From contig JAGGXB010000112.1 of NCBI GenBank assembly GCA_021163245.1, positions 1 through 42,771 on the forward strand: a DNA stretch of 42,771 bases, in the 5' to 3' direction. This document shows positions 1-42,771 of this stretch, in pieces. The translations under genes were made by a program, and so were the position numbers. The stretch's first letter is position 1; each line of letters begins with the position of its first letter. Under the pieces are notes generated by a model. That model did not search any database. It saw nothing but the letters and a program-made list of their open reading frames with translations, and had not been told where the DNA came from. Origin of the DNA: Thermoproteales archaeon (GTDB taxonomy: Archaea; Thermoproteota; Thermoprotei; Thermofilales; Thermofilaceae).

Positions 1-1317
1 ATATTGAGATTTAAAATATATGTAGCTAACAATTCTACTATTGTTTCAAGACGTGGAAATGAAACATATAGTTTTCCCTATCCAACTAACATAATCGTAA
101 CATATCCGTATAAGATGTTAGAACTTATCGATTATAGCGTTAAACCTAATTTAACTTCTAGTCAAGAGGATCAAAAAATAGTTTATTGGAACGTGTTATT
201 GGATAATGATATTAATATCAGTACTGTTTTCATAATTTCTCAACTAGGAGTTTGGAAAAGTGTATGGATTCCCCCAGTAAACATTCAGTTGTCAGAAGAT
301 CCCTATATGATTATTAGTTTAATAAAGAGAAGTAAAATAGAGGAGATGTATAACGAAACATTAAAGAGTTATCAGGAACTTAAGGACATGTTTGAGATAT
401 TAAATTCGACTACATCAAATATCTCTGATATTGTTTCACTTTTACGTCAAATAGGATTACTACAGGTAAAAGCTGCTTCCAAACTATCAGCTGGATTAGA
501 CACTATGAAAAATATAATTAGGTTTATAAAAGAGGGTAAAACTTTTAGAGAGATAACTGAAAGAATAGAAGAGGCTAAGACCTCACTTAATCAGACTTTA
601 TCTTTGCTTGACGAGCTAAATGATTTGTTAAAAGAATATAATATAACTGAAATTAATGCTCTTAGCTCTAAAATAGAGGAGATAAGGAGGTCTACTGAAA
701 AAGCATATAAAGAATTACAAAATATGACTGGGATACAGAACATCGAGTCTGTTTTTAACAAAGCTGAGAAGATACTATATAATATGTCTTTAGGTGTAAG
801 ATATATGAGAGAAGCTGGATTAAAACAATTAGAACTAGCTGATAGTATAGAGAAAGAATACTATGCAAATATTTCTAGTTATAGAGATATGCTAGAAGAG
901 AAACTTATAATGGTTAATGACACTCTAAAGGAACTTAAAAAGGTCTACGATAAATATACTGCTTATAAAAGCTTAGCGTATAAGCTTATAGGCTTTCTGA
1001 ATGAGAGCATAGAAGTCTACATGGATGATGAAATTATAGAGATAGATAAAGATTTTGAGATAAAGGATGTTGTAGGTATCAAAATGCCATTACTTGCGTC
1101 AAATCTACCTAAGGTTGAGATAGAGCCTTATAAGGAAACTAAAGTTCAAGATTATCGATATATTTATGTTGGTCTAGCAGTTGTTGTCTGCGCATTTTTT
1201 ATTTATAGTCTCTCAAAGAGACGAAGAAAGATAGTCTTTAAAAGTGTAGAGGATGAGAAAATAGTGGCGGATATGATAGAGGAAATAAGAAGATTAATTG
1301 AGGAAAAAAGGGAATAA
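1..1317 (+). CDS. Coiled-coil surface protein with C-terminal membrane anchor (5' truncated)
   Basis: The frame is open from the first base, so the true start probably lies upstream; TTG at 4 is only the first possible start inside the window. The 437 visible residues are mostly long charged helices of coiled-coil character (about 110-340), with many N-x-S/T sequons as expected for a protein outside an archaeal cell. One hydrophobic segment at about residues 386-403 is followed by the basic stretch SKRRRK and a 34-residue charged tail, which fits a single C-terminal anchor with a cytoplasmic tail. No enzymatic motif is visible. It could belong to an S-layer stalk or another surface complex, but the family is not recognised. 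The topology is well supported and the function is not. Confidence 0.7.
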   Translation: MLRFKIYVANNSTIVSRRGNETYSFPYPTNIIVTYPYKMLELIDYSVKPNLTSSQEDQKIVYWNVLLDNDINISTVFIISQLGVWKSVWIPPVNIQLSEDPYMIISLIKRSKIEEMYNETLKSYQELKDMFEILNSTTSNISDIVSLLRQIGLLQVKAASKLSAGLDTMKNIIRFIKEGKTFREITERIEEAKTSLNQTLSLLDELNDLLKEYNITEINALSSKIEEIRRSTEKAYKELQNMTGIQNIESVFNKAEKILYNMSLGVRYMREAGLKQLELADSIEKEYYANISSYRDMLEEKLIMVNDTLKELKKVYDKYTAYKSLAYKLIGFLNESIEVYMDDEIIEIDKDFEIKDVVGIKMPLLASNLPKVEIEPYKETKVQDYRYIYVGLAVVVCAFFIYSLSKRRRKIVFKSVEDEKIVADMIEEIRRLIEEKRE

Positions 1318-1326
1318 AAATCCATA

Positions 1327-1338
1327 CCATATATATTT
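1327..1338 (+). promoter_or_regulatory. Possible TATA element for the NAD synthetase operon
   Basis: An AT-only run (catatatattta) sits about 42-53 bases before the ATG at 1380. Transcription would start near 1355-1362 and give a short leader carrying the AGGGG ribosome binding site at about 1370-1374. This is called by pattern and spacing only. Confidence 0.35.
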
Positions 1339-1379
1339 ATCCTATTGTATGTTTAATATGATTCCTTACAGGGGTATAT

Positions 1380-2216
1380 ATGATGAATAAGTATAGAATA
1401 GCTTTGGCACAAATCCATAGCTATCTTGGAAATGTTGAGTTAAACTTTAAAAAACATATAAGTTATATTGAGAGGGCAAGAGAAAAAGGAGCAAAAATAA
1501 TTGTTTTTCCAGAACTTTCACTTACGGGTTATCTTTTAAAGGATCTTGCTTATGAGGTATCTAGGAAATGCGAAGAAAAAATTGAGTTGTTAAAAGATTA
1601 TTCAAAGGATATATGTGTGATTATTGGAGTTGTAGAGGAATATAGAATAGGTATTTATAGAAACTCTATGGCTGTGCTATGCGATGGAGAACTTAAAGGG
1701 TATATTCCTAAACTGTATCTTCCTAACTATGGTTTATTCGAGGAAGGAAGATATTATCAAGAAGGTGATGTAAAGAGTATTAAGGTTTTCTCATATGAAG
1801 GATTAAACTTTGGAATAGTAGTATGTGAAGATGCATGGCATCCTGAACCCATTGAGTTATTGGCTCGGATGGGAGCTGATGTAGTGTTTATCGCTGCTTC
1901 TTCGCCTTTAAGAGGATTGTATGGGACAGATGAGACATCTATAGAGAAAATATGGGAATCGATAAATGTGACTCGCGCTATTGAAAACACAATATTCATA
2001 GGTTTTGTCAATAGGGTAGGAGTTGAAGATGAAGAATATTTCTGGGGTGGATCTATGTTTGTTTTACCGGATGGGAAAATTGCTGTTAGGGCGTTAAAGA
2101 TGGAGGAAGATTTGCTTATAGCTGATATTGATTATCATATATTAAGAAAGGCAAGAAGGTTTAGTTCATTTAAAGTTTTTAGAAGAGATCTAAATATGAG
2201 ACTAGGTGAATTATAA
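1380..2216 (+). CDS. Nitrilase-family glutaminase subunit of NAD+ synthetase
   Basis: Carbon-nitrogen hydrolase fold of 278 residues. The Glu-Lys-Cys catalytic triad is visible as E45 (FPELSLTGY), K111 (PKLYLPNYG) and C149 (VVCEDAWHP). The LPNYG-F-E and CEDAW signatures are those of the glutaminase domain of glutamine-dependent NAD+ synthetases rather than of generic nitrilases. The protein should release ammonia from glutamine for the next gene, which encodes the synthetase as a separate chain. The stop TAA shares its last A with the next ATG (TAATG), so translation is coupled. An AGGGG motif lies before tandem ATG codons at 1380 and 1383. The glutaminase role is inferred from motif and context. 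Confidence 0.88.
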   Translation: MMNKYRIALAQIHSYLGNVELNFKKHISYIERAREKGAKIIVFPELSLTGYLLKDLAYEVSRKCEEKIELLKDYSKDICVIIGVVEEYRIGIYRNSMAVLCDGELKGYIPKLYLPNYGLFEEGRYYQEGDVKSIKVFSYEGLNFGIVVCEDAWHPEPIELLARMGADVVFIAASSPLRGLYGTDETSIEKIWESINVTRAIENTIFIGFVNRVGVEDEEYFWGGSMFVLPDGKIAVRALKMEEDLLIADIDYHILRKARRFSSFKVFRRDLNMRLGEL

Positions 2217-3049
2217 TGATTCTTCCCAAGATAAATGTTAAAAGAGTGACTGAAGTAATTGTGAAGAGGCTCAAATGGTATGTTTTTGACTATGCTAAAA
2301 TGAGGTCTGGTATAGTTGGTGTTAGTGGTGGTATTGATTCAGCGGTCACTGCGTTTTTGACTGCACGTGCTCTAGGAGTTGAAAACACGTATTGCTATCT
2401 TTTGCCGAGTGATGCTACTCCGCAGGAGGACTTAGAGGATGCTCTTTCAGTGATAAGGAGTATTGGTTTACCGGATTCAAATTGGGAAATAATTCATATT
2501 GGAAAAATTATCGAGACATTTAAGAAAGCTCTAGGAGAGATGACTCGAAAAGAGATAGGTAATATAATGGCTCGTACAAGGATGATAATTCTACATCAGA
2601 GAGCTGCTAGAAATAAGGGTTTAGTTATAGGAACAGGGGATAAAAGCGAGTTGTTAATAGGATATTTCACTAAATTTGGTGATGGTGGCGTTGATTTATT
2701 GCCTATAGGTGGTCTTTACAAAACACATGTTAGGCAGTTGGCTGAATATCTGGGAGTTCAGCGTAGAATTATAGAAAAACCGCCTTCGCCGCGTTTATGG
2801 CCTGGTCAAACAGCTGAAGGAGAGATAGGTCTTAGTTATGAGATAATAGATGATATATTATATCTAAGATTTGAGGAATGGGTTCCTGAAGATGAAATTG
2901 CCTCAATACTAAAGGTTAGAAAGGAAGATGTGGAAAAAATAATAGGTATGGTTAAGAGAACTCAGCATAAAAGGCTTCCTCCTGAGGTCTTTCATATAAG
3001 TTTTAGAGATATAGGGTCTGATTGGAGATATCCTAGACAATGGTTCTAG
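2216..3049 (+). CDS. nadE: NAD+ synthetase, synthetase subunit
   Basis: N-type ATP pyrophosphatase of 277 residues that converts deamido-NAD+ to NAD+ using ATP and ammonia, the last step of NAD synthesis. The PP-loop SGGIDS is at residues 37-42, and the family signature GTGDKSELLIGYFTKFGD is at 139-156. The length matches the stand-alone form without a fused glutaminase. The ATG overlaps the stop of the preceding nitrilase-family gene by one base, so the pair probably forms a split glutamine-dependent enzyme. The C-terminal part continues with the expected PSPRLWPGQTAEGEIG segment that precedes the lid helices. No anomaly is seen. Confidence 0.95.
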   Translation: MILPKINVKRVTEVIVKRLKWYVFDYAKMRSGIVGVSGGIDSAVTAFLTARALGVENTYCYLLPSDATPQEDLEDALSVIRSIGLPDSNWEIIHIGKIIETFKKALGEMTRKEIGNIMARTRMIILHQRAARNKGLVIGTGDKSELLIGYFTKFGDGGVDLLPIGGLYKTHVRQLAEYLGVQRRIIEKPPSPRLWPGQTAEGEIGLSYEIIDDILYLRFEEWVPEDEIASILKVRKEDVEKIIGMVKRTQHKRLPPEVFHISFRDIGSDWRYPRQWF

Positions 3050-3058
3050 TGTTTTCGT

Positions 3059-3682
3059 ATGAGTATAACGGCTTTTATTACAGAATCAATAACTTATCTT
3101 ATAGACACTATTGGTTATTCTGGGATATTTATATTGATGACGCTTGAAAGTGCATTGATTCCGATACCGAGTGAGATAATAATGCCTTTTTCAGGATTTC
3201 TTGTCTATATGGGTAAGATGAATCTATTTCTAGCTATATCTGCTGGCGCGCTTGGAAATTTGTTGGGGTCAATAATTGCTTATTGGCTAGGTTTAAAGTT
3301 TGGTAGAGGCCTTATAATCAGATATGGCAAATGTTTCCTAGTTGATTCTCATCATCTCAAGATGGTTGAAGATTTTTTCGAAAAGCATGGAGAAATAGCT
3401 ATATTTATCGGTAGACTTCTACCGGCTATTCGTACCATTATTTCTTTTCCAGCAGGTGTCTCAAAAATGAGGCTGGGAACGTTCACAGTCTATACTTTGA
3501 TTGGTTCATACATATGGAATATATTTCTCGTTTATCTTGGTATAATACTTAGAGAAAGATGGGAGTTAATCCAGAGTTTCTTCGAAATAATTGATATAAT
3601 AATTATAGTCTGCCTGTTAGCTTTTCTAATTTATATATATGTGAAATATAAGGGAGTTAATCAACGCGAGCAAGGTCCTTAA
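3059..3682 (+). CDS. DedA family membrane protein (VTT/SNARE-associated domain)
   Basis: A 207-residue membrane protein with the DedA hallmarks. An acidic, proline-rich motif in the first membrane region (ESALIPIPSE) is followed by a glycine-rich segment (GALGNLLGSIIAYWLG), and then by GRLLPAIRT with the AGVSKM continuation. About five to six hydrophobic segments are present. DedA proteins are linked to lipid scrambling and envelope homeostasis; the substrate here is unknown. The start lies 9 bases after the nadE stop, so it is probably the third gene of that operon, although no functional link to NAD synthesis is apparent. Its 3' end overlaps the convergent gene at 3657-4100 by 26 bases. Confidence 0.88.
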   Translation: MSITAFITESITYLIDTIGYSGIFILMTLESALIPIPSEIIMPFSGFLVYMGKMNLFLAISAGALGNLLGSIIAYWLGLKFGRGLIIRYGKCFLVDSHHLKMVEDFFEKHGEIAIFIGRLLPAIRTIISFPAGVSKMRLGTFTVYTLIGSYIWNIFLVYLGIILRERWELIQSFFEIIDIIIIVCLLAFLIYIYVKYKGVNQREQGP

Positions 3683-4100
3683 TCGTGAAATAAATCAATA
3701 TTATTATTATAAATTGATAAAAAATATCGTACAAATTTATATCAGTGATCTCATAGGTATATGATATTCTCATGTATAATCCTTTAAGAGAAATATAGTA
3801 GAGAAAAATAATAACTAGTTGTAAAGTTCTTTTTATGAGACTAATGATGTAGAATGATTTTTCTCTCCACTTAACTATAACTAATGTTTTTAGAGAATTA
3901 AACAAAGATAAGATCATAACGGTTAAAAAGGATGATGTAATCAGAAGCAATACGTCATCCAAGTATATTATCACAGGTTGGTAGAGTAAAACGATGTTCA
4001 AAGTGAAATTTCTGTAAAATATGATAAGCAGTGTTGATATCAACATTAATAATGATGCTTTCTTTATTATGAAGTCACTGTAGTTGTTAGTGTCTAGCAT
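3657..4100 (-). CDS. Small four-helix membrane protein, unknown
   Basis: Family not recognised. The protein has four strongly hydrophobic segments, short charged loops and a terminal KDLARVD. A longer reading from a TTG at 4124 is possible, but a TTTAAAATA box at 4125-4133 lies 25-33 bases upstream of the ATG at 4100. I therefore chose the ATG at 4100 (147 residues), as for a leaderless mRNA. The 3' end overlaps the convergent DedA gene by 26 bases. The hydrophobic pattern and the promoter support a real gene, but there is no motif to suggest function. Confidence 0.55.
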   Translation of the reverse strand: MLDTNNYSDFIIKKASLLMLISTLLIIFYRNFTLNIVLLYQPVIIYLDDVLLLITSSFLTVMILSLFNSLKTLVIVKWREKSFYIISLIKRTLQLVIIFLYYISLKGLYMRISYTYEITDINLYDIFYQFIIIILIYFTIKDLARVD

Positions 4101-4124
4101 ATTATCTAGATAAAATGTATCCAA

Positions 4125-4133
4125 TATTTTAAA
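4125..4133 (-). promoter_or_regulatory. TATA box deciding the start of the small membrane protein gene
   Basis: On the minus strand this reads TTTAAAATA and lies 25-33 bases before the ATG at 4100, the spacing expected of a leaderless archaeal promoter. It overlaps the upstream TTG that would otherwise give a longer reading. Confidence 0.5.
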
Positions 4134-4154
4134 GCTTTTTGAAATAGTTAGTTT

Positions 4155-5249
4155 TCATAGATTAAATCTAGGCATACTGCGAAACATTTTTTCATCTATT
4201 TCAAAGCTTCTGTTTAGTGGAAGCTTGACTTTACGTTTTTCGAAAGATGAAATATATGCCGCATTTATAACTTCTATAGCTTTTAAACCATCATATCCAT
4301 TTACTGCTGGTTCGACATTGTTCACTATACAGTTTACGAAGTGATCGATTTCTCTCTTAAACATGTAGTGGTCTGGTTTTTCTCTACCTTTCTTTAACAT
4401 CTTGATAGTTTTCCATTGTTTCCCATTAAATAAATTTATTTCAGGTAGTTCAAAAGACGTCCAGTCCGGGGAAGAAAAGGAGATAGATCCACCAGTTGTG
4501 TAGATCTGTCCTCTCTCATACAGACGATATATAGGATGTTCTAAACCTACTCTAGATGTCTCAAGTGTAGCTATTGCACCATTTTTAAACCTTAAAAGTA
4601 CAACACCATGATCCTCAACTTCTCTTCCATCAACCATTATATTAAATTCTGCAGTAACCTCATGTATCTCACTTTTAGACCACCATCTTAGAATATCTAT
4701 ATAATGACTTCCATGATCCTGGAAGACTCCGCCTCCAGTGTATGCTTTATATCTAAAGCCTTCGGCATGCTTTACATCATATAAACTCCAATGTACATCA
4801 AAATAATGAGGTGATCCAATCTCTTCCCTATCCAGTATTTCTTTTATATATTGGAATCCCGGATTAAATCTCTTCATAAATCCAACCATTAATAAAACAT
4901 CATTTTTTTCAGTAGCTGAGATCATATCATAGCATTCTTTTACATCTCTAGCCATAGGTTTTTCAACAAGAATATGTTTACCGTTTTCAGCAGCAGCAAT
5001 GGTTATTTCTTTATGAGTATGGACTGGTGTACAAATGCTTACTGCATCTATCTCATCATCCTCTAATATCTTTGTATAATCTGTAAAAGAGTTTTCAATA
5101 TGATACATTTCTCTTACATAGTTGATTCTTGAAGAGTCTACATCTGATATTGATTTAATCCGAGTATATGGATTTAAGATATACCATGGTATGTGTCCTA
5201 TTCTTGCAGCTCCTCCAAGACCTATAATACCCACATTAATTTTTTTCAT
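4155..5249 (-). CDS. Gfo/Idh/MocA family NAD(P)-dependent oxidoreductase
   Basis: A 364-residue dehydrogenase. The N-terminal Rossmann fold begins with VGIIGLGGAARIGHIPWY, and the conserved EKP, whose lysine is catalytic in this family, is at 96-98. The C-terminal substrate domain carries GGGVFQDHGSH at 172-182, with the Asp-x-x-x-His arrangement used in catalysis. Members oxidise or reduce sugars, inositols and related polyols; the substrate cannot be read from the sequence. The gene appears monocistronic. It is one of two family members here; the other is at 23966-25015 and is clearly diverged. Family assignment is firm. Confidence 0.9.
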   Translation of the reverse strand: MKKINVGIIGLGGAARIGHIPWYILNPYTRIKSISDVDSSRINYVREMYHIENSFTDYTKILEDDEIDAVSICTPVHTHKEITIAAAENGKHILVEKPMARDVKECYDMISATEKNDVLLMVGFMKRFNPGFQYIKEILDREEIGSPHYFDVHWSLYDVKHAEGFRYKAYTGGGVFQDHGSHYIDILRWWSKSEIHEVTAEFNIMVDGREVEDHGVVLLRFKNGAIATLETSRVGLEHPIYRLYERGQIYTTGGSISFSSPDWTSFELPEINLFNGKQWKTIKMLKKGREKPDHYMFKREIDHFVNCIVNNVEPAVNGYDGLKAIEVINAAYISSFEKRKVKLPLNRSFEIDEKMFRSMPRFNL

Positions 5250-5306
5250 AGAATATATAGTAATTATAGATATTATTAAAATTAGATAATAATTAACTGT
5301 GGAAGA

Positions 5307-5852
5307 TCAAGCAAAATTATATTTTTTCTTAGCTAGATACATTTCTAAATAACTCTCCCGAATATATTTTTTCTCATCCAATCCAATTTTTTTGATAATA
5401 TGATCAAAAAGTTTTTTCTCATATCTATCTCCTTGATACTCTAGTTCAATATAGTAGCCCAGATCCTTAACATTATCTAGAGTGATTTTCCAAGGTTGCA
5501 AATCCCAATACTCTCGGTCTTTCTCGATAACTACAACTTCTTTGAATCCCAGTACCTTAAGAAGTTTTCTCAAATTATTAAGATTATCAAAAACTAAGTT
5601 TATCTCAATTCTCTTTTTTGGATAAAAAGATACACGTGGACCTTTATACGTCAAGAAAAAATTTTTGTCATTCTCTATTCTGATCCTTAAAGCCTCGTCT
5701 GTGTTCATAAAGTCTCTACAAGGATGTTGATAATATATATCTTTTTCATGTACACTCTTGATTTTTTTTGCGCCAATAACATGTAATCTTCTTTTAATTT
5801 CTAAGAAATCATCAACCTTATATTTTGTCTCTATCTCGTATAGGCTAGACAC
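5307..5852 (-). CDS. CYTH domain protein (class IV adenylate cyclase / triphosphatase type)
   Basis: A 181-residue triphosphate-tunnel metalloenzyme. The diagnostic ExExK motif is at the N terminus (E6, E8, K10 in YEIETKYK). It is followed by the expected basic and acidic strand pairs: ALRIRIEN, FFLTYKGPRV, KKRIEINLVF and a late YYIELEY. Family members hydrolyse thiamine or inorganic triphosphate or cyclise ATP, and sequence alone does not separate these activities. The start is GTG at 5852; no in-frame ATG precedes the ExExK motif. The gene is the last of a three-gene minus-strand operon, 22 bases after the stop of its neighbour. Confidence 0.85.
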   Translation of the reverse strand: MSSLYEIETKYKVDDFLEIKRRLHVIGAKKIKSVHEKDIYYQHPCRDFMNTDEALRIRIENDKNFFLTYKGPRVSFYPKKRIEINLVFDNLNNLRKLLKVLGFKEVVVIEKDREYWDLQPWKITLDNVKDLGYYIELEYQGDRYEKKLFDHIIKKIGLDEKKYIRESYLEMYLAKKKYNFA

Positions 5853-5874
5853 AGAACTAATATAAACAAATCAT

Positions 5875-6534
5875 TTATATTTCTATCATATGTAGAATAA
5901 TTTCTCGGGTACGTTTTCCAAGCATCTTTTCTATCTCAGTTAGAAACTTATCAAAGTTTTCTCTGTTCAACAATTTTTCTCTTCCTCCTACTTTCTGAAT
6001 TATATCGTCAGTAGAACTTTTTCCAATAAGATAATATAAAGTGTCTATTACTCTATCAATAAATATTTTTGAGAAAGCTACATGAATCTCCTCGAATTCT
6101 TTTCTATCCATTTCAGTAGGAGCAACTGCTTGTTTAATAGCAACTTTTTCTGGTTTAGAAACTTCTTTTTCTTCCTTAGTCTTGGGTGCAACTGGCTTTT
6201 CCTTTATTTTTTCCTCCATTATCTTTAACATCTTTTCTTTTTTCTCTCTCCATTTCTTTATTAATTTATTTACTTGGAACATCGTGAGAATCGATGCGGG
6301 TTTTACAAGGATTGTATAGTCTCCGAAAAAGAAGACAACAGTGTTATAGTCTCCCATCCATATAACCTTTATATCTGTTTCAAAATAATGGTTTAGGAGT
6401 TCTTTGGCTTTATCTTCCGGAATAGTCGAATAAATAAGTTGATCTAACCTATAAATAGCAAAATCTTTTACAATCCTTCTCTCTTGAAGGGATTTTATTA
6501 GGTCATCAATTTCCTTAGTTGCTGAAGTTGACAT
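5875..6534 (-). CDS. Unknown two-domain soluble protein, possibly Roadblock-like N-terminal domain
   Basis: Family not recognised with certainty. The N-terminal part (about residues 1-100) alternates helices and strands (RRIVKDFAIYRLDQLIYST, VIWMGDYNTVVFFFGDY) in a way that resembles a Roadblock/LC7 or profilin-like fold. A Lys/Glu/Pro-rich linker of about 40 residues then leads to a helical C-terminal domain. A GTG at 6543 would give a slightly longer protein, but GGTGAT lies directly before the ATG at 6534, and I chose that start (219 residues). The GGTG of this site begins right after the stop of the 8-TM gene, which implies coupled translation. The fold suggestion is an inference; the gene itself is well supported. 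Confidence 0.7.
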   Translation of the reverse strand: MSTSATKEIDDLIKSLQERRIVKDFAIYRLDQLIYSTIPEDKAKELLNHYFETDIKVIWMGDYNTVVFFFGDYTILVKPASILTMFQVNKLIKKWREKKEKMLKIMEEKIKEKPVAPKTKEEKEVSKPEKVAIKQAVAPTEMDRKEFEEIHVAFSKIFIDRVIDTLYYLIGKSSTDDIIQKVGGREKLLNRENFDKFLTEIEKMLGKRTREIILHMIEI

Positions 6535-6543
6535 AACAATCAC

Positions 6544-7326
6544 CTATACTTTCTTACCTGTTTGGATTTGGAAAATGTAAATGCTAGATAAAAGAAATAT
6601 ATTGTATGCCCAGCCATATATAGGAAATGGGAAATCGCTAAGATAAAGTAATTTACCTAAATTAATATAAAAATAGAGATAGTCTCCCAACAATATTAAT
6701 ATAAGTCCAAAAGAGATTGCTCTGATAATCTGATTTATTACTCCTTCCTTTACAGCAAGAACCAATATGATATATAAAGCGATTGTGACTAGATCGAAAA
6801 AGATGTTAATTATAACATACATCAGTAAAGGAAGTTGAATTTGTCCCTGCATGAAGAGGGATAGATAACTAGCAGTTATAAATGCATAAAATATCCCGCT
6901 AACCAGCGAGATAACCATCAGGATAGGCATGTTTTTCTGTATAGTTGATGTGAGAATTTTTCTAATATACATCATAAAGAATACGAAGACCATAGAGAAT
7001 AAAAGATTTCCTGCTAGAAAAAATGAATCGAATGGCATGGGAAAAACGTATTTCTGATATAGAATCATCATTGATCTATTTACAAATCCTATAAACCAAA
7101 AAATAGTACCTAGTGATATGAGAAAAAAAATAGAGCCGTAGATAGATCTTATACTCATAAGTATTGATGTTACAAGCATTATGCTTCCGGAAATTAACAG
7201 GAGAATCGGAAGTTCTATAAGAAAAACCTTTTCGAAAAATGTCATTTTAGCGATGATGAATGTGGTAAAATTAAGGAAAAATGATGTAATTATAATTATG
7301 CTCCATGGAGATTTAATTCTGTACAT
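6544..7326 (-). CDS. Integral membrane protein with about eight TM helices, unknown
   Basis: A 260-residue protein that is almost entirely hydrophobic, with about eight membrane spans and very short loops. It has no transporter signature or kinase domain. The layout resembles stand-alone 7-8 TM sensor modules of archaea, but this is only a resemblance. It is the first gene of an operon with the unknown soluble protein and the CYTH protein; the next start codon immediately follows its stop. A TTTATA element lies about 32-37 bases before the ATG, and GTGATT is close to the start codon. A role as membrane receptor or scaffold for the two soluble partners is an inference. Confidence 0.7.
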   Translation of the reverse strand: MYRIKSPWSIIIITSFFLNFTTFIIAKMTFFEKVFLIELPILLLISGSIMLVTSILMSIRSIYGSIFFLISLGTIFWFIGFVNRSMMILYQKYVFPMPFDSFFLAGNLLFSMVFVFFMMYIRKILTSTIQKNMPILMVISLVSGIFYAFITASYLSLFMQGQIQLPLLMYVIINIFFDLVTIALYIILVLAVKEGVINQIIRAISFGLILILLGDYLYFYINLGKLLYLSDFPFPIYGWAYNIFLLSSIYIFQIQTGKKV

Positions 7327-7441
7327 CGTTAATCACGTAAAAATTATTATGCAACAATATAAATTTTATACGTCAAACAACTTATTTATAAAACAATAAT
7401 TGTATTAATGTTTCATTTTTATAACTATACTTTTAGCAAGT
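7327..7441. other. Intergenic region upstream of the 8-TM operon
   Basis: This 115-base, very AT-rich gap separates two minus-strand genes. It contains the presumed TATA element of the 8-TM operon (about 7358-7363 on the minus strand) and the 3' flank of the metallopeptidase gene. No RNA gene or repeat is seen. Confidence 0.4.
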
Positions 7442-7825
7442 TTAATGTTTTTTAGTTTTAACATACTTGTGATAGAATTTATTGATAATTTTTTGATTAA
7501 CATATCTGCCATGTGGTCTTAAAGCACCACTAAAAGTTTTTGGAATATGGAGAAGTTCATGGATTAATACTTTAATCTTATCCTCTTTTCTCAACGAGTT
7601 AAAATTTTCAGATATTAGCTCAATAACATAAATCGGCTTTGTGTCGAGGGCTATTTGTAATACTCTTGATATTCCATGTATCCTTGCATAAGCTGACGAT
7701 TTCGATCCAAAACTATACAGAACCTTTATGCGATTTACATCAATGTAATCCAGTTCGAGGATGCTTATTAATTCATGGATAGCAGGGTATACATCTATTG
7801 CCTCTTTATACTTTATCCTAGACAT
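7442..7825 (-). CDS. Putative HExxH metallopeptidase (COG4900-like)
   Basis: A short 127-residue protein with a zinc-binding HELLH at residues 89-93 within VLIHELLHIPKTFSG, followed by LRPHG, whose H105 is a candidate third ligand. The N-terminal half has a conserved-looking block (YSFGSKSSAYARIHG) and a strand YVIELISE before the active-site helix, as in small archaeal predicted metallopeptidases. There is no signal peptide, so it should be cytoplasmic. It is transcribed divergently from the PfkB kinase gene across a 54-base gap. Substrate and role are unknown; zinc-metallopeptidase architecture is clear, and the family name is from memory. Confidence 0.78.
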   Translation of the reverse strand: MSRIKYKEAIDVYPAIHELISILELDYIDVNRIKVLYSFGSKSSAYARIHGISRVLQIALDTKPIYVIELISENFNSLRKEDKIKVLIHELLHIPKTFSGALRPHGRYVNQKIINKFYHKYVKTKKH

Positions 7826-7879
7826 AAGGCTTCTTATATTATTTTAACCTGAAACAATATTAAATTATTAGGTGTAAAA

Positions 7880-8875
7880 ATGAAGATACTGGATTTTGGT
7901 ATACTTGTGGTTGATTTAATTGCAGCAGGTTTACCAAATATAGCTGATCCCGGACAAGTGGTTTTTACTCCTAGAGGTATAAAAACTAGAATTGGCGGAC
8001 ATGCAGCAAATTTTTCTATTGATGAAGTAAAACTAGGTCTTGAAGGTAAAAATATAATTGTGATAGGTGCTGTGGGCGACGATGTCTTTGGCAGGTTTAT
8101 CGAAGATACACTTTCGTCGTATGGCTTAGATGTGAGATTAGAGAAAAATGAAGGCGTGGATACCTCAAAAAATCTTATTTTGGTTGTTAAGGGAGAGGAT
8201 AGAAGGTTTCATGTAGATATAGGAGCAAATATTATGCTATCCGTAAAACATATTACGGATGTAATAAAAACAGAGAAACCAGACATCATATACGTAGGTG
8301 CAACCGGATGGTTAGGAGAAGTAGATGATAATCTAAAAGATATTCTAGAAAAAGGGTCTGAAAACGCTATCACATTTGTCGACCCTATAGCTCCATATCG
8401 AAAGAACTGGAGCTATATTCTTCCAGCCTTTGAACATATTCATATCTTCCACTGCAATAATATTGAAGCAAATATGATAACGTCAAAGGAAGATATAGAG
8501 GAGTCAGCCATAGAAATACTAAAGAAAGGAGTACAGATGGTTCTTATAACACTCGGTGAAAAAGGATTATACGCTAGGACAGACTCATGGAGTATTAGAA
8601 TGAATGCATTTAAAGTAGACACAATCGATCCAACTGGTGCAGGTGACGCTTTTTCAGCCGGAATAATTTATAAGATTATAGAGTACGGCATTAGAAGAAT
8701 CGAAGATCTAAGTTTGGACAAAGCCGTAGAAATGCTAATATATGCATCAGCTTCAGGTGCAAGCGCAACTTTAAAGGAGGGAACAACAGAAGGAGTGGAT
8801 AAAAAAACGGTCAATGAAATTATTGAGGAACAGAAAGAAAAAATATTAGCTTCGTTAAAAATAGAAGAGTTTTAG
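7880..8875 (+). CDS. PfkB/ribokinase family carbohydrate kinase
   Basis: A 331-residue kinase with both family signatures. The N-terminal glycine-rich region is RIGGHAANFS at 38-47, and the C-terminal anion-hole and catalytic motif is DPTGAGDAFSAG around 250-261, with D256 as the catalytic base. The ATP-dependent phosphoacceptor could be a ketohexose, ribose, a nucleoside or 2-keto-3-deoxygluconate; the specificity residues are not diagnostic to me. AGGTG lies about 5 bases before the ATG. The stop is one base from the end of the convergent alcohol dehydrogenase gene. Given the sugar dehydrogenases around it, a role in sugar catabolism is plausible. Confidence 0.92.
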   Translation: MKILDFGILVVDLIAAGLPNIADPGQVVFTPRGIKTRIGGHAANFSIDEVKLGLEGKNIIVIGAVGDDVFGRFIEDTLSSYGLDVRLEKNEGVDTSKNLILVVKGEDRRFHVDIGANIMLSVKHITDVIKTEKPDIIYVGATGWLGEVDDNLKDILEKGSENAITFVDPIAPYRKNWSYILPAFEHIHIFHCNNIEANMITSKEDIEESAIEILKKGVQMVLITLGEKGLYARTDSWSIRMNAFKVDTIDPTGAGDAFSAGIIYKIIEYGIRRIEDLSLDKAVEMLIYASASGASATLKEGTTEGVDKKTVNEIIEEQKEKILASLKIEEF

Positions 8876-8876
8876 A

Positions 8877-9905
8877 TTATACTTCAAACCCAATCTGAAT
8901 TTTTATAACTCCCTTTTCACGTTTTAGCATTCTCTCAAATCCTTCCTTTATTCTCTCTAAAGGTATCACGTCAGAGACCATGTCTTTCACATTCACTTTT
9001 TTATGTTCTATAAGTTTTATAGCCTTAGGATAATCCCATCTGTAAACAAGACTACCAAAGACGTTTAATTCCTTATTCACTATGTTCATTATATTGAATT
9101 CAGTTTCAGGTTTCTCAAAAACTCCTACAACTACAACATTTCCTCCCTTTCTAGTATATTCTAGGGCTTGTGTAAACGTTACATTACTACCTACAGCCTC
9201 AAAAGAAGTATCAACACCTAGCCCATCAGTCAAACTATAAATTGTTTCTTTAATGTTATCTTTCTTAGGGTTTAATGCATAGTCTGCACCAAGTTTTCTC
9301 GCAAAATCAAGTTTCCAATCAACTATATCAGTAATAACTACAGTATCCGCACCCAATGCTTTAGCAACTTGCATTATAAGTAAGCCTATAGTTCCAGCAC
9401 CAAGAACCAAAACCGTATCACCGATTTTTCCAGAACGTCTAACAGCATGTACAGCCACAGCTGTCGGCTCAACCATGGCGCCTTCTTCAAAAGTCATCGA
9501 CTCAGGGATCTTATATACCCATCTCTCCTTTACCGAGATATACTCAGCAAAAGCACCAGTAGTCTGGGCTCCTAAAACTTTAAGGTCTATACAGTGATTA
9601 TATTCATTTTTCCTGCAGAAATAACATTTACCACATATCTCTAACGGTTCAACAGTTACTCTATCTCCTTTTTTGAATCTTGTAACATTTTCACCAACCT
9701 CCTCCACAACACCAGAAAACTCATGACCTGGAATAATTGGTATGATAAAATCTGGATGTTTACCTTTATATGCATGTAAATCACTTCCACAGATACCACA
9801 CCTAACGACACGTATAAGAACATCGTTTGGTCCGGGAACAGGTTTATCAACCTCAACAATCTGTATATCATAAGGTCCTTTTAGAAGGGCTGCTTTCATA
9901 TTCAT
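8877..9905 (-). CDS. Zinc-dependent medium-chain alcohol/polyol dehydrogenase
   Basis: A protein of 342 residues in the threonine/sorbitol dehydrogenase branch. Catalytic zinc ligands are C39 (CGICGSD) and H61-E62 (PGHEFSG). The structural zinc is held by C91, C94, C97 and C105. The NAD(P)-binding glycine motif is GAGTIG. I start at the ATG at 9905; a TTG at 9908 is also in frame, and the ATG at 9899 (MKAALL) is an alternative. Bases 9658-9734 are identical, on the opposite strand, to part of the paralogous gene at 12078-13094, although the two proteins differ widely elsewhere. Likely substrate: a polyol or an amino acid such as threonine. Confidence 0.92.
   Translation of the reverse strand: MNMKAALLKGPYDIQIVEVDKPVPGPNDVLIRVVRCGICGSDLHAYKGKHPDFIIPIIPGHEFSGVVEEVGENVTRFKKGDRVTVEPLEICGKCYFCRKNEYNHCIDLKVLGAQTTGAFAEYISVKERWVYKIPESMTFEEGAMVEPTAVAVHAVRRSGKIGDTVLVLGAGTIGLLIMQVAKALGADTVVITDIVDWKLDFARKLGADYALNPKKDNIKETIYSLTDGLGVDTSFEAVGSNVTFTQALEYTRKGGNVVVVGVFEKPETEFNIMNIVNKELNVFGSLVYRWDYPKAIKLIEHKKVNVKDMVSDVIPLERIKEGFERMLKREKGVIKIQIGFEV
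9658..9734 (-). repeat. 77-base perfect inverted repeat, copy 1 (within dehydrogenase gene)
   Basis: The reverse complement of this stretch is identical over 77 bases to 12240-12316. It covers the codons for the GHEFSG zinc-ligand region and the following VVEEVG and FKKGDRV segments. Identity breaks immediately at both ends, including at codon level. Because synonymous positions are also identical, shared protein function alone does not explain it. Confidence 0.93.
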
Positions 9906-10007
9906 CAATTTATATTTTTTACATGATTCAAAAATAAGTTTTTATTTTTTTCGGAAGAAAAGTTATTATTGGATGTTAATTTTTATTATCTATCAAGGGG
10001 AAAATAA

Positions 10008-10508
10008 ATGAAAGGAGCACTATTTGTTGCAATCGTGGCTGTGTTAACTGCTGTCACAATGGTTGTAACGATGGCTTTCCAATTCTATGTTCCGCAAACT
10101 AAGGGATATATTAATTTCGGAGATACAATCGTAATTTTTTCAGGTCTATTGTTAGGAGGTCATCCTGGATTTCTTGTCGGTGGAATAGGATCGGCACTTG
10201 CTGACATATTGAGTGGATATGGTAATTGGGCTCCTTTTACATTTGTCATAAAAGGCATAGAGGGTTTTACAGTTGGTTTCTTTTCAAAGAAGTCAAAAAA
10301 GCTTTTATATCTAGGAGCAGTGCTTGGGGGTGTCGAAATGGTTCTCGGATACTTTATAGTTGAATACTTTCTATATGGTTTAGGGGCTGCTTTAGCCGAG
10401 TTACCTGGAAATATCATGCAGGCAGGTATAGGTATCTTTGTCGGTGTAGGTCTCTATAAGATTGTTATCAGAACTATAGGAGAAAAGGTGAAGCTTTTTA
10501 AGAGCTAA
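10008..10508 (+). CDS. ECF transporter S component (PF07155-type vitamin transporter subunit)
   Basis: A 166-residue membrane protein with five to six helices. The segment GYINFGDTIVIFSGLLLGG, followed by GGIGSALADILSGYGNWAP and TFVIKGIEG, matches the pattern of the COG4720/PF07155 family of substrate-binding ECF subunits. These bind a vitamin or related small molecule and need a shared energising module (EcfA, EcfA', EcfT), none of which is in this window. AGGGG lies seven bases before the ATG. The 98-base leader region is too short and plain to call a riboswitch. The 3' end overlaps the convergent membrane protein gene by 11 bases. The ligand is unknown. Confidence 0.85.
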   Translation: MKGALFVAIVAVLTAVTMVVTMAFQFYVPQTKGYINFGDTIVIFSGLLLGGHPGFLVGGIGSALADILSGYGNWAPFTFVIKGIEGFTVGFFSKKSKKLLYLGAVLGGVEMVLGYFIVEYFLYGLGAALAELPGNIMQAGIGIFVGVGLYKIVIRTIGEKVKLFKS

Positions 10509-11127
10509 ACATAAAAATCTTAAAAGCTACGAATACATCATTAATGAGATCGAGTATGAATATGCTTGCAATAATCCAGAAACCGATAATATAGCTTATT
10601 CTTATAACTTGGGGATATTTTACTTTATTTTTAACCAATGAATATGTGCTTGATGTTATTGAGAAGACAACTAACAATGTAGTAATGTTTATTATAAATC
10701 CTGAAAGATAAAAGAGTATTCTAGAAGGCATTTTATGGAAGAATATATTTGTTTCATATGCTACATGTAGAATATCTACGAGTATTATCGTTAATATTTC
10801 TGCTGATATAGAAGAGAATAAAGCTATAAAGACAGGGATTTTTATATCTCTCCATACCTCGTCTCGATTCTTGGTTTTTTGTATCGCTATAAAGGAGGAC
10901 GTTATTGAGATAGCTGTTAAAAAACCTGAAAGATATAAACATGTAAAGAAGTCGATTGTACGGAATGAGGCTATAATTGTATTTATCTTTTCGACTATGA
11001 AATTTGTCTTTGTAACTATAAAGGAGTACATTAATGCTGAGACCGAAGCATTTAGTAATATTCTAGCTAACAAAAGAGATATAAACGATATGACTGCTAG
11101 AACTAGACTAGCAACTCTACTTGACAT
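10498..11127 (-). CDS. Integral membrane protein with five to six TM helices, unknown
   Basis: Family not recognised. The 209 residues are mostly hydrophobic, with about five to six spans and small basic loops. An AATTTAAAAATAA element lies upstream of the ATG, and AGGTAAAA immediately precedes it. The 3' end overlaps the ECF S-component gene by 11 bases. The minus strand is preferred because the plus-strand readings over this interval are short and charged with no recognisable domain, while the minus-strand reading has a clear membrane pattern. No function can be given; adjacency to the S component is convergent and need not be meaningful. Confidence 0.6.
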   Translation of the reverse strand: MSSRVASLVLAVISFISLLLARILLNASVSALMYSFIVTKTNFIVEKINTIIASFRTIDFFTCLYLSGFLTAISITSSFIAIQKTKNRDEVWRDIKIPVFIALFSSISAEILTIILVDILHVAYETNIFFHKMPSRILFYLSGFIINITTLLVVFSITSSTYSLVKNKVKYPQVIRISYIIGFWIIASIFILDLINDVFVAFKIFMFSS

Positions 11128-11176
11128 TTTTACCTAGAATAAAAATTATTTTTAAATTATTAAAAATATTGCTCTG

Positions 11177-11962
11177 TTATCCTAATATAACATCCATATA
11201 TAGCATAATTATGAATCCTATTATGAGACCATACGTCGCATACCTTTCATGTCCCACTCTATTAGTCTCAGGTATTATTTCATCACTTATGACGAAGATC
11301 ATGGCACCAGCTGCAAAACCCATAGCGTAAGGCAATACTTGATGAGCCATAGCTACAGTTGCTGCTCCAATTAAACTTAGTGGAGGTTCTACAAGGCCAG
11401 ATATTATAGCTATGAGAAACGCATAAAATCTACTCTTATTTCCTTCAGCTAGAATAGAAAAACCTACTGATAAACCCTCAGGAATATTTTGTAACCCTAT
11501 CGCTAACATCAAAACTACAGCATCATCTAGATTTCCAGACCCGAACCCTACTCCTACAGCGAGACCTTCAGGCATATTGTGAAGCGTTATGGCTAAAACA
11601 AAGAGCCATATTCCTCTAAGCCTACTAGATGATATTCCTTCTTTACCTATTATCATATGCATATGAGGAATAATCATGTCTGCAAAGTTGACAGATAAGG
11701 CACCTAGTACTATACCTATGATAACAGGATTTATGCCTCCTTTCTCTATACCTGGCACTATAAGGCTAGTAAAGCTTGCAGCAAGCATGACCCCTGCCGC
11801 AAACCCTAAACCTATATCACTTACTCTCTCAGGTAGTTTTTTAAAAAATAGTACAGGTATAGCACCTATAGCATTTAACAGTGCTGTTATACATCCGCCT
11901 AACAAGCCTAGTAGAAGAAGATTATTGCCTGCTAAGCTTAAAAGAATGTTTTCAAATACCAT
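11177..11962 (-). CDS. ZIP family divalent metal transporter
   Basis: A 261-residue transporter of the ZIP superfamily, moving Zn2+, Fe2+ or similar ions into the cytoplasm. The paired metal-site helices are plain: HNMPEG at 128-133 and QNIPEG at 158-163. Eight hydrophobic helices fit the family, and a histidine-bearing loop (PHMHM, 99-103) lies between helices 3 and 4. A TTTATAAA element lies about 31-38 bases before the ATG, in the gap shared with the divergent alcohol dehydrogenase gene. Co-location with a zinc-dependent dehydrogenase is suggestive but unproven. Confidence 0.93.
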   Translation of the reverse strand: MVFENILLSLAGNNLLLLGLLGGCITALLNAIGAIPVLFFKKLPERVSDIGLGFAAGVMLAASFTSLIVPGIEKGGINPVIIGIVLGALSVNFADMIIPHMHMIIGKEGISSSRLRGIWLFVLAITLHNMPEGLAVGVGFGSGNLDDAVVLMLAIGLQNIPEGLSVGFSILAEGNKSRFYAFLIAIISGLVEPPLSLIGAATVAMAHQVLPYAMGFAAGAMIFVISDEIIPETNRVGHERYATYGLIIGFIIMLYMDVILG

Positions 11963-12077
11963 AGTATCATTTTATGAGAATCTTATCTTAGGTTTATAAA
12001 TAATTGGTTTGAGTTTCGAATAGATAAGAGATATTATTTTTAGTTTAATTAAAACTATATTTTCATTAGTGATAAAA
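11963..12077. promoter_or_regulatory. Divergent promoter region between ZIP transporter and dehydrogenase genes
   Basis: The 115-base gap drives two genes outward. On the minus strand TTTATAAA lies about 31-38 bases before the ZIP start. On the plus strand an AATTAAAA-type box lies about 25-32 bases before the ATG at 12078, with GTGAT just before that codon. No clear operator palindrome is seen. Confidence 0.4.
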
Positions 12078-13094
12078 ATGAAAGCTTTTATCATAAATAA
12101 ACCATATGAGTCGGAAGTTGGAGAATATAGTCTTCGCGATTTAAAGGAGGATGAAGTGTTAGTAAAGGTAAAGGCATGTGGTATTTGTGGGACTGATATA
12201 CATATATTTAAAGGAGAATTTCCTGCAAAGTTTCCAGTAATTCCAGGTCATGAGTTTTCTGGTGTTGTGGAGGAGGTTGGTGAAAATGTTACAAGATTCA
12301 AAAAAGGAGATAGAGTGGCTGTAAACCCAAATATTCCATGTGGAAAATGTTATTATTGTAAAAGAGGCTTAACTCATTTTTGTGTAAATTGGAATGCTAT
12401 CGGTATCCATTTACCAGGTGCATACGCAGAATATGCCATTGTACCGGAGGCGAATTTGTACAGTTTTCCAGAATATTTAGAGTTTGAAGAAGCGGCTTTT
12501 GCAGAACCGGTAGCTTGTGTCCTACATGGCCAAGATCTTATAAACATTAGTTTAGGTGATACTGTTGTTGTATACGGTTTAGGGCCAATAGGACTACTTC
12601 ATTTACAGCTATCTATGATAAGGGGTGCATCAAAAGTTATAGGTGTAGATATCGTTGAGAAAAAATTGAAAATAGCTGAGGAACTGGGTGCTGAGTATGT
12701 TTTTAATGCTCTTGAAAAAGATGTACCTGAGGAAATAAAGAAAGTTTTAGGTAGGGGTGCTGATGTAGCAATTGAAGCTTCAGGAAGCATCAAAGCTTTT
12801 GAAGACGCCATTAAATCAGTAGATTATGGTGGGAAAGTACTTGTTTTTGGAGTTGCTCCTGAAAACGCTACTGCTGCTGTGAAGCCTTTTAACATATATA
12901 GGAGAGAAATTGAGATAATTGGATCATTTACAAACCCGTTTACGACTGGTAGGGCGGTTAAAATTTTGGCGTCAAGGAAGATAAATGTAAAGAAGATAAT
13001 CTCACATAGAATCTCTCTGGATGAAGTACAAGAATATTATAAGAAAATAATGGATAGGGATAAAACCATTTTAAAGGTAATCGTAAAACCCTAG
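12078..13094 (+). CDS. Zinc-dependent medium-chain alcohol/polyol dehydrogenase (paralogue)
   Basis: A 338-residue enzyme of the threonine/sorbitol dehydrogenase type. Catalytic zinc residues are C37 (CGICGTD) and H58-E59 (PGHEFSG). The structural zinc is bound by C88, C91, C94 and C102, and the nucleotide-binding motif reads GLGPIG. A GTG at 12069 is in frame, but GTGAT then serves as the ribosome binding site of the ATG at 12078, so I chose the ATG. The protein shares an identical 26-residue block with the paralogue at 8877-9905, encoded by a 77-base identical DNA stretch; outside it the two are clearly diverged. The stop lies two bases from the convergent antiporter gene. Confidence 0.92.
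   Translation: MKAFIINKPYESEVGEYSLRDLKEDEVLVKVKACGICGTDIHIFKGEFPAKFPVIPGHEFSGVVEEVGENVTRFKKGDRVAVNPNIPCGKCYYCKRGLTHFCVNWNAIGIHLPGAYAEYAIVPEANLYSFPEYLEFEEAAFAEPVACVLHGQDLINISLGDTVVVYGLGPIGLLHLQLSMIRGASKVIGVDIVEKKLKIAEELGAEYVFNALEKDVPEEIKKVLGRGADVAIEASGSIKAFEDAIKSVDYGGKVLVFGVAPENATAAVKPFNIYRREIEIIGSFTNPFTTGRAVKILASRKINVKKIISHRISLDEVQEYYKKIMDRDKTILKVIVKP
12240..12316 (+). repeat. 77-base perfect inverted repeat, copy 2 (within dehydrogenase gene)
   Basis: Identical to the reverse complement of 9658-9734 without a single mismatch or gap, including a run of six A. Just upstream the copies read GTA versus ATT; just downstream they read GGCTGTA versus AACTGTT. The flanks belong to the same protein family but are not near-identical. 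Confidence 0.93.
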
Positions 13095-13096
13095 CT

Positions 13097-14668
13097 TTAC
13101 TTTTTCTTTGCAACCATATAGCTTATTATGTCTTGTAAAGATATTTCCCCTATAATTTTTCCTTCATCATCTACGATAGGAATAACAGGTTGATTAACAA
13201 CTGCGATTTCCTCAAGAACAGTGAATAAGTCGTCGTTCGGCTTAGCTATTATTCGAATAGGCTTGAGAACTTTCCTAATATCTTTTTCCTCTTTTAGATC
13301 TTTTAGCGTAACAATGCCAATAGGCTTTTTCTGTTTGTCAACTATTACTATGTTTTCAAGATCATTTTTCTCCATGAAACTAATTATTTTCTCATAGTCG
13401 TCGTTCCAATAAAGGAATAATGGTTTCCGTACCACTTCACGAACCTTAATCCTACCTAAAAGTTGCCTAGTTATTATAGGTAGAAAAGGCATCTTTTTAC
13501 TAGGTACATCTTCAGAAACTGTAATACTTAACTTTGCTATCAGAGGATAGAATAACAGTGAAAGAATCGCTATAAATACGAGAAGTGAATATAGCTGACC
13601 AGAAATGATTCCATAGTTTAGTAATGATGCGAGAATAGCTAAATCGACAGAGCCTCTTGCTAGCATAGATATTGATAATTCTTTAGAGTTTTCAATGCCA
13701 AAGATATTTAACATAATGTAATGTATACTGAATTTTATAGGTATAAAAAGCAAGAATATTGTTAACGCCAGAAGAATATCACTCATCAGAAAACTCCATG
13801 AAAAGTTTAAACCTAATGATGCAAAAAATATCGGTATGAATACACCGTTACTTATCTTTTTTAGACTCTCTACCGCTGATTTGATTGTATCTTCTGTAGC
13901 TATATCTGATAAAGCTAACCCTAAAATTAATGCTCCTATCACTCCATGAACTCCGAGATGGGAACCTATTCCTACGAAAAAGAGTAAAAGTCCTAGTATA
14001 ATGCCTACTAATGCCTCGCTTGATACTAAATATAGTCGAGTGACGTGAATTATCTTGGGTATAACGAACACACTAAGGAAGCCAGCCAGAACAAAATAGA
14101 ATCCTACCTTTATGAAATTTATAACGATTAATGTTATGTTAAAGCTTTTAGTAACCCCTATTTCTAGGAGGGTTCCAGTAAGGATAAGACCAAATATTTC
14201 GCCTATTAAAGCATATGAAAATGATTGGAGACCACTTTTTGTTTTAAGAACGTTCATATCGCTTAAAACTTTTGCAACCACGCTCGCTGTGGGTACTGCC
14301 GATATCACTCCTATTGTTAAGGCTTGGAAGATATCTATCTGGAATAGCTCGACTATAACAACAGTAAGTACAAGTTGTAGGAGAAGTGAAAGCAAGGATA
14401 CGAAAATATATCTTCTGTTTAGAGAGCTAAATATACCGTCTATATCTATTTCTTCAAGTCCTATTATAAAGAAGAACAAGTATATACCTATGCTTGTCAG
14501 AAAAAGTATCTCTTTATCGGGCGTGATAATACCTAGAAATCCAGGTCCGAGGAGAATACCGCTGATCACCCAGCCAAGTAATGATGGCTGTTTTAATCTT
14601 ATCAGTACATCTTCGAGCATTTTTGCTAAAAATATAAGTAAGGCAATCGCTAAAATGTCCTCGATCAT
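13097..14668 (-). CDS. CPA2 family cation/proton antiporter with C-terminal CBS pair
   Basis: A 523-residue membrane antiporter of the Kef/NapA type. About 12 hydrophobic helices fill the first 375 residues, including the characteristic LGWVISGILLGP near residues 31-42 and GVHGVIGALILGLALSD in the second half. After a linker, two CBS repeats occupy about 400-520 (VIVDKQKKPIGIVTLKDL and PIVDDEGKIIGEISLQDI). CBS pairs bind adenine nucleotides or sense ionic strength, so exchange of Na+ or K+ for H+ may be gated by energy state. No KTN/TrkA-N domain is present. The ion is not determined. The gene forms a single transcription unit. Confidence 0.9.
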   Translation of the reverse strand: MIEDILAIALLIFLAKMLEDVLIRLKQPSLLGWVISGILLGPGFLGIITPDKEILFLTSIGIYLFFFIIGLEEIDIDGIFSSLNRRYIFVSLLSLLLQLVLTVVIVELFQIDIFQALTIGVISAVPTASVVAKVLSDMNVLKTKSGLQSFSYALIGEIFGLILTGTLLEIGVTKSFNITLIVINFIKVGFYFVLAGFLSVFVIPKIIHVTRLYLVSSEALVGIILGLLLFFVGIGSHLGVHGVIGALILGLALSDIATEDTIKSAVESLKKISNGVFIPIFFASLGLNFSWSFLMSDILLALTIFLLFIPIKFSIHYIMLNIFGIENSKELSISMLARGSVDLAILASLLNYGIISGQLYSLLVFIAILSLLFYPLIAKLSITVSEDVPSKKMPFLPIITRQLLGRIKVREVVRKPLFLYWNDDYEKIISFMEKNDLENIVIVDKQKKPIGIVTLKDLKEEKDIRKVLKPIRIIAKPNDDLFTVLEEIAVVNQPVIPIVDDEGKIIGEISLQDIISYMVAKKK

Positions 14669-14789
14669 ACCTTATTCTTTTTAAATTAACTAAAGACGTT
14701 TTTATTTTTATCTCATTGCTGACAACTTTACGATATATCAATTCTTAGAGTAAACAAAGCATATATAAGACAACAAAAAATGGGATAAT
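14669..14789. other. Divergent intergenic region between antiporter and PHP genes
   Basis: The gap is 121 bases. On the minus strand an AAATAAAAAC element lies about 30-39 bases before the antiporter start. On the plus strand TATATAA at 14762-14768 serves the PHP gene. No inverted repeat large enough for a terminator or operator is evident. Confidence 0.4.
14762..14768 (+). promoter_or_regulatory. TATA box of the PHP gene (leaderless)
   Basis: TATATAA lies 22-28 bases before the ATG at 14790, the spacing expected when transcription starts at or next to the start codon. Confidence 0.5.
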
Positions 14790-15824
14790 ATGTTCAGTAA
14801 TCCTTTTAGAAAAAAAGGAATTTGGCTTAAAGGAAATCTTCATGGACATACCACTAACTCAGACGGTAGATTAACACCACAAGAATACATAGATTTCTAT
14901 TATAAATCAGGTTACGGCTTTCTAGCTATAACAGACCATGAAAAAATTACCAAAATAGATAGTGACAAAGTTGTCATGATCACTGGGATAGAGACAGGTA
15001 CAGGTAGAGGTGAGAATGGGCATTCTTATCACGTTGTACTTATTGATGTATATGATAACGATGAGATACAGAGAAGAAGAAAAAATTCTATATATGAATT
15101 ATTTGACTGGGTTAAGGCCAACAATGTGATCGCTTTCATTGCACATCCATACTGGTCAAGTTTGACTGTTAATGATTTAAGGAGTATTGATGGTTATCTG
15201 GGTATCGAATTATATAATACGGGATGTGATATTGAGTGCGGAAAAGGATATTCAACTGTACACTGGGATAATCTTTTGGCTTCTGGCAGGGAAGTATCCG
15301 GAATAGCGGTCGATGATGCCCACAGATACTTTATACCTCCTATTGACGCGCCTGGAGGATGGATCAAAGTAAAAACAGAAACAAGGACAAAAGAAGATAT
15401 TCTAAAGGCATTAAGAGAAGGCTCCTTCTATGCTTCTACAGGTCCAATATTCTATAATTTTGAGTCAGCAAACAATGTTATTAAAGCTGATTTTTCACAT
15501 GTGAAAAGAGTGGACTTCATTAGTGAGGGAGGCGCTGGATTCACGATAACTAACGATATGCTTGACTTAATTAAATATGGGGATAAATACAGAAAGTATC
15601 TTAGCGGAATGTTTAAAGAGTTTCTTGAAAACATCGAGATAAGTAGAGAAGATGATAGAGAAACCTTTTATGGAAATGTTGGGAAGAGAAAGGTTGAAGT
15701 CGTAAGGGATGATTCTGGCATAACAAGTGTTAGATTAGAGGGCTATATTTTCAGGAAATATTTTAGGCTGGAGATAACGGATAAAAATGAAAGAAAGGCA
15801 TGGCTTAATCCCGTTTTCTATTAG
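14790..15824 (+). CDS. PHP domain metal-dependent phosphoesterase
   Basis: A 344-residue protein whose first 180 residues form a PHP domain. Metal ligands are visible as H18 and H20 (NLHGHTTNSDG), D25, D49-H50 (ITDH), E68 (GIETG), H119 (FIAHPYW) and D176/H178 (VDDAH). The arrangement matches the YciV/TrpH-like branch acting on phosphomonoesters or short oligonucleotides. The region after about residue 185 resembles the accessory strands found in PHP proteins of polysaccharide and sugar loci. It has a TATA box for leaderless expression. The substrate is unknown. Confidence 0.88.
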   Translation: MFSNPFRKKGIWLKGNLHGHTTNSDGRLTPQEYIDFYYKSGYGFLAITDHEKITKIDSDKVVMITGIETGTGRGENGHSYHVVLIDVYDNDEIQRRRKNSIYELFDWVKANNVIAFIAHPYWSSLTVNDLRSIDGYLGIELYNTGCDIECGKGYSTVHWDNLLASGREVSGIAVDDAHRYFIPPIDAPGGWIKVKTETRTKEDILKALREGSFYASTGPIFYNFESANNVIKADFSHVKRVDFISEGGAGFTITNDMLDLIKYGDKYRKYLSGMFKEFLENIEISREDDRETFYGNVGKRKVEVVRDDSGITSVRLEGYIFRKYFRLEITDKNERKAWLNPVFY

Positions 15825-15840
15825 GCTTATTTTTGACAAT

Positions 15841-15849
15841 TATATATAA
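15841..15849 (+). promoter_or_regulatory. TATA box deciding the start of the small membrane protein gene
   Basis: TATATATAA lies 26-34 bases before the ATG at 15875. This favours that ATG over an in-frame TTG at 15833, which would lie upstream of the box. Confidence 0.5.
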
Positions 15850-15874
15850 CTACATCTTTTTATTTTCAAAATAT

Positions 15875-16234
15875 ATGATTAAAAATGCTGTCTGGACTCC
15901 TTATCTCCTACAGATAAGTTCTCTGTTTATCACGTGGCTTATTACAATTATAGTTGTTGTAGCTATCGATCTTGGATTTAAGGTTTATAAAAGTATTAAG
16001 AGAAAATTTGATGTTACATATAATGTAGAAAAAGTTTTGCCGAAACGTATAATCCATGGAATCGTATACATAATTTTTCTTGTTCTTGTCTATGATGCGG
16101 TTGAGATTAGAGTAAAGGGAGATATAGCGTTAATTGTTTTATTTATAGTTTACTTGTTCTTTTTTATAATAGCTATATTCATATTCGGTGACATAATTAT
16201 ATCTCTGTATAAAATACTAAAGAAAAGAAAGTGA
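15875..16234 (+). CDS. Small three-helix membrane protein, unknown
   Basis: A protein of 119 residues with three hydrophobic helices separated by a basic loop (KVYKSIKRKF) and ending in the basic KILKKRK. The composition recalls the N-terminal membrane part of mechanosensitive-channel-type proteins, but no beta domain follows, so I do not assign it. The start is set by a TATA box 26-34 bases upstream. Its stop TGA forms part of the GTGAT ribosome binding site of the next gene, the ArsB/NhaD permease, so the two are translationally linked. It may be an accessory subunit of that permease; this is inference from context. Confidence 0.6.
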   Translation: MIKNAVWTPYLLQISSLFITWLITIIVVVAIDLGFKVYKSIKRKFDVTYNVEKVLPKRIIHGIVYIIFLVLVYDAVEIRVKGDIALIVLFIVYLFFFIIAIFIFGDIIISLYKILKKRK

Positions 16235-16238
16235 TATC

Positions 16239-17525
16239 ATGGATCCGCTTACAACGTTTTCGTTGATATTCATTGTAACCATACTCTTACTAATAAGTGA
16301 AATAGAACACAAAGTTATAGTTGCGTTACTTGCAGCAGTATTAAGCATATATTTCGGTGTTTCCTATAACCTATTCACAATAGAAGAAGCTTTCCAAATG
16401 TTGGATATAGAAACGCTTTTATTCATAGTATCTAGTCTGATACTGTTCGAGTCTCTAAGCGAAACAAAGTTCTTCGAGTTTTTGAGCACTTATACAATTA
16501 AAAAATTGGGTGTGAAAGGATCAACTATCGTTTATATTTTACTGATACTTGCCACTGTTTTCTCTGGAATAGCTGAGAACACTATTACAATGATAATAAT
16601 GACAACGATGACATTAAATTTCTTTAAGCCACAGAAGATTAATCCAGGAATAACTCTATCGGTAGAGGGTATTCTAAGTAATGTTGGAGGACTGCTACTT
16701 CCCATAAGCTCTATTCCAGGACTTATAATATCGATAAAAAAGAATATTGGCGTCAGTGAATTTGTTACTATCTCATCACCCTTGATAGCTGTACTTTTAG
16801 CGGTTACAATACTATACTATAAATTATTTTATTTAAAGGAACAGAAAAACATTGAGAAGATTAAAAGTGATTTAAAAGATCCTTGGGAGCTTATACCCGA
16901 TAGATCCATTCTCTACAAATCTCTTATAATCTTTATATTTTTCTTATTGGGAGTCACGTTAAGTGATAAGCTAGGTTTCTCACCCACTTACATAGCTTTG
17001 TTCTTTGCAACTGTTATGTTCCTATTTAGCGGGCAAAATCCGAATGAGATTCTTAGCAAGATAAGCTGGGAGGTACCGTTCTTTGTGGGAGGATTTTCTA
17101 TTTTTGTAGGAGCTCTAGATAAGTCGGGGCTTTTAAAAATTATAGGTGATGACTTAGAAGGAATAGTGGCTTTCAACACTACTCTAAGTTCATTTATACT
17201 ACTGTTAATCTGTGGATTATTTTCATCTGTGATAGCGAATGTGTCAGTGGTTCTTATCCTTATACCTGTTGTTGACGAGATACATAAGGTTACGGGGATA
17301 AACACACATCCTTTATATTGGGCACTTATATTTGGAAGTAATATAGGCGGAGGCCTTACATTATTTGGTTCAATACCGGTCTTAATGGCTGTATCTTTGG
17401 CTGAGAGAGAAGGTTTCCATATCACTTCTGGGTTCTATATGAAGAAGATAGGACCTCTAGTACTTCTACAATTGATTATTTCGGGCTTATATGTCACACT
17501 TCTACAGTTATTAGGCATATTATAG
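16239..17525 (+). CDS. ArsB/NhaD superfamily ion permease
   Basis: A 428-residue membrane protein of the ion transporter superfamily that includes arsenite, Na+/H+ and citrate permeases. About eleven helices are visible. Typical features are the broken-helix segments SGIAENTITMIIMTTMTL near 107-124 and VIANVSVVLILIPVVDEI in the second half, each with the conserved Asn, and the GSNIGGGLTLFGS motif towards the C terminus. The Asn-rich pattern favours NhaD or a related cation/proton antiporter over arsenite, but this cannot be decided. GTGAT overlaps the stop of the previous gene four bases upstream. Confidence 0.85.
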   Translation: MDPLTTFSLIFIVTILLLISEIEHKVIVALLAAVLSIYFGVSYNLFTIEEAFQMLDIETLLFIVSSLILFESLSETKFFEFLSTYTIKKLGVKGSTIVYILLILATVFSGIAENTITMIIMTTMTLNFFKPQKINPGITLSVEGILSNVGGLLLPISSIPGLIISIKKNIGVSEFVTISSPLIAVLLAVTILYYKLFYLKEQKNIEKIKSDLKDPWELIPDRSILYKSLIIFIFFLLGVTLSDKLGFSPTYIALFFATVMFLFSGQNPNEILSKISWEVPFFVGGFSIFVGALDKSGLLKIIGDDLEGIVAFNTTLSSFILLLICGLFSSVIANVSVVLILIPVVDEIHKVTGINTHPLYWALIFGSNIGGGLTLFGSIPVLMAVSLAEREGFHITSGFYMKKIGPLVLLQLIISGLYVTLLQLLGIL

Positions 17526-17598
17526 ATAGCGCTTATATAATGGATTTATTAATAATTTTCAGGGGTAACTTTAGTATTGTTATTAGAAGGGGATAATT

Positions 17599-18423
17599 TT
17601 GGAATATGAAATATTTGAAATTTTTAAGAGTCTTTTAGAAAACATTATCTCACTTATCCCCAACGTCTTATTATCCATCGGAATACTTATAGTGGGATAT
17701 CTTGTAGGAAAAATAACTGCTAAAGCAGTGACTGAGATATCGAAAATGATTAAACTCGATGAAAGCTTTAAAAATTCTATTCTTGGTGAGCAATTTACGA
17801 AAGCAGGTTTTCCACTTTCTCATCTTCTCAACATATTAACCAGGTTAGTCATATACACTTTAACTATTCTGGCAGCACTATCAGTTTTAAATGTCCCGTT
17901 TCTCGATCAGCTAGGCATGTCTATAGTCTTATATCTTCCAAAGTTTACAGCTTCTGTTATAATATTCCTTTTAGGAATAATATTGACTGAGTGGCTTTCA
18001 GATATGTTTGAAAAATTTGTACTTATAGAGACAGTACCGAAAAGAATTTCTATGATGTTGAGTGCGGGATTTAAGTATTTCTTCTATCTTGTCTTAATTT
18101 TTATAGTGTTTGAGATCGCAGACATTGCTCCTTCAGTAATAGCTTCTATAGCCCAGGCAGTTTTTCTAGCAGTCGCTGTAAGCGTAGGTTTCACATTTGT
18201 TTTACTTATTGGTCTAGGTTTGAAAGATGAAGCTATCCTGCTAGTTTCTAAAGAATCCGACTTTATTAAACCTGGAATATATATAGAGGCCAATGGTATA
18301 AGGGGTAAGATAAGAAACGTCACAACCTTTTTGATAGAAATAGTTGATGACTCGGGTGTCGTTCATATTATTCCAAAGAGAAAATTACTCAAGGATGGTT
18401 TCAAAGTATTTGAAAGTGAATAA
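17599..18423 (+). CDS. MscS/CmpX-like mechanosensitive channel protein
   Basis: A 274-residue membrane protein. A conserved TM-helix repeat (PNVLLSIGILIVGYLVGKI, about 21-39) recurs as LPKFTASVIIFLLGIILTEW. Further spans follow, and a short beta domain at about 225-270 (GIRGKIRNVTTFLIEIVDD) matches the first part of the MscS beta domain. The large cytoplasmic cage of classical MscS is absent. The start is TTG at 17599, chosen because AAGGGGAT lies six bases before it and the next in-frame ATG is some 50 codons further on. It heads a run of three tightly spaced genes. It should respond to membrane tension or osmotic change. Confidence 0.82.
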   Translation: MEYEIFEIFKSLLENIISLIPNVLLSIGILIVGYLVGKITAKAVTEISKMIKLDESFKNSILGEQFTKAGFPLSHLLNILTRLVIYTLTILAALSVLNVPFLDQLGMSIVLYLPKFTASVIIFLLGIILTEWLSDMFEKFVLIETVPKRISMMLSAGFKYFFYLVLIFIVFEIADIAPSVIASIAQAVFLAVAVSVGFTFVLLIGLGLKDEAILLVSKESDFIKPGIYIEANGIRGKIRNVTTFLIEIVDDSGVVHIIPKRKLLKDGFKVFESE

Positions 18424-18424
18424 A

Positions 18425-18805
18425 ATGGATGAATCTATAAATCGTTTATTGTCAAATTTTTTGGTAGGTCTAGATGAGATTTTGTTAAAGTTTAAGGACT
18501 TTTTAGATACTAATAACCTAGATTCATTGAGAGAAGCCTCCAATCTTTTGAATATTTTAGCTAGGATACATTTTCAGAGGTTCACTGAGGTAAAGCATAG
18601 TGTTTTGCCAAGCTCAGTTTATGAGGCATCAATTATGATGAATAAGAAGATAAACGAAATAGAAAATAGAGGAATTAAAGATGAGGATATAGAGTATTTC
18701 CGGGAAATATACGAATTATTTAGTTTTATTGCTGAAAAAATAAGGTCTGGTGAATACGAGAAAGGCTTACAGGATATGAGAAGAAACACGAATGAAAGAG
18801 GTTGA
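18425..18805 (+). CDS. Small all-helical protein, unknown
   Basis: A 126-residue protein that is mostly amphipathic helix (DEILLKFKDFLDTNNLDSLR, REIYELFSFIAEKI) with no cysteines and no membrane span. Family not recognised. I start at the ATG one base after the mscS-like stop, preceded by GTGA; longer in-frame starts from 18344 would lie inside the channel gene. Its stop TGA is part of the ribosome binding region of the next gene. The position between a channel and a LEA14-like protein suggests an accessory role in the same process, which is inference only. Confidence 0.65.
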   Translation: MDESINRLLSNFLVGLDEILLKFKDFLDTNNLDSLREASNLLNILARIHFQRFTEVKHSVLPSSVYEASIMMNKKINEIENRGIKDEDIEYFREIYELFSFIAEKIRSGEYEKGLQDMRRNTNERG

Positions 18806-18809
18806 ATAA

Positions 18810-19316
18810 ATGAAAAATTTCCTAGTAATAATGATTGCTCTTTTATTGATAATTGGTTTTTTTCTATGGTATGTTTCAGTCCAGAAAAATATATCAACCA
18901 ATATAAAACTCATTGATTTTGAGATTTCAGGAATCACAGTAAAAGGACAAAAATACTATATAAAAGATAAAGTTATTATTACGCTATACTACGAGGTTTC
19001 AAATCCATCCGGTGAAGCGACATCTGTAAGAATTGAGAAAGTTGAGATCTTTGCTGATGTGATATATATTGGCAATTTTACAGTTAATAAAGACATTATG
19101 TTAAAAAGAGGTGAAGAATTCAAGATTATAAACGTGACCGTGTTACTTGATGATAAGGCAGCAAAAAATATAGCTGTAAAATACTTAAGTTCAAAAATTT
19201 TTGGTAAAACATGGCTCGTAAAAATAAAAACATATATAAAAACAACGGTAAGTATTCTTGGAATTTTTAAGATTCAAAATCTACAGGCAGTAAGCTCAAT
19301 CAGGGTTTTTCCATAA
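18810..19316 (+). CDS. Membrane-anchored LEA14/WHy domain protein
   Basis: A 168-residue protein with an N-terminal hydrophobic helix (about 4-22) and no cleavage signal, so it is probably anchored with the rest outside. The remainder is beta-rich and follows the WHy/LEA14 pattern: a strand pair ending in YYEVSNPSGEATSVRIEKVE, then FADVIYIGNFTVNKD, a polar turn with RGEE and a valine-rich strand INVTVLLDD. WHy domains are linked to desiccation, osmotic and freezing tolerance and, in archaea and bacteria, to membrane-associated stress proteins. GAGGT precedes the ATG. It is the last gene of the channel operon, consistent with an osmotic-stress role. Confidence 0.72.
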   Translation: MKNFLVIMIALLLIIGFFLWYVSVQKNISTNIKLIDFEISGITVKGQKYYIKDKVIITLYYEVSNPSGEATSVRIEKVEIFADVIYIGNFTVNKDIMLKRGEEFKIINVTVLLDDKAAKNIAVKYLSSKIFGKTWLVKIKTYIKTTVSILGIFKIQNLQAVSSIRVFP

Positions 19317-19324
19317 TAAAGAAA

Positions 19325-20584
19325 TTAAAGATTATTCTTGTATATTTCTCTAATTTTATTTTTAATACGTTTAACTCCAGTCGGCGTTATCCTACTCCAT
19401 CTCGCAAGTCTGGCTTCATATCTATTCAACTCAAACGCTTTCTTAGTAGGTATATACCCTATATAGTCTTCAGAATAATTTGAGAATATAGGAAACATTC
19501 CATTTTTCTCAATTTCACTCCTCAATTCATTTTCAATTTCAAGAAACATTTCACCTGGAACGGTTATAAAGAGTAATTTTCCTATGCTAAACATGTGGAT
19601 AATTGTGGTTTTTTCGTGTTTACCATCTTTAGAGATTTCATAGAACTCATCCGCATATAACAGCTTTACGAGACATTCCTGTTTAAATTGATTATCTCCA
19701 CATCTTTCATAAGTTTTCAAGAAATATTGTTTAGGATCGGGAATAGAAGGTGTCCTAAGCCTAACTTTAAAATATTCTGTCCAAATATTAATAGTGTTTT
19801 CTCCAACTTCTTTAAGAATATTTAAATTTTCACAAATTGATTGAGATATAGTTTTTCCAATATAGTCTATATATTGTCTACCTTTCTGTAATGGATTAAT
19901 ATCACCGGTGGATCCCGTGGTAAAGATTGTTTCCCATCCCTTCTTTAACATCTCGCTATAAATTGCTCCAGGATAATCAGCTGAAATACCTAAATCAGTA
20001 TTGCATACTGGGTGACAAGCATAATTTAACAATAATATATTTGATTCACTGTTCCTAAAGGCAACAACATATATATTTTTACTCACTTCTCCCTCCTCTC
20101 CATAAGTTCTGTTACCACAAAGTTGCTTAACAGGTATTTTACCGAAACTTATAATACCATTCTTATATGAGTCAACAGTTTTCTGTGACGCTTCAACGAT
20201 TTTATTAACTGTTATATTCCACCATTTATCAAATAGATTCTTTTCATCAATAGAGTAAGGAAAAGTATTAGGCCACATAGGTATAATGGTCTCTGGAGAG
20301 GAGTGATTATGGATAGCTATGATAAAAATATTATCTTTTTTAATTCCTGTTTTCCTATGAATTTTTTCTTTAATATTTTCTGCATCTGAAAGATAGATCC
20401 CTAGGATATCCATCTGAACAATAAGAATTTCATCAACATTATTTGTAATGTATAAAAGTCGACTATACAATGGGTCATGAACCTTTATAGAAGGTTTACC
20501 TAGTCTATGTGCATATCCTCCGAGCCTTATACCTATTGGGGGAGTGATGTCAATTTTCTCATAAGAAAAAGATAATTTTTTCAT
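19325..20584 (-). CDS. Neutral/alkaline ceramidase-like hydrolase (PF04734-type N-terminal domain)
   Basis: A 419-residue protein matching the catalytic domain of neutral ceramidases. The signatures are ITPPIGIRLGGYAHR at the N terminus, the zinc-site HNHSSPET with H92 and H94, YACHPVCNTDLGISADYPG with H191, and TGSTGDINPL at 223-232. Full ceramidases are longer and carry a C-terminal immunoglobulin-like domain and a signal peptide; both are missing, so this is a cytoplasmic short form. Such short forms commonly occur in bacterial sugar-catabolic loci, so a sphingolipid substrate is unlikely in an archaeon. Its ATG overlaps the DegT stop (ATGA). It is probably an amidase or deacetylase in the local sugar pathway; that step is inference. 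Confidence 0.82.
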   Translation of the reverse strand: MKKLSFSYEKIDITPPIGIRLGGYAHRLGKPSIKVHDPLYSRLLYITNNVDEILIVQMDILGIYLSDAENIKEKIHRKTGIKKDNIFIIAIHNHSSPETIIPMWPNTFPYSIDEKNLFDKWWNITVNKIVEASQKTVDSYKNGIISFGKIPVKQLCGNRTYGEEGEVSKNIYVVAFRNSESNILLLNYACHPVCNTDLGISADYPGAIYSEMLKKGWETIFTTGSTGDINPLQKGRQYIDYIGKTISQSICENLNILKEVGENTINIWTEYFKVRLRTPSIPDPKQYFLKTYERCGDNQFKQECLVKLLYADEFYEISKDGKHEKTTIIHMFSIGKLLFITVPGEMFLEIENELRSEIEKNGMFPIFSNYSEDYIGYIPTKKAFELNRYEARLARWSRITPTGVKRIKNKIREIYKNNL

Positions 20585-21804
20585 AAGAGTTCCTTTATAT
20601 TTCTCTTAATCTTAATTATAGCATCTGCGATGTCATCCATGTCCTCTTTCTCAGCAAGGAAGATAGTCTGCTTTAACCACAAAGCCTCTTCTTTACAAGC
20701 TTTTTCAGTTACAGGCAAAGATAAACCATCATACATTTTGCCCAGTTTACCAAAACCAGGGAAATTATACTCTTGTATCGCAGGCATCTTATACAAAGGA
20801 ATAGTGTATCCAGGAGACACAGGTATACCTTCAGCGTTTAGAGCTTCGATAAACTTTTCTCTAGGAAGATTCTCAAAGTAATACTTTCTATATTTAAAGA
20901 TAAATAGATGATAGGCAGACCTAGCTTTCTCGGGATAATTCAAAGGCTCCACTCCCTCTATTTCCCTCAATCTTTTTGCCAGGTATTCTGCATTCCTTTC
21001 CCTTTTCTTAAACAATTCATCAGCTCTCTCAAGTTGTGCCAATAGAATAGCAGCTAGAAATTCACTCATTCGATAATTCGCCCCCAATATAACATGCCTA
21101 TACCATAGACCTTTTCTCACTCTACCACAGTTCATATATGACCATGCCTTCTCAGCTAAATCTTCGCTATTCGTAATAATAATACCTCCCTCGCCTGAAG
21201 TTATGTTTTTACTAGACTGAAAGCTAAACGTCCCGAAATCTCCTATGCTACCAACACCTTTATCCCCCCATTTAGCTCCATGAGCCTGCGCCGCATCTTC
21301 AATAACATATAAGTCATATTTTTTAGCTATCTTCATTATCTCATCCATATTTGCGGGAGCACCACCAATATGAACCGGCATAATAGCTTTAGTTTTATCA
21401 GTTATGGCTTCTTCAATTTTTTTAGGATCAATATTGTAAGTGTCTTCCTCAATATCCACAAAGACAGGCTTTGCATTAACATAAATGATGGATTGAGCGG
21501 TTGCAATAAAGGTATAAGGAGTAGTGATTACTTCGTCACCATACCCTATTCCCAATGCCCTCAAAGCGATCTCAAGAGCAATCGTGCCATTAACACAGGT
21601 AACCCCGTATTTTGCGCCTTGATACTCTGCAAACTTCTTGGCGAATTCCTCATTTTTAGAACCTCCAATTCCCCATAAACCACTCTCTAAGACTTCTATC
21701 AAGTTTCTTTTTTCTCTTTCATCGAAAATAGGCCATTTAGGCCAAGGTTTTGTTCTTAATGGAGAACCGCCTTTGACGGCAAGATTGGACATTTTCTCAA
21801 CCAT
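20581..21804 (-). CDS. DegT/DnrJ/EryC1/StrS family PLP aminotransferase
   Basis: A 407-residue fold-type I aminotransferase. The PLP lysine is K199 in FSFQSSKNITSGEGG, with the cofactor-binding D170 in IEDAAQAHGA and the NGTIALEIALRALGIG helix at 72-87. The family installs an amino group on keto-sugars or keto-cyclitols, usually with glutamate or glutamine as donor. The N-terminal consensus with WPKWP and GLWGIGG matches versions common in bacterial carbohydrate loci. The ATG at 21804 is kept; a GGTTGA before the ATG at 21792 makes that an alternative. The stop overlaps the ceramidase-like start by four bases, so the two proteins probably act in sequence. Confidence 0.92.
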   Translation of the reverse strand: MVEKMSNLAVKGGSPLRTKPWPKWPIFDEREKRNLIEVLESGLWGIGGSKNEEFAKKFAEYQGAKYGVTCVNGTIALEIALRALGIGYGDEVITTPYTFIATAQSIIYVNAKPVFVDIEEDTYNIDPKKIEEAITDKTKAIMPVHIGGAPANMDEIMKIAKKYDLYVIEDAAQAHGAKWGDKGVGSIGDFGTFSFQSSKNITSGEGGIIITNSEDLAEKAWSYMNCGRVRKGLWYRHVILGANYRMSEFLAAILLAQLERADELFKKRERNAEYLAKRLREIEGVEPLNYPEKARSAYHLFIFKYRKYYFENLPREKFIEALNAEGIPVSPGYTIPLYKMPAIQEYNFPGFGKLGKMYDGLSLPVTEKACKEEALWLKQTIFLAEKEDMDDIADAIIKIKRNIKELL

Positions 21805-21849
21805 TAATTTATATAAAAATATGACTATAAAACATATCCTTATAAAAAA

Positions 21850-23853
21850 TTATTTTTTAGGTAATGCTATTGCCTCATATATGTTTAAACGAGGCAGGGT
21901 AATCTTAACTAAATTGTTCTTCTTAGAAATTCTAATCTTCTTATTATCTATCAGAGGTTTAATATTCTTAACATTTATTTCAAGTTTATCAGTGTTTACA
22001 ATTATTCTAAGATTTTTTATGGGGGATACGTATTCAATTGGCCTTTTTAGATCAGATGTAAAATTAACAAGGTGGAGTATATATGAATCCTTATTTTCTC
22101 TTAAGGAAAGACTTATACTTGTTGGAGAATTCTCTAAATATATTGGTTTCCTGTAAAAATTCCCTATAAGTGAATCAAGTATCTTAAGATAGCTGGCAGG
22201 TCTATAAAAATTGAAAGTTTGGAAGAAACTACCAGCAATATAGATAGATTTACCCAAGCCATAATCGTTCACAACAACACTTGGAAAATCTGTTTTCTTC
22301 AAGTCCTGATACCATCCCTTGGTATTCTCATAGATAATTCCAAGTTTAGAACCTGTAGTGGGGGTAGCCTTAATCACATAGTATGGAGCAGGTATGTCTC
22401 TTCCCATTATTTCGAAATAATTTTCATACCCATTATACTCCTCGATGCCATTATAGTTGATACCCAAAACATCCTCCATAGAGAAATTGAATAATCTTTC
22501 AGCATCGATATTAAACATCGATGTTTCATATGTAGAAAGAATAATACCACCATTCTCTACAAAATTTCTAATAGCAGCAATCTCCTCTCTACTAAGAATC
22601 GCGACATTAGCAAGAACCAACATTTTTAAACCATCAAGCTGTCCTCCATCAATTACTAGCTTGAAAGGAATATGGAGACGTAAAAACATCTCATATGCTC
22701 CAACAAAGCTTTTCATATAATCTCTTTTAACCTTGATTTTTCTTCCAGTAAAATCGCTTGTTGGAACTTCTCCGCCATAAAAATTAGCTGTTTTCTGAGA
22801 CCAGTATAAGCCTATATCGGATGCATCTCTCGTCTTAATATAATACTCCTCATTACTATCATTAATCCAACCATTAATTTCTCTGATAGCCTTAAATAGA
22901 TCATCAGACCTATGCGTTACCCCTATCCAATAATTTGCCCCATTTGCAATCGTCTGCGCACACCTAATCTTCAACTCTTCCGGCGTCAACGTCTCTCTAT
23001 TCCAAGGACTATGCTTAGCGGCAATAAATATAACTCTAGGTTTCTCTGGTACTTGTGCTTCAAGAAGCTTAGCTGTCATCTCACATTTAAAGAAGGGACT
23101 TTCAAGCAAATTATAGTATTCAAAACCTCCTTCAGCACCCACAAGGTCTTGGTAATCTTTCAACAATATGTTGTCCCTTCCAGCAGCCCAATTGGGTCTG
23201 ACAGGCTCTCCATTCATATACAATACAATTTTTGGGTTAGCCTTCTTAACAGCTTCATATGCACCTTTTAGAAAATCTCTCAGAGATTCGTGCTGAAACT
23301 CGACTAAAAATCTATGCTTTATATTTTCAAAATCTCCCTTTTTAGGGATTTCAAAACCATATTTTTCCCTAAATTTTTCCCTACAACTTCTACAATAACA
23401 GCCTTTACGATGAAAAACCGGACCGTCCAGAAAAATACCGTGAATCCCTGTTTTAGCCAACTCAACTAACACATTATATATATACTCTCTATAATCCCTC
23501 GAGTTTACACATGGCATAACACCGTTTCCATAAACGTCCTTAATCAAAGTACCCTTATAATTTACTTGAAACCACGAAGGATGTTTTCTAGCATCCTTCA
23601 AAGGATGCCAATGAACATTAACATATAAAAAAACTTTCAAGTCTTTTTTAGCATAACTTACATATTTCTTAATATGTTCAACATATTTTAGAGGGTTATC
23701 TCCTCTTATATGAAGTGAAAAATGCTCGGCGTTAAAGCCAAGAGAGACCTTTTCCTCAACAGCAAGCTTGGCATCAAATTTATTTTCTATAAATAATAAC
23801 CTATCTATACCAATCCTATCAATTATCTTTAGCGGCTTTTCATACCAATGCAT
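21850..23853 (-). CDS. GHL6-type putative glycoside hydrolase with trimerisation-like domain
   Basis: A 667-residue protein. The first 340 residues form a TIM barrel of the hypothetical glycosyl hydrolase 6 type: HWHP at 81-84, IFLDGP with D143 on a strand end, and a Cys triad CYCRSC (152-157) leading into FREKYGFEIP. Residues about 345-450 resemble the beta-galactosidase trimerisation domain (LANVAILSREEIAAIRNF, NGGIILSTYE). The C-terminal 100 residues are beta-rich. No signal peptide is seen, so it should act on imported glycosides. The same Cys motif occurs in the truncated gene at 41732-42771. The catalytic residues and substrate are not established. Confidence 0.75.
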   Translation of the reverse strand: MHWYEKPLKIIDRIGIDRLLFIENKFDAKLAVEEKVSLGFNAEHFSLHIRGDNPLKYVEHIKKYVSYAKKDLKVFLYVNVHWHPLKDARKHPSWFQVNYKGTLIKDVYGNGVMPCVNSRDYREYIYNVLVELAKTGIHGIFLDGPVFHRKGCYCRSCREKFREKYGFEIPKKGDFENIKHRFLVEFQHESLRDFLKGAYEAVKKANPKIVLYMNGEPVRPNWAAGRDNILLKDYQDLVGAEGGFEYYNLLESPFFKCEMTAKLLEAQVPEKPRVIFIAAKHSPWNRETLTPEELKIRCAQTIANGANYWIGVTHRSDDLFKAIREINGWINDSNEEYYIKTRDASDIGLYWSQKTANFYGGEVPTSDFTGRKIKVKRDYMKSFVGAYEMFLRLHIPFKLVIDGGQLDGLKMLVLANVAILSREEIAAIRNFVENGGIILSTYETSMFNIDAERLFNFSMEDVLGINYNGIEEYNGYENYFEIMGRDIPAPYYVIKATPTTGSKLGIIYENTKGWYQDLKKTDFPSVVVNDYGLGKSIYIAGSFFQTFNFYRPASYLKILDSLIGNFYRKPIYLENSPTSISLSLRENKDSYILHLVNFTSDLKRPIEYVSPIKNLRIIVNTDKLEINVKNIKPLIDNKKIRISKKNNLVKITLPRLNIYEAIALPKK

Positions 23854-23965
23854 AGATATAAATTTTCACCGTTACTAATTAATTTGTTTATTATCTTTAT
23901 TAGAGAACTGCTAGTTATCGTTTTATATTTCTTTTCCTAAAATATCATAGATAAAGGTGAAATAA
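23854..23965. promoter_or_regulatory. Divergent promoter region between GHL6-type and Gfo/Idh/MocA genes
   Basis: A 112-base gap. TTTTATAT near 23921 could serve the plus-strand gene, whose ATG is preceded by a strong AAGGTGA. The minus-strand gene has an AT-rich stretch in the first 50 bases before its start. No strong operator palindrome is visible. Confidence 0.35.
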
Positions 23966-25015
23966 ATGGAGAAGATCCGTGTAGGAGTAATAGGTTTCGG
24001 ATCAATTGGAAAATATCATTTTAAGGCCTATAAAAGAATTCCGAACGTAGAGGTTGTCGCTGTATGCGACATAGATGAGAACGAGTTAAAAATAGCTAAA
24101 ACTGAGTATGGTGTGGAGAACCTATATAAAGATTATAAGGAATTATTGGCTAGAGAAGATATCGATGCTGTATCCGTATGTCTCCCAAATAGGCTTCATT
24201 CAATAGTATCTATTGAGGCAATGAAGGCTGGAAAACATGTTCTAGCAGAGAAACCGCCAGCTATAACGACAAAAGAAGTTAAGGAAATGTTTGAAACAAG
24301 TCAAAAAACTGGGAAAAAACTAATGATAGAGCTTACGTATAGATTTATGGAAAAGACTAGGACGGCTAAAAAGCTTATAGAGAAAGGATCCCTCGGACAA
24401 GTATATTATGCAAGGTGTGGGTGTCTCAGGCGTTCAGGAATTCCAGGATACGGTAGTTGGTTCACGACAAAGTCTGAGGCAGGAGCTGGACCATTATTTG
24501 ATATAGGTGTCCATGCATTGGATTTAACTTTATGGTTGATGAATGATTTCAAAAGCGACATTGTAGTTGGATCAACATATGCAAAATTTGGACCGCGTGG
24601 AAAAGGCAAAGGAGGTTGGGGAAAGCCTGTACCAGGTGGACCATTTAATGTAGAAGACTTTGCATCGGCATACATAAAAATGCTGAGTGGTGCCACCGTA
24701 TATCTAGAGGTAAGCTGGGCCTCACATCTGGGCGGAGACAGATTCTATAGCATTATCCTAGGTGATAAAGGCGGACTAGACTATGAAAACATGATGTTAT
24801 ACACTGAGGAGGATGACATTTTAATCGATAAGAAGATCTTATACAATAGAAATGATCCTTATCTAGCTGCACTAACCCACTTTATTGATTGTATAGTCAA
24901 TGATAAGGAGCCGATTACCACACGTGACCAGATGGTTTGGTTACAAGCAACGCTAGAAGCGGCTCTTATATCAGCTGAAAAAAATGAGCCGGTTAAAGTT
25001 TCGACGCTTGTGTAA
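23966..25015 (+). CDS. Gfo/Idh/MocA family NAD(P)-dependent sugar oxidoreductase
   Basis: A 349-residue dehydrogenase. The Rossmann start is VGVIGFGSIGKYHFKAY, the catalytic EKP is at 95-97, and the substrate-domain signature GPLFDIGVHALDL carries D179 and H183. A glycine-rich insertion (about 203-220, GPRGKGKGGWGKPVPGGP) is seen in many sugar-acting relatives. Family members oxidise myo-inositol, glucose, galactose or glycosides at one carbon, giving the keto form that a DegT aminotransferase could use, and such an enzyme lies 2 kb away. AAGGTGA precedes the ATG. The functional link with the DegT and ceramidase-like genes is inference from neighbourhood. Confidence 0.92.
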   Translation: MEKIRVGVIGFGSIGKYHFKAYKRIPNVEVVAVCDIDENELKIAKTEYGVENLYKDYKELLAREDIDAVSVCLPNRLHSIVSIEAMKAGKHVLAEKPPAITTKEVKEMFETSQKTGKKLMIELTYRFMEKTRTAKKLIEKGSLGQVYYARCGCLRRSGIPGYGSWFTTKSEAGAGPLFDIGVHALDLTLWLMNDFKSDIVVGSTYAKFGPRGKGKGGWGKPVPGGPFNVEDFASAYIKMLSGATVYLEVSWASHLGGDRFYSIILGDKGGLDYENMMLYTEEDDILIDKKILYNRNDPYLAALTHFIDCIVNDKEPITTRDQMVWLQATLEAALISAEKNEPVKVSTLV

Positions 25016-25248
25016 TGTTCCATACGAAATTTGGTTATATTTCCTTTTTTCTTCCTCTTTTTTAAGAAGCAATAATTAATATTATCTCTTTATTTAATAT
25101 TCTCTTTATATATTTTATAATTAAAAAGAAAATAAATAAAAATCTTTAAACTAAAAAATATTTTACTTAGAATAAAAAAAATTTGAGTAAAAGAAGTAAA
25201 CGTCCGCCGAATACTTTCAGTCTACTATTTTGATTTATTTTCATAGTC
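25016..25248. other. 233-base convergent gap, extremely AT-rich
   Basis: This is the most AT-rich stretch of the window and it separates two converging genes. A pyrimidine-only run at 25041-25063 follows the plus-strand gene, and a run of eight A at 25174-25181 would be a U tract for the minus-strand gene; both fit archaeal termination. A short GC-richer patch (cgtccgccga, 25201-25210) stands out but no stable hairpin is obvious. No open reading frame with coding character is seen. Confidence 0.5.
25041..25063 (+). terminator. Pyrimidine-tract terminator after the dehydrogenase gene
   Basis: Uninterrupted C/T run with two blocks of six T, beginning 26 bases after the stop at 25015. Archaeal RNA polymerase terminates at such U-rich tracts without a hairpin. 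Pattern-based call. Confidence 0.4.
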
Positions 25249-25953
25249 TTAAAAAGTTAAAAGCCTTGTAACACGCTTAAATTCAATTGAAAGTCTCCAA
25301 ATATTAATAGGTAAATTTTCTTTATCACTAAGCATTGACAAAATTACAAAGTTATCTTTGTTTATATCTACTCTAGAAAAAGATGTCATTTCCCTGATAT
25401 CTTTAATAAACATTTTTGTAGATAGTGTCTCGTCATAGAGAAATATTGGTGCTGTTTCTATAATATATAAATTTTTGTCTCGGAAGATCTCTAAAGGAAC
25501 ATCATAGGCAATGAGAACAATAGATGAAGAATCTTCCAAATCTTTAGCTCCAGCTAAAAATCCTTTATTTCTAAGTTCCAAGGCAATTTTACCCAAATAT
25601 CCATAGTCCCGGTATCTTCCTAAGGTTATGAGAGACATATTCTCAATCCATTTAAGATAATGGGTTGGACCTAGAACTCTGCCAATAATAGATATATAGT
25701 TTCTCGGCTGACTTTCACCAAAAAACAATATTATCTCCTTAGATTTTTCACTAAAGCCAACGATACCTGAAAAAGCTCTGTCAACTACATGTTTTCCACA
25801 ATATGATATGTCTACTTTAAAAGATATTGTTTCTCTATCAACACTTATTTCAGATTCGATCGGCAAATGTTTTATGATCTCCTCAAAGAAATCTTTCTGA
25901 GAAATATATAATATACACTCACCCAAATTCTCGAAAAAGATTTTTAAATACAT
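25249..25953 (-). CDS. Unknown protein with possible cyclophilin-like N-terminal domain
   Basis: The protein is 234 residues when started at the ATG at 25953, where AAGGTAA sits directly upstream and contains the stop of the YchF gene. A TTG at 25983 would lengthen it but lies inside the YchF gene. The first 120 residues (strands YLKIFFENLG, ILFFGESQP, ISIIGRVLG) loosely resemble the archaeal cyclophilin-like DUF369 fold. The C-terminal half is mixed helix and strand, and I recognise no family in it. Close translational coupling to the YchF GTPase suggests a shared role near the ribosome or stress response, but this is inference. Confidence 0.65.
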   Translation of the reverse strand: MYLKIFFENLGECILYISQKDFFEEIIKHLPIESEISVDRETISFKVDISYCGKHVVDRAFSGIVGFSEKSKEIILFFGESQPRNYISIIGRVLGPTHYLKWIENMSLITLGRYRDYGYLGKIALELRNKGFLAGAKDLEDSSSIVLIAYDVPLEIFRDKNLYIIETAPIFLYDETLSTKMFIKDIREMTSFSRVDINKDNFVILSMLSDKENLPINIWRLSIEFKRVTRLLTF

Positions 25954-25957
25954 AGTT

Positions 25958-27166
25958 TTACCTTTTTTTGGAAGTTGTAACAAGCTTTATAACATCTCTA
26001 TCTCGTAAACGATAATTTTTAGGAAGCCTAATCCCGCTTCTAGCATCAATACCATACAGTAGGCTATCCGCAAGCTCACTATGTACAAGCATCGCTAGGT
26101 CTTTCAGCGTCGAATTTGGGGGAAGCAAATAGACATCAGGCAGTACCTTCCCTTTATTGTCAGTCAAAGTTTTCTCATCAGCTACAGGATACACCGTATT
26201 CATCCCCAGCAATTTAAAAACAGCTATATCTATAGAATCCTGTATACCTGTTCTAATCCATTTATCCATCACTCTTTCCTCAAGATATTTTATCGCCCAT
26301 TTCTGTTTTTCGTTAAGTTTCGATTCATCTTTTATAAAGAATTTCTCTTCTCCAGGTATATACTCGATCAACCCTGAGAAAACTGCTCTCCTCAAAGCGA
26401 GTTCAGCTTCAGCTGAACATGGAACGATAATATAATCATTTAATTTATCCATTAGTCTATCATAATTTTTTTCTGATCCTCTAACATCCATCTTATTAGC
26501 CACAATCAACGTAGGTTTCATACGCCTAATGATTTTCGCAAAATTTCTATACTCCTCATCAGACCATAAAGCAATATCTTTTTCATATAGACCTAGCTTG
26601 TTCAAGGCTTCACTAATATCGTTCAAACTTATCTTTAAACCCGACAAAATTTTGTAAATGGGAGCGTCCATTCTCCCTACTCTCTTAAAGAATTTAGAGA
26701 TATCCTTCATATTTTTTCTCAATATACTCTCAAACCAGTTCACAATCTCATTTTCAACATCGAAAAAATCTTTGATCGGATCACCAACTCCAGGCTTAAC
26801 AATATTTCCTTCTGCATCAATACCTCCAGAAGCATCAACTATATGTATCAAAGCATCAGATCTGGCCGCAACTGATAAAAATTTATTTCCTAAACCCTTC
26901 CCACGCCAGGCACCTTTAATTAACCCAGGCACATCAATTATTCGAACCGGAATAAATCTATATCCTTCTATACAGACCGAGTTGTTCGGCTGACACTTAA
27001 CATTAAACTCCTTGCATACACAAATGGTTTTAGCATAAGCAGTACCTATATTTGGCTCCTTTGTAGTAAAAGGATAATTTGAAACTTCTTTTTCTAGAAG
27101 GGTTGCAGCGTTAAAAAATGTTGTCTTGCCTACGTTAGTCTTACCTATAAGACCAATAGTTATCAT
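25958..27166 (-). CDS. YchF/OLA1-related GTPase with TGS domain
   Basis: A 402-residue Obg-family G protein. G1 is GKTNVGKT (8-15), G3 is DVPGLIKGAWRGKGLG beginning at 78, and G4 is NKMD at 224-227. Bacterial and eukaryotic YchF/OLA1 have a changed G4 and prefer ATP; the intact NKMD here predicts GTP. A cysteine-bearing insert (KTICVCKEFNVKC, 46-58) follows the first loop, as in archaeal members. The C-terminal 65 residues form a TGS domain (PDVYLLPPNSTLKDLAMLVH), typical of ribosome-linked GTPases. An AAATAAATA element lies about 24-32 bases before the ATG. Confidence 0.92.
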   Translation of the reverse strand: MITIGLIGKTNVGKTTFFNAATLLEKEVSNYPFTTKEPNIGTAYAKTICVCKEFNVKCQPNNSVCIEGYRFIPVRIIDVPGLIKGAWRGKGLGNKFLSVAARSDALIHIVDASGGIDAEGNIVKPGVGDPIKDFFDVENEIVNWFESILRKNMKDISKFFKRVGRMDAPIYKILSGLKISLNDISEALNKLGLYEKDIALWSDEEYRNFAKIIRRMKPTLIVANKMDVRGSEKNYDRLMDKLNDYIIVPCSAEAELALRRAVFSGLIEYIPGEEKFFIKDESKLNEKQKWAIKYLEERVMDKWIRTGIQDSIDIAVFKLLGMNTVYPVADEKTLTDNKGKVLPDVYLLPPNSTLKDLAMLVHSELADSLLYGIDARSGIRLPKNYRLRDRDVIKLVTTSKKR

Positions 27167-27206
27167 TAATTAACTTAGCAAAATAATACTATTTATTTCT
27201 ACTCCG

Positions 27207-28535
27207 TTAAAAATCATCTTTTATTCTAACTATTTTTCCTTGACTAGTGGTGTAGATCTTGTTAAAAAGCGATGATAACAAAGCATACTCTTTTTCTGAG
27301 AGAGCCTTCCAATTCAACACTATGATAATCGTGTTTTCAGCCAATATCTCAGCCAACTGTTTAAGAAAAGTATAGACATCCTTAACACCGTTAATAGTTA
27401 CAATATCGATAAAGTTATCAAATACAATAACAGAATCATGGTTTTTCATGGCTAGATTAACAATAGTGTTTGCGACAAGCGATAAATTGGTTATAGGAAT
27501 AGTATTACCTGAATGAGACATCATCCCAACTGTAACAGTAAAAACCCTAACAATATTGTCTTCATTTTCGAGAGATGATCTAGCAAATGGAGATATAGGC
27601 GATGTCACAAGTATAACTTTTTGATCTTTTGACAATGCATCTATCCATTCCTTTAACATTGGATAATAACTGACTTCAGGATCAATCTTTAAAAGTATTC
27701 TGCCAGATATAACTGAGGGCTGTTTATCAATATGTTTTATATATTTTTCTTTTTCAAGAGAAGTGACTGAAGATGTATAAATCTTATAGGCATTTATGAG
27801 TTCCTTATAATAATAACCTACGCCGAAAATAGAGGTAAGAAGATATATTAGATTCATAACTGGATAAAGCGATAATCTAAGCTTTGTCGAAAGAATAATA
27901 GTGGTTTCTCCCACAATAAGTTGTAGAAAAATCATTATTGCGATAATCATCAAAGGAGTATATATATGCTTAAAGATCTGATTTTTAGGAATTCGCTTAT
28001 AGAGGATAAGGATAGGATATGATACTAACGCTATAATCACAGAGCTTATAGCTATTGAGAGATCAGAATAAACAACGGTTACATCACCGTGAGGAGAGGG
28101 AGCATAAACAGAATCCTCCGTAGAAACAAATATTCTAAATAAAAATATTAGGTCCAGAATAAGTAGCGATGCCATGAAGGGATTCCTAAACATGTATTTT
28201 ATTGCTTCTTTAGACTTAGCATCGTTTAAAATAAAGGAGACAATATATGTCAGCGTCCATATTAATGAAGAGGCCAACAACAAACCCAAGATGCCCGGAA
28301 TGCTTTTGCCACCTACAGGTGAAGGAATCTTGCCAAAAAATGCTATATTTAGAGTATAGAAGCTAGTTATTGCTGCATAGCTAGCAGTATAAACAAATAT
28401 TATAACTATCAATAGATGCCAATACTCCCTAAATAGTGTGACAACTCTGTACTGGAGTATACTAATCAAAAAAAGAGATATGTATAGTGAAGACACCCAT
28501 GAAAGCAGGACAAAAGTTAAAATATCCTGATTCAT
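27207..28535 (-). CDS. Seven-TM protein with cytoplasmic DUF835-like (KaiC-related) domain
   Basis: A 442-residue protein. Seven hydrophobic helices occupy about 5-255. Residues 275-442 form a soluble alpha/beta domain resembling DUF835, a RecA/KaiC-derived fold: strands KVILVTSPI, SVIVFDNF (a Walker-B-like strand near 368-375) and TIIIVLNW in the expected order. No Walker A loop is present, so it cannot be an ordinary ATPase. Its ATG overlaps the stop of the KaiC-like gene (ATGA), so the active ATPase and this membrane pseudo-ATPase are made together. A sensory or signalling pair is the natural reading, but the signal is unknown. Confidence 0.75.
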   Translation of the reverse strand: MNQDILTFVLLSWVSSLYISLFLISILQYRVVTLFREYWHLLIVIIFVYTASYAAITSFYTLNIAFFGKIPSPVGGKSIPGILGLLLASSLIWTLTYIVSFILNDAKSKEAIKYMFRNPFMASLLILDLIFLFRIFVSTEDSVYAPSPHGDVTVVYSDLSIAISSVIIALVSYPILILYKRIPKNQIFKHIYTPLMIIAIMIFLQLIVGETTIILSTKLRLSLYPVMNLIYLLTSIFGVGYYYKELINAYKIYTSSVTSLEKEKYIKHIDKQPSVISGRILLKIDPEVSYYPMLKEWIDALSKDQKVILVTSPISPFARSSLENEDNIVRVFTVTVGMMSHSGNTIPITNLSLVANTIVNLAMKNHDSVIVFDNFIDIVTINGVKDVYTFLKQLAEILAENTIIIVLNWKALSEKEYALLSSLFNKIYTTSQGKIVRIKDDF

Positions 28536-29200
28536 GCTAGAGGCATTACCTGAACTCCGCTATTTGTGATAATAACATCATGAAATCTTTTACTATGAGC
28601 ACTCCCACGCATCTTTAAAACTAGTAACTTTGTACGAATCTCTCCCCTAACAATATATCTCTTTAATAATATTACTGTACAAGCAACTATTTCTTCAATC
28701 CCCAACCCTATCCTTTTAGACCCAGTACTCATATTTGCTGTAGCTATCAATGTTGTACCCTCAGGCTTCATCTTACGGAGAAAGTCAATAGCTATCCTAG
28801 CCTCAGAAAGCTCAGGCATACTCATTATAAGAGTAGTTAACGAATCGATGACAACCAAGTCTGCATTAATCTCCTGTATTTTCTCAATTATAAAATTTAT
28901 AGTATCCGTTATCGCTGGAGCTTTAATCGCCACAAAATCCATCAAAATGAATTTTTCTTCCTCAATGTATTTTTTAAAATCCCATCCAAATAGCTTCGCA
29001 TAGTCTAGGAGCCTTTTTCCTTCATCAAATGATACATATATAGCTTTTTTACCTTCCTTTAAATGATTGTATGTCATCTGAAGACACATTATTGTCTTGC
29101 CTGTACCAGATGGACCGGCTATGAGTAGAAAGGTATCCTTTATTATACCTCCGCCCAAAACCTCATCTAAACCAGGTATTCCAGTCCTAAGACGCTCCAT
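28532..29200 (-). CDS. KaiC/RadA-like single-domain ATPase
   Basis: A 222-residue RecA-fold ATPase of the KaiC family. The N terminus has the family start TGIPGLDEVLGGGI. Walker A is GPSGTGKT (29-36), the catalytic acidic pair is in SFDEG (59-60), and Walker B is DLVVIDSL with D119. A late strand KLLVLKMRGSAHS matches the KaiC C-terminal core. Single-domain archaeal KaiC-like proteins act in signal transduction, including motility and stress networks. GGGAT lies before the ATG. It is followed, with an ATGA overlap, by the 7-TM DUF835-like protein, which is probably its membrane partner. Confidence 0.9.
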   Translation of the reverse strand: MERLRTGIPGLDEVLGGGIIKDTFLLIAGPSGTGKTIMCLQMTYNHLKEGKKAIYVSFDEGKRLLDYAKLFGWDFKKYIEEEKFILMDFVAIKAPAITDTINFIIEKIQEINADLVVIDSLTTLIMSMPELSEARIAIDFLRKMKPEGTTLIATANMSTGSKRIGLGIEEIVACTVILLKRYIVRGEIRTKLLVLKMRGSAHSKRFHDVIITNSGVQVMPLA

Positions 29201-29274
29201 TTAAATAATCCCATTAAATAACCCTAAAATAATATTATAAATTTAACTAAGAAAATATTAAAAATATAAAAACA

Positions 29275-29721
29275 TCAAATTTTTTCCCATGGAAAAATTG
29301 GGCAATTTTTCATCACTAGACCATATAGATCAGGTTTAAACAAGGCATTTTCCTTTAAAACTATTACAGCCTTAACAACTTTTCTAGCACCCTTATCGAT
29401 AAGTATCCTTTCTCCCTCCTTGAAAGTTTTTCCAGTACGGGCTATGTCATCAACCAAGAGAATATTTCTACCAGTGACATCATCTATATCTTCTTCCAAA
29501 AGCTCAGGCTTATCTCCTAGTGGTTTTGGAGGTTTGTCGTCTGTATATCTTTTAAGCCATACAAATCCTATATCAGAAATTTTTAATGAAGATGCTATAA
29601 GGACAGCGGGTATTACTCCACCTCTCTTTATACCAACAATATAGTCAACATCTTTAACACGATGCGAAATATCTTGCACAACCCTTAAAATCTTGCTCCA
29701 AGACAAGTAAACACGGCTCAT
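29275..29721 (-). CDS. Phosphoribosyltransferase (purine salvage type)
   Basis: A 148-residue type I phosphoribosyltransferase. The PRPP-binding signature LLVDDIARTGKT is at 88-99, with the two aspartates D91 and D92 and the phosphate loop. An earlier IVGIKRGGVIPA (28-39) supplies the PPi loop. Length and architecture fit archaeal Gpt/Hpt-like enzymes that use xanthine, guanine or hypoxanthine. The hood ending MKNCPIFPWEK is consistent with Gpt-type proteins, but the base is not assignable. The gene starts 15 bases after the aldolase-family gene and is probably cotranscribed with it. Confidence 0.87.
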   Translation of the reverse strand: MSRVYLSWSKILRVVQDISHRVKDVDYIVGIKRGGVIPAVLIASSLKISDIGFVWLKRYTDDKPPKPLGDKPELLEEDIDDVTGRNILLVDDIARTGKTFKEGERILIDKGARKVVKAVIVLKENALFKPDLYGLVMKNCPIFPWEKI

Positions 29722-29736
29722 AATACAACCAAGGAA

Positions 29737-30639
29737 TTATAATAATCCCTCATTCCTTAGATATTCTATCATTTCATCGATCCTAGCCAGATCTTCAGGA
29801 GAAGTAACAGCATACGGTTCTCTCGGATAACCTACATCAATCCCTATCTTTCTTAAAGCATACTTAACATTATAGAAGAATGAATCAGTCGAGCCAAGAA
29901 CAAGTCTATACAGGACATCATACGCAGTTTTCTGAAGCATGGTAGCTTTTTCTAATTCTTTCTCTCTAAATGAATTATAAAGATTTACAAATAGCTTGGG
30001 AACAAAATTTGCTATACCTAGAACACCGCCTTTTCCGCCCATCGCTAATGTCGGTAAAAGAAGCAGCTCAGAACCCTGCATAACTGAGACTTTATCACCT
30101 ATTTCACGGATAAGGTTACCCGTATATGAAAGATTTCCACTACTGTCTTTTATAGCGGCAAGATTGCTATATTCTGCTAACTGTTTAACAAGCTCAACTT
30201 CAAGCATGTTACATGAAGATGAAGGAATATTGTATAACAATACTGGTTTATCTATCTTCTCCAATATTGATCTATAAAATTTTTCAAGGGCCTTAAAACT
30301 AAGCCTATAATAATAGGGAGGAATAACTACTATTCCATCAACCCCTAGATCAGCTATTTTTCTAGCCTCATCAACAGCGTGATCAACGGTATTGCCAGAG
30401 ATACCTGGAGTAACCATCACATTAGAAGAAGCATGCTCTAACGCAACTCTAGCAACTCTTACTCTCTCATCGCTTGTCATCTTTAAAGCTTCACCCGTAC
30501 TACTATTAGGAAATATTCCGTGAACCCTATTAGAAACAAGCCATTCAACGATGTTTCTTATACCTTCTTCATAGATTTCTCCTTTCTCCGTAAAAGGAGT
30601 AATCATAGCGATAAATATTCCTTTAACCTCTTTAGTCAT
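29737..30639 (-). CDS. DHDPS / 2-keto-3-deoxygluconate aldolase family lyase
   Basis: A 300-residue TIM-barrel aldolase that forms a Schiff base. The lysine is K164 (AAIKDSSG), the partner tyrosine is Y136 (LLYNIPSS), and the pyruvate carboxylate loop is NSSTGEA (45-51). The family includes dihydrodipicolinate synthase, N-acetylneuraminate lyase and KDG aldolase. The sequence does not settle which; given the sugar enzymes in the window, a KDG or related sugar-acid aldolase is as likely as lysine synthesis. It lies 31 bases after the MoCF-like gene and 15 bases before the phosphoribosyltransferase, suggesting a three-gene operon. Confidence 0.88.
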   Translation of the reverse strand: MTKEVKGIFIAMITPFTEKGEIYEEGIRNIVEWLVSNRVHGIFPNSSTGEALKMTSDERVRVARVALEHASSNVMVTPGISGNTVDHAVDEARKIADLGVDGIVVIPPYYYRLSFKALEKFYRSILEKIDKPVLLYNIPSSSCNMLEVELVKQLAEYSNLAAIKDSSGNLSYTGNLIREIGDKVSVMQGSELLLLPTLAMGGKGGVLGIANFVPKLFVNLYNSFREKELEKATMLQKTAYDVLYRLVLGSTDSFFYNVKYALRKIGIDVGYPREPYAVTSPEDLARIDEMIEYLRNEGLL

Positions 30640-30670
30640 AAAAATAAAATAACATCAATGATTAATATTC

Positions 30671-31462
30671 TTACCCTCCAAAATCTTTAAGTGAAGGAGC
30701 AAAGATATCAAGCTTATCAGAAAATTTTTCTTTAATTCGTTTAAGTTCTTCTATAAAATCGTCTATTTTACTAGCCTCTCTCGTAAAAATCTTTATAACA
30801 ATATTATATTTTCCTTTCCTACCAAAATAATCCACGAACACAGGCAACTTATTCAGATCACTGATAAACTCTTCGAAAACCTCAACGTTATCACATGAAA
30901 CCGTCATATTTATAGTAGTAGAATATTTTACACCCGCTATGCTCCTTAAATAATACTCTAACCCCTCATCGAGAATAGAATCTATACTCTCTTTATCACT
31001 CGGTAAAAAGACAATAAATTTTTTGTCATACTTTATGAAAAAGCCAGGTAGTATTCCCTTACTGTTAGGAAGCACATATGCCCCCTCAAGCGAAAAAGAG
31101 TATATTTCATATTTCTTCAACTCCTCTCTCGAATAAGCCTTGCGTAGATCCTGAGTAACTTCAAAAATCCTAGATTGTATATGTTCAATCGCATCATCTA
31201 TCTTAGCTACCTGTAAACCAATACTCTTCCCGAGATCTTTTAGAAAATCTATTTTTCCTAATCCTCCAATTATTACTAAAACATCAATGTTTTTAATTTC
31301 ATTCTTTAATGGGAAATGGTCAAGAGAAGACGGATATAAATGGAGACCGTTAACCATAAAACCAAGTTTATCTAGAAGTCTACAAATCTTTGACTCAACA
31401 ACAGTTTTCTCCCTACCCTTTAATCTATCGTCAGACAAAGATATTACACAACTTGTAGCCAT
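30671..31462 (-). CDS. MoCF/CinA-like N-terminal domain protein with possible ACT/RAM-like C terminus
   Basis: I start at the ATG at 31462 (263 residues), because longer readings run into the divergent flavoprotein gene and GGTTGA lies just before this codon. A TTATAAA element lies about 19-27 bases upstream. Residues 1-110 resemble the MoaB/CinA fold: CVISLSDDRLKGREK, then KNIDVLVIIGGLGK, where molybdopterin-binding members have a TGGTG or TGGLGPT loop. Key residues are changed, so catalytic activity is doubtful. The last 80 residues (TVSCDNVEVFEEF, GKYNIVIKIFTRE) look like a small ligand-binding ACT/RAM-type fold. The fusion is unusual and both domain calls are tentative. Confidence 0.6.
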   Translation of the reverse strand: MATSCVISLSDDRLKGREKTVVESKICRLLDKLGFMVNGLHLYPSSLDHFPLKNEIKNIDVLVIIGGLGKIDFLKDLGKSIGLQVAKIDDAIEHIQSRIFEVTQDLRKAYSREELKKYEIYSFSLEGAYVLPNSKGILPGFFIKYDKKFIVFLPSDKESIDSILDEGLEYYLRSIAGVKYSTTINMTVSCDNVEVFEEFISDLNKLPVFVDYFGRKGKYNIVIKIFTREASKIDDFIEELKRIKEKFSDKLDIFAPSLKDFGG

Positions 31463-31541
31463 TTCAACCACACAGTTATTCTTTATAAGAATGATTATTG
31501 TAATATAAATTACTTTTAGGGGTACTTGGAGAGGTGAAAAA

Positions 31542-32264
31542 ATGACTATTAAAATACTAGGGATTAATGGATCGCCTAGAAAATATGGTAACACATATAA
31601 AATGCTAAAACTTGCGCTTTATTCAGCAGAGTATTTAGGTGCTAAGATAGAGATAATAGATCTCTATGAGAAAAGAATAGAGCCATGTCTAGGCTGTCTC
31701 ACAGACAATCAATACGCATGTAGATATCCATGTGTAATAAAAGATGATATGCAGGAAATATATAAAATAATCCTCGAAAGTGATGGTCTAATATTTGCCA
31801 CACCTGTATACTGGTTTAACATGAGTGGCCCAATGAAAAATCTAGTCGATAGGATTACGGTTTTTGAGAACATGGTTTATTTTGATGAATATAGCTGGGT
31901 TGAAGGAAAAACAGCTGGTATAATAGCCGCAGGCGCGGAGAGCGGTACAGCAATGGTAGTATCCAGCCTTATGATAACACTAAATTCATATGGCATGATG
32001 ATACCGCCATGGGGATTCGCATATTTTACAGGGAAAGAAGATGTTTTAACAGATACCAATGCTGTTCTTGATGCTATAAATGTAGGGAGAGTAGTCTACA
32101 TGGCCATAAAAGGTGAGAAAACGAGTAGATGGTATGATCCAAGGCCAAGTTTTCTAGAGGAGGTTTTGAGTAGGGTTAAAGAAGAATGTGAGAAAAACTA
32201 TAAAGAATTGTTCCCAGGGAGAAAAGAAAAAATATTCACATTATTGGATAGTGAAAAAGAGTAA
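31542..32264 (+). CDS. Iron-sulfur flavoprotein / NAD(P)H-dependent FMN reductase family
   Basis: A 240-residue flavodoxin-fold protein. The FMN phosphate loop is GINGSPRKYGNTYKM (8-22). A compact cysteine motif C49-x2-C52-x7-C60-x3-C64 follows, typical of Isf-type proteins that bind a 4Fe-4S cluster next to FMN. A second flavin contact is TPVYWFNMSGPMKNLVDR. Such proteins reduce oxygen, peroxide or quinone-like acceptors in anaerobes. The ribosome binding site GAGAGGTGA before the ATG is one of the strongest in the window. The gene diverges from the MoCF-like gene. Its specific redox partner is unknown. Confidence 0.9.
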   Translation: MTIKILGINGSPRKYGNTYKMLKLALYSAEYLGAKIEIIDLYEKRIEPCLGCLTDNQYACRYPCVIKDDMQEIYKIILESDGLIFATPVYWFNMSGPMKNLVDRITVFENMVYFDEYSWVEGKTAGIIAAGAESGTAMVVSSLMITLNSYGMMIPPWGFAYFTGKEDVLTDTNAVLDAINVGRVVYMAIKGEKTSRWYDPRPSFLEEVLSRVKEECEKNYKELFPGRKEKIFTLLDSEKE

Positions 32265-32296
32265 TTCTCAAATAAGTATGATGTCTTTATAAAATC

Positions 32297-33031
32297 ATGA
32301 AAAAATTATCGAGAAAAATTTTTGTTGTTGCTCATAGAGGAGATTCATATCATGCACCAGAAAACACTATACCGGCTTTTGAACTAGCTATAAAAAATGG
32401 GGCTGATTTTGTCGAAATAGACATTAGGAAGACAAAGGATGGACATATAGTAATCATGCATGATCCAACAGTGGACCGAACTACGAACGGAACTGGAAAA
32501 GTATCGGAATTGACGTTAGACTATATTAAATCTCTTGACGCAGGTTTTTGGTATAGTAAAAAGTTTGAGAATGTAAAAGTCCCTACTTTTCGAGAAGTTT
32601 TAGAGATGGCTAAGGATAAAGTAGGTCTGTTCATAGAGTTGAAACAAGAAGGTTTAGAGGAGGATGTAGTTAAGCTACTAAAGGAATACGATATGATTAA
32701 TGATGTAGTCGTGCTATCCTCTTTATGGGGTTCTCTAAGGAAAATAAAGTTTTTAGAGCCGCATATACCTACGATGTGTGATTTCCCAAAGGTTAGCTAT
32801 GAAGAATTATACAGGGTTCAGGAATACTATCCTAATATCATATCGATTCATAAAAATAGACTTGATAAAAGCTTCATAAGATATGTTCATAAGAAGGGTA
32901 TAATGGTAAACAGCTGGCCTATAAATACATACCAGGAAACTCTAAAATCTATTGAAAGCGAGGTAGATTTTATAACAACCGATAATCCATCAGACATTGT
33001 AAGATTTATAGAAGAAATTTTAAATAAATAA
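32297..33031 (+). CDS. Glycerophosphodiester phosphodiesterase family protein
   Basis: A 244-residue TIM-barrel phosphodiesterase. The catalytic and metal residues are visible: H13-R14 (VAHRGD), E22-N23 (APENT), E40 and D42 (FVEIDIRKTKDG), and H55 (IMHDPTVDRTTNGTG). These enzymes cleave glycerophosphodiesters to glycerol-3-phosphate and an alcohol. In an archaeon the natural substrates may be polar headgroups of ether lipids or imported glycerophosphodiesters. There is no signal peptide. It may be cotranscribed with the flavoprotein, 32 bases upstream, although a TATA-like TTTATAAA also lies in that gap. Confidence 0.93.
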   Translation: MKKLSRKIFVVAHRGDSYHAPENTIPAFELAIKNGADFVEIDIRKTKDGHIVIMHDPTVDRTTNGTGKVSELTLDYIKSLDAGFWYSKKFENVKVPTFREVLEMAKDKVGLFIELKQEGLEEDVVKLLKEYDMINDVVVLSSLWGSLRKIKFLEPHIPTMCDFPKVSYEELYRVQEYYPNIISIHKNRLDKSFIRYVHKKGIMVNSWPINTYQETLKSIESEVDFITTDNPSDIVRFIEEILNK

Positions 33032-33063
33032 TAAACGACTATACTTAATTTTGGGGTTTTATT

Positions 33064-33468
33064 ATGGTAAAATGTGACTACTGTGGGAAGGAAGTCGCTC
33101 TTCCTTTTAAATGTCCATACTGTGGCGGAAAATTCTGTATAGAGCATCATCTACCTGAGAATCATGAGTGTCCAGGTTTGCAAGCCCTAAAGCAGAGACT
33201 TAGAGAGCAGGGGACGATGTTTACACTTCCATACAATTCGAGGGAAATACCAGTAAACGTAAGAACAGCGAGAAAGAGAAGCCTTATTGACAGAATATTT
33301 GGAAGAAGGCCTAGGAGACGGAGATACTATGGACAAAGTTACTACTATGATAGCTCCCATAGATATACTCCAAGGTATGACTATACGAGAGGCATATTGA
33401 TAACAGCACTATACTTTATAGGTTTACTGTCACTGATACTCTTATTATCTATGATGAGGCTTCCATAA
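33064..33468 (+). CDS. AN1-type zinc finger protein with C-terminal membrane anchor
   Basis: A 134-residue protein. An AN1 zinc finger fills the first 38 residues, with ligands C4, C7, C17, C20, C25, H28, H34 and C36 in the expected order. A basic, tyrosine-rich linker (RRPRRRRYYGQ onwards) leads to one hydrophobic helix near the C terminus (about 110-130), ending in MMRLP. The finger should face the cytoplasm with the protein tail-anchored. AN1 fingers in eukaryotes act in ubiquitin and proteasome stress responses; archaeal versions are little studied and some are fused to membrane proteases. GGGGT precedes the ATG. The 3' end overlaps the convergent dehydrogenase gene by 24 bases. Confidence 0.88.
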   Translation: MVKCDYCGKEVALPFKCPYCGGKFCIEHHLPENHECPGLQALKQRLREQGTMFTLPYNSREIPVNVRTARKRSLIDRIFGRRPRRRRYYGQSYYYDSSHRYTPRYDYTRGILITALYFIGLLSLILLLSMMRLP

Positions 33469-34452
33469 CTCGTATCTAAATATAAAAGTCATGTATTTGT
33501 CCTTATTCTCTAAAAGTTTTCTATACGCGTCCCTCGCCTTATCCAACGGATAAGTCCCTGAAATAAGATTTTCAACATTGATTCTTCTATCCTTGAGAAG
33601 CTTTATACAGAGCATTATATCGTCTCGAATAGTCCAAAAGTTCTTAAACGATTCATATCTAGGTCTGGCTATGTTATGTGCACCAACGATAGTAAGGCCT
33701 TTCCGATGAACTAGTCTGTAAAAATTAACAGTTGATATGCCTCTGGTACTACCAAGTAACACAACCCTACCGTTATTAGAGGCAAGGTCTAAAGCAGTCT
33801 CTATAGCATCGGGTGAGCCAGTGGCTTCAATTACTATGTCTGCGCCTTTACCGTCCGTAAAGCTATTTATCAATTCTTTAATATCACCTTTAATAGGATT
33901 AACGACGAAATCTGCACCGTTTTCCTTAGCTTTAATATTCCTAAAATCAATAAGGTCAACTCCTATAACAGGATACCCGCCGCTAAGTTTAGCAAGCTGT
34001 AGAGCAAGATTGCCTACCACACCTAAGCCGAGAACAACAACACTGTTACCTAATTCAATATCACACTTCCTAACGCCCTGTAATGCTATAGCACATAAAT
34101 GGAAGAATGTCGCAGACGTTAAGGTTAGCGACTCAGGAATGGGATACACCTTATTTATATCTACAACATTATGTGTGGAATGTGGAGTCCCTGAAGCAAC
34201 TATTTCTCCTATTATAGAATCATCAACATTATTGCCAACACCTACGATCCTACCAATATTTGAATAACCTGCATATCGAGGATATTCTCGTGGAGTATTA
34301 GGAAGACCCATAAGAAAAGCTAATTCAGTACCCGGACTAATCAAAGAATATAAAGTCTCTACCAATACCTCGTTTTTAGAAGGTTTTGGAACATCAAAAG
34401 ACTCAATCTCAACAATCCCTTTATCCCTAAAAACAATCCTTTTACCTCTCAC
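33445..34452 (-). CDS. Zinc-ligand-free medium-chain dehydrogenase (BchC-like)
   Basis: A 335-residue MDR-superfamily protein. In place of the CGxCGxD and GHE zinc ligands of ordinary alcohol dehydrogenases it has SLISPGTELAFLMG and YAGYSNIG, and the structural-zinc cysteine loop is absent. The SxGTE pattern is that of the BchC-like branch. The nucleotide-binding motif GLGVVG is followed by the acidic GVDLID. Substrates in this branch are varied, often sugars or tetrapyrrole side chains. The start is GTG at 34452; a TTATAT box at 34475-34480 lies 23-28 bases upstream, which supports leaderless initiation at this codon. Confidence 0.85.
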   Translation of the reverse strand: MRGKRIVFRDKGIVEIESFDVPKPSKNEVLVETLYSLISPGTELAFLMGLPNTPREYPRYAGYSNIGRIVGVGNNVDDSIIGEIVASGTPHSTHNVVDINKVYPIPESLTLTSATFFHLCAIALQGVRKCDIELGNSVVVLGLGVVGNLALQLAKLSGGYPVIGVDLIDFRNIKAKENGADFVVNPIKGDIKELINSFTDGKGADIVIEATGSPDAIETALDLASNNGRVVLLGSTRGISTVNFYRLVHRKGLTIVGAHNIARPRYESFKNFWTIRDDIMLCIKLLKDRRINVENLISGTYPLDKARDAYRKLLENKDKYMTFIFRYELWKPHHR

Positions 34453-34474
34453 AAATAATGATTACACTCTATTG

Positions 34475-34480
34475 ATATAA
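34475..34480 (-). promoter_or_regulatory. TATA box supporting the GTG start of the BchC-like gene
   Basis: TTATAT on the minus strand, 23-28 bases before the GTG at 34452. Confidence 0.45.
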
Positions 34481-34488
34481 GTATCTTA

Positions 34489-34836
34489 TTAACTTTTAAC
34501 AATAATATTTAAGTCATCACGTATAACTTTACCATATTTTATGGACTCGACAATAAGAGGATTTTTCTTAGATAATCCTCTGAAAAATTCTTTCTCAGTT
34601 ATAATAATCGGCTCTATAGGAATCTCATATTTTAACAAAACAGGTATCAATTTATCATACCTCTTTAAAGGATTATTATCGGCTCTCTTCACAACTATAA
34701 GCACATCTACATCACTCCATACATTATAATCTCCCCTAGCATATGAACCAACCAAAATTACACTAACATTACCATAAATCTTCTTAAGATCACTCGCGAA
34801 ATTGTTCAAATACTGAATTATCTTTTTAATCTTCAT
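34489..34836 (-). CDS. MNT family minimal nucleotidyltransferase (HEPN partner)
   Basis: A 115-residue minimal nucleotidyltransferase. The signature GSYARGDYNVWSDVDVL (30-46) contains the GS motif and the D42-x-D44 metal pair. I start at the ATG at 34836, which overlaps the HEPN stop in an ATGA arrangement; a longer reading would extend 42 bases into the HEPN gene. Proteins of this type neutralise a HEPN partner, in characterised MntA-HepT systems by adding AMP to it. The catalytic residues appear intact. Family assignment is firm; antitoxin action is inferred from family. Confidence 0.88.
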   Translation of the reverse strand: MKIKKIIQYLNNFASDLKKIYGNVSVILVGSYARGDYNVWSDVDVLIVVKRADNNPLKRYDKLIPVLLKYEIPIEPIIITEKEFFRGLSKKNPLIVESIKYGKVIRDDLNIIVKS

Positions 34837-35258
34837 TTTTCGTACTTCGATAATTTTTCCCACGTTTCTCTCACCCATTCAATCAGCTCTTCTGTATATT
34901 TCAAAGCTTCTCTCGCTTCTTTCTCAGTAAAATAATCTTCAGGAATACCTGATTCCCATGTATCCGGATATCTTGTAATCATATAATACTTGCTAAGAAT
35001 AGAGCATATTTCAAAAATTTTCTTAGGGATATCTATACCCATTTCCTTTATATAAGTTAACAAACTTACAAGAGAATGTCCTATTTTTGGATTGCCTGTA
35101 CCCCATAATAAAGCCTTTAAACTTTTTTCAGCTGCCTGATGAGATTTGAAACAAACCCAGCTATAATTCCTATATTCTAAATCAGCAATAGTAGATTCAA
35201 GTGTTTTTTCTGCGCTTCGAATCCATCTGTTAAACTCATCAAAATCTAAATTAGACAT
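34833..35258 (-). CDS. HEPN domain protein (COG2250-like)
   Basis: A 141-residue all-helical HEPN protein. Family landmarks are SHQAAEKSLKALLWG in the second helix, the GHSLVSLL turn and YMITRYPD near residue 98. The R-x4-6-H motif that makes many HEPN proteins RNases is not seen in its usual place after RYPD, so toxin activity is uncertain. It may instead be a nucleotide-binding partner of the MNT protein. The ATGA overlap with the downstream MNT gene shows a classical two-gene module. Confidence 0.85.
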   Translation of the reverse strand: MSNLDFDEFNRWIRSAEKTLESTIADLEYRNYSWVCFKSHQAAEKSLKALLWGTGNPKIGHSLVSLLTYIKEMGIDIPKKIFEICSILSKYYMITRYPDTWESGIPEDYFTEKEAREALKYTEELIEWVRETWEKLSKYEK

Positions 35259-35301
35259 AATCTAGGTATTAAAAGTTATATGTTGCTTAAAACCATTATG
35301 C

Positions 35302-35309
35302 TTATATTT
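35302..35309 (+). promoter_or_regulatory. TATA box of the GH38/57-like gene (leaderless)
   Basis: TTATATTT lies 27-34 bases before the ATG at 35336, with no ribosome binding site between them. Confidence 0.45.
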
Positions 35310-35335
35310 TTATTATAGGGAAAAATTATTTAATT

Positions 35336-37009
35336 ATGTCTTCCAGATACGCTTTATCCATACTTCATTTCAATATCGAATTTGTTGCAGGTGACATAGC
35401 AACATACCATATGAACGTAAAAGAATCCTTAGAACCTCTCCTAAATGTTCTGTTAGAAAATCCAACATGGAAAACAGACATAGAGATGCAAGGACTATAT
35501 ATAGAATTCCTAAAAGAAAATTATCCAGAAACACTTGAGAAACTGAGAAAGCTGGTTAATAGAAAACAGGTAGAGCTTGTTTCAGCACATTATTCAGACC
35601 AGATATATGTAGCATATCCGAGACATGATTTACTGAAATCGATAGATATTAATGATAAAATACTTGAAGAAAATGGGCTTAGAAGATCAAATGTGTTTTT
35701 GACTCAGGAAAACTTCTTTACGCCGGCAGTCACAAAGGTTATAAAGGAAAAGGGATATGATATCGCCTTAATAAACCATACATACTATGATTATTTCCAT
35801 AAGATTGATCCAGAAAAAATAAAGCCCCTATACAAGCTCGGTAAACTCTATATAGTTATGAGTGGACCAGAGAGTCAATGGCTCGTACCTTTAAAGGAGA
35901 ACGGTATACAATGGGTATGGTGGTGGTATGATGACGGTGAACCATTGATGACTTTACACGGCCCATACTCTTTTGAAAAATTTAAGCACACAAAACTTAA
36001 GGAAGATAGGATGAAGATAATTTTGTCAGGTCTTGAAAGACAGGGATATAGACTGGAGACAATAAGCAATTTTGTAAAAGAAATTGTAGAGAAAGGTTAT
36101 CGGCCTGAGAAACTGAAAACGCCTCTGGAAGGAGCATGGAACATGAAACGTTGTGAAGGAGTCTATCGATGGATGGGGCACTACCATAATCCATGGGAGC
36201 TTGACGTACAGATAAGATCACTAACCTATACTTCTAGAAAATATGTTTTGGCAGCAGAAAAACTGATTAAAAACGTAAAGGATACATGGATAAACACAGA
36301 GAGTCTAGAAAAACTTCTAGAGGAGGCATGGAGATTCCAGCTACGAGCTGAGTGCAGTGACCCGACAGGCTGGTCGCCTAAACCCAACGAAGTCGGATAC
36401 TCTATCACGATGGCTAGGTTGGCACAATACTATTCGTTGAAGATAATAGAAGACGTGAAGAAAGAATTGAGATATGAGAAAATACTCATAGACACGTGGA
36501 CTGGAGAAATTAAGGAAATAAAAGAGATGCCTAAAAAATATAGAAAGACAAGTCTACCTATCCAATTAGAATATATCGGTACTAAGCCCAGTATATCTTC
36601 ATATCTCGTTGAAGAAAATGTTTATCTCATAAAATACTCTTTCCAACCACAGGAAAAGTATGCCGGCTTTATGATACCGTTAAAAACAAGTAAAATATAC
36701 TATTCCCAAGCCTTGGCTGAAGAAGAGCTTTATGAGTTAGACCTAGACAGCTATGATTTCGACCATGTATATCTGCCTTTAACAAATGGACTAATATCGT
36801 TTACAGAACAAGACTTCATAATAAAGAACAATCAGAAAATGCATATAGCGGCAAAAATAGACAAAAACCTGATGAAAATAGGTTTCATAGTCGAGAATGC
36901 TCCACAGCAATTAGTCTTCGACTGGGAATTCTACTATGTCAAAGGAAACAAAGAAAAAGCTTTGAAAAAGGCATTAGAAATAAACGTTTATCCAAAACTT
37001 ATAGTATAG
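35336..37009 (+). CDS. GH38/GH57-like (beta/alpha)7-barrel putative glycoside hydrolase
   Basis: A 557-residue protein. The first 280 residues form a barrel of the type shared by GH57 and GH38: LSILHFNIEF at the first strand, ELVSAHYSDQ at 80-89, and FLTQENFFTPAV with E125 as candidate nucleophile. The middle helical part contains RAECSDPTGWSPKPNEVGYS, a block shared with GH38-like proteins. The C-terminal 200 residues are beta-rich, as expected for a sugar-binding domain. No signal peptide is visible. It may act on internal alpha-linked oligosaccharides. The stop is two bases from the convergent esterase gene. Family placement is from motifs; the substrate is unknown. Confidence 0.72.
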   Translation: MSSRYALSILHFNIEFVAGDIATYHMNVKESLEPLLNVLLENPTWKTDIEMQGLYIEFLKENYPETLEKLRKLVNRKQVELVSAHYSDQIYVAYPRHDLLKSIDINDKILEENGLRRSNVFLTQENFFTPAVTKVIKEKGYDIALINHTYYDYFHKIDPEKIKPLYKLGKLYIVMSGPESQWLVPLKENGIQWVWWWYDDGEPLMTLHGPYSFEKFKHTKLKEDRMKIILSGLERQGYRLETISNFVKEIVEKGYRPEKLKTPLEGAWNMKRCEGVYRWMGHYHNPWELDVQIRSLTYTSRKYVLAAEKLIKNVKDTWINTESLEKLLEEAWRFQLRAECSDPTGWSPKPNEVGYSITMARLAQYYSLKIIEDVKKELRYEKILIDTWTGEIKEIKEMPKKYRKTSLPIQLEYIGTKPSISSYLVEENVYLIKYSFQPQEKYAGFMIPLKTSKIYYSQALAEEELYELDLDSYDFDHVYLPLTNGLISFTEQDFIIKNNQKMHIAAKIDKNLMKIGFIVENAPQQLVFDWEFYYVKGNKEKALKKALEINVYPKLIV

Positions 37010-37011
37010 GA

Positions 37012-37860
37012 TTATAAATATTTTTTAAAGAATGTCATCGCCCTAGAAAGCACTATGTCAAGTGGCAATCCATGACCCGCATCATACCAATATACTTCTT
37101 TAGGCTCTCCAGCCTTCTCAGCCAGCAATCTACCTGTTTCAGCAGGCACTATCTTATCATACTTACCTATATGTATCTGAAGAGGCCTAGGAGAGAACAA
37201 GTGTATAAAGTTTATCGGATCGATTGGATCAAGCTTCTTCTGAATCTCGTCCCAGCTTAAACCTAGCTCCTTTATCTTTTTACGTATAGCTGGAACAGTA
37301 TGATGTTCACTTTTCTCTAACATCAAACTGAGTTTTCCGCCGGGAACAGTTATGACTGCGGCCTTTATACGTGGCTCAACACTTATAAATAAAGCACCTA
37401 TGATCCCGCCCATGCTTCCACCTGCATAACCGATACGATTTTTATCTATTTCTGGCCTGGTCTCCAAGAAATCTACTCCTCTACGCATATCTATTACAGT
37501 CTCTCTCGTATTCAGTTTCAACTCTTCAAGATCAGGAGAATATATCTCTTTACCTTCAACTCTTCTCTCACCGTGATAAACAGCATCTATCGAAAAAAAT
37601 ACATAGCCATAATTTTTAGTATGTTCAGCCAATGCTAGAACATCTTCCTTACGTCCTCCATGACCATGGAGGAAAACAATACAAGGAAAAGGTTTTGAAC
37701 CGATCTTTGGAATAGTTAAGATCGCAGGCACTCTTTGTTTCCATCCATTATAATAAACTTTATATACAGTATATTTGTCTCTATCCTCAAGCTTTACAAC
37801 CTCGGCATCTAAAGGCTTACTGCGATCATATTCATAAAGCTCAAGATATTTCTTCAACAT
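37012..37860 (-). CDS. Alpha/beta hydrolase, dienelactone hydrolase / acetyl esterase type
   Basis: A protein of 282 residues started at the ATG at 37860, where GGGTG lies just upstream; a longer reading would overlap the preceding gene. Oxyanion region FLHGHGG is at 63-69, the nucleophile S149 is in GYAGGSMGG, the acid is in GKYDKIVP, and the histidine is in DAGHGLP. There is no signal peptide. These enzymes remove acyl groups from sugars or hydrolyse lactones. It lies 32 bases downstream of the TIM-barrel hydrolase gene in the same direction, so the two probably deacylate and cleave the same class of glycoside. Confidence 0.88.
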   Translation of the reverse strand: MLKKYLELYEYDRSKPLDAEVVKLEDRDKYTVYKVYYNGWKQRVPAILTIPKIGSKPFPCIVFLHGHGGRKEDVLALAEHTKNYGYVFFSIDAVYHGERRVEGKEIYSPDLEELKLNTRETVIDMRRGVDFLETRPEIDKNRIGYAGGSMGGIIGALFISVEPRIKAAVITVPGGKLSLMLEKSEHHTVPAIRKKIKELGLSWDEIQKKLDPIDPINFIHLFSPRPLQIHIGKYDKIVPAETGRLLAEKAGEPKEVYWYDAGHGLPLDIVLSRAMTFFKKYL

Positions 37861-37892
37861 AAACACCCAATATAAAAATTTTATATTATAAA

Positions 37893-39314
37893 TTATATTC
37901 TTCTCCAAACCTTATATTTATCATTCATTTTTCTAAAGAGCTTCCCGTCACCAGTCAAGACAATCGCTTTAGCCTCCCTGATAGAATCCACCTTAAAACT
38001 CACTCTATTTCCTTCTCCTACAACTTTAATATCCGACAAACCATCATAGTCAACTATAAACGAGTCCTCAAAACTAAACCATTCAGGAACAACTATGCTG
38101 ACATCAACATCATTTTTCTCATTTATAGAAAATCCATCAACAGTACTGACATAGTCATGGTTAACCAACAACACTATAAGAGTATCATCCCTGACAAATA
38201 TCTCATTTATCTCAACTGCACCATTAGAACTATATGAATGTCTCAAACAGGGACCAGTAACACGATACCCATATCTTAGCAATTCACCCAACGTATGCAA
38301 TTCTCCTGAAAGTCTAGCTATACTCCTCTTCAATTGTACAGCATCAGGATGCCTTGAGACAAGCCCCTCCACAGGATCATTGGCATTAAACATATGGCTA
38401 CCATAAGTGAAGTATATTACACCTTTAGCACCATGAGAAATACCCATATAAACCATCAATCTCTCCTCGTCAGGCCTAGGAAAACGTTTCCATCCCCACG
38501 AACCGTTAGGCTTAGGCATACCATGCCTAAACGCCTGAGGTATAAGCCATATAGGTTTAGGAATAGCTGTTTCAATAGCTCTATCAACCATAAAAGATAC
38601 ATGTGTCAAAGGCAACACGCATACAGGATAAGGATCGACAGCAAGCACATCGGGATATCTAGCATATTTCTCAAAGATAAAAGGCCTACACAAAACGATA
38701 TATGCAGGATGTAGTTTATCTCTCCTATAAACCTCTCTGATCTGTCTTATAACCCATTGTTCAGAAACCTTACCTCTCTCAACCCATATATCTGGCTCAT
38801 CGATAATATACCACGCCAAAACACCTTTATCCTCGACATATTTTTCAAAAAGATCAACATCAAGCCTATTCTCCTCATAAGGAGTATATGCGATAACCCT
38901 CAAACCATGCTTCTTAGCCTCTTCAACATCTTTTACAGGTGCCACAACAGTATCAAAACCAAGCTCGAGAGCCTCCATAGTGTTGTGTTTATCGCTGAGA
39001 ATTTCTGCGCCACCATAAGAACCTATAGGAAAATATGTTGGAAATATCCTTAAACCTACCTCATCAACCTCCCTATCCCCTTCAACCCTAAAAGAAGTGA
39101 AATGTCCGATAAAACTACTCATATCCTTAGATTTTATCTTTATAACAGTGAATCCCCTTGGAGGAATTTTCTCAGATGTCATCTCTGAATAAGCCATGTA
39201 ATCCCTGTTGAAAACCATGATGCGTAGAATTTCTTCTTCGAAAGCCTTATCGTTATAGACATATAGGTATGCTGTCTCGGCATCATCTGTAAAAGATATT
39301 GAAGCTATCTTCAC
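37893..39314 (-). CDS. TIM-barrel putative glycoside hydrolase, unassigned family
   Basis: A 473-residue protein. A short beta-rich N-terminal part (1-90) precedes a barrel at about 95-350. The strand-end motif WYIIDEPD carries E173, the usual position of an acid/base glutamate in clan A glycosidases, and GVIYFTYGSHMF lies at a late strand. The C-terminal 100 residues are beta-sandwich-like. I cannot place it in a numbered family. The start is GTG at 39314, chosen because GGTGAAAG lies just before it. It diverges from the PHP gene and leads the esterase gene. Confidence 0.65.
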   Translation of the reverse strand: MKIASISFTDDAETAYLYVYNDKAFEEEILRIMVFNRDYMAYSEMTSEKIPPRGFTVIKIKSKDMSSFIGHFTSFRVEGDREVDEVGLRIFPTYFPIGSYGGAEILSDKHNTMEALELGFDTVVAPVKDVEEAKKHGLRVIAYTPYEENRLDVDLFEKYVEDKGVLAWYIIDEPDIWVERGKVSEQWVIRQIREVYRRDKLHPAYIVLCRPFIFEKYARYPDVLAVDPYPVCVLPLTHVSFMVDRAIETAIPKPIWLIPQAFRHGMPKPNGSWGWKRFPRPDEERLMVYMGISHGAKGVIYFTYGSHMFNANDPVEGLVSRHPDAVQLKRSIARLSGELHTLGELLRYGYRVTGPCLRHSYSSNGAVEINEIFVRDDTLIVLLVNHDYVSTVDGFSINEKNDVDVSIVVPEWFSFEDSFIVDYDGLSDIKVVGEGNRVSFKVDSIREAKAIVLTGDGKLFRKMNDKYKVWRRI

Positions 39315-39381
39315 TCTTTCACCAAAACATATATTGTTGCAATTGATATAAAACAGTATATACTTAGGCTATGGTGATGTG

Positions 39382-40233
39382 ATGATAAGACATGACTTAC
39401 ACCTACATACACCTTTCTCAAACTGCGGTAAAATAAACCCTGAATACCTTGAGAAAATATATAGAAGAGTGAAAGAAAAAGGATATATCTCTTCAAGCAA
39501 TCTGCGCAGACTATTGGTAGAAGAAGCGGTAAAAGACTATATTGCCAATGCCAGTAAGCTAGGTCTTAAAACTTTAGGATTCACTGATCACTATAATATT
39601 GATACAAATCCATCTATATTCGATGTTTTGAGAGAGATTATAAAACAGTATAATACGAATAACGTAGAAATACTCGTAGGAACTGAGTCTAATGTAATTG
39701 ATGAAAAAGGAAAACAGTCAGTGCCTAGAGAAATAGCTGAGAAACTAGACTTTGTAATCGCGGGACAACACCATTACCAGCTTTCATATGTTAAGAAGCC
39801 GCCTAGCCAGCTAGACAAATTTATCGAGTACTGTATAATAGACATCATAAACACTATGAGAAACCCCATCGTATCAGCAATAGGTCATCCATGGCTGAGA
39901 GCAGCTAGATATGCAAGAAAATATGTAGATCCTTCCTTTACACTGGAACAGGTACCTTTAGAATATTTCTTTAAAACATGTGAGTATTCAGAAAAATATG
40001 ATAAACCTATACAGATAGACTATAACCCTGAATGGGAAAAAACAGACGGTCCATACAAAGGCTATCAAAAATTTCTAGAAATAGCCTTAGCCTACAATAA
40101 ATGCAAAATATTCTATGGCTCTGATGCACATAGACCGGACCACTTAGCCATGAATCTAATATATGTCAACAAAAAATTAAAGGAATACAAGGTGGATAAA
40201 GAGAGAATATGGGAACCTAGAAAGCCTTCTTGA
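39382..40233 (+). CDS. PHP domain phosphoesterase (histidinol-phosphatase-like)
   Basis: A 283-residue PHP protein. Metal-site motifs are all present: HDLHLHTPFSNCG at the N terminus, LGFTDHYN, VGTESNV, AGQHHYQL, GHPWLR and a terminal GSDAHRPDHLA. The set is closest to HisJ-type histidinol phosphatases, but no other histidine gene is nearby, so a sugar-phosphate or nucleotide substrate is equally possible. A GTG at 39379 is in frame; GGTGA at 39373-39377 is better spaced for the ATG at 39382. The 3' end overlaps the convergent deacetylase gene by 17 bases. Confidence 0.88.
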   Translation: MIRHDLHLHTPFSNCGKINPEYLEKIYRRVKEKGYISSSNLRRLLVEEAVKDYIANASKLGLKTLGFTDHYNIDTNPSIFDVLREIIKQYNTNNVEILVGTESNVIDEKGKQSVPREIAEKLDFVIAGQHHYQLSYVKKPPSQLDKFIEYCIIDIINTMRNPIVSAIGHPWLRAARYARKYVDPSFTLEQVPLEYFFKTCEYSEKYDKPIQIDYNPEWEKTDGPYKGYQKFLEIALAYNKCKIFYGSDAHRPDHLAMNLIYVNKKLKEYKVDKERIWEPRKPS

Positions 40234-41104
40234 GATCCTTCCATCCAATCAGATGAATATTCTTTTTCTCATATACCTTTTTTACATCTTGAGACTTAAC
40301 TATACGATAATCAAAGTATCTCTTAATGTAGTGGCTCCCAATTATATTCTTCAGCTCCTCAGTGTTTAGTCCGGGATGTATGATTATCTGTGTAATCTTC
40401 CCAGGCTCCAGAGACTCGAGAATCTTAACAAAGGACTTAAGCCTATCATGGTATTCGTCTCCAGGAATCTTAGTTATAAGCACATCAAGCTTTGGAATAT
40501 TTAGATTCTTCATAAAGCTGATCATATCATCAGTAATCGTAACACCCTCACTCCTTTTAGCCCACTCGATAATCTTTGGAGTAAGCCTAATAGTCATAGG
40601 AGTAATACCATGTTTCAAAGATATACTAGCATATCTTTTAAAAAAATCAGGCCTAGTATAAACAGTACCCATATGAGTATCGATATGGGAAAGATTAACA
40701 CCAAACCTTAAAGCCCTCGTAATCTGAGACTCAAGCTCCATACCCAGCTCATCTGGATCCGCGTGAGCAGCAACCTTCAAACTATCACTCCACAGATAAC
40801 CCTGCTCATCCAAAAGACTCTTAACCTTATCCTTCGACGTAACAGGACCCCACCTATAAAACTTCCATTCACTAGTAAAAGTCGAATGCAACCCAACATC
40901 CAAATCCCAGTTACTTTTGAAAAAGTCAAAAGCCTCAAGTATCCAAGGACAGGGAACCATTAAACTACAACTAGAAATATCACCATTCAACAATATATCA
41001 AAAGCAGCCTCATTAACAGAGTGACACATCCCGACATCGTCCGCATGAATAATCAACAAAACATCATTCTTATCGTATCCAAGCTTCTCAAAAACATCAA
41101 TCAT
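40217..41104 (-). CDS. ChbG/YdjC-like carbohydrate deacetylase
   Basis: A 295-residue protein. Metal and catalytic residues are visible: D22-D23 in IHADDVGMC, H73 in DVGLHST, and H140/H144 in SHIDTHMG. Family members remove N-acetyl groups from oligosaccharides such as chitobiose. There is no signal peptide, so it is cytoplasmic. GTGATG lies about 4-9 bases before the ATG. Together with the DegT aminotransferase and the ceramidase-like amidase elsewhere, this supports amino-sugar processing in the region. The exact sugar is not known. Confidence 0.9.
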   Translation of the reverse strand: MIDVFEKLGYDKNDVLLIIHADDVGMCHSVNEAAFDILLNGDISSCSLMVPCPWILEAFDFFKSNWDLDVGLHSTFTSEWKFYRWGPVTSKDKVKSLLDEQGYLWSDSLKVAAHADPDELGMELESQITRALRFGVNLSHIDTHMGTVYTRPDFFKRYASISLKHGITPMTIRLTPKIIEWAKRSEGVTITDDMISFMKNLNIPKLDVLITKIPGDEYHDRLKSFVKILESLEPGKITQIIIHPGLNTEELKNIIGSHYIKRYFDYRIVKSQDVKKVYEKKNIHLIGWKDLKKAF

Positions 41105-41251
41105 AGTTCATCACAAAAAATTTTCAGAATGCAAAATAATATGCTTTGCTTAGTCCCAAACATATATTAAGATACTGGATGCTCTTTTCTCTAAAAGTAA
41201 ATTAAATGTCATCCCATGTAAATTTAATTTATAAATGCTACAATAATGTAT
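41105..41251. other. Intergenic region before vapB
   Basis: A 147-base AT-rich gap. TTTATAAA at 41228-41235 and the AT-rich bases before it are the likely promoter of vapB. Nothing else is recognised: no coding frame, no clear hairpin, no repeat. Confidence 0.4.
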
Positions 41252-41479
41252 ATGTTGTCAACTATCATCAGTGTAAGAATAAGAAAGGAGGTAAAGGAGG
41301 AATTGGAGAGATCGGGTATAAATATCTCTGAAGTAGTCAAAAGTCATTTAGAAGAATTAGCTTGGAAAATAAAAATTAGGAGAAAACTCAAAGAATGGGA
41401 CATGATTTTATCAAGGGTTAAACCCAGTAAAAAAGGATTTTCAACAGAGAGTGTGAGGAATGACCGTGAGAGCCATTGA
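41252..41479 (+). CDS. vapB: VapB-type antitoxin
   Basis: A 75-residue antitoxin when started at the ATG at 41252; an ATG two codons earlier (41246) is possible. The N-terminal strand and helices (STIISVRIRKEVKEELERSG, then INISEVVKSHLEELAW) give the ribbon-helix-helix-like DNA-binding part. The C-terminal tail GFSTESVRNDRESH is the toxin-binding end typical of archaeal VapB. The reading frame is intact and overlaps the first 20 bases of the vapC remnant, the normal arrangement for this operon. Because the toxin is broken, this antitoxin now has no local partner. Confidence 0.85.
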   Translation: MLSTIISVRIRKEVKEELERSGINISEVVKSHLEELAWKIKIRRKLKEWDMILSRVKPSKKGFSTESVRNDRESH

Positions 41480-41686
41480 TTCTCCACCAACAATAAAATC
41501 TTTAAAAGAAGAAGGATAGGAACACATAAAAAACATCCTTAGAAGGGAAGGTAAGTATCGATTTATCGATAAAAGAGGTTGCTATACTATATGGAAAAAA
41601 GAGGTTCTTATAAATAAAATAAGCATAGATTATGCTGAAAGATAATAAACGACATAACAAAAAACGAGACAATAAAACATGTCTAA
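41460..41686 (+). pseudogene. vapC: Degraded VapC (PIN domain) toxin remnant
   Basis: The frame starting at the ATG at 41460 encodes the usual VapC opening with RAIDS and IKSLKEEG, including the first catalytic aspartate. It then hits TAG at 41517 exactly where a tryptophan (TGG, as in EEGWE) is expected. Recognisable VapC pieces continue in shifting frames: EHIKNILRREG after the stop, SIKEVA in a second frame from 41566, WKKEVLINKISIDYAE back in the first, and IINDITKNETIKHV in a third until TAA at 41686. The remaining PIN domain with the later acidic residues is missing. This is one nonsense change, at least two frameshifts and a 3' deletion. Confidence 0.83.
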
Positions 41687-41731
41687 GTTTTTTATTTATA
41701 ACATAACATCCATAAGTATTAATGGTGAAGA

Positions 41732-42771
41732 ATGGATAAATATGACTCATATATGAAAATACATTTCGATTATCATACACCTCCAAACGTAGATTTAGTA
41801 GCCTCAAACTTTGACGTCGATAGATTTTTTAAGAAACTTTCTGAGATTGGTTGCCAAGCATTCAACTTTTTCGCAAAGGATCTTTTCGGTAACTGTTACT
41901 GGGAAACTAAAGTGGGTCACATACATCCCTATCTGAAAAGAGACTTGTTAAAAGAAGTAACTGAGACAGCAAAGGAATACGGGATTAAAGTAATAGCCTA
42001 CTATAACGTGATGGATCTTAGAAACATTGAGCTACACCCTTCATGGAAGCATAAAGGCTCACCTAAAATCCATGGTTCAGAGGGAAACTTTGTATGCTTC
42101 AACAGTCCATGGACGGAAAAAGTGTTTCTACCAGAGCTAAAGGAATTATCACGTTACGATATATATGGTATTTTTTTCGATTTCCTATATGTACGTCAGC
42201 CATGTTACTGTAAATGGTGTAGAGACCGTTTCTATAAGGAGCATGGATATGATATACCTGAAGACACCGAGAGCCCTAGATGGAAGGAATATACGGAATG
42301 GTGGAGGAGTATAGGAAGAGAAATCAGGGAAAAAGCCTTAAAAACTATACATTCAGTTAACCCAAACATAAAGGTTGGTGTAAACTGGTCTTATACAACT
42401 AGACAGCCTGAAATACCGCCAGAAGATATAGGTTTCCTTACACTGGATATAAATGAGACAAGTTGCCCAGTCCTAAACGCAAGCTATCACTCAAAATATC
42501 TAAACACATTAGGCAAGCCCTTCGACATAATGACAACAAGATTCCTGAAATGGTGGGGTGACTGGGGTCTAAAACCTCTGAAAACGATGGAGATAGAGGT
42601 AGCCACTGTAATGGCCAATGGAGGACTGACTGTAATAGGAGACCATTTCTATGTAGATGGATCATTCGAAGAAAAAATACTTGATACATTTGGAAAACTG
42701 TTCAATTTTATAAAGAGTAGAGAGATGTTCGTTAAAGAAACTGAGTCTGCGCCTTACATCGCTGTACTACA
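41732..42771 (+). CDS. GHL6-type putative glycoside hydrolase (3' truncated by window end)
   Basis: An open frame of 346 codons runs to the last base without a stop. The ATG at 41732 has GGTGAAG just before it. The TIM barrel resembles the protein at 21850-23853: HPSW at 102-105, IFFDF with D150 at a strand end, and the Cys triad CYCKWC at 158-163 followed by RDRFYKEHGYDIP. Later segments (VNPNIKVGVNWSY, KWWGDWGLKPLKTMEIEV, MANGGLTVIGDHF) continue the barrel. If the family pattern holds, a trimerisation-like domain lies beyond the window. It should be a cytoplasmic glycosidase of unknown substrate. Confidence 0.78.
   Translation, partial: MDKYDSYMKIHFDYHTPPNVDLVASNFDVDRFFKKLSEIGCQAFNFFAKDLFGNCYWETKVGHIHPYLKRDLLKEVTETAKEYGIKVIAYYNVMDLRNIELHPSWKHKGSPKIHGSEGNFVCFNSPWTEKVFLPELKELSRYDIYGIFFDFLYVRQPCYCKWCRDRFYKEHGYDIPEDTESPRWKEYTEWWRSIGREIREKALKTIHSVNPNIKVGVNWSYTTRQPEIPPEDIGFLTLDINETSCPVLNASYHSKYLNTLGKPFDIMTTRFLKWWGDWGLKPLKTMEIEVATVMANGGLTVIGDHFYVDGSFEEKILDTFGKLFNFIKSREMFVKETESAPYIAVL

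Follow-up and report, generated by a model that had tools for sequence, protein, structure and literature searches.

Two genes for medium-chain zinc dehydrogenases in the window, i.e., the whole stretch of 42,771 nt that was analyzed, encode proteins with an identity of 41%, and share 77 identical bases in inverted orientation. How did this short stretch become identical in two otherwise widely diverged genes, and does the inverted arrangement have a function of its own? The relevant features are the following:

8877..9908, minus strand: gene A, medium-chain zinc dehydrogenase (ADH_N and ADH_zinc_N; family profile matches)
9652..9740, minus strand: extended arm, 89 nt, 96% identity, comprising the exact core and six bases on each side
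9658..9734, minus strand: block in dehydrogenase A, very probably converted, 77 nt, the codons for IPGHEFSGVVEEVGENVTRFKKGDR and two further bases
10008..10508, plus strand: ECF transporter S component (PF07155, Pfam match), between the arms
10498..11127, minus strand: membrane-type protein without Pfam or NCBIfam match, between the arms
11177..11962, minus strand: ZIP-family metal transporter (PF02535, Pfam match), between the arms
12069..13094, plus strand: gene B, medium-chain zinc dehydrogenase (family profile matches)
12234..12322, plus strand: extended arm, partner of 9652-9740, 89 nt, 96% identity
12240..12316, plus strand: block in dehydrogenase B, very probably converted, 77 nt, identical to the block in A

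The 77-nt tract in the dehydrogenase genes

The extended arms are the sole inverted pair that a repeat search detected between positions 8500 and 13500. The exact 77-mer has only two matches in the genome's own assembly (1.95 Mb, 148 contigs), namely the blocks of A and B, and both copies are in frame within open genes. The block covers GHEFSG, the zinc-ligand region of the medium-chain dehydrogenase family, and the motif of this region is among the most conserved of the family.

In a codon alignment of A and B all 77 nucleotides are identical inside the block, versus 50% nucleotide identity outside, and the ends are abrupt. At positions with the same amino acid the codons are identical in 25 of 25 cases inside the block, in contrast to 51 of 112 cases outside (Fisher P = 5e-8), and the same is true for four-fold sites (11/11 versus 19/53). 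Independent draws on the local codon usage would give 48.2 identical codons outside the block, and the 51 that were observed are at this level, therefore the synonymous sites outside are saturated. Based on the same local usage, the probability that all 25 block codons match, given their amino acids, is about 10^-9.5. A preliminary description of the locus had reported the identical bases with their abrupt ends, the wide divergence directly beside them, and the identity of synonymous sites, which made selection on the protein a poor account. The exact match and the codon alignment agree with it on all these points, and synonymous divergence is far from equal along the two genes, being saturated outside and zero inside the block.

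Neither gene reached the cut-off of a named NCBIfam equivalog; the best matches below the cut-offs were scyllo-inosose 3-dehydrogenase and L-threonine 3-dehydrogenase. A gene for a PfkB-family sugar kinase (7880-8875) faces gene A in convergent orientation, a single base separating the reading frames, and it is possible that the two belong to a common sugar or polyol pathway. In G030, a genome of another family, an A-like and a B-like dehydrogenase gene lie next to each other in divergent orientation, about 130 bp apart (L007, 347-1357 and 1492-2529). This layout looks as if the three transporter and membrane genes had been inserted later in the lineage of the window, or had been lost in the other.

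Comparison with related genomes

The tract is specific for this genome. Within each of nine other genomes that contain an A/B pair the longest common run of A-type and B-type DNA has a length of 10-14 nt, i.e., the A/B tract does not recur in these related species. For 481 dehydrogenase pairs from different genomes the longest shared run has a median of 11 and a maximum of 34. The preliminary description had named conservation of the 77 bases in many unrelated family members as an argument against conversion; the 77-mer was not found in the 26 other genomes of the order, and the best partial match is 85% over 39 nt. A scan of genome contigs gave mostly remote bacterial members of the family, none of them closely related, and therefore no date for the event.

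The closest orthologs of A (67% identity) and B (58% identity) are both encoded in G026. Compared with them, the identity of A is 80% in the part that precedes the block and 64% in the part that follows it, and that of B is 54% and 59%, respectively. The log-odds for the A versus the B lineage are +40 for the N-terminal part of gene A and +159 for the rest, and -39 and -192 for the corresponding parts of gene B. The signal is present up to the block: in the 25 codons before and after it the values are about +26 and +14 for A, and -21 and -20 for B. Within the 77-nt block the value is -1.0, calculated with comparison genomes of other genera, and this value near zero points to neither gene as the donor. 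The lineage signal is therefore lost in the block alone and is kept in both flanks, and the proposal of recent gene conversion across the GHEFSG region is well supported by the codon and lineage tests. The block is not a MITE-like mobile repeat, as only two copies exist in the assembly and it aligns to the orthologs without an insertion.

Similar tracts in other genes

The preliminary description missed that the A/B tract belongs to a wider pattern. In a survey of 954 kb of the 1.95 Mb of the own genome, the window included, no more than three exact repeats in coding sequence had a length of at least 42 nt and both copies on one contig, and one of them is the A/B tract. The second is a direct repeat of 70 nt in the CDC48 gene on contig C37, where the Walker A segments of the domains D1 and D2 agree (L186, 8260-8329 and 9079-9148), with identical codons at 23 of 23 positions inside the tract versus 46 of 88 outside. 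The third is an exact direct repeat of 69 nt in the Walker A segments of two neighboring ABC exporters on C38 (L187, 9444-9512 and 11239-11307; 22/22 codons inside, 81/176 outside, the latter at chance level).

In addition, 400 kb were surveyed in each of two other genomes. In the single-contig relative G010, neighboring OppD/OppF-type ATPase genes share an exact C-terminal segment of 103 nt (contig 1, 115957-116059 and 116934-117036, in L218), with 34 of 34 identical codons inside and 63 of 129 outside. The names OppD/OppF and CDC48 were assigned by reading sequence motifs, without a family search. The 400 kb of G043, a control from another family and too small a sample for a comparison of rates, contained long exact repeats that were mostly duplicates of elements or genes with similar flanks, or CRISPR-like. 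The tracts have several features in common: they are about 45-105 nt long, lie on the protein motif with the highest similarity at a distance of 0.8-2.6 kb from each other, and occur in both orientations, and the gene order is unchanged.

Concerted evolution of the CDC48 Walker A segments

A CDC48 gene was found in every genome searched. An exact run of 46-92 nt, with a constant spacing of 819 nt, is common to the Walker A segments of D1 and D2 in 19 of 22 genomes from the order, and a twentieth genome has two runs of 34 nt with one mismatch between them. The common sequence varies from species to species. In the 25 codons around Walker A, codon identity at positions with the same amino acid is 88% with the own partner, in contrast to 41% with the partners of other species. 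In the neighboring segments the respective values are 31-49% and 27-42%, and thus genome-wide codon bias has only a small effect. Neighbor-joining trees gave the same picture: for the Walker A block, D1 has the D2 of its own species as sister in 18 of 22 cases, whereas the count is 0 of 22 with each of four flanking segments. A species-specific identity of two parts of one gene is the expected outcome of recurrent conversion, and protein constraint could not bring it about. A crossover of the direct repeats would cost the CDC48 gene 819 bp, and we therefore infer that these conversions were non-crossover events.

Beyond the order, a D1/D2 run of at least 44 nt is sporadic (4 of the 32 CDC48-type genes examined). 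D1 and D2 of other families are alike at 17-23 of 25 residues in the Walker A segment, i.e., they are more different, and this may limit pairing there. In the own and in many draft genomes CDC48 genes end at contig ends (L148 on C3, 4017-4129; L186, 9408-9520; the end of C50), as if paralogous CDC48 copies shared assembly-breaking tracts. A report of order-wide concerted evolution of 25 codons in CDC48 was not found in the open-access literature, most subscription papers being outside this coverage, and concerted evolution of such a motif throughout the order appears to be unreported.

Alternative explanations

It is highly likely that the 77-nt identity resulted from a recent, short-tract, non-crossover ectopic gene conversion between old paralogs, and that it is one instance of an order-wide process. 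Other explanations have been considered. A third dehydrogenase copy, which has since been lost or is absent from the assembly, might have converted both genes. The block is about equidistant from both ortholog lineages, and the genome is 93% complete, both of which speak for this reading. However, only five ADH_N genes are present in the assembly, the three besides A and B are remote, no other similar copy exists, and two events would be required instead of one. This explanation is very unlikely.

It had also been suggested that the two arms form an invertible switch, which flips the 2.5-kb segment and thereby exchanges the first 58 or so codons of the dehydrogenases. The geometry, two exact inverted arms at a distance of 2.5 kb, is what speaks for it, and an inversion of the segment is physically possible, but nothing points to its occurrence. 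Both parts of A and both parts of B match their own ortholog lineage, therefore the assembled arrangement shows no exchange of the 5' parts, and the contig is continuous through both copies. Matches to the tyrosine recombinase family (PF00589) are confined to contigs C138, C61, and C146, with none on the contig of the window. Furthermore, the arms are protein-motif sequences of paralogs, and the recurrent conversions of this type in CDC48 cannot have involved a crossover. We thus regard a switch as highly improbable, and this part of the preliminary description is not upheld.

An artefact, in which similar reads of both genes were merged and one sequence was placed twice, deserves attention in a draft metagenome-type assembly of 148 contigs, the more so as 77 is a commonly used assembler k. 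The ends of contigs C21 and C51 are near-duplicates, about 97% identical pieces of a gene for a B-family DNA polymerase (L171, 1-353 and L202, 1-353), which suggest that the assembly is a population composite and hint at a strain mixture. Nevertheless, all four flanks of the blocks are unique and are assigned to the right lineages, 77 nt is less than the usual read length, merging would require segments that were already nearly identical, and tracts of the same kind, those of CDC48 D1/D2 included, are present in the single-contig genomes G005, G010, and G012. The ends of contigs C49 and C59 overlap by exactly 127 nt, the only such overlap seen, and this points to 127 as the k of the assembler, in which case the 77-mer would be spanned by k-mers that have unique flanks. 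Assembly collapse is unlikely to underlie the identity, and such an artefact has in our view scarcely any probability.

It is barely conceivable, even for a motif so highly conserved, that the 77 bases were kept identical without copying, by selection for a DNA or RNA signal or for the protein motif. Other genomes encode the same dehydrogenase motif with different codons, in contrast to the identical synonymous sites of A and B, the block contains no Rfam element at gathering score, and the codons shared in CDC48 are species-specific.

Proposed mechanism

For the preferred reading, ectopic gene conversion between A and B, the following course of events can be proposed. In the course of homologous repair or of template switching, one dehydrogenase gene would have been copied from a short strand of the other. 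Mismatches would have been corrected to a single sequence, and the event would have been finished without a crossover, leaving the gene order unchanged. The GHEFSG region may be where the two genes are alike enough to pair, and where the 25 swapped-in residues would still be functional. The placement on motifs could also reflect selection on which conversions survive, rather than the sites where they start. The same process, active throughout the order, would homogenize motif-length segments between nearby paralogous sequences, with the CDC48 Walker A pair as a persistent case. The route that we favor is strand invasion or template switching, with imperfect homologs in close vicinity as the partners, followed by short-patch mismatch resolution.

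One factor that may permit such events is the lack of MutS-type anti-recombination. The MutS_V profile had no match in any of the 27 genomes of the order that were searched, and 11 of 14 control genomes were positive in the same search. In most other families of the class no MutS was detected either, and the CDC48 pattern is only occasional there; therefore, its absence is at most permissive and is insufficient alone. With moderate confidence we propose that continual non-crossover conversion of about 45-105 nt between nearby imperfect matches takes place in the whole order and harmonizes the DNA of catalytic motifs, with CDC48 as its permanent reporter and the A/B tract as a recent product.

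Relation to known systems and significance

Long-lasting concerted evolution by gene conversion has been described for 26 prokaryotic genes, seven of which are archaeal, all in methanogens (PMC6053082), and it has been long-lasting and recurrent for mtrA-1 and mtrA-2 (PMC4632066). As in these systems, paralogs of one genome are closer to each other than to their orthologs, synonymous sites included, through conversion that is repeated over long periods. However, whole genes or a whole domain are affected there, in contrast to a unit of about 25 codons here, and in CDC48 the partners of the conversion are two domains within a single gene. The A/B tract, which was observed in a single genome, is a further case of the known gene conversion between paralogs.

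In Sulfolobus acidocaldarius, discontinuous short-patch conversion has been shown genetically (PMC4471258). Hyperthermophilic archaea lack MutSL, whose normal effect is to stop recombination when the sequences have diverged (PMC4471258). The undetected MutS in the order would fit this description, and the short, localized, non-reciprocal transfer in archaea without MutSL is the likeness between the two. In contrast to the experimental situation, in which transformed DNA recombined with the chromosome, the tracts described here are natural and concern paralogous sequences of one chromosome. Archaeal gene conversion is also known as an intermolecular process from the polyploid Haloferax volcanii (PMC8223754, PMC11276520), but there it equalizes the copies of one locus, whereas here different loci are involved that are only partly alike. 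Invertons, invertible DNA driven by recombinases (PMC11892184), likewise consist of a segment flanked by inverted repeats. At the A/B locus, however, a PF00589 search found no tyrosine recombinase gene nearby, the alternative orientation was not seen in the assembly, and the arms are the coding sequence of a motif in paralogs.

Trees or domain histories that rest on motif regions of this kind can give a distorted picture, and homogenized paralogs may be sites at which metagenome contigs are interrupted. The tracts offer a sequence-level readout of recombination between mismatched DNAs in archaea without detectable MutS, a stated open problem of DNA repair in hyperthermophiles (PMC4471258). CDC48 provides one scorable site per genome, which makes the rate, the tract length, and the spread of ectopic conversion measurable across archaea.
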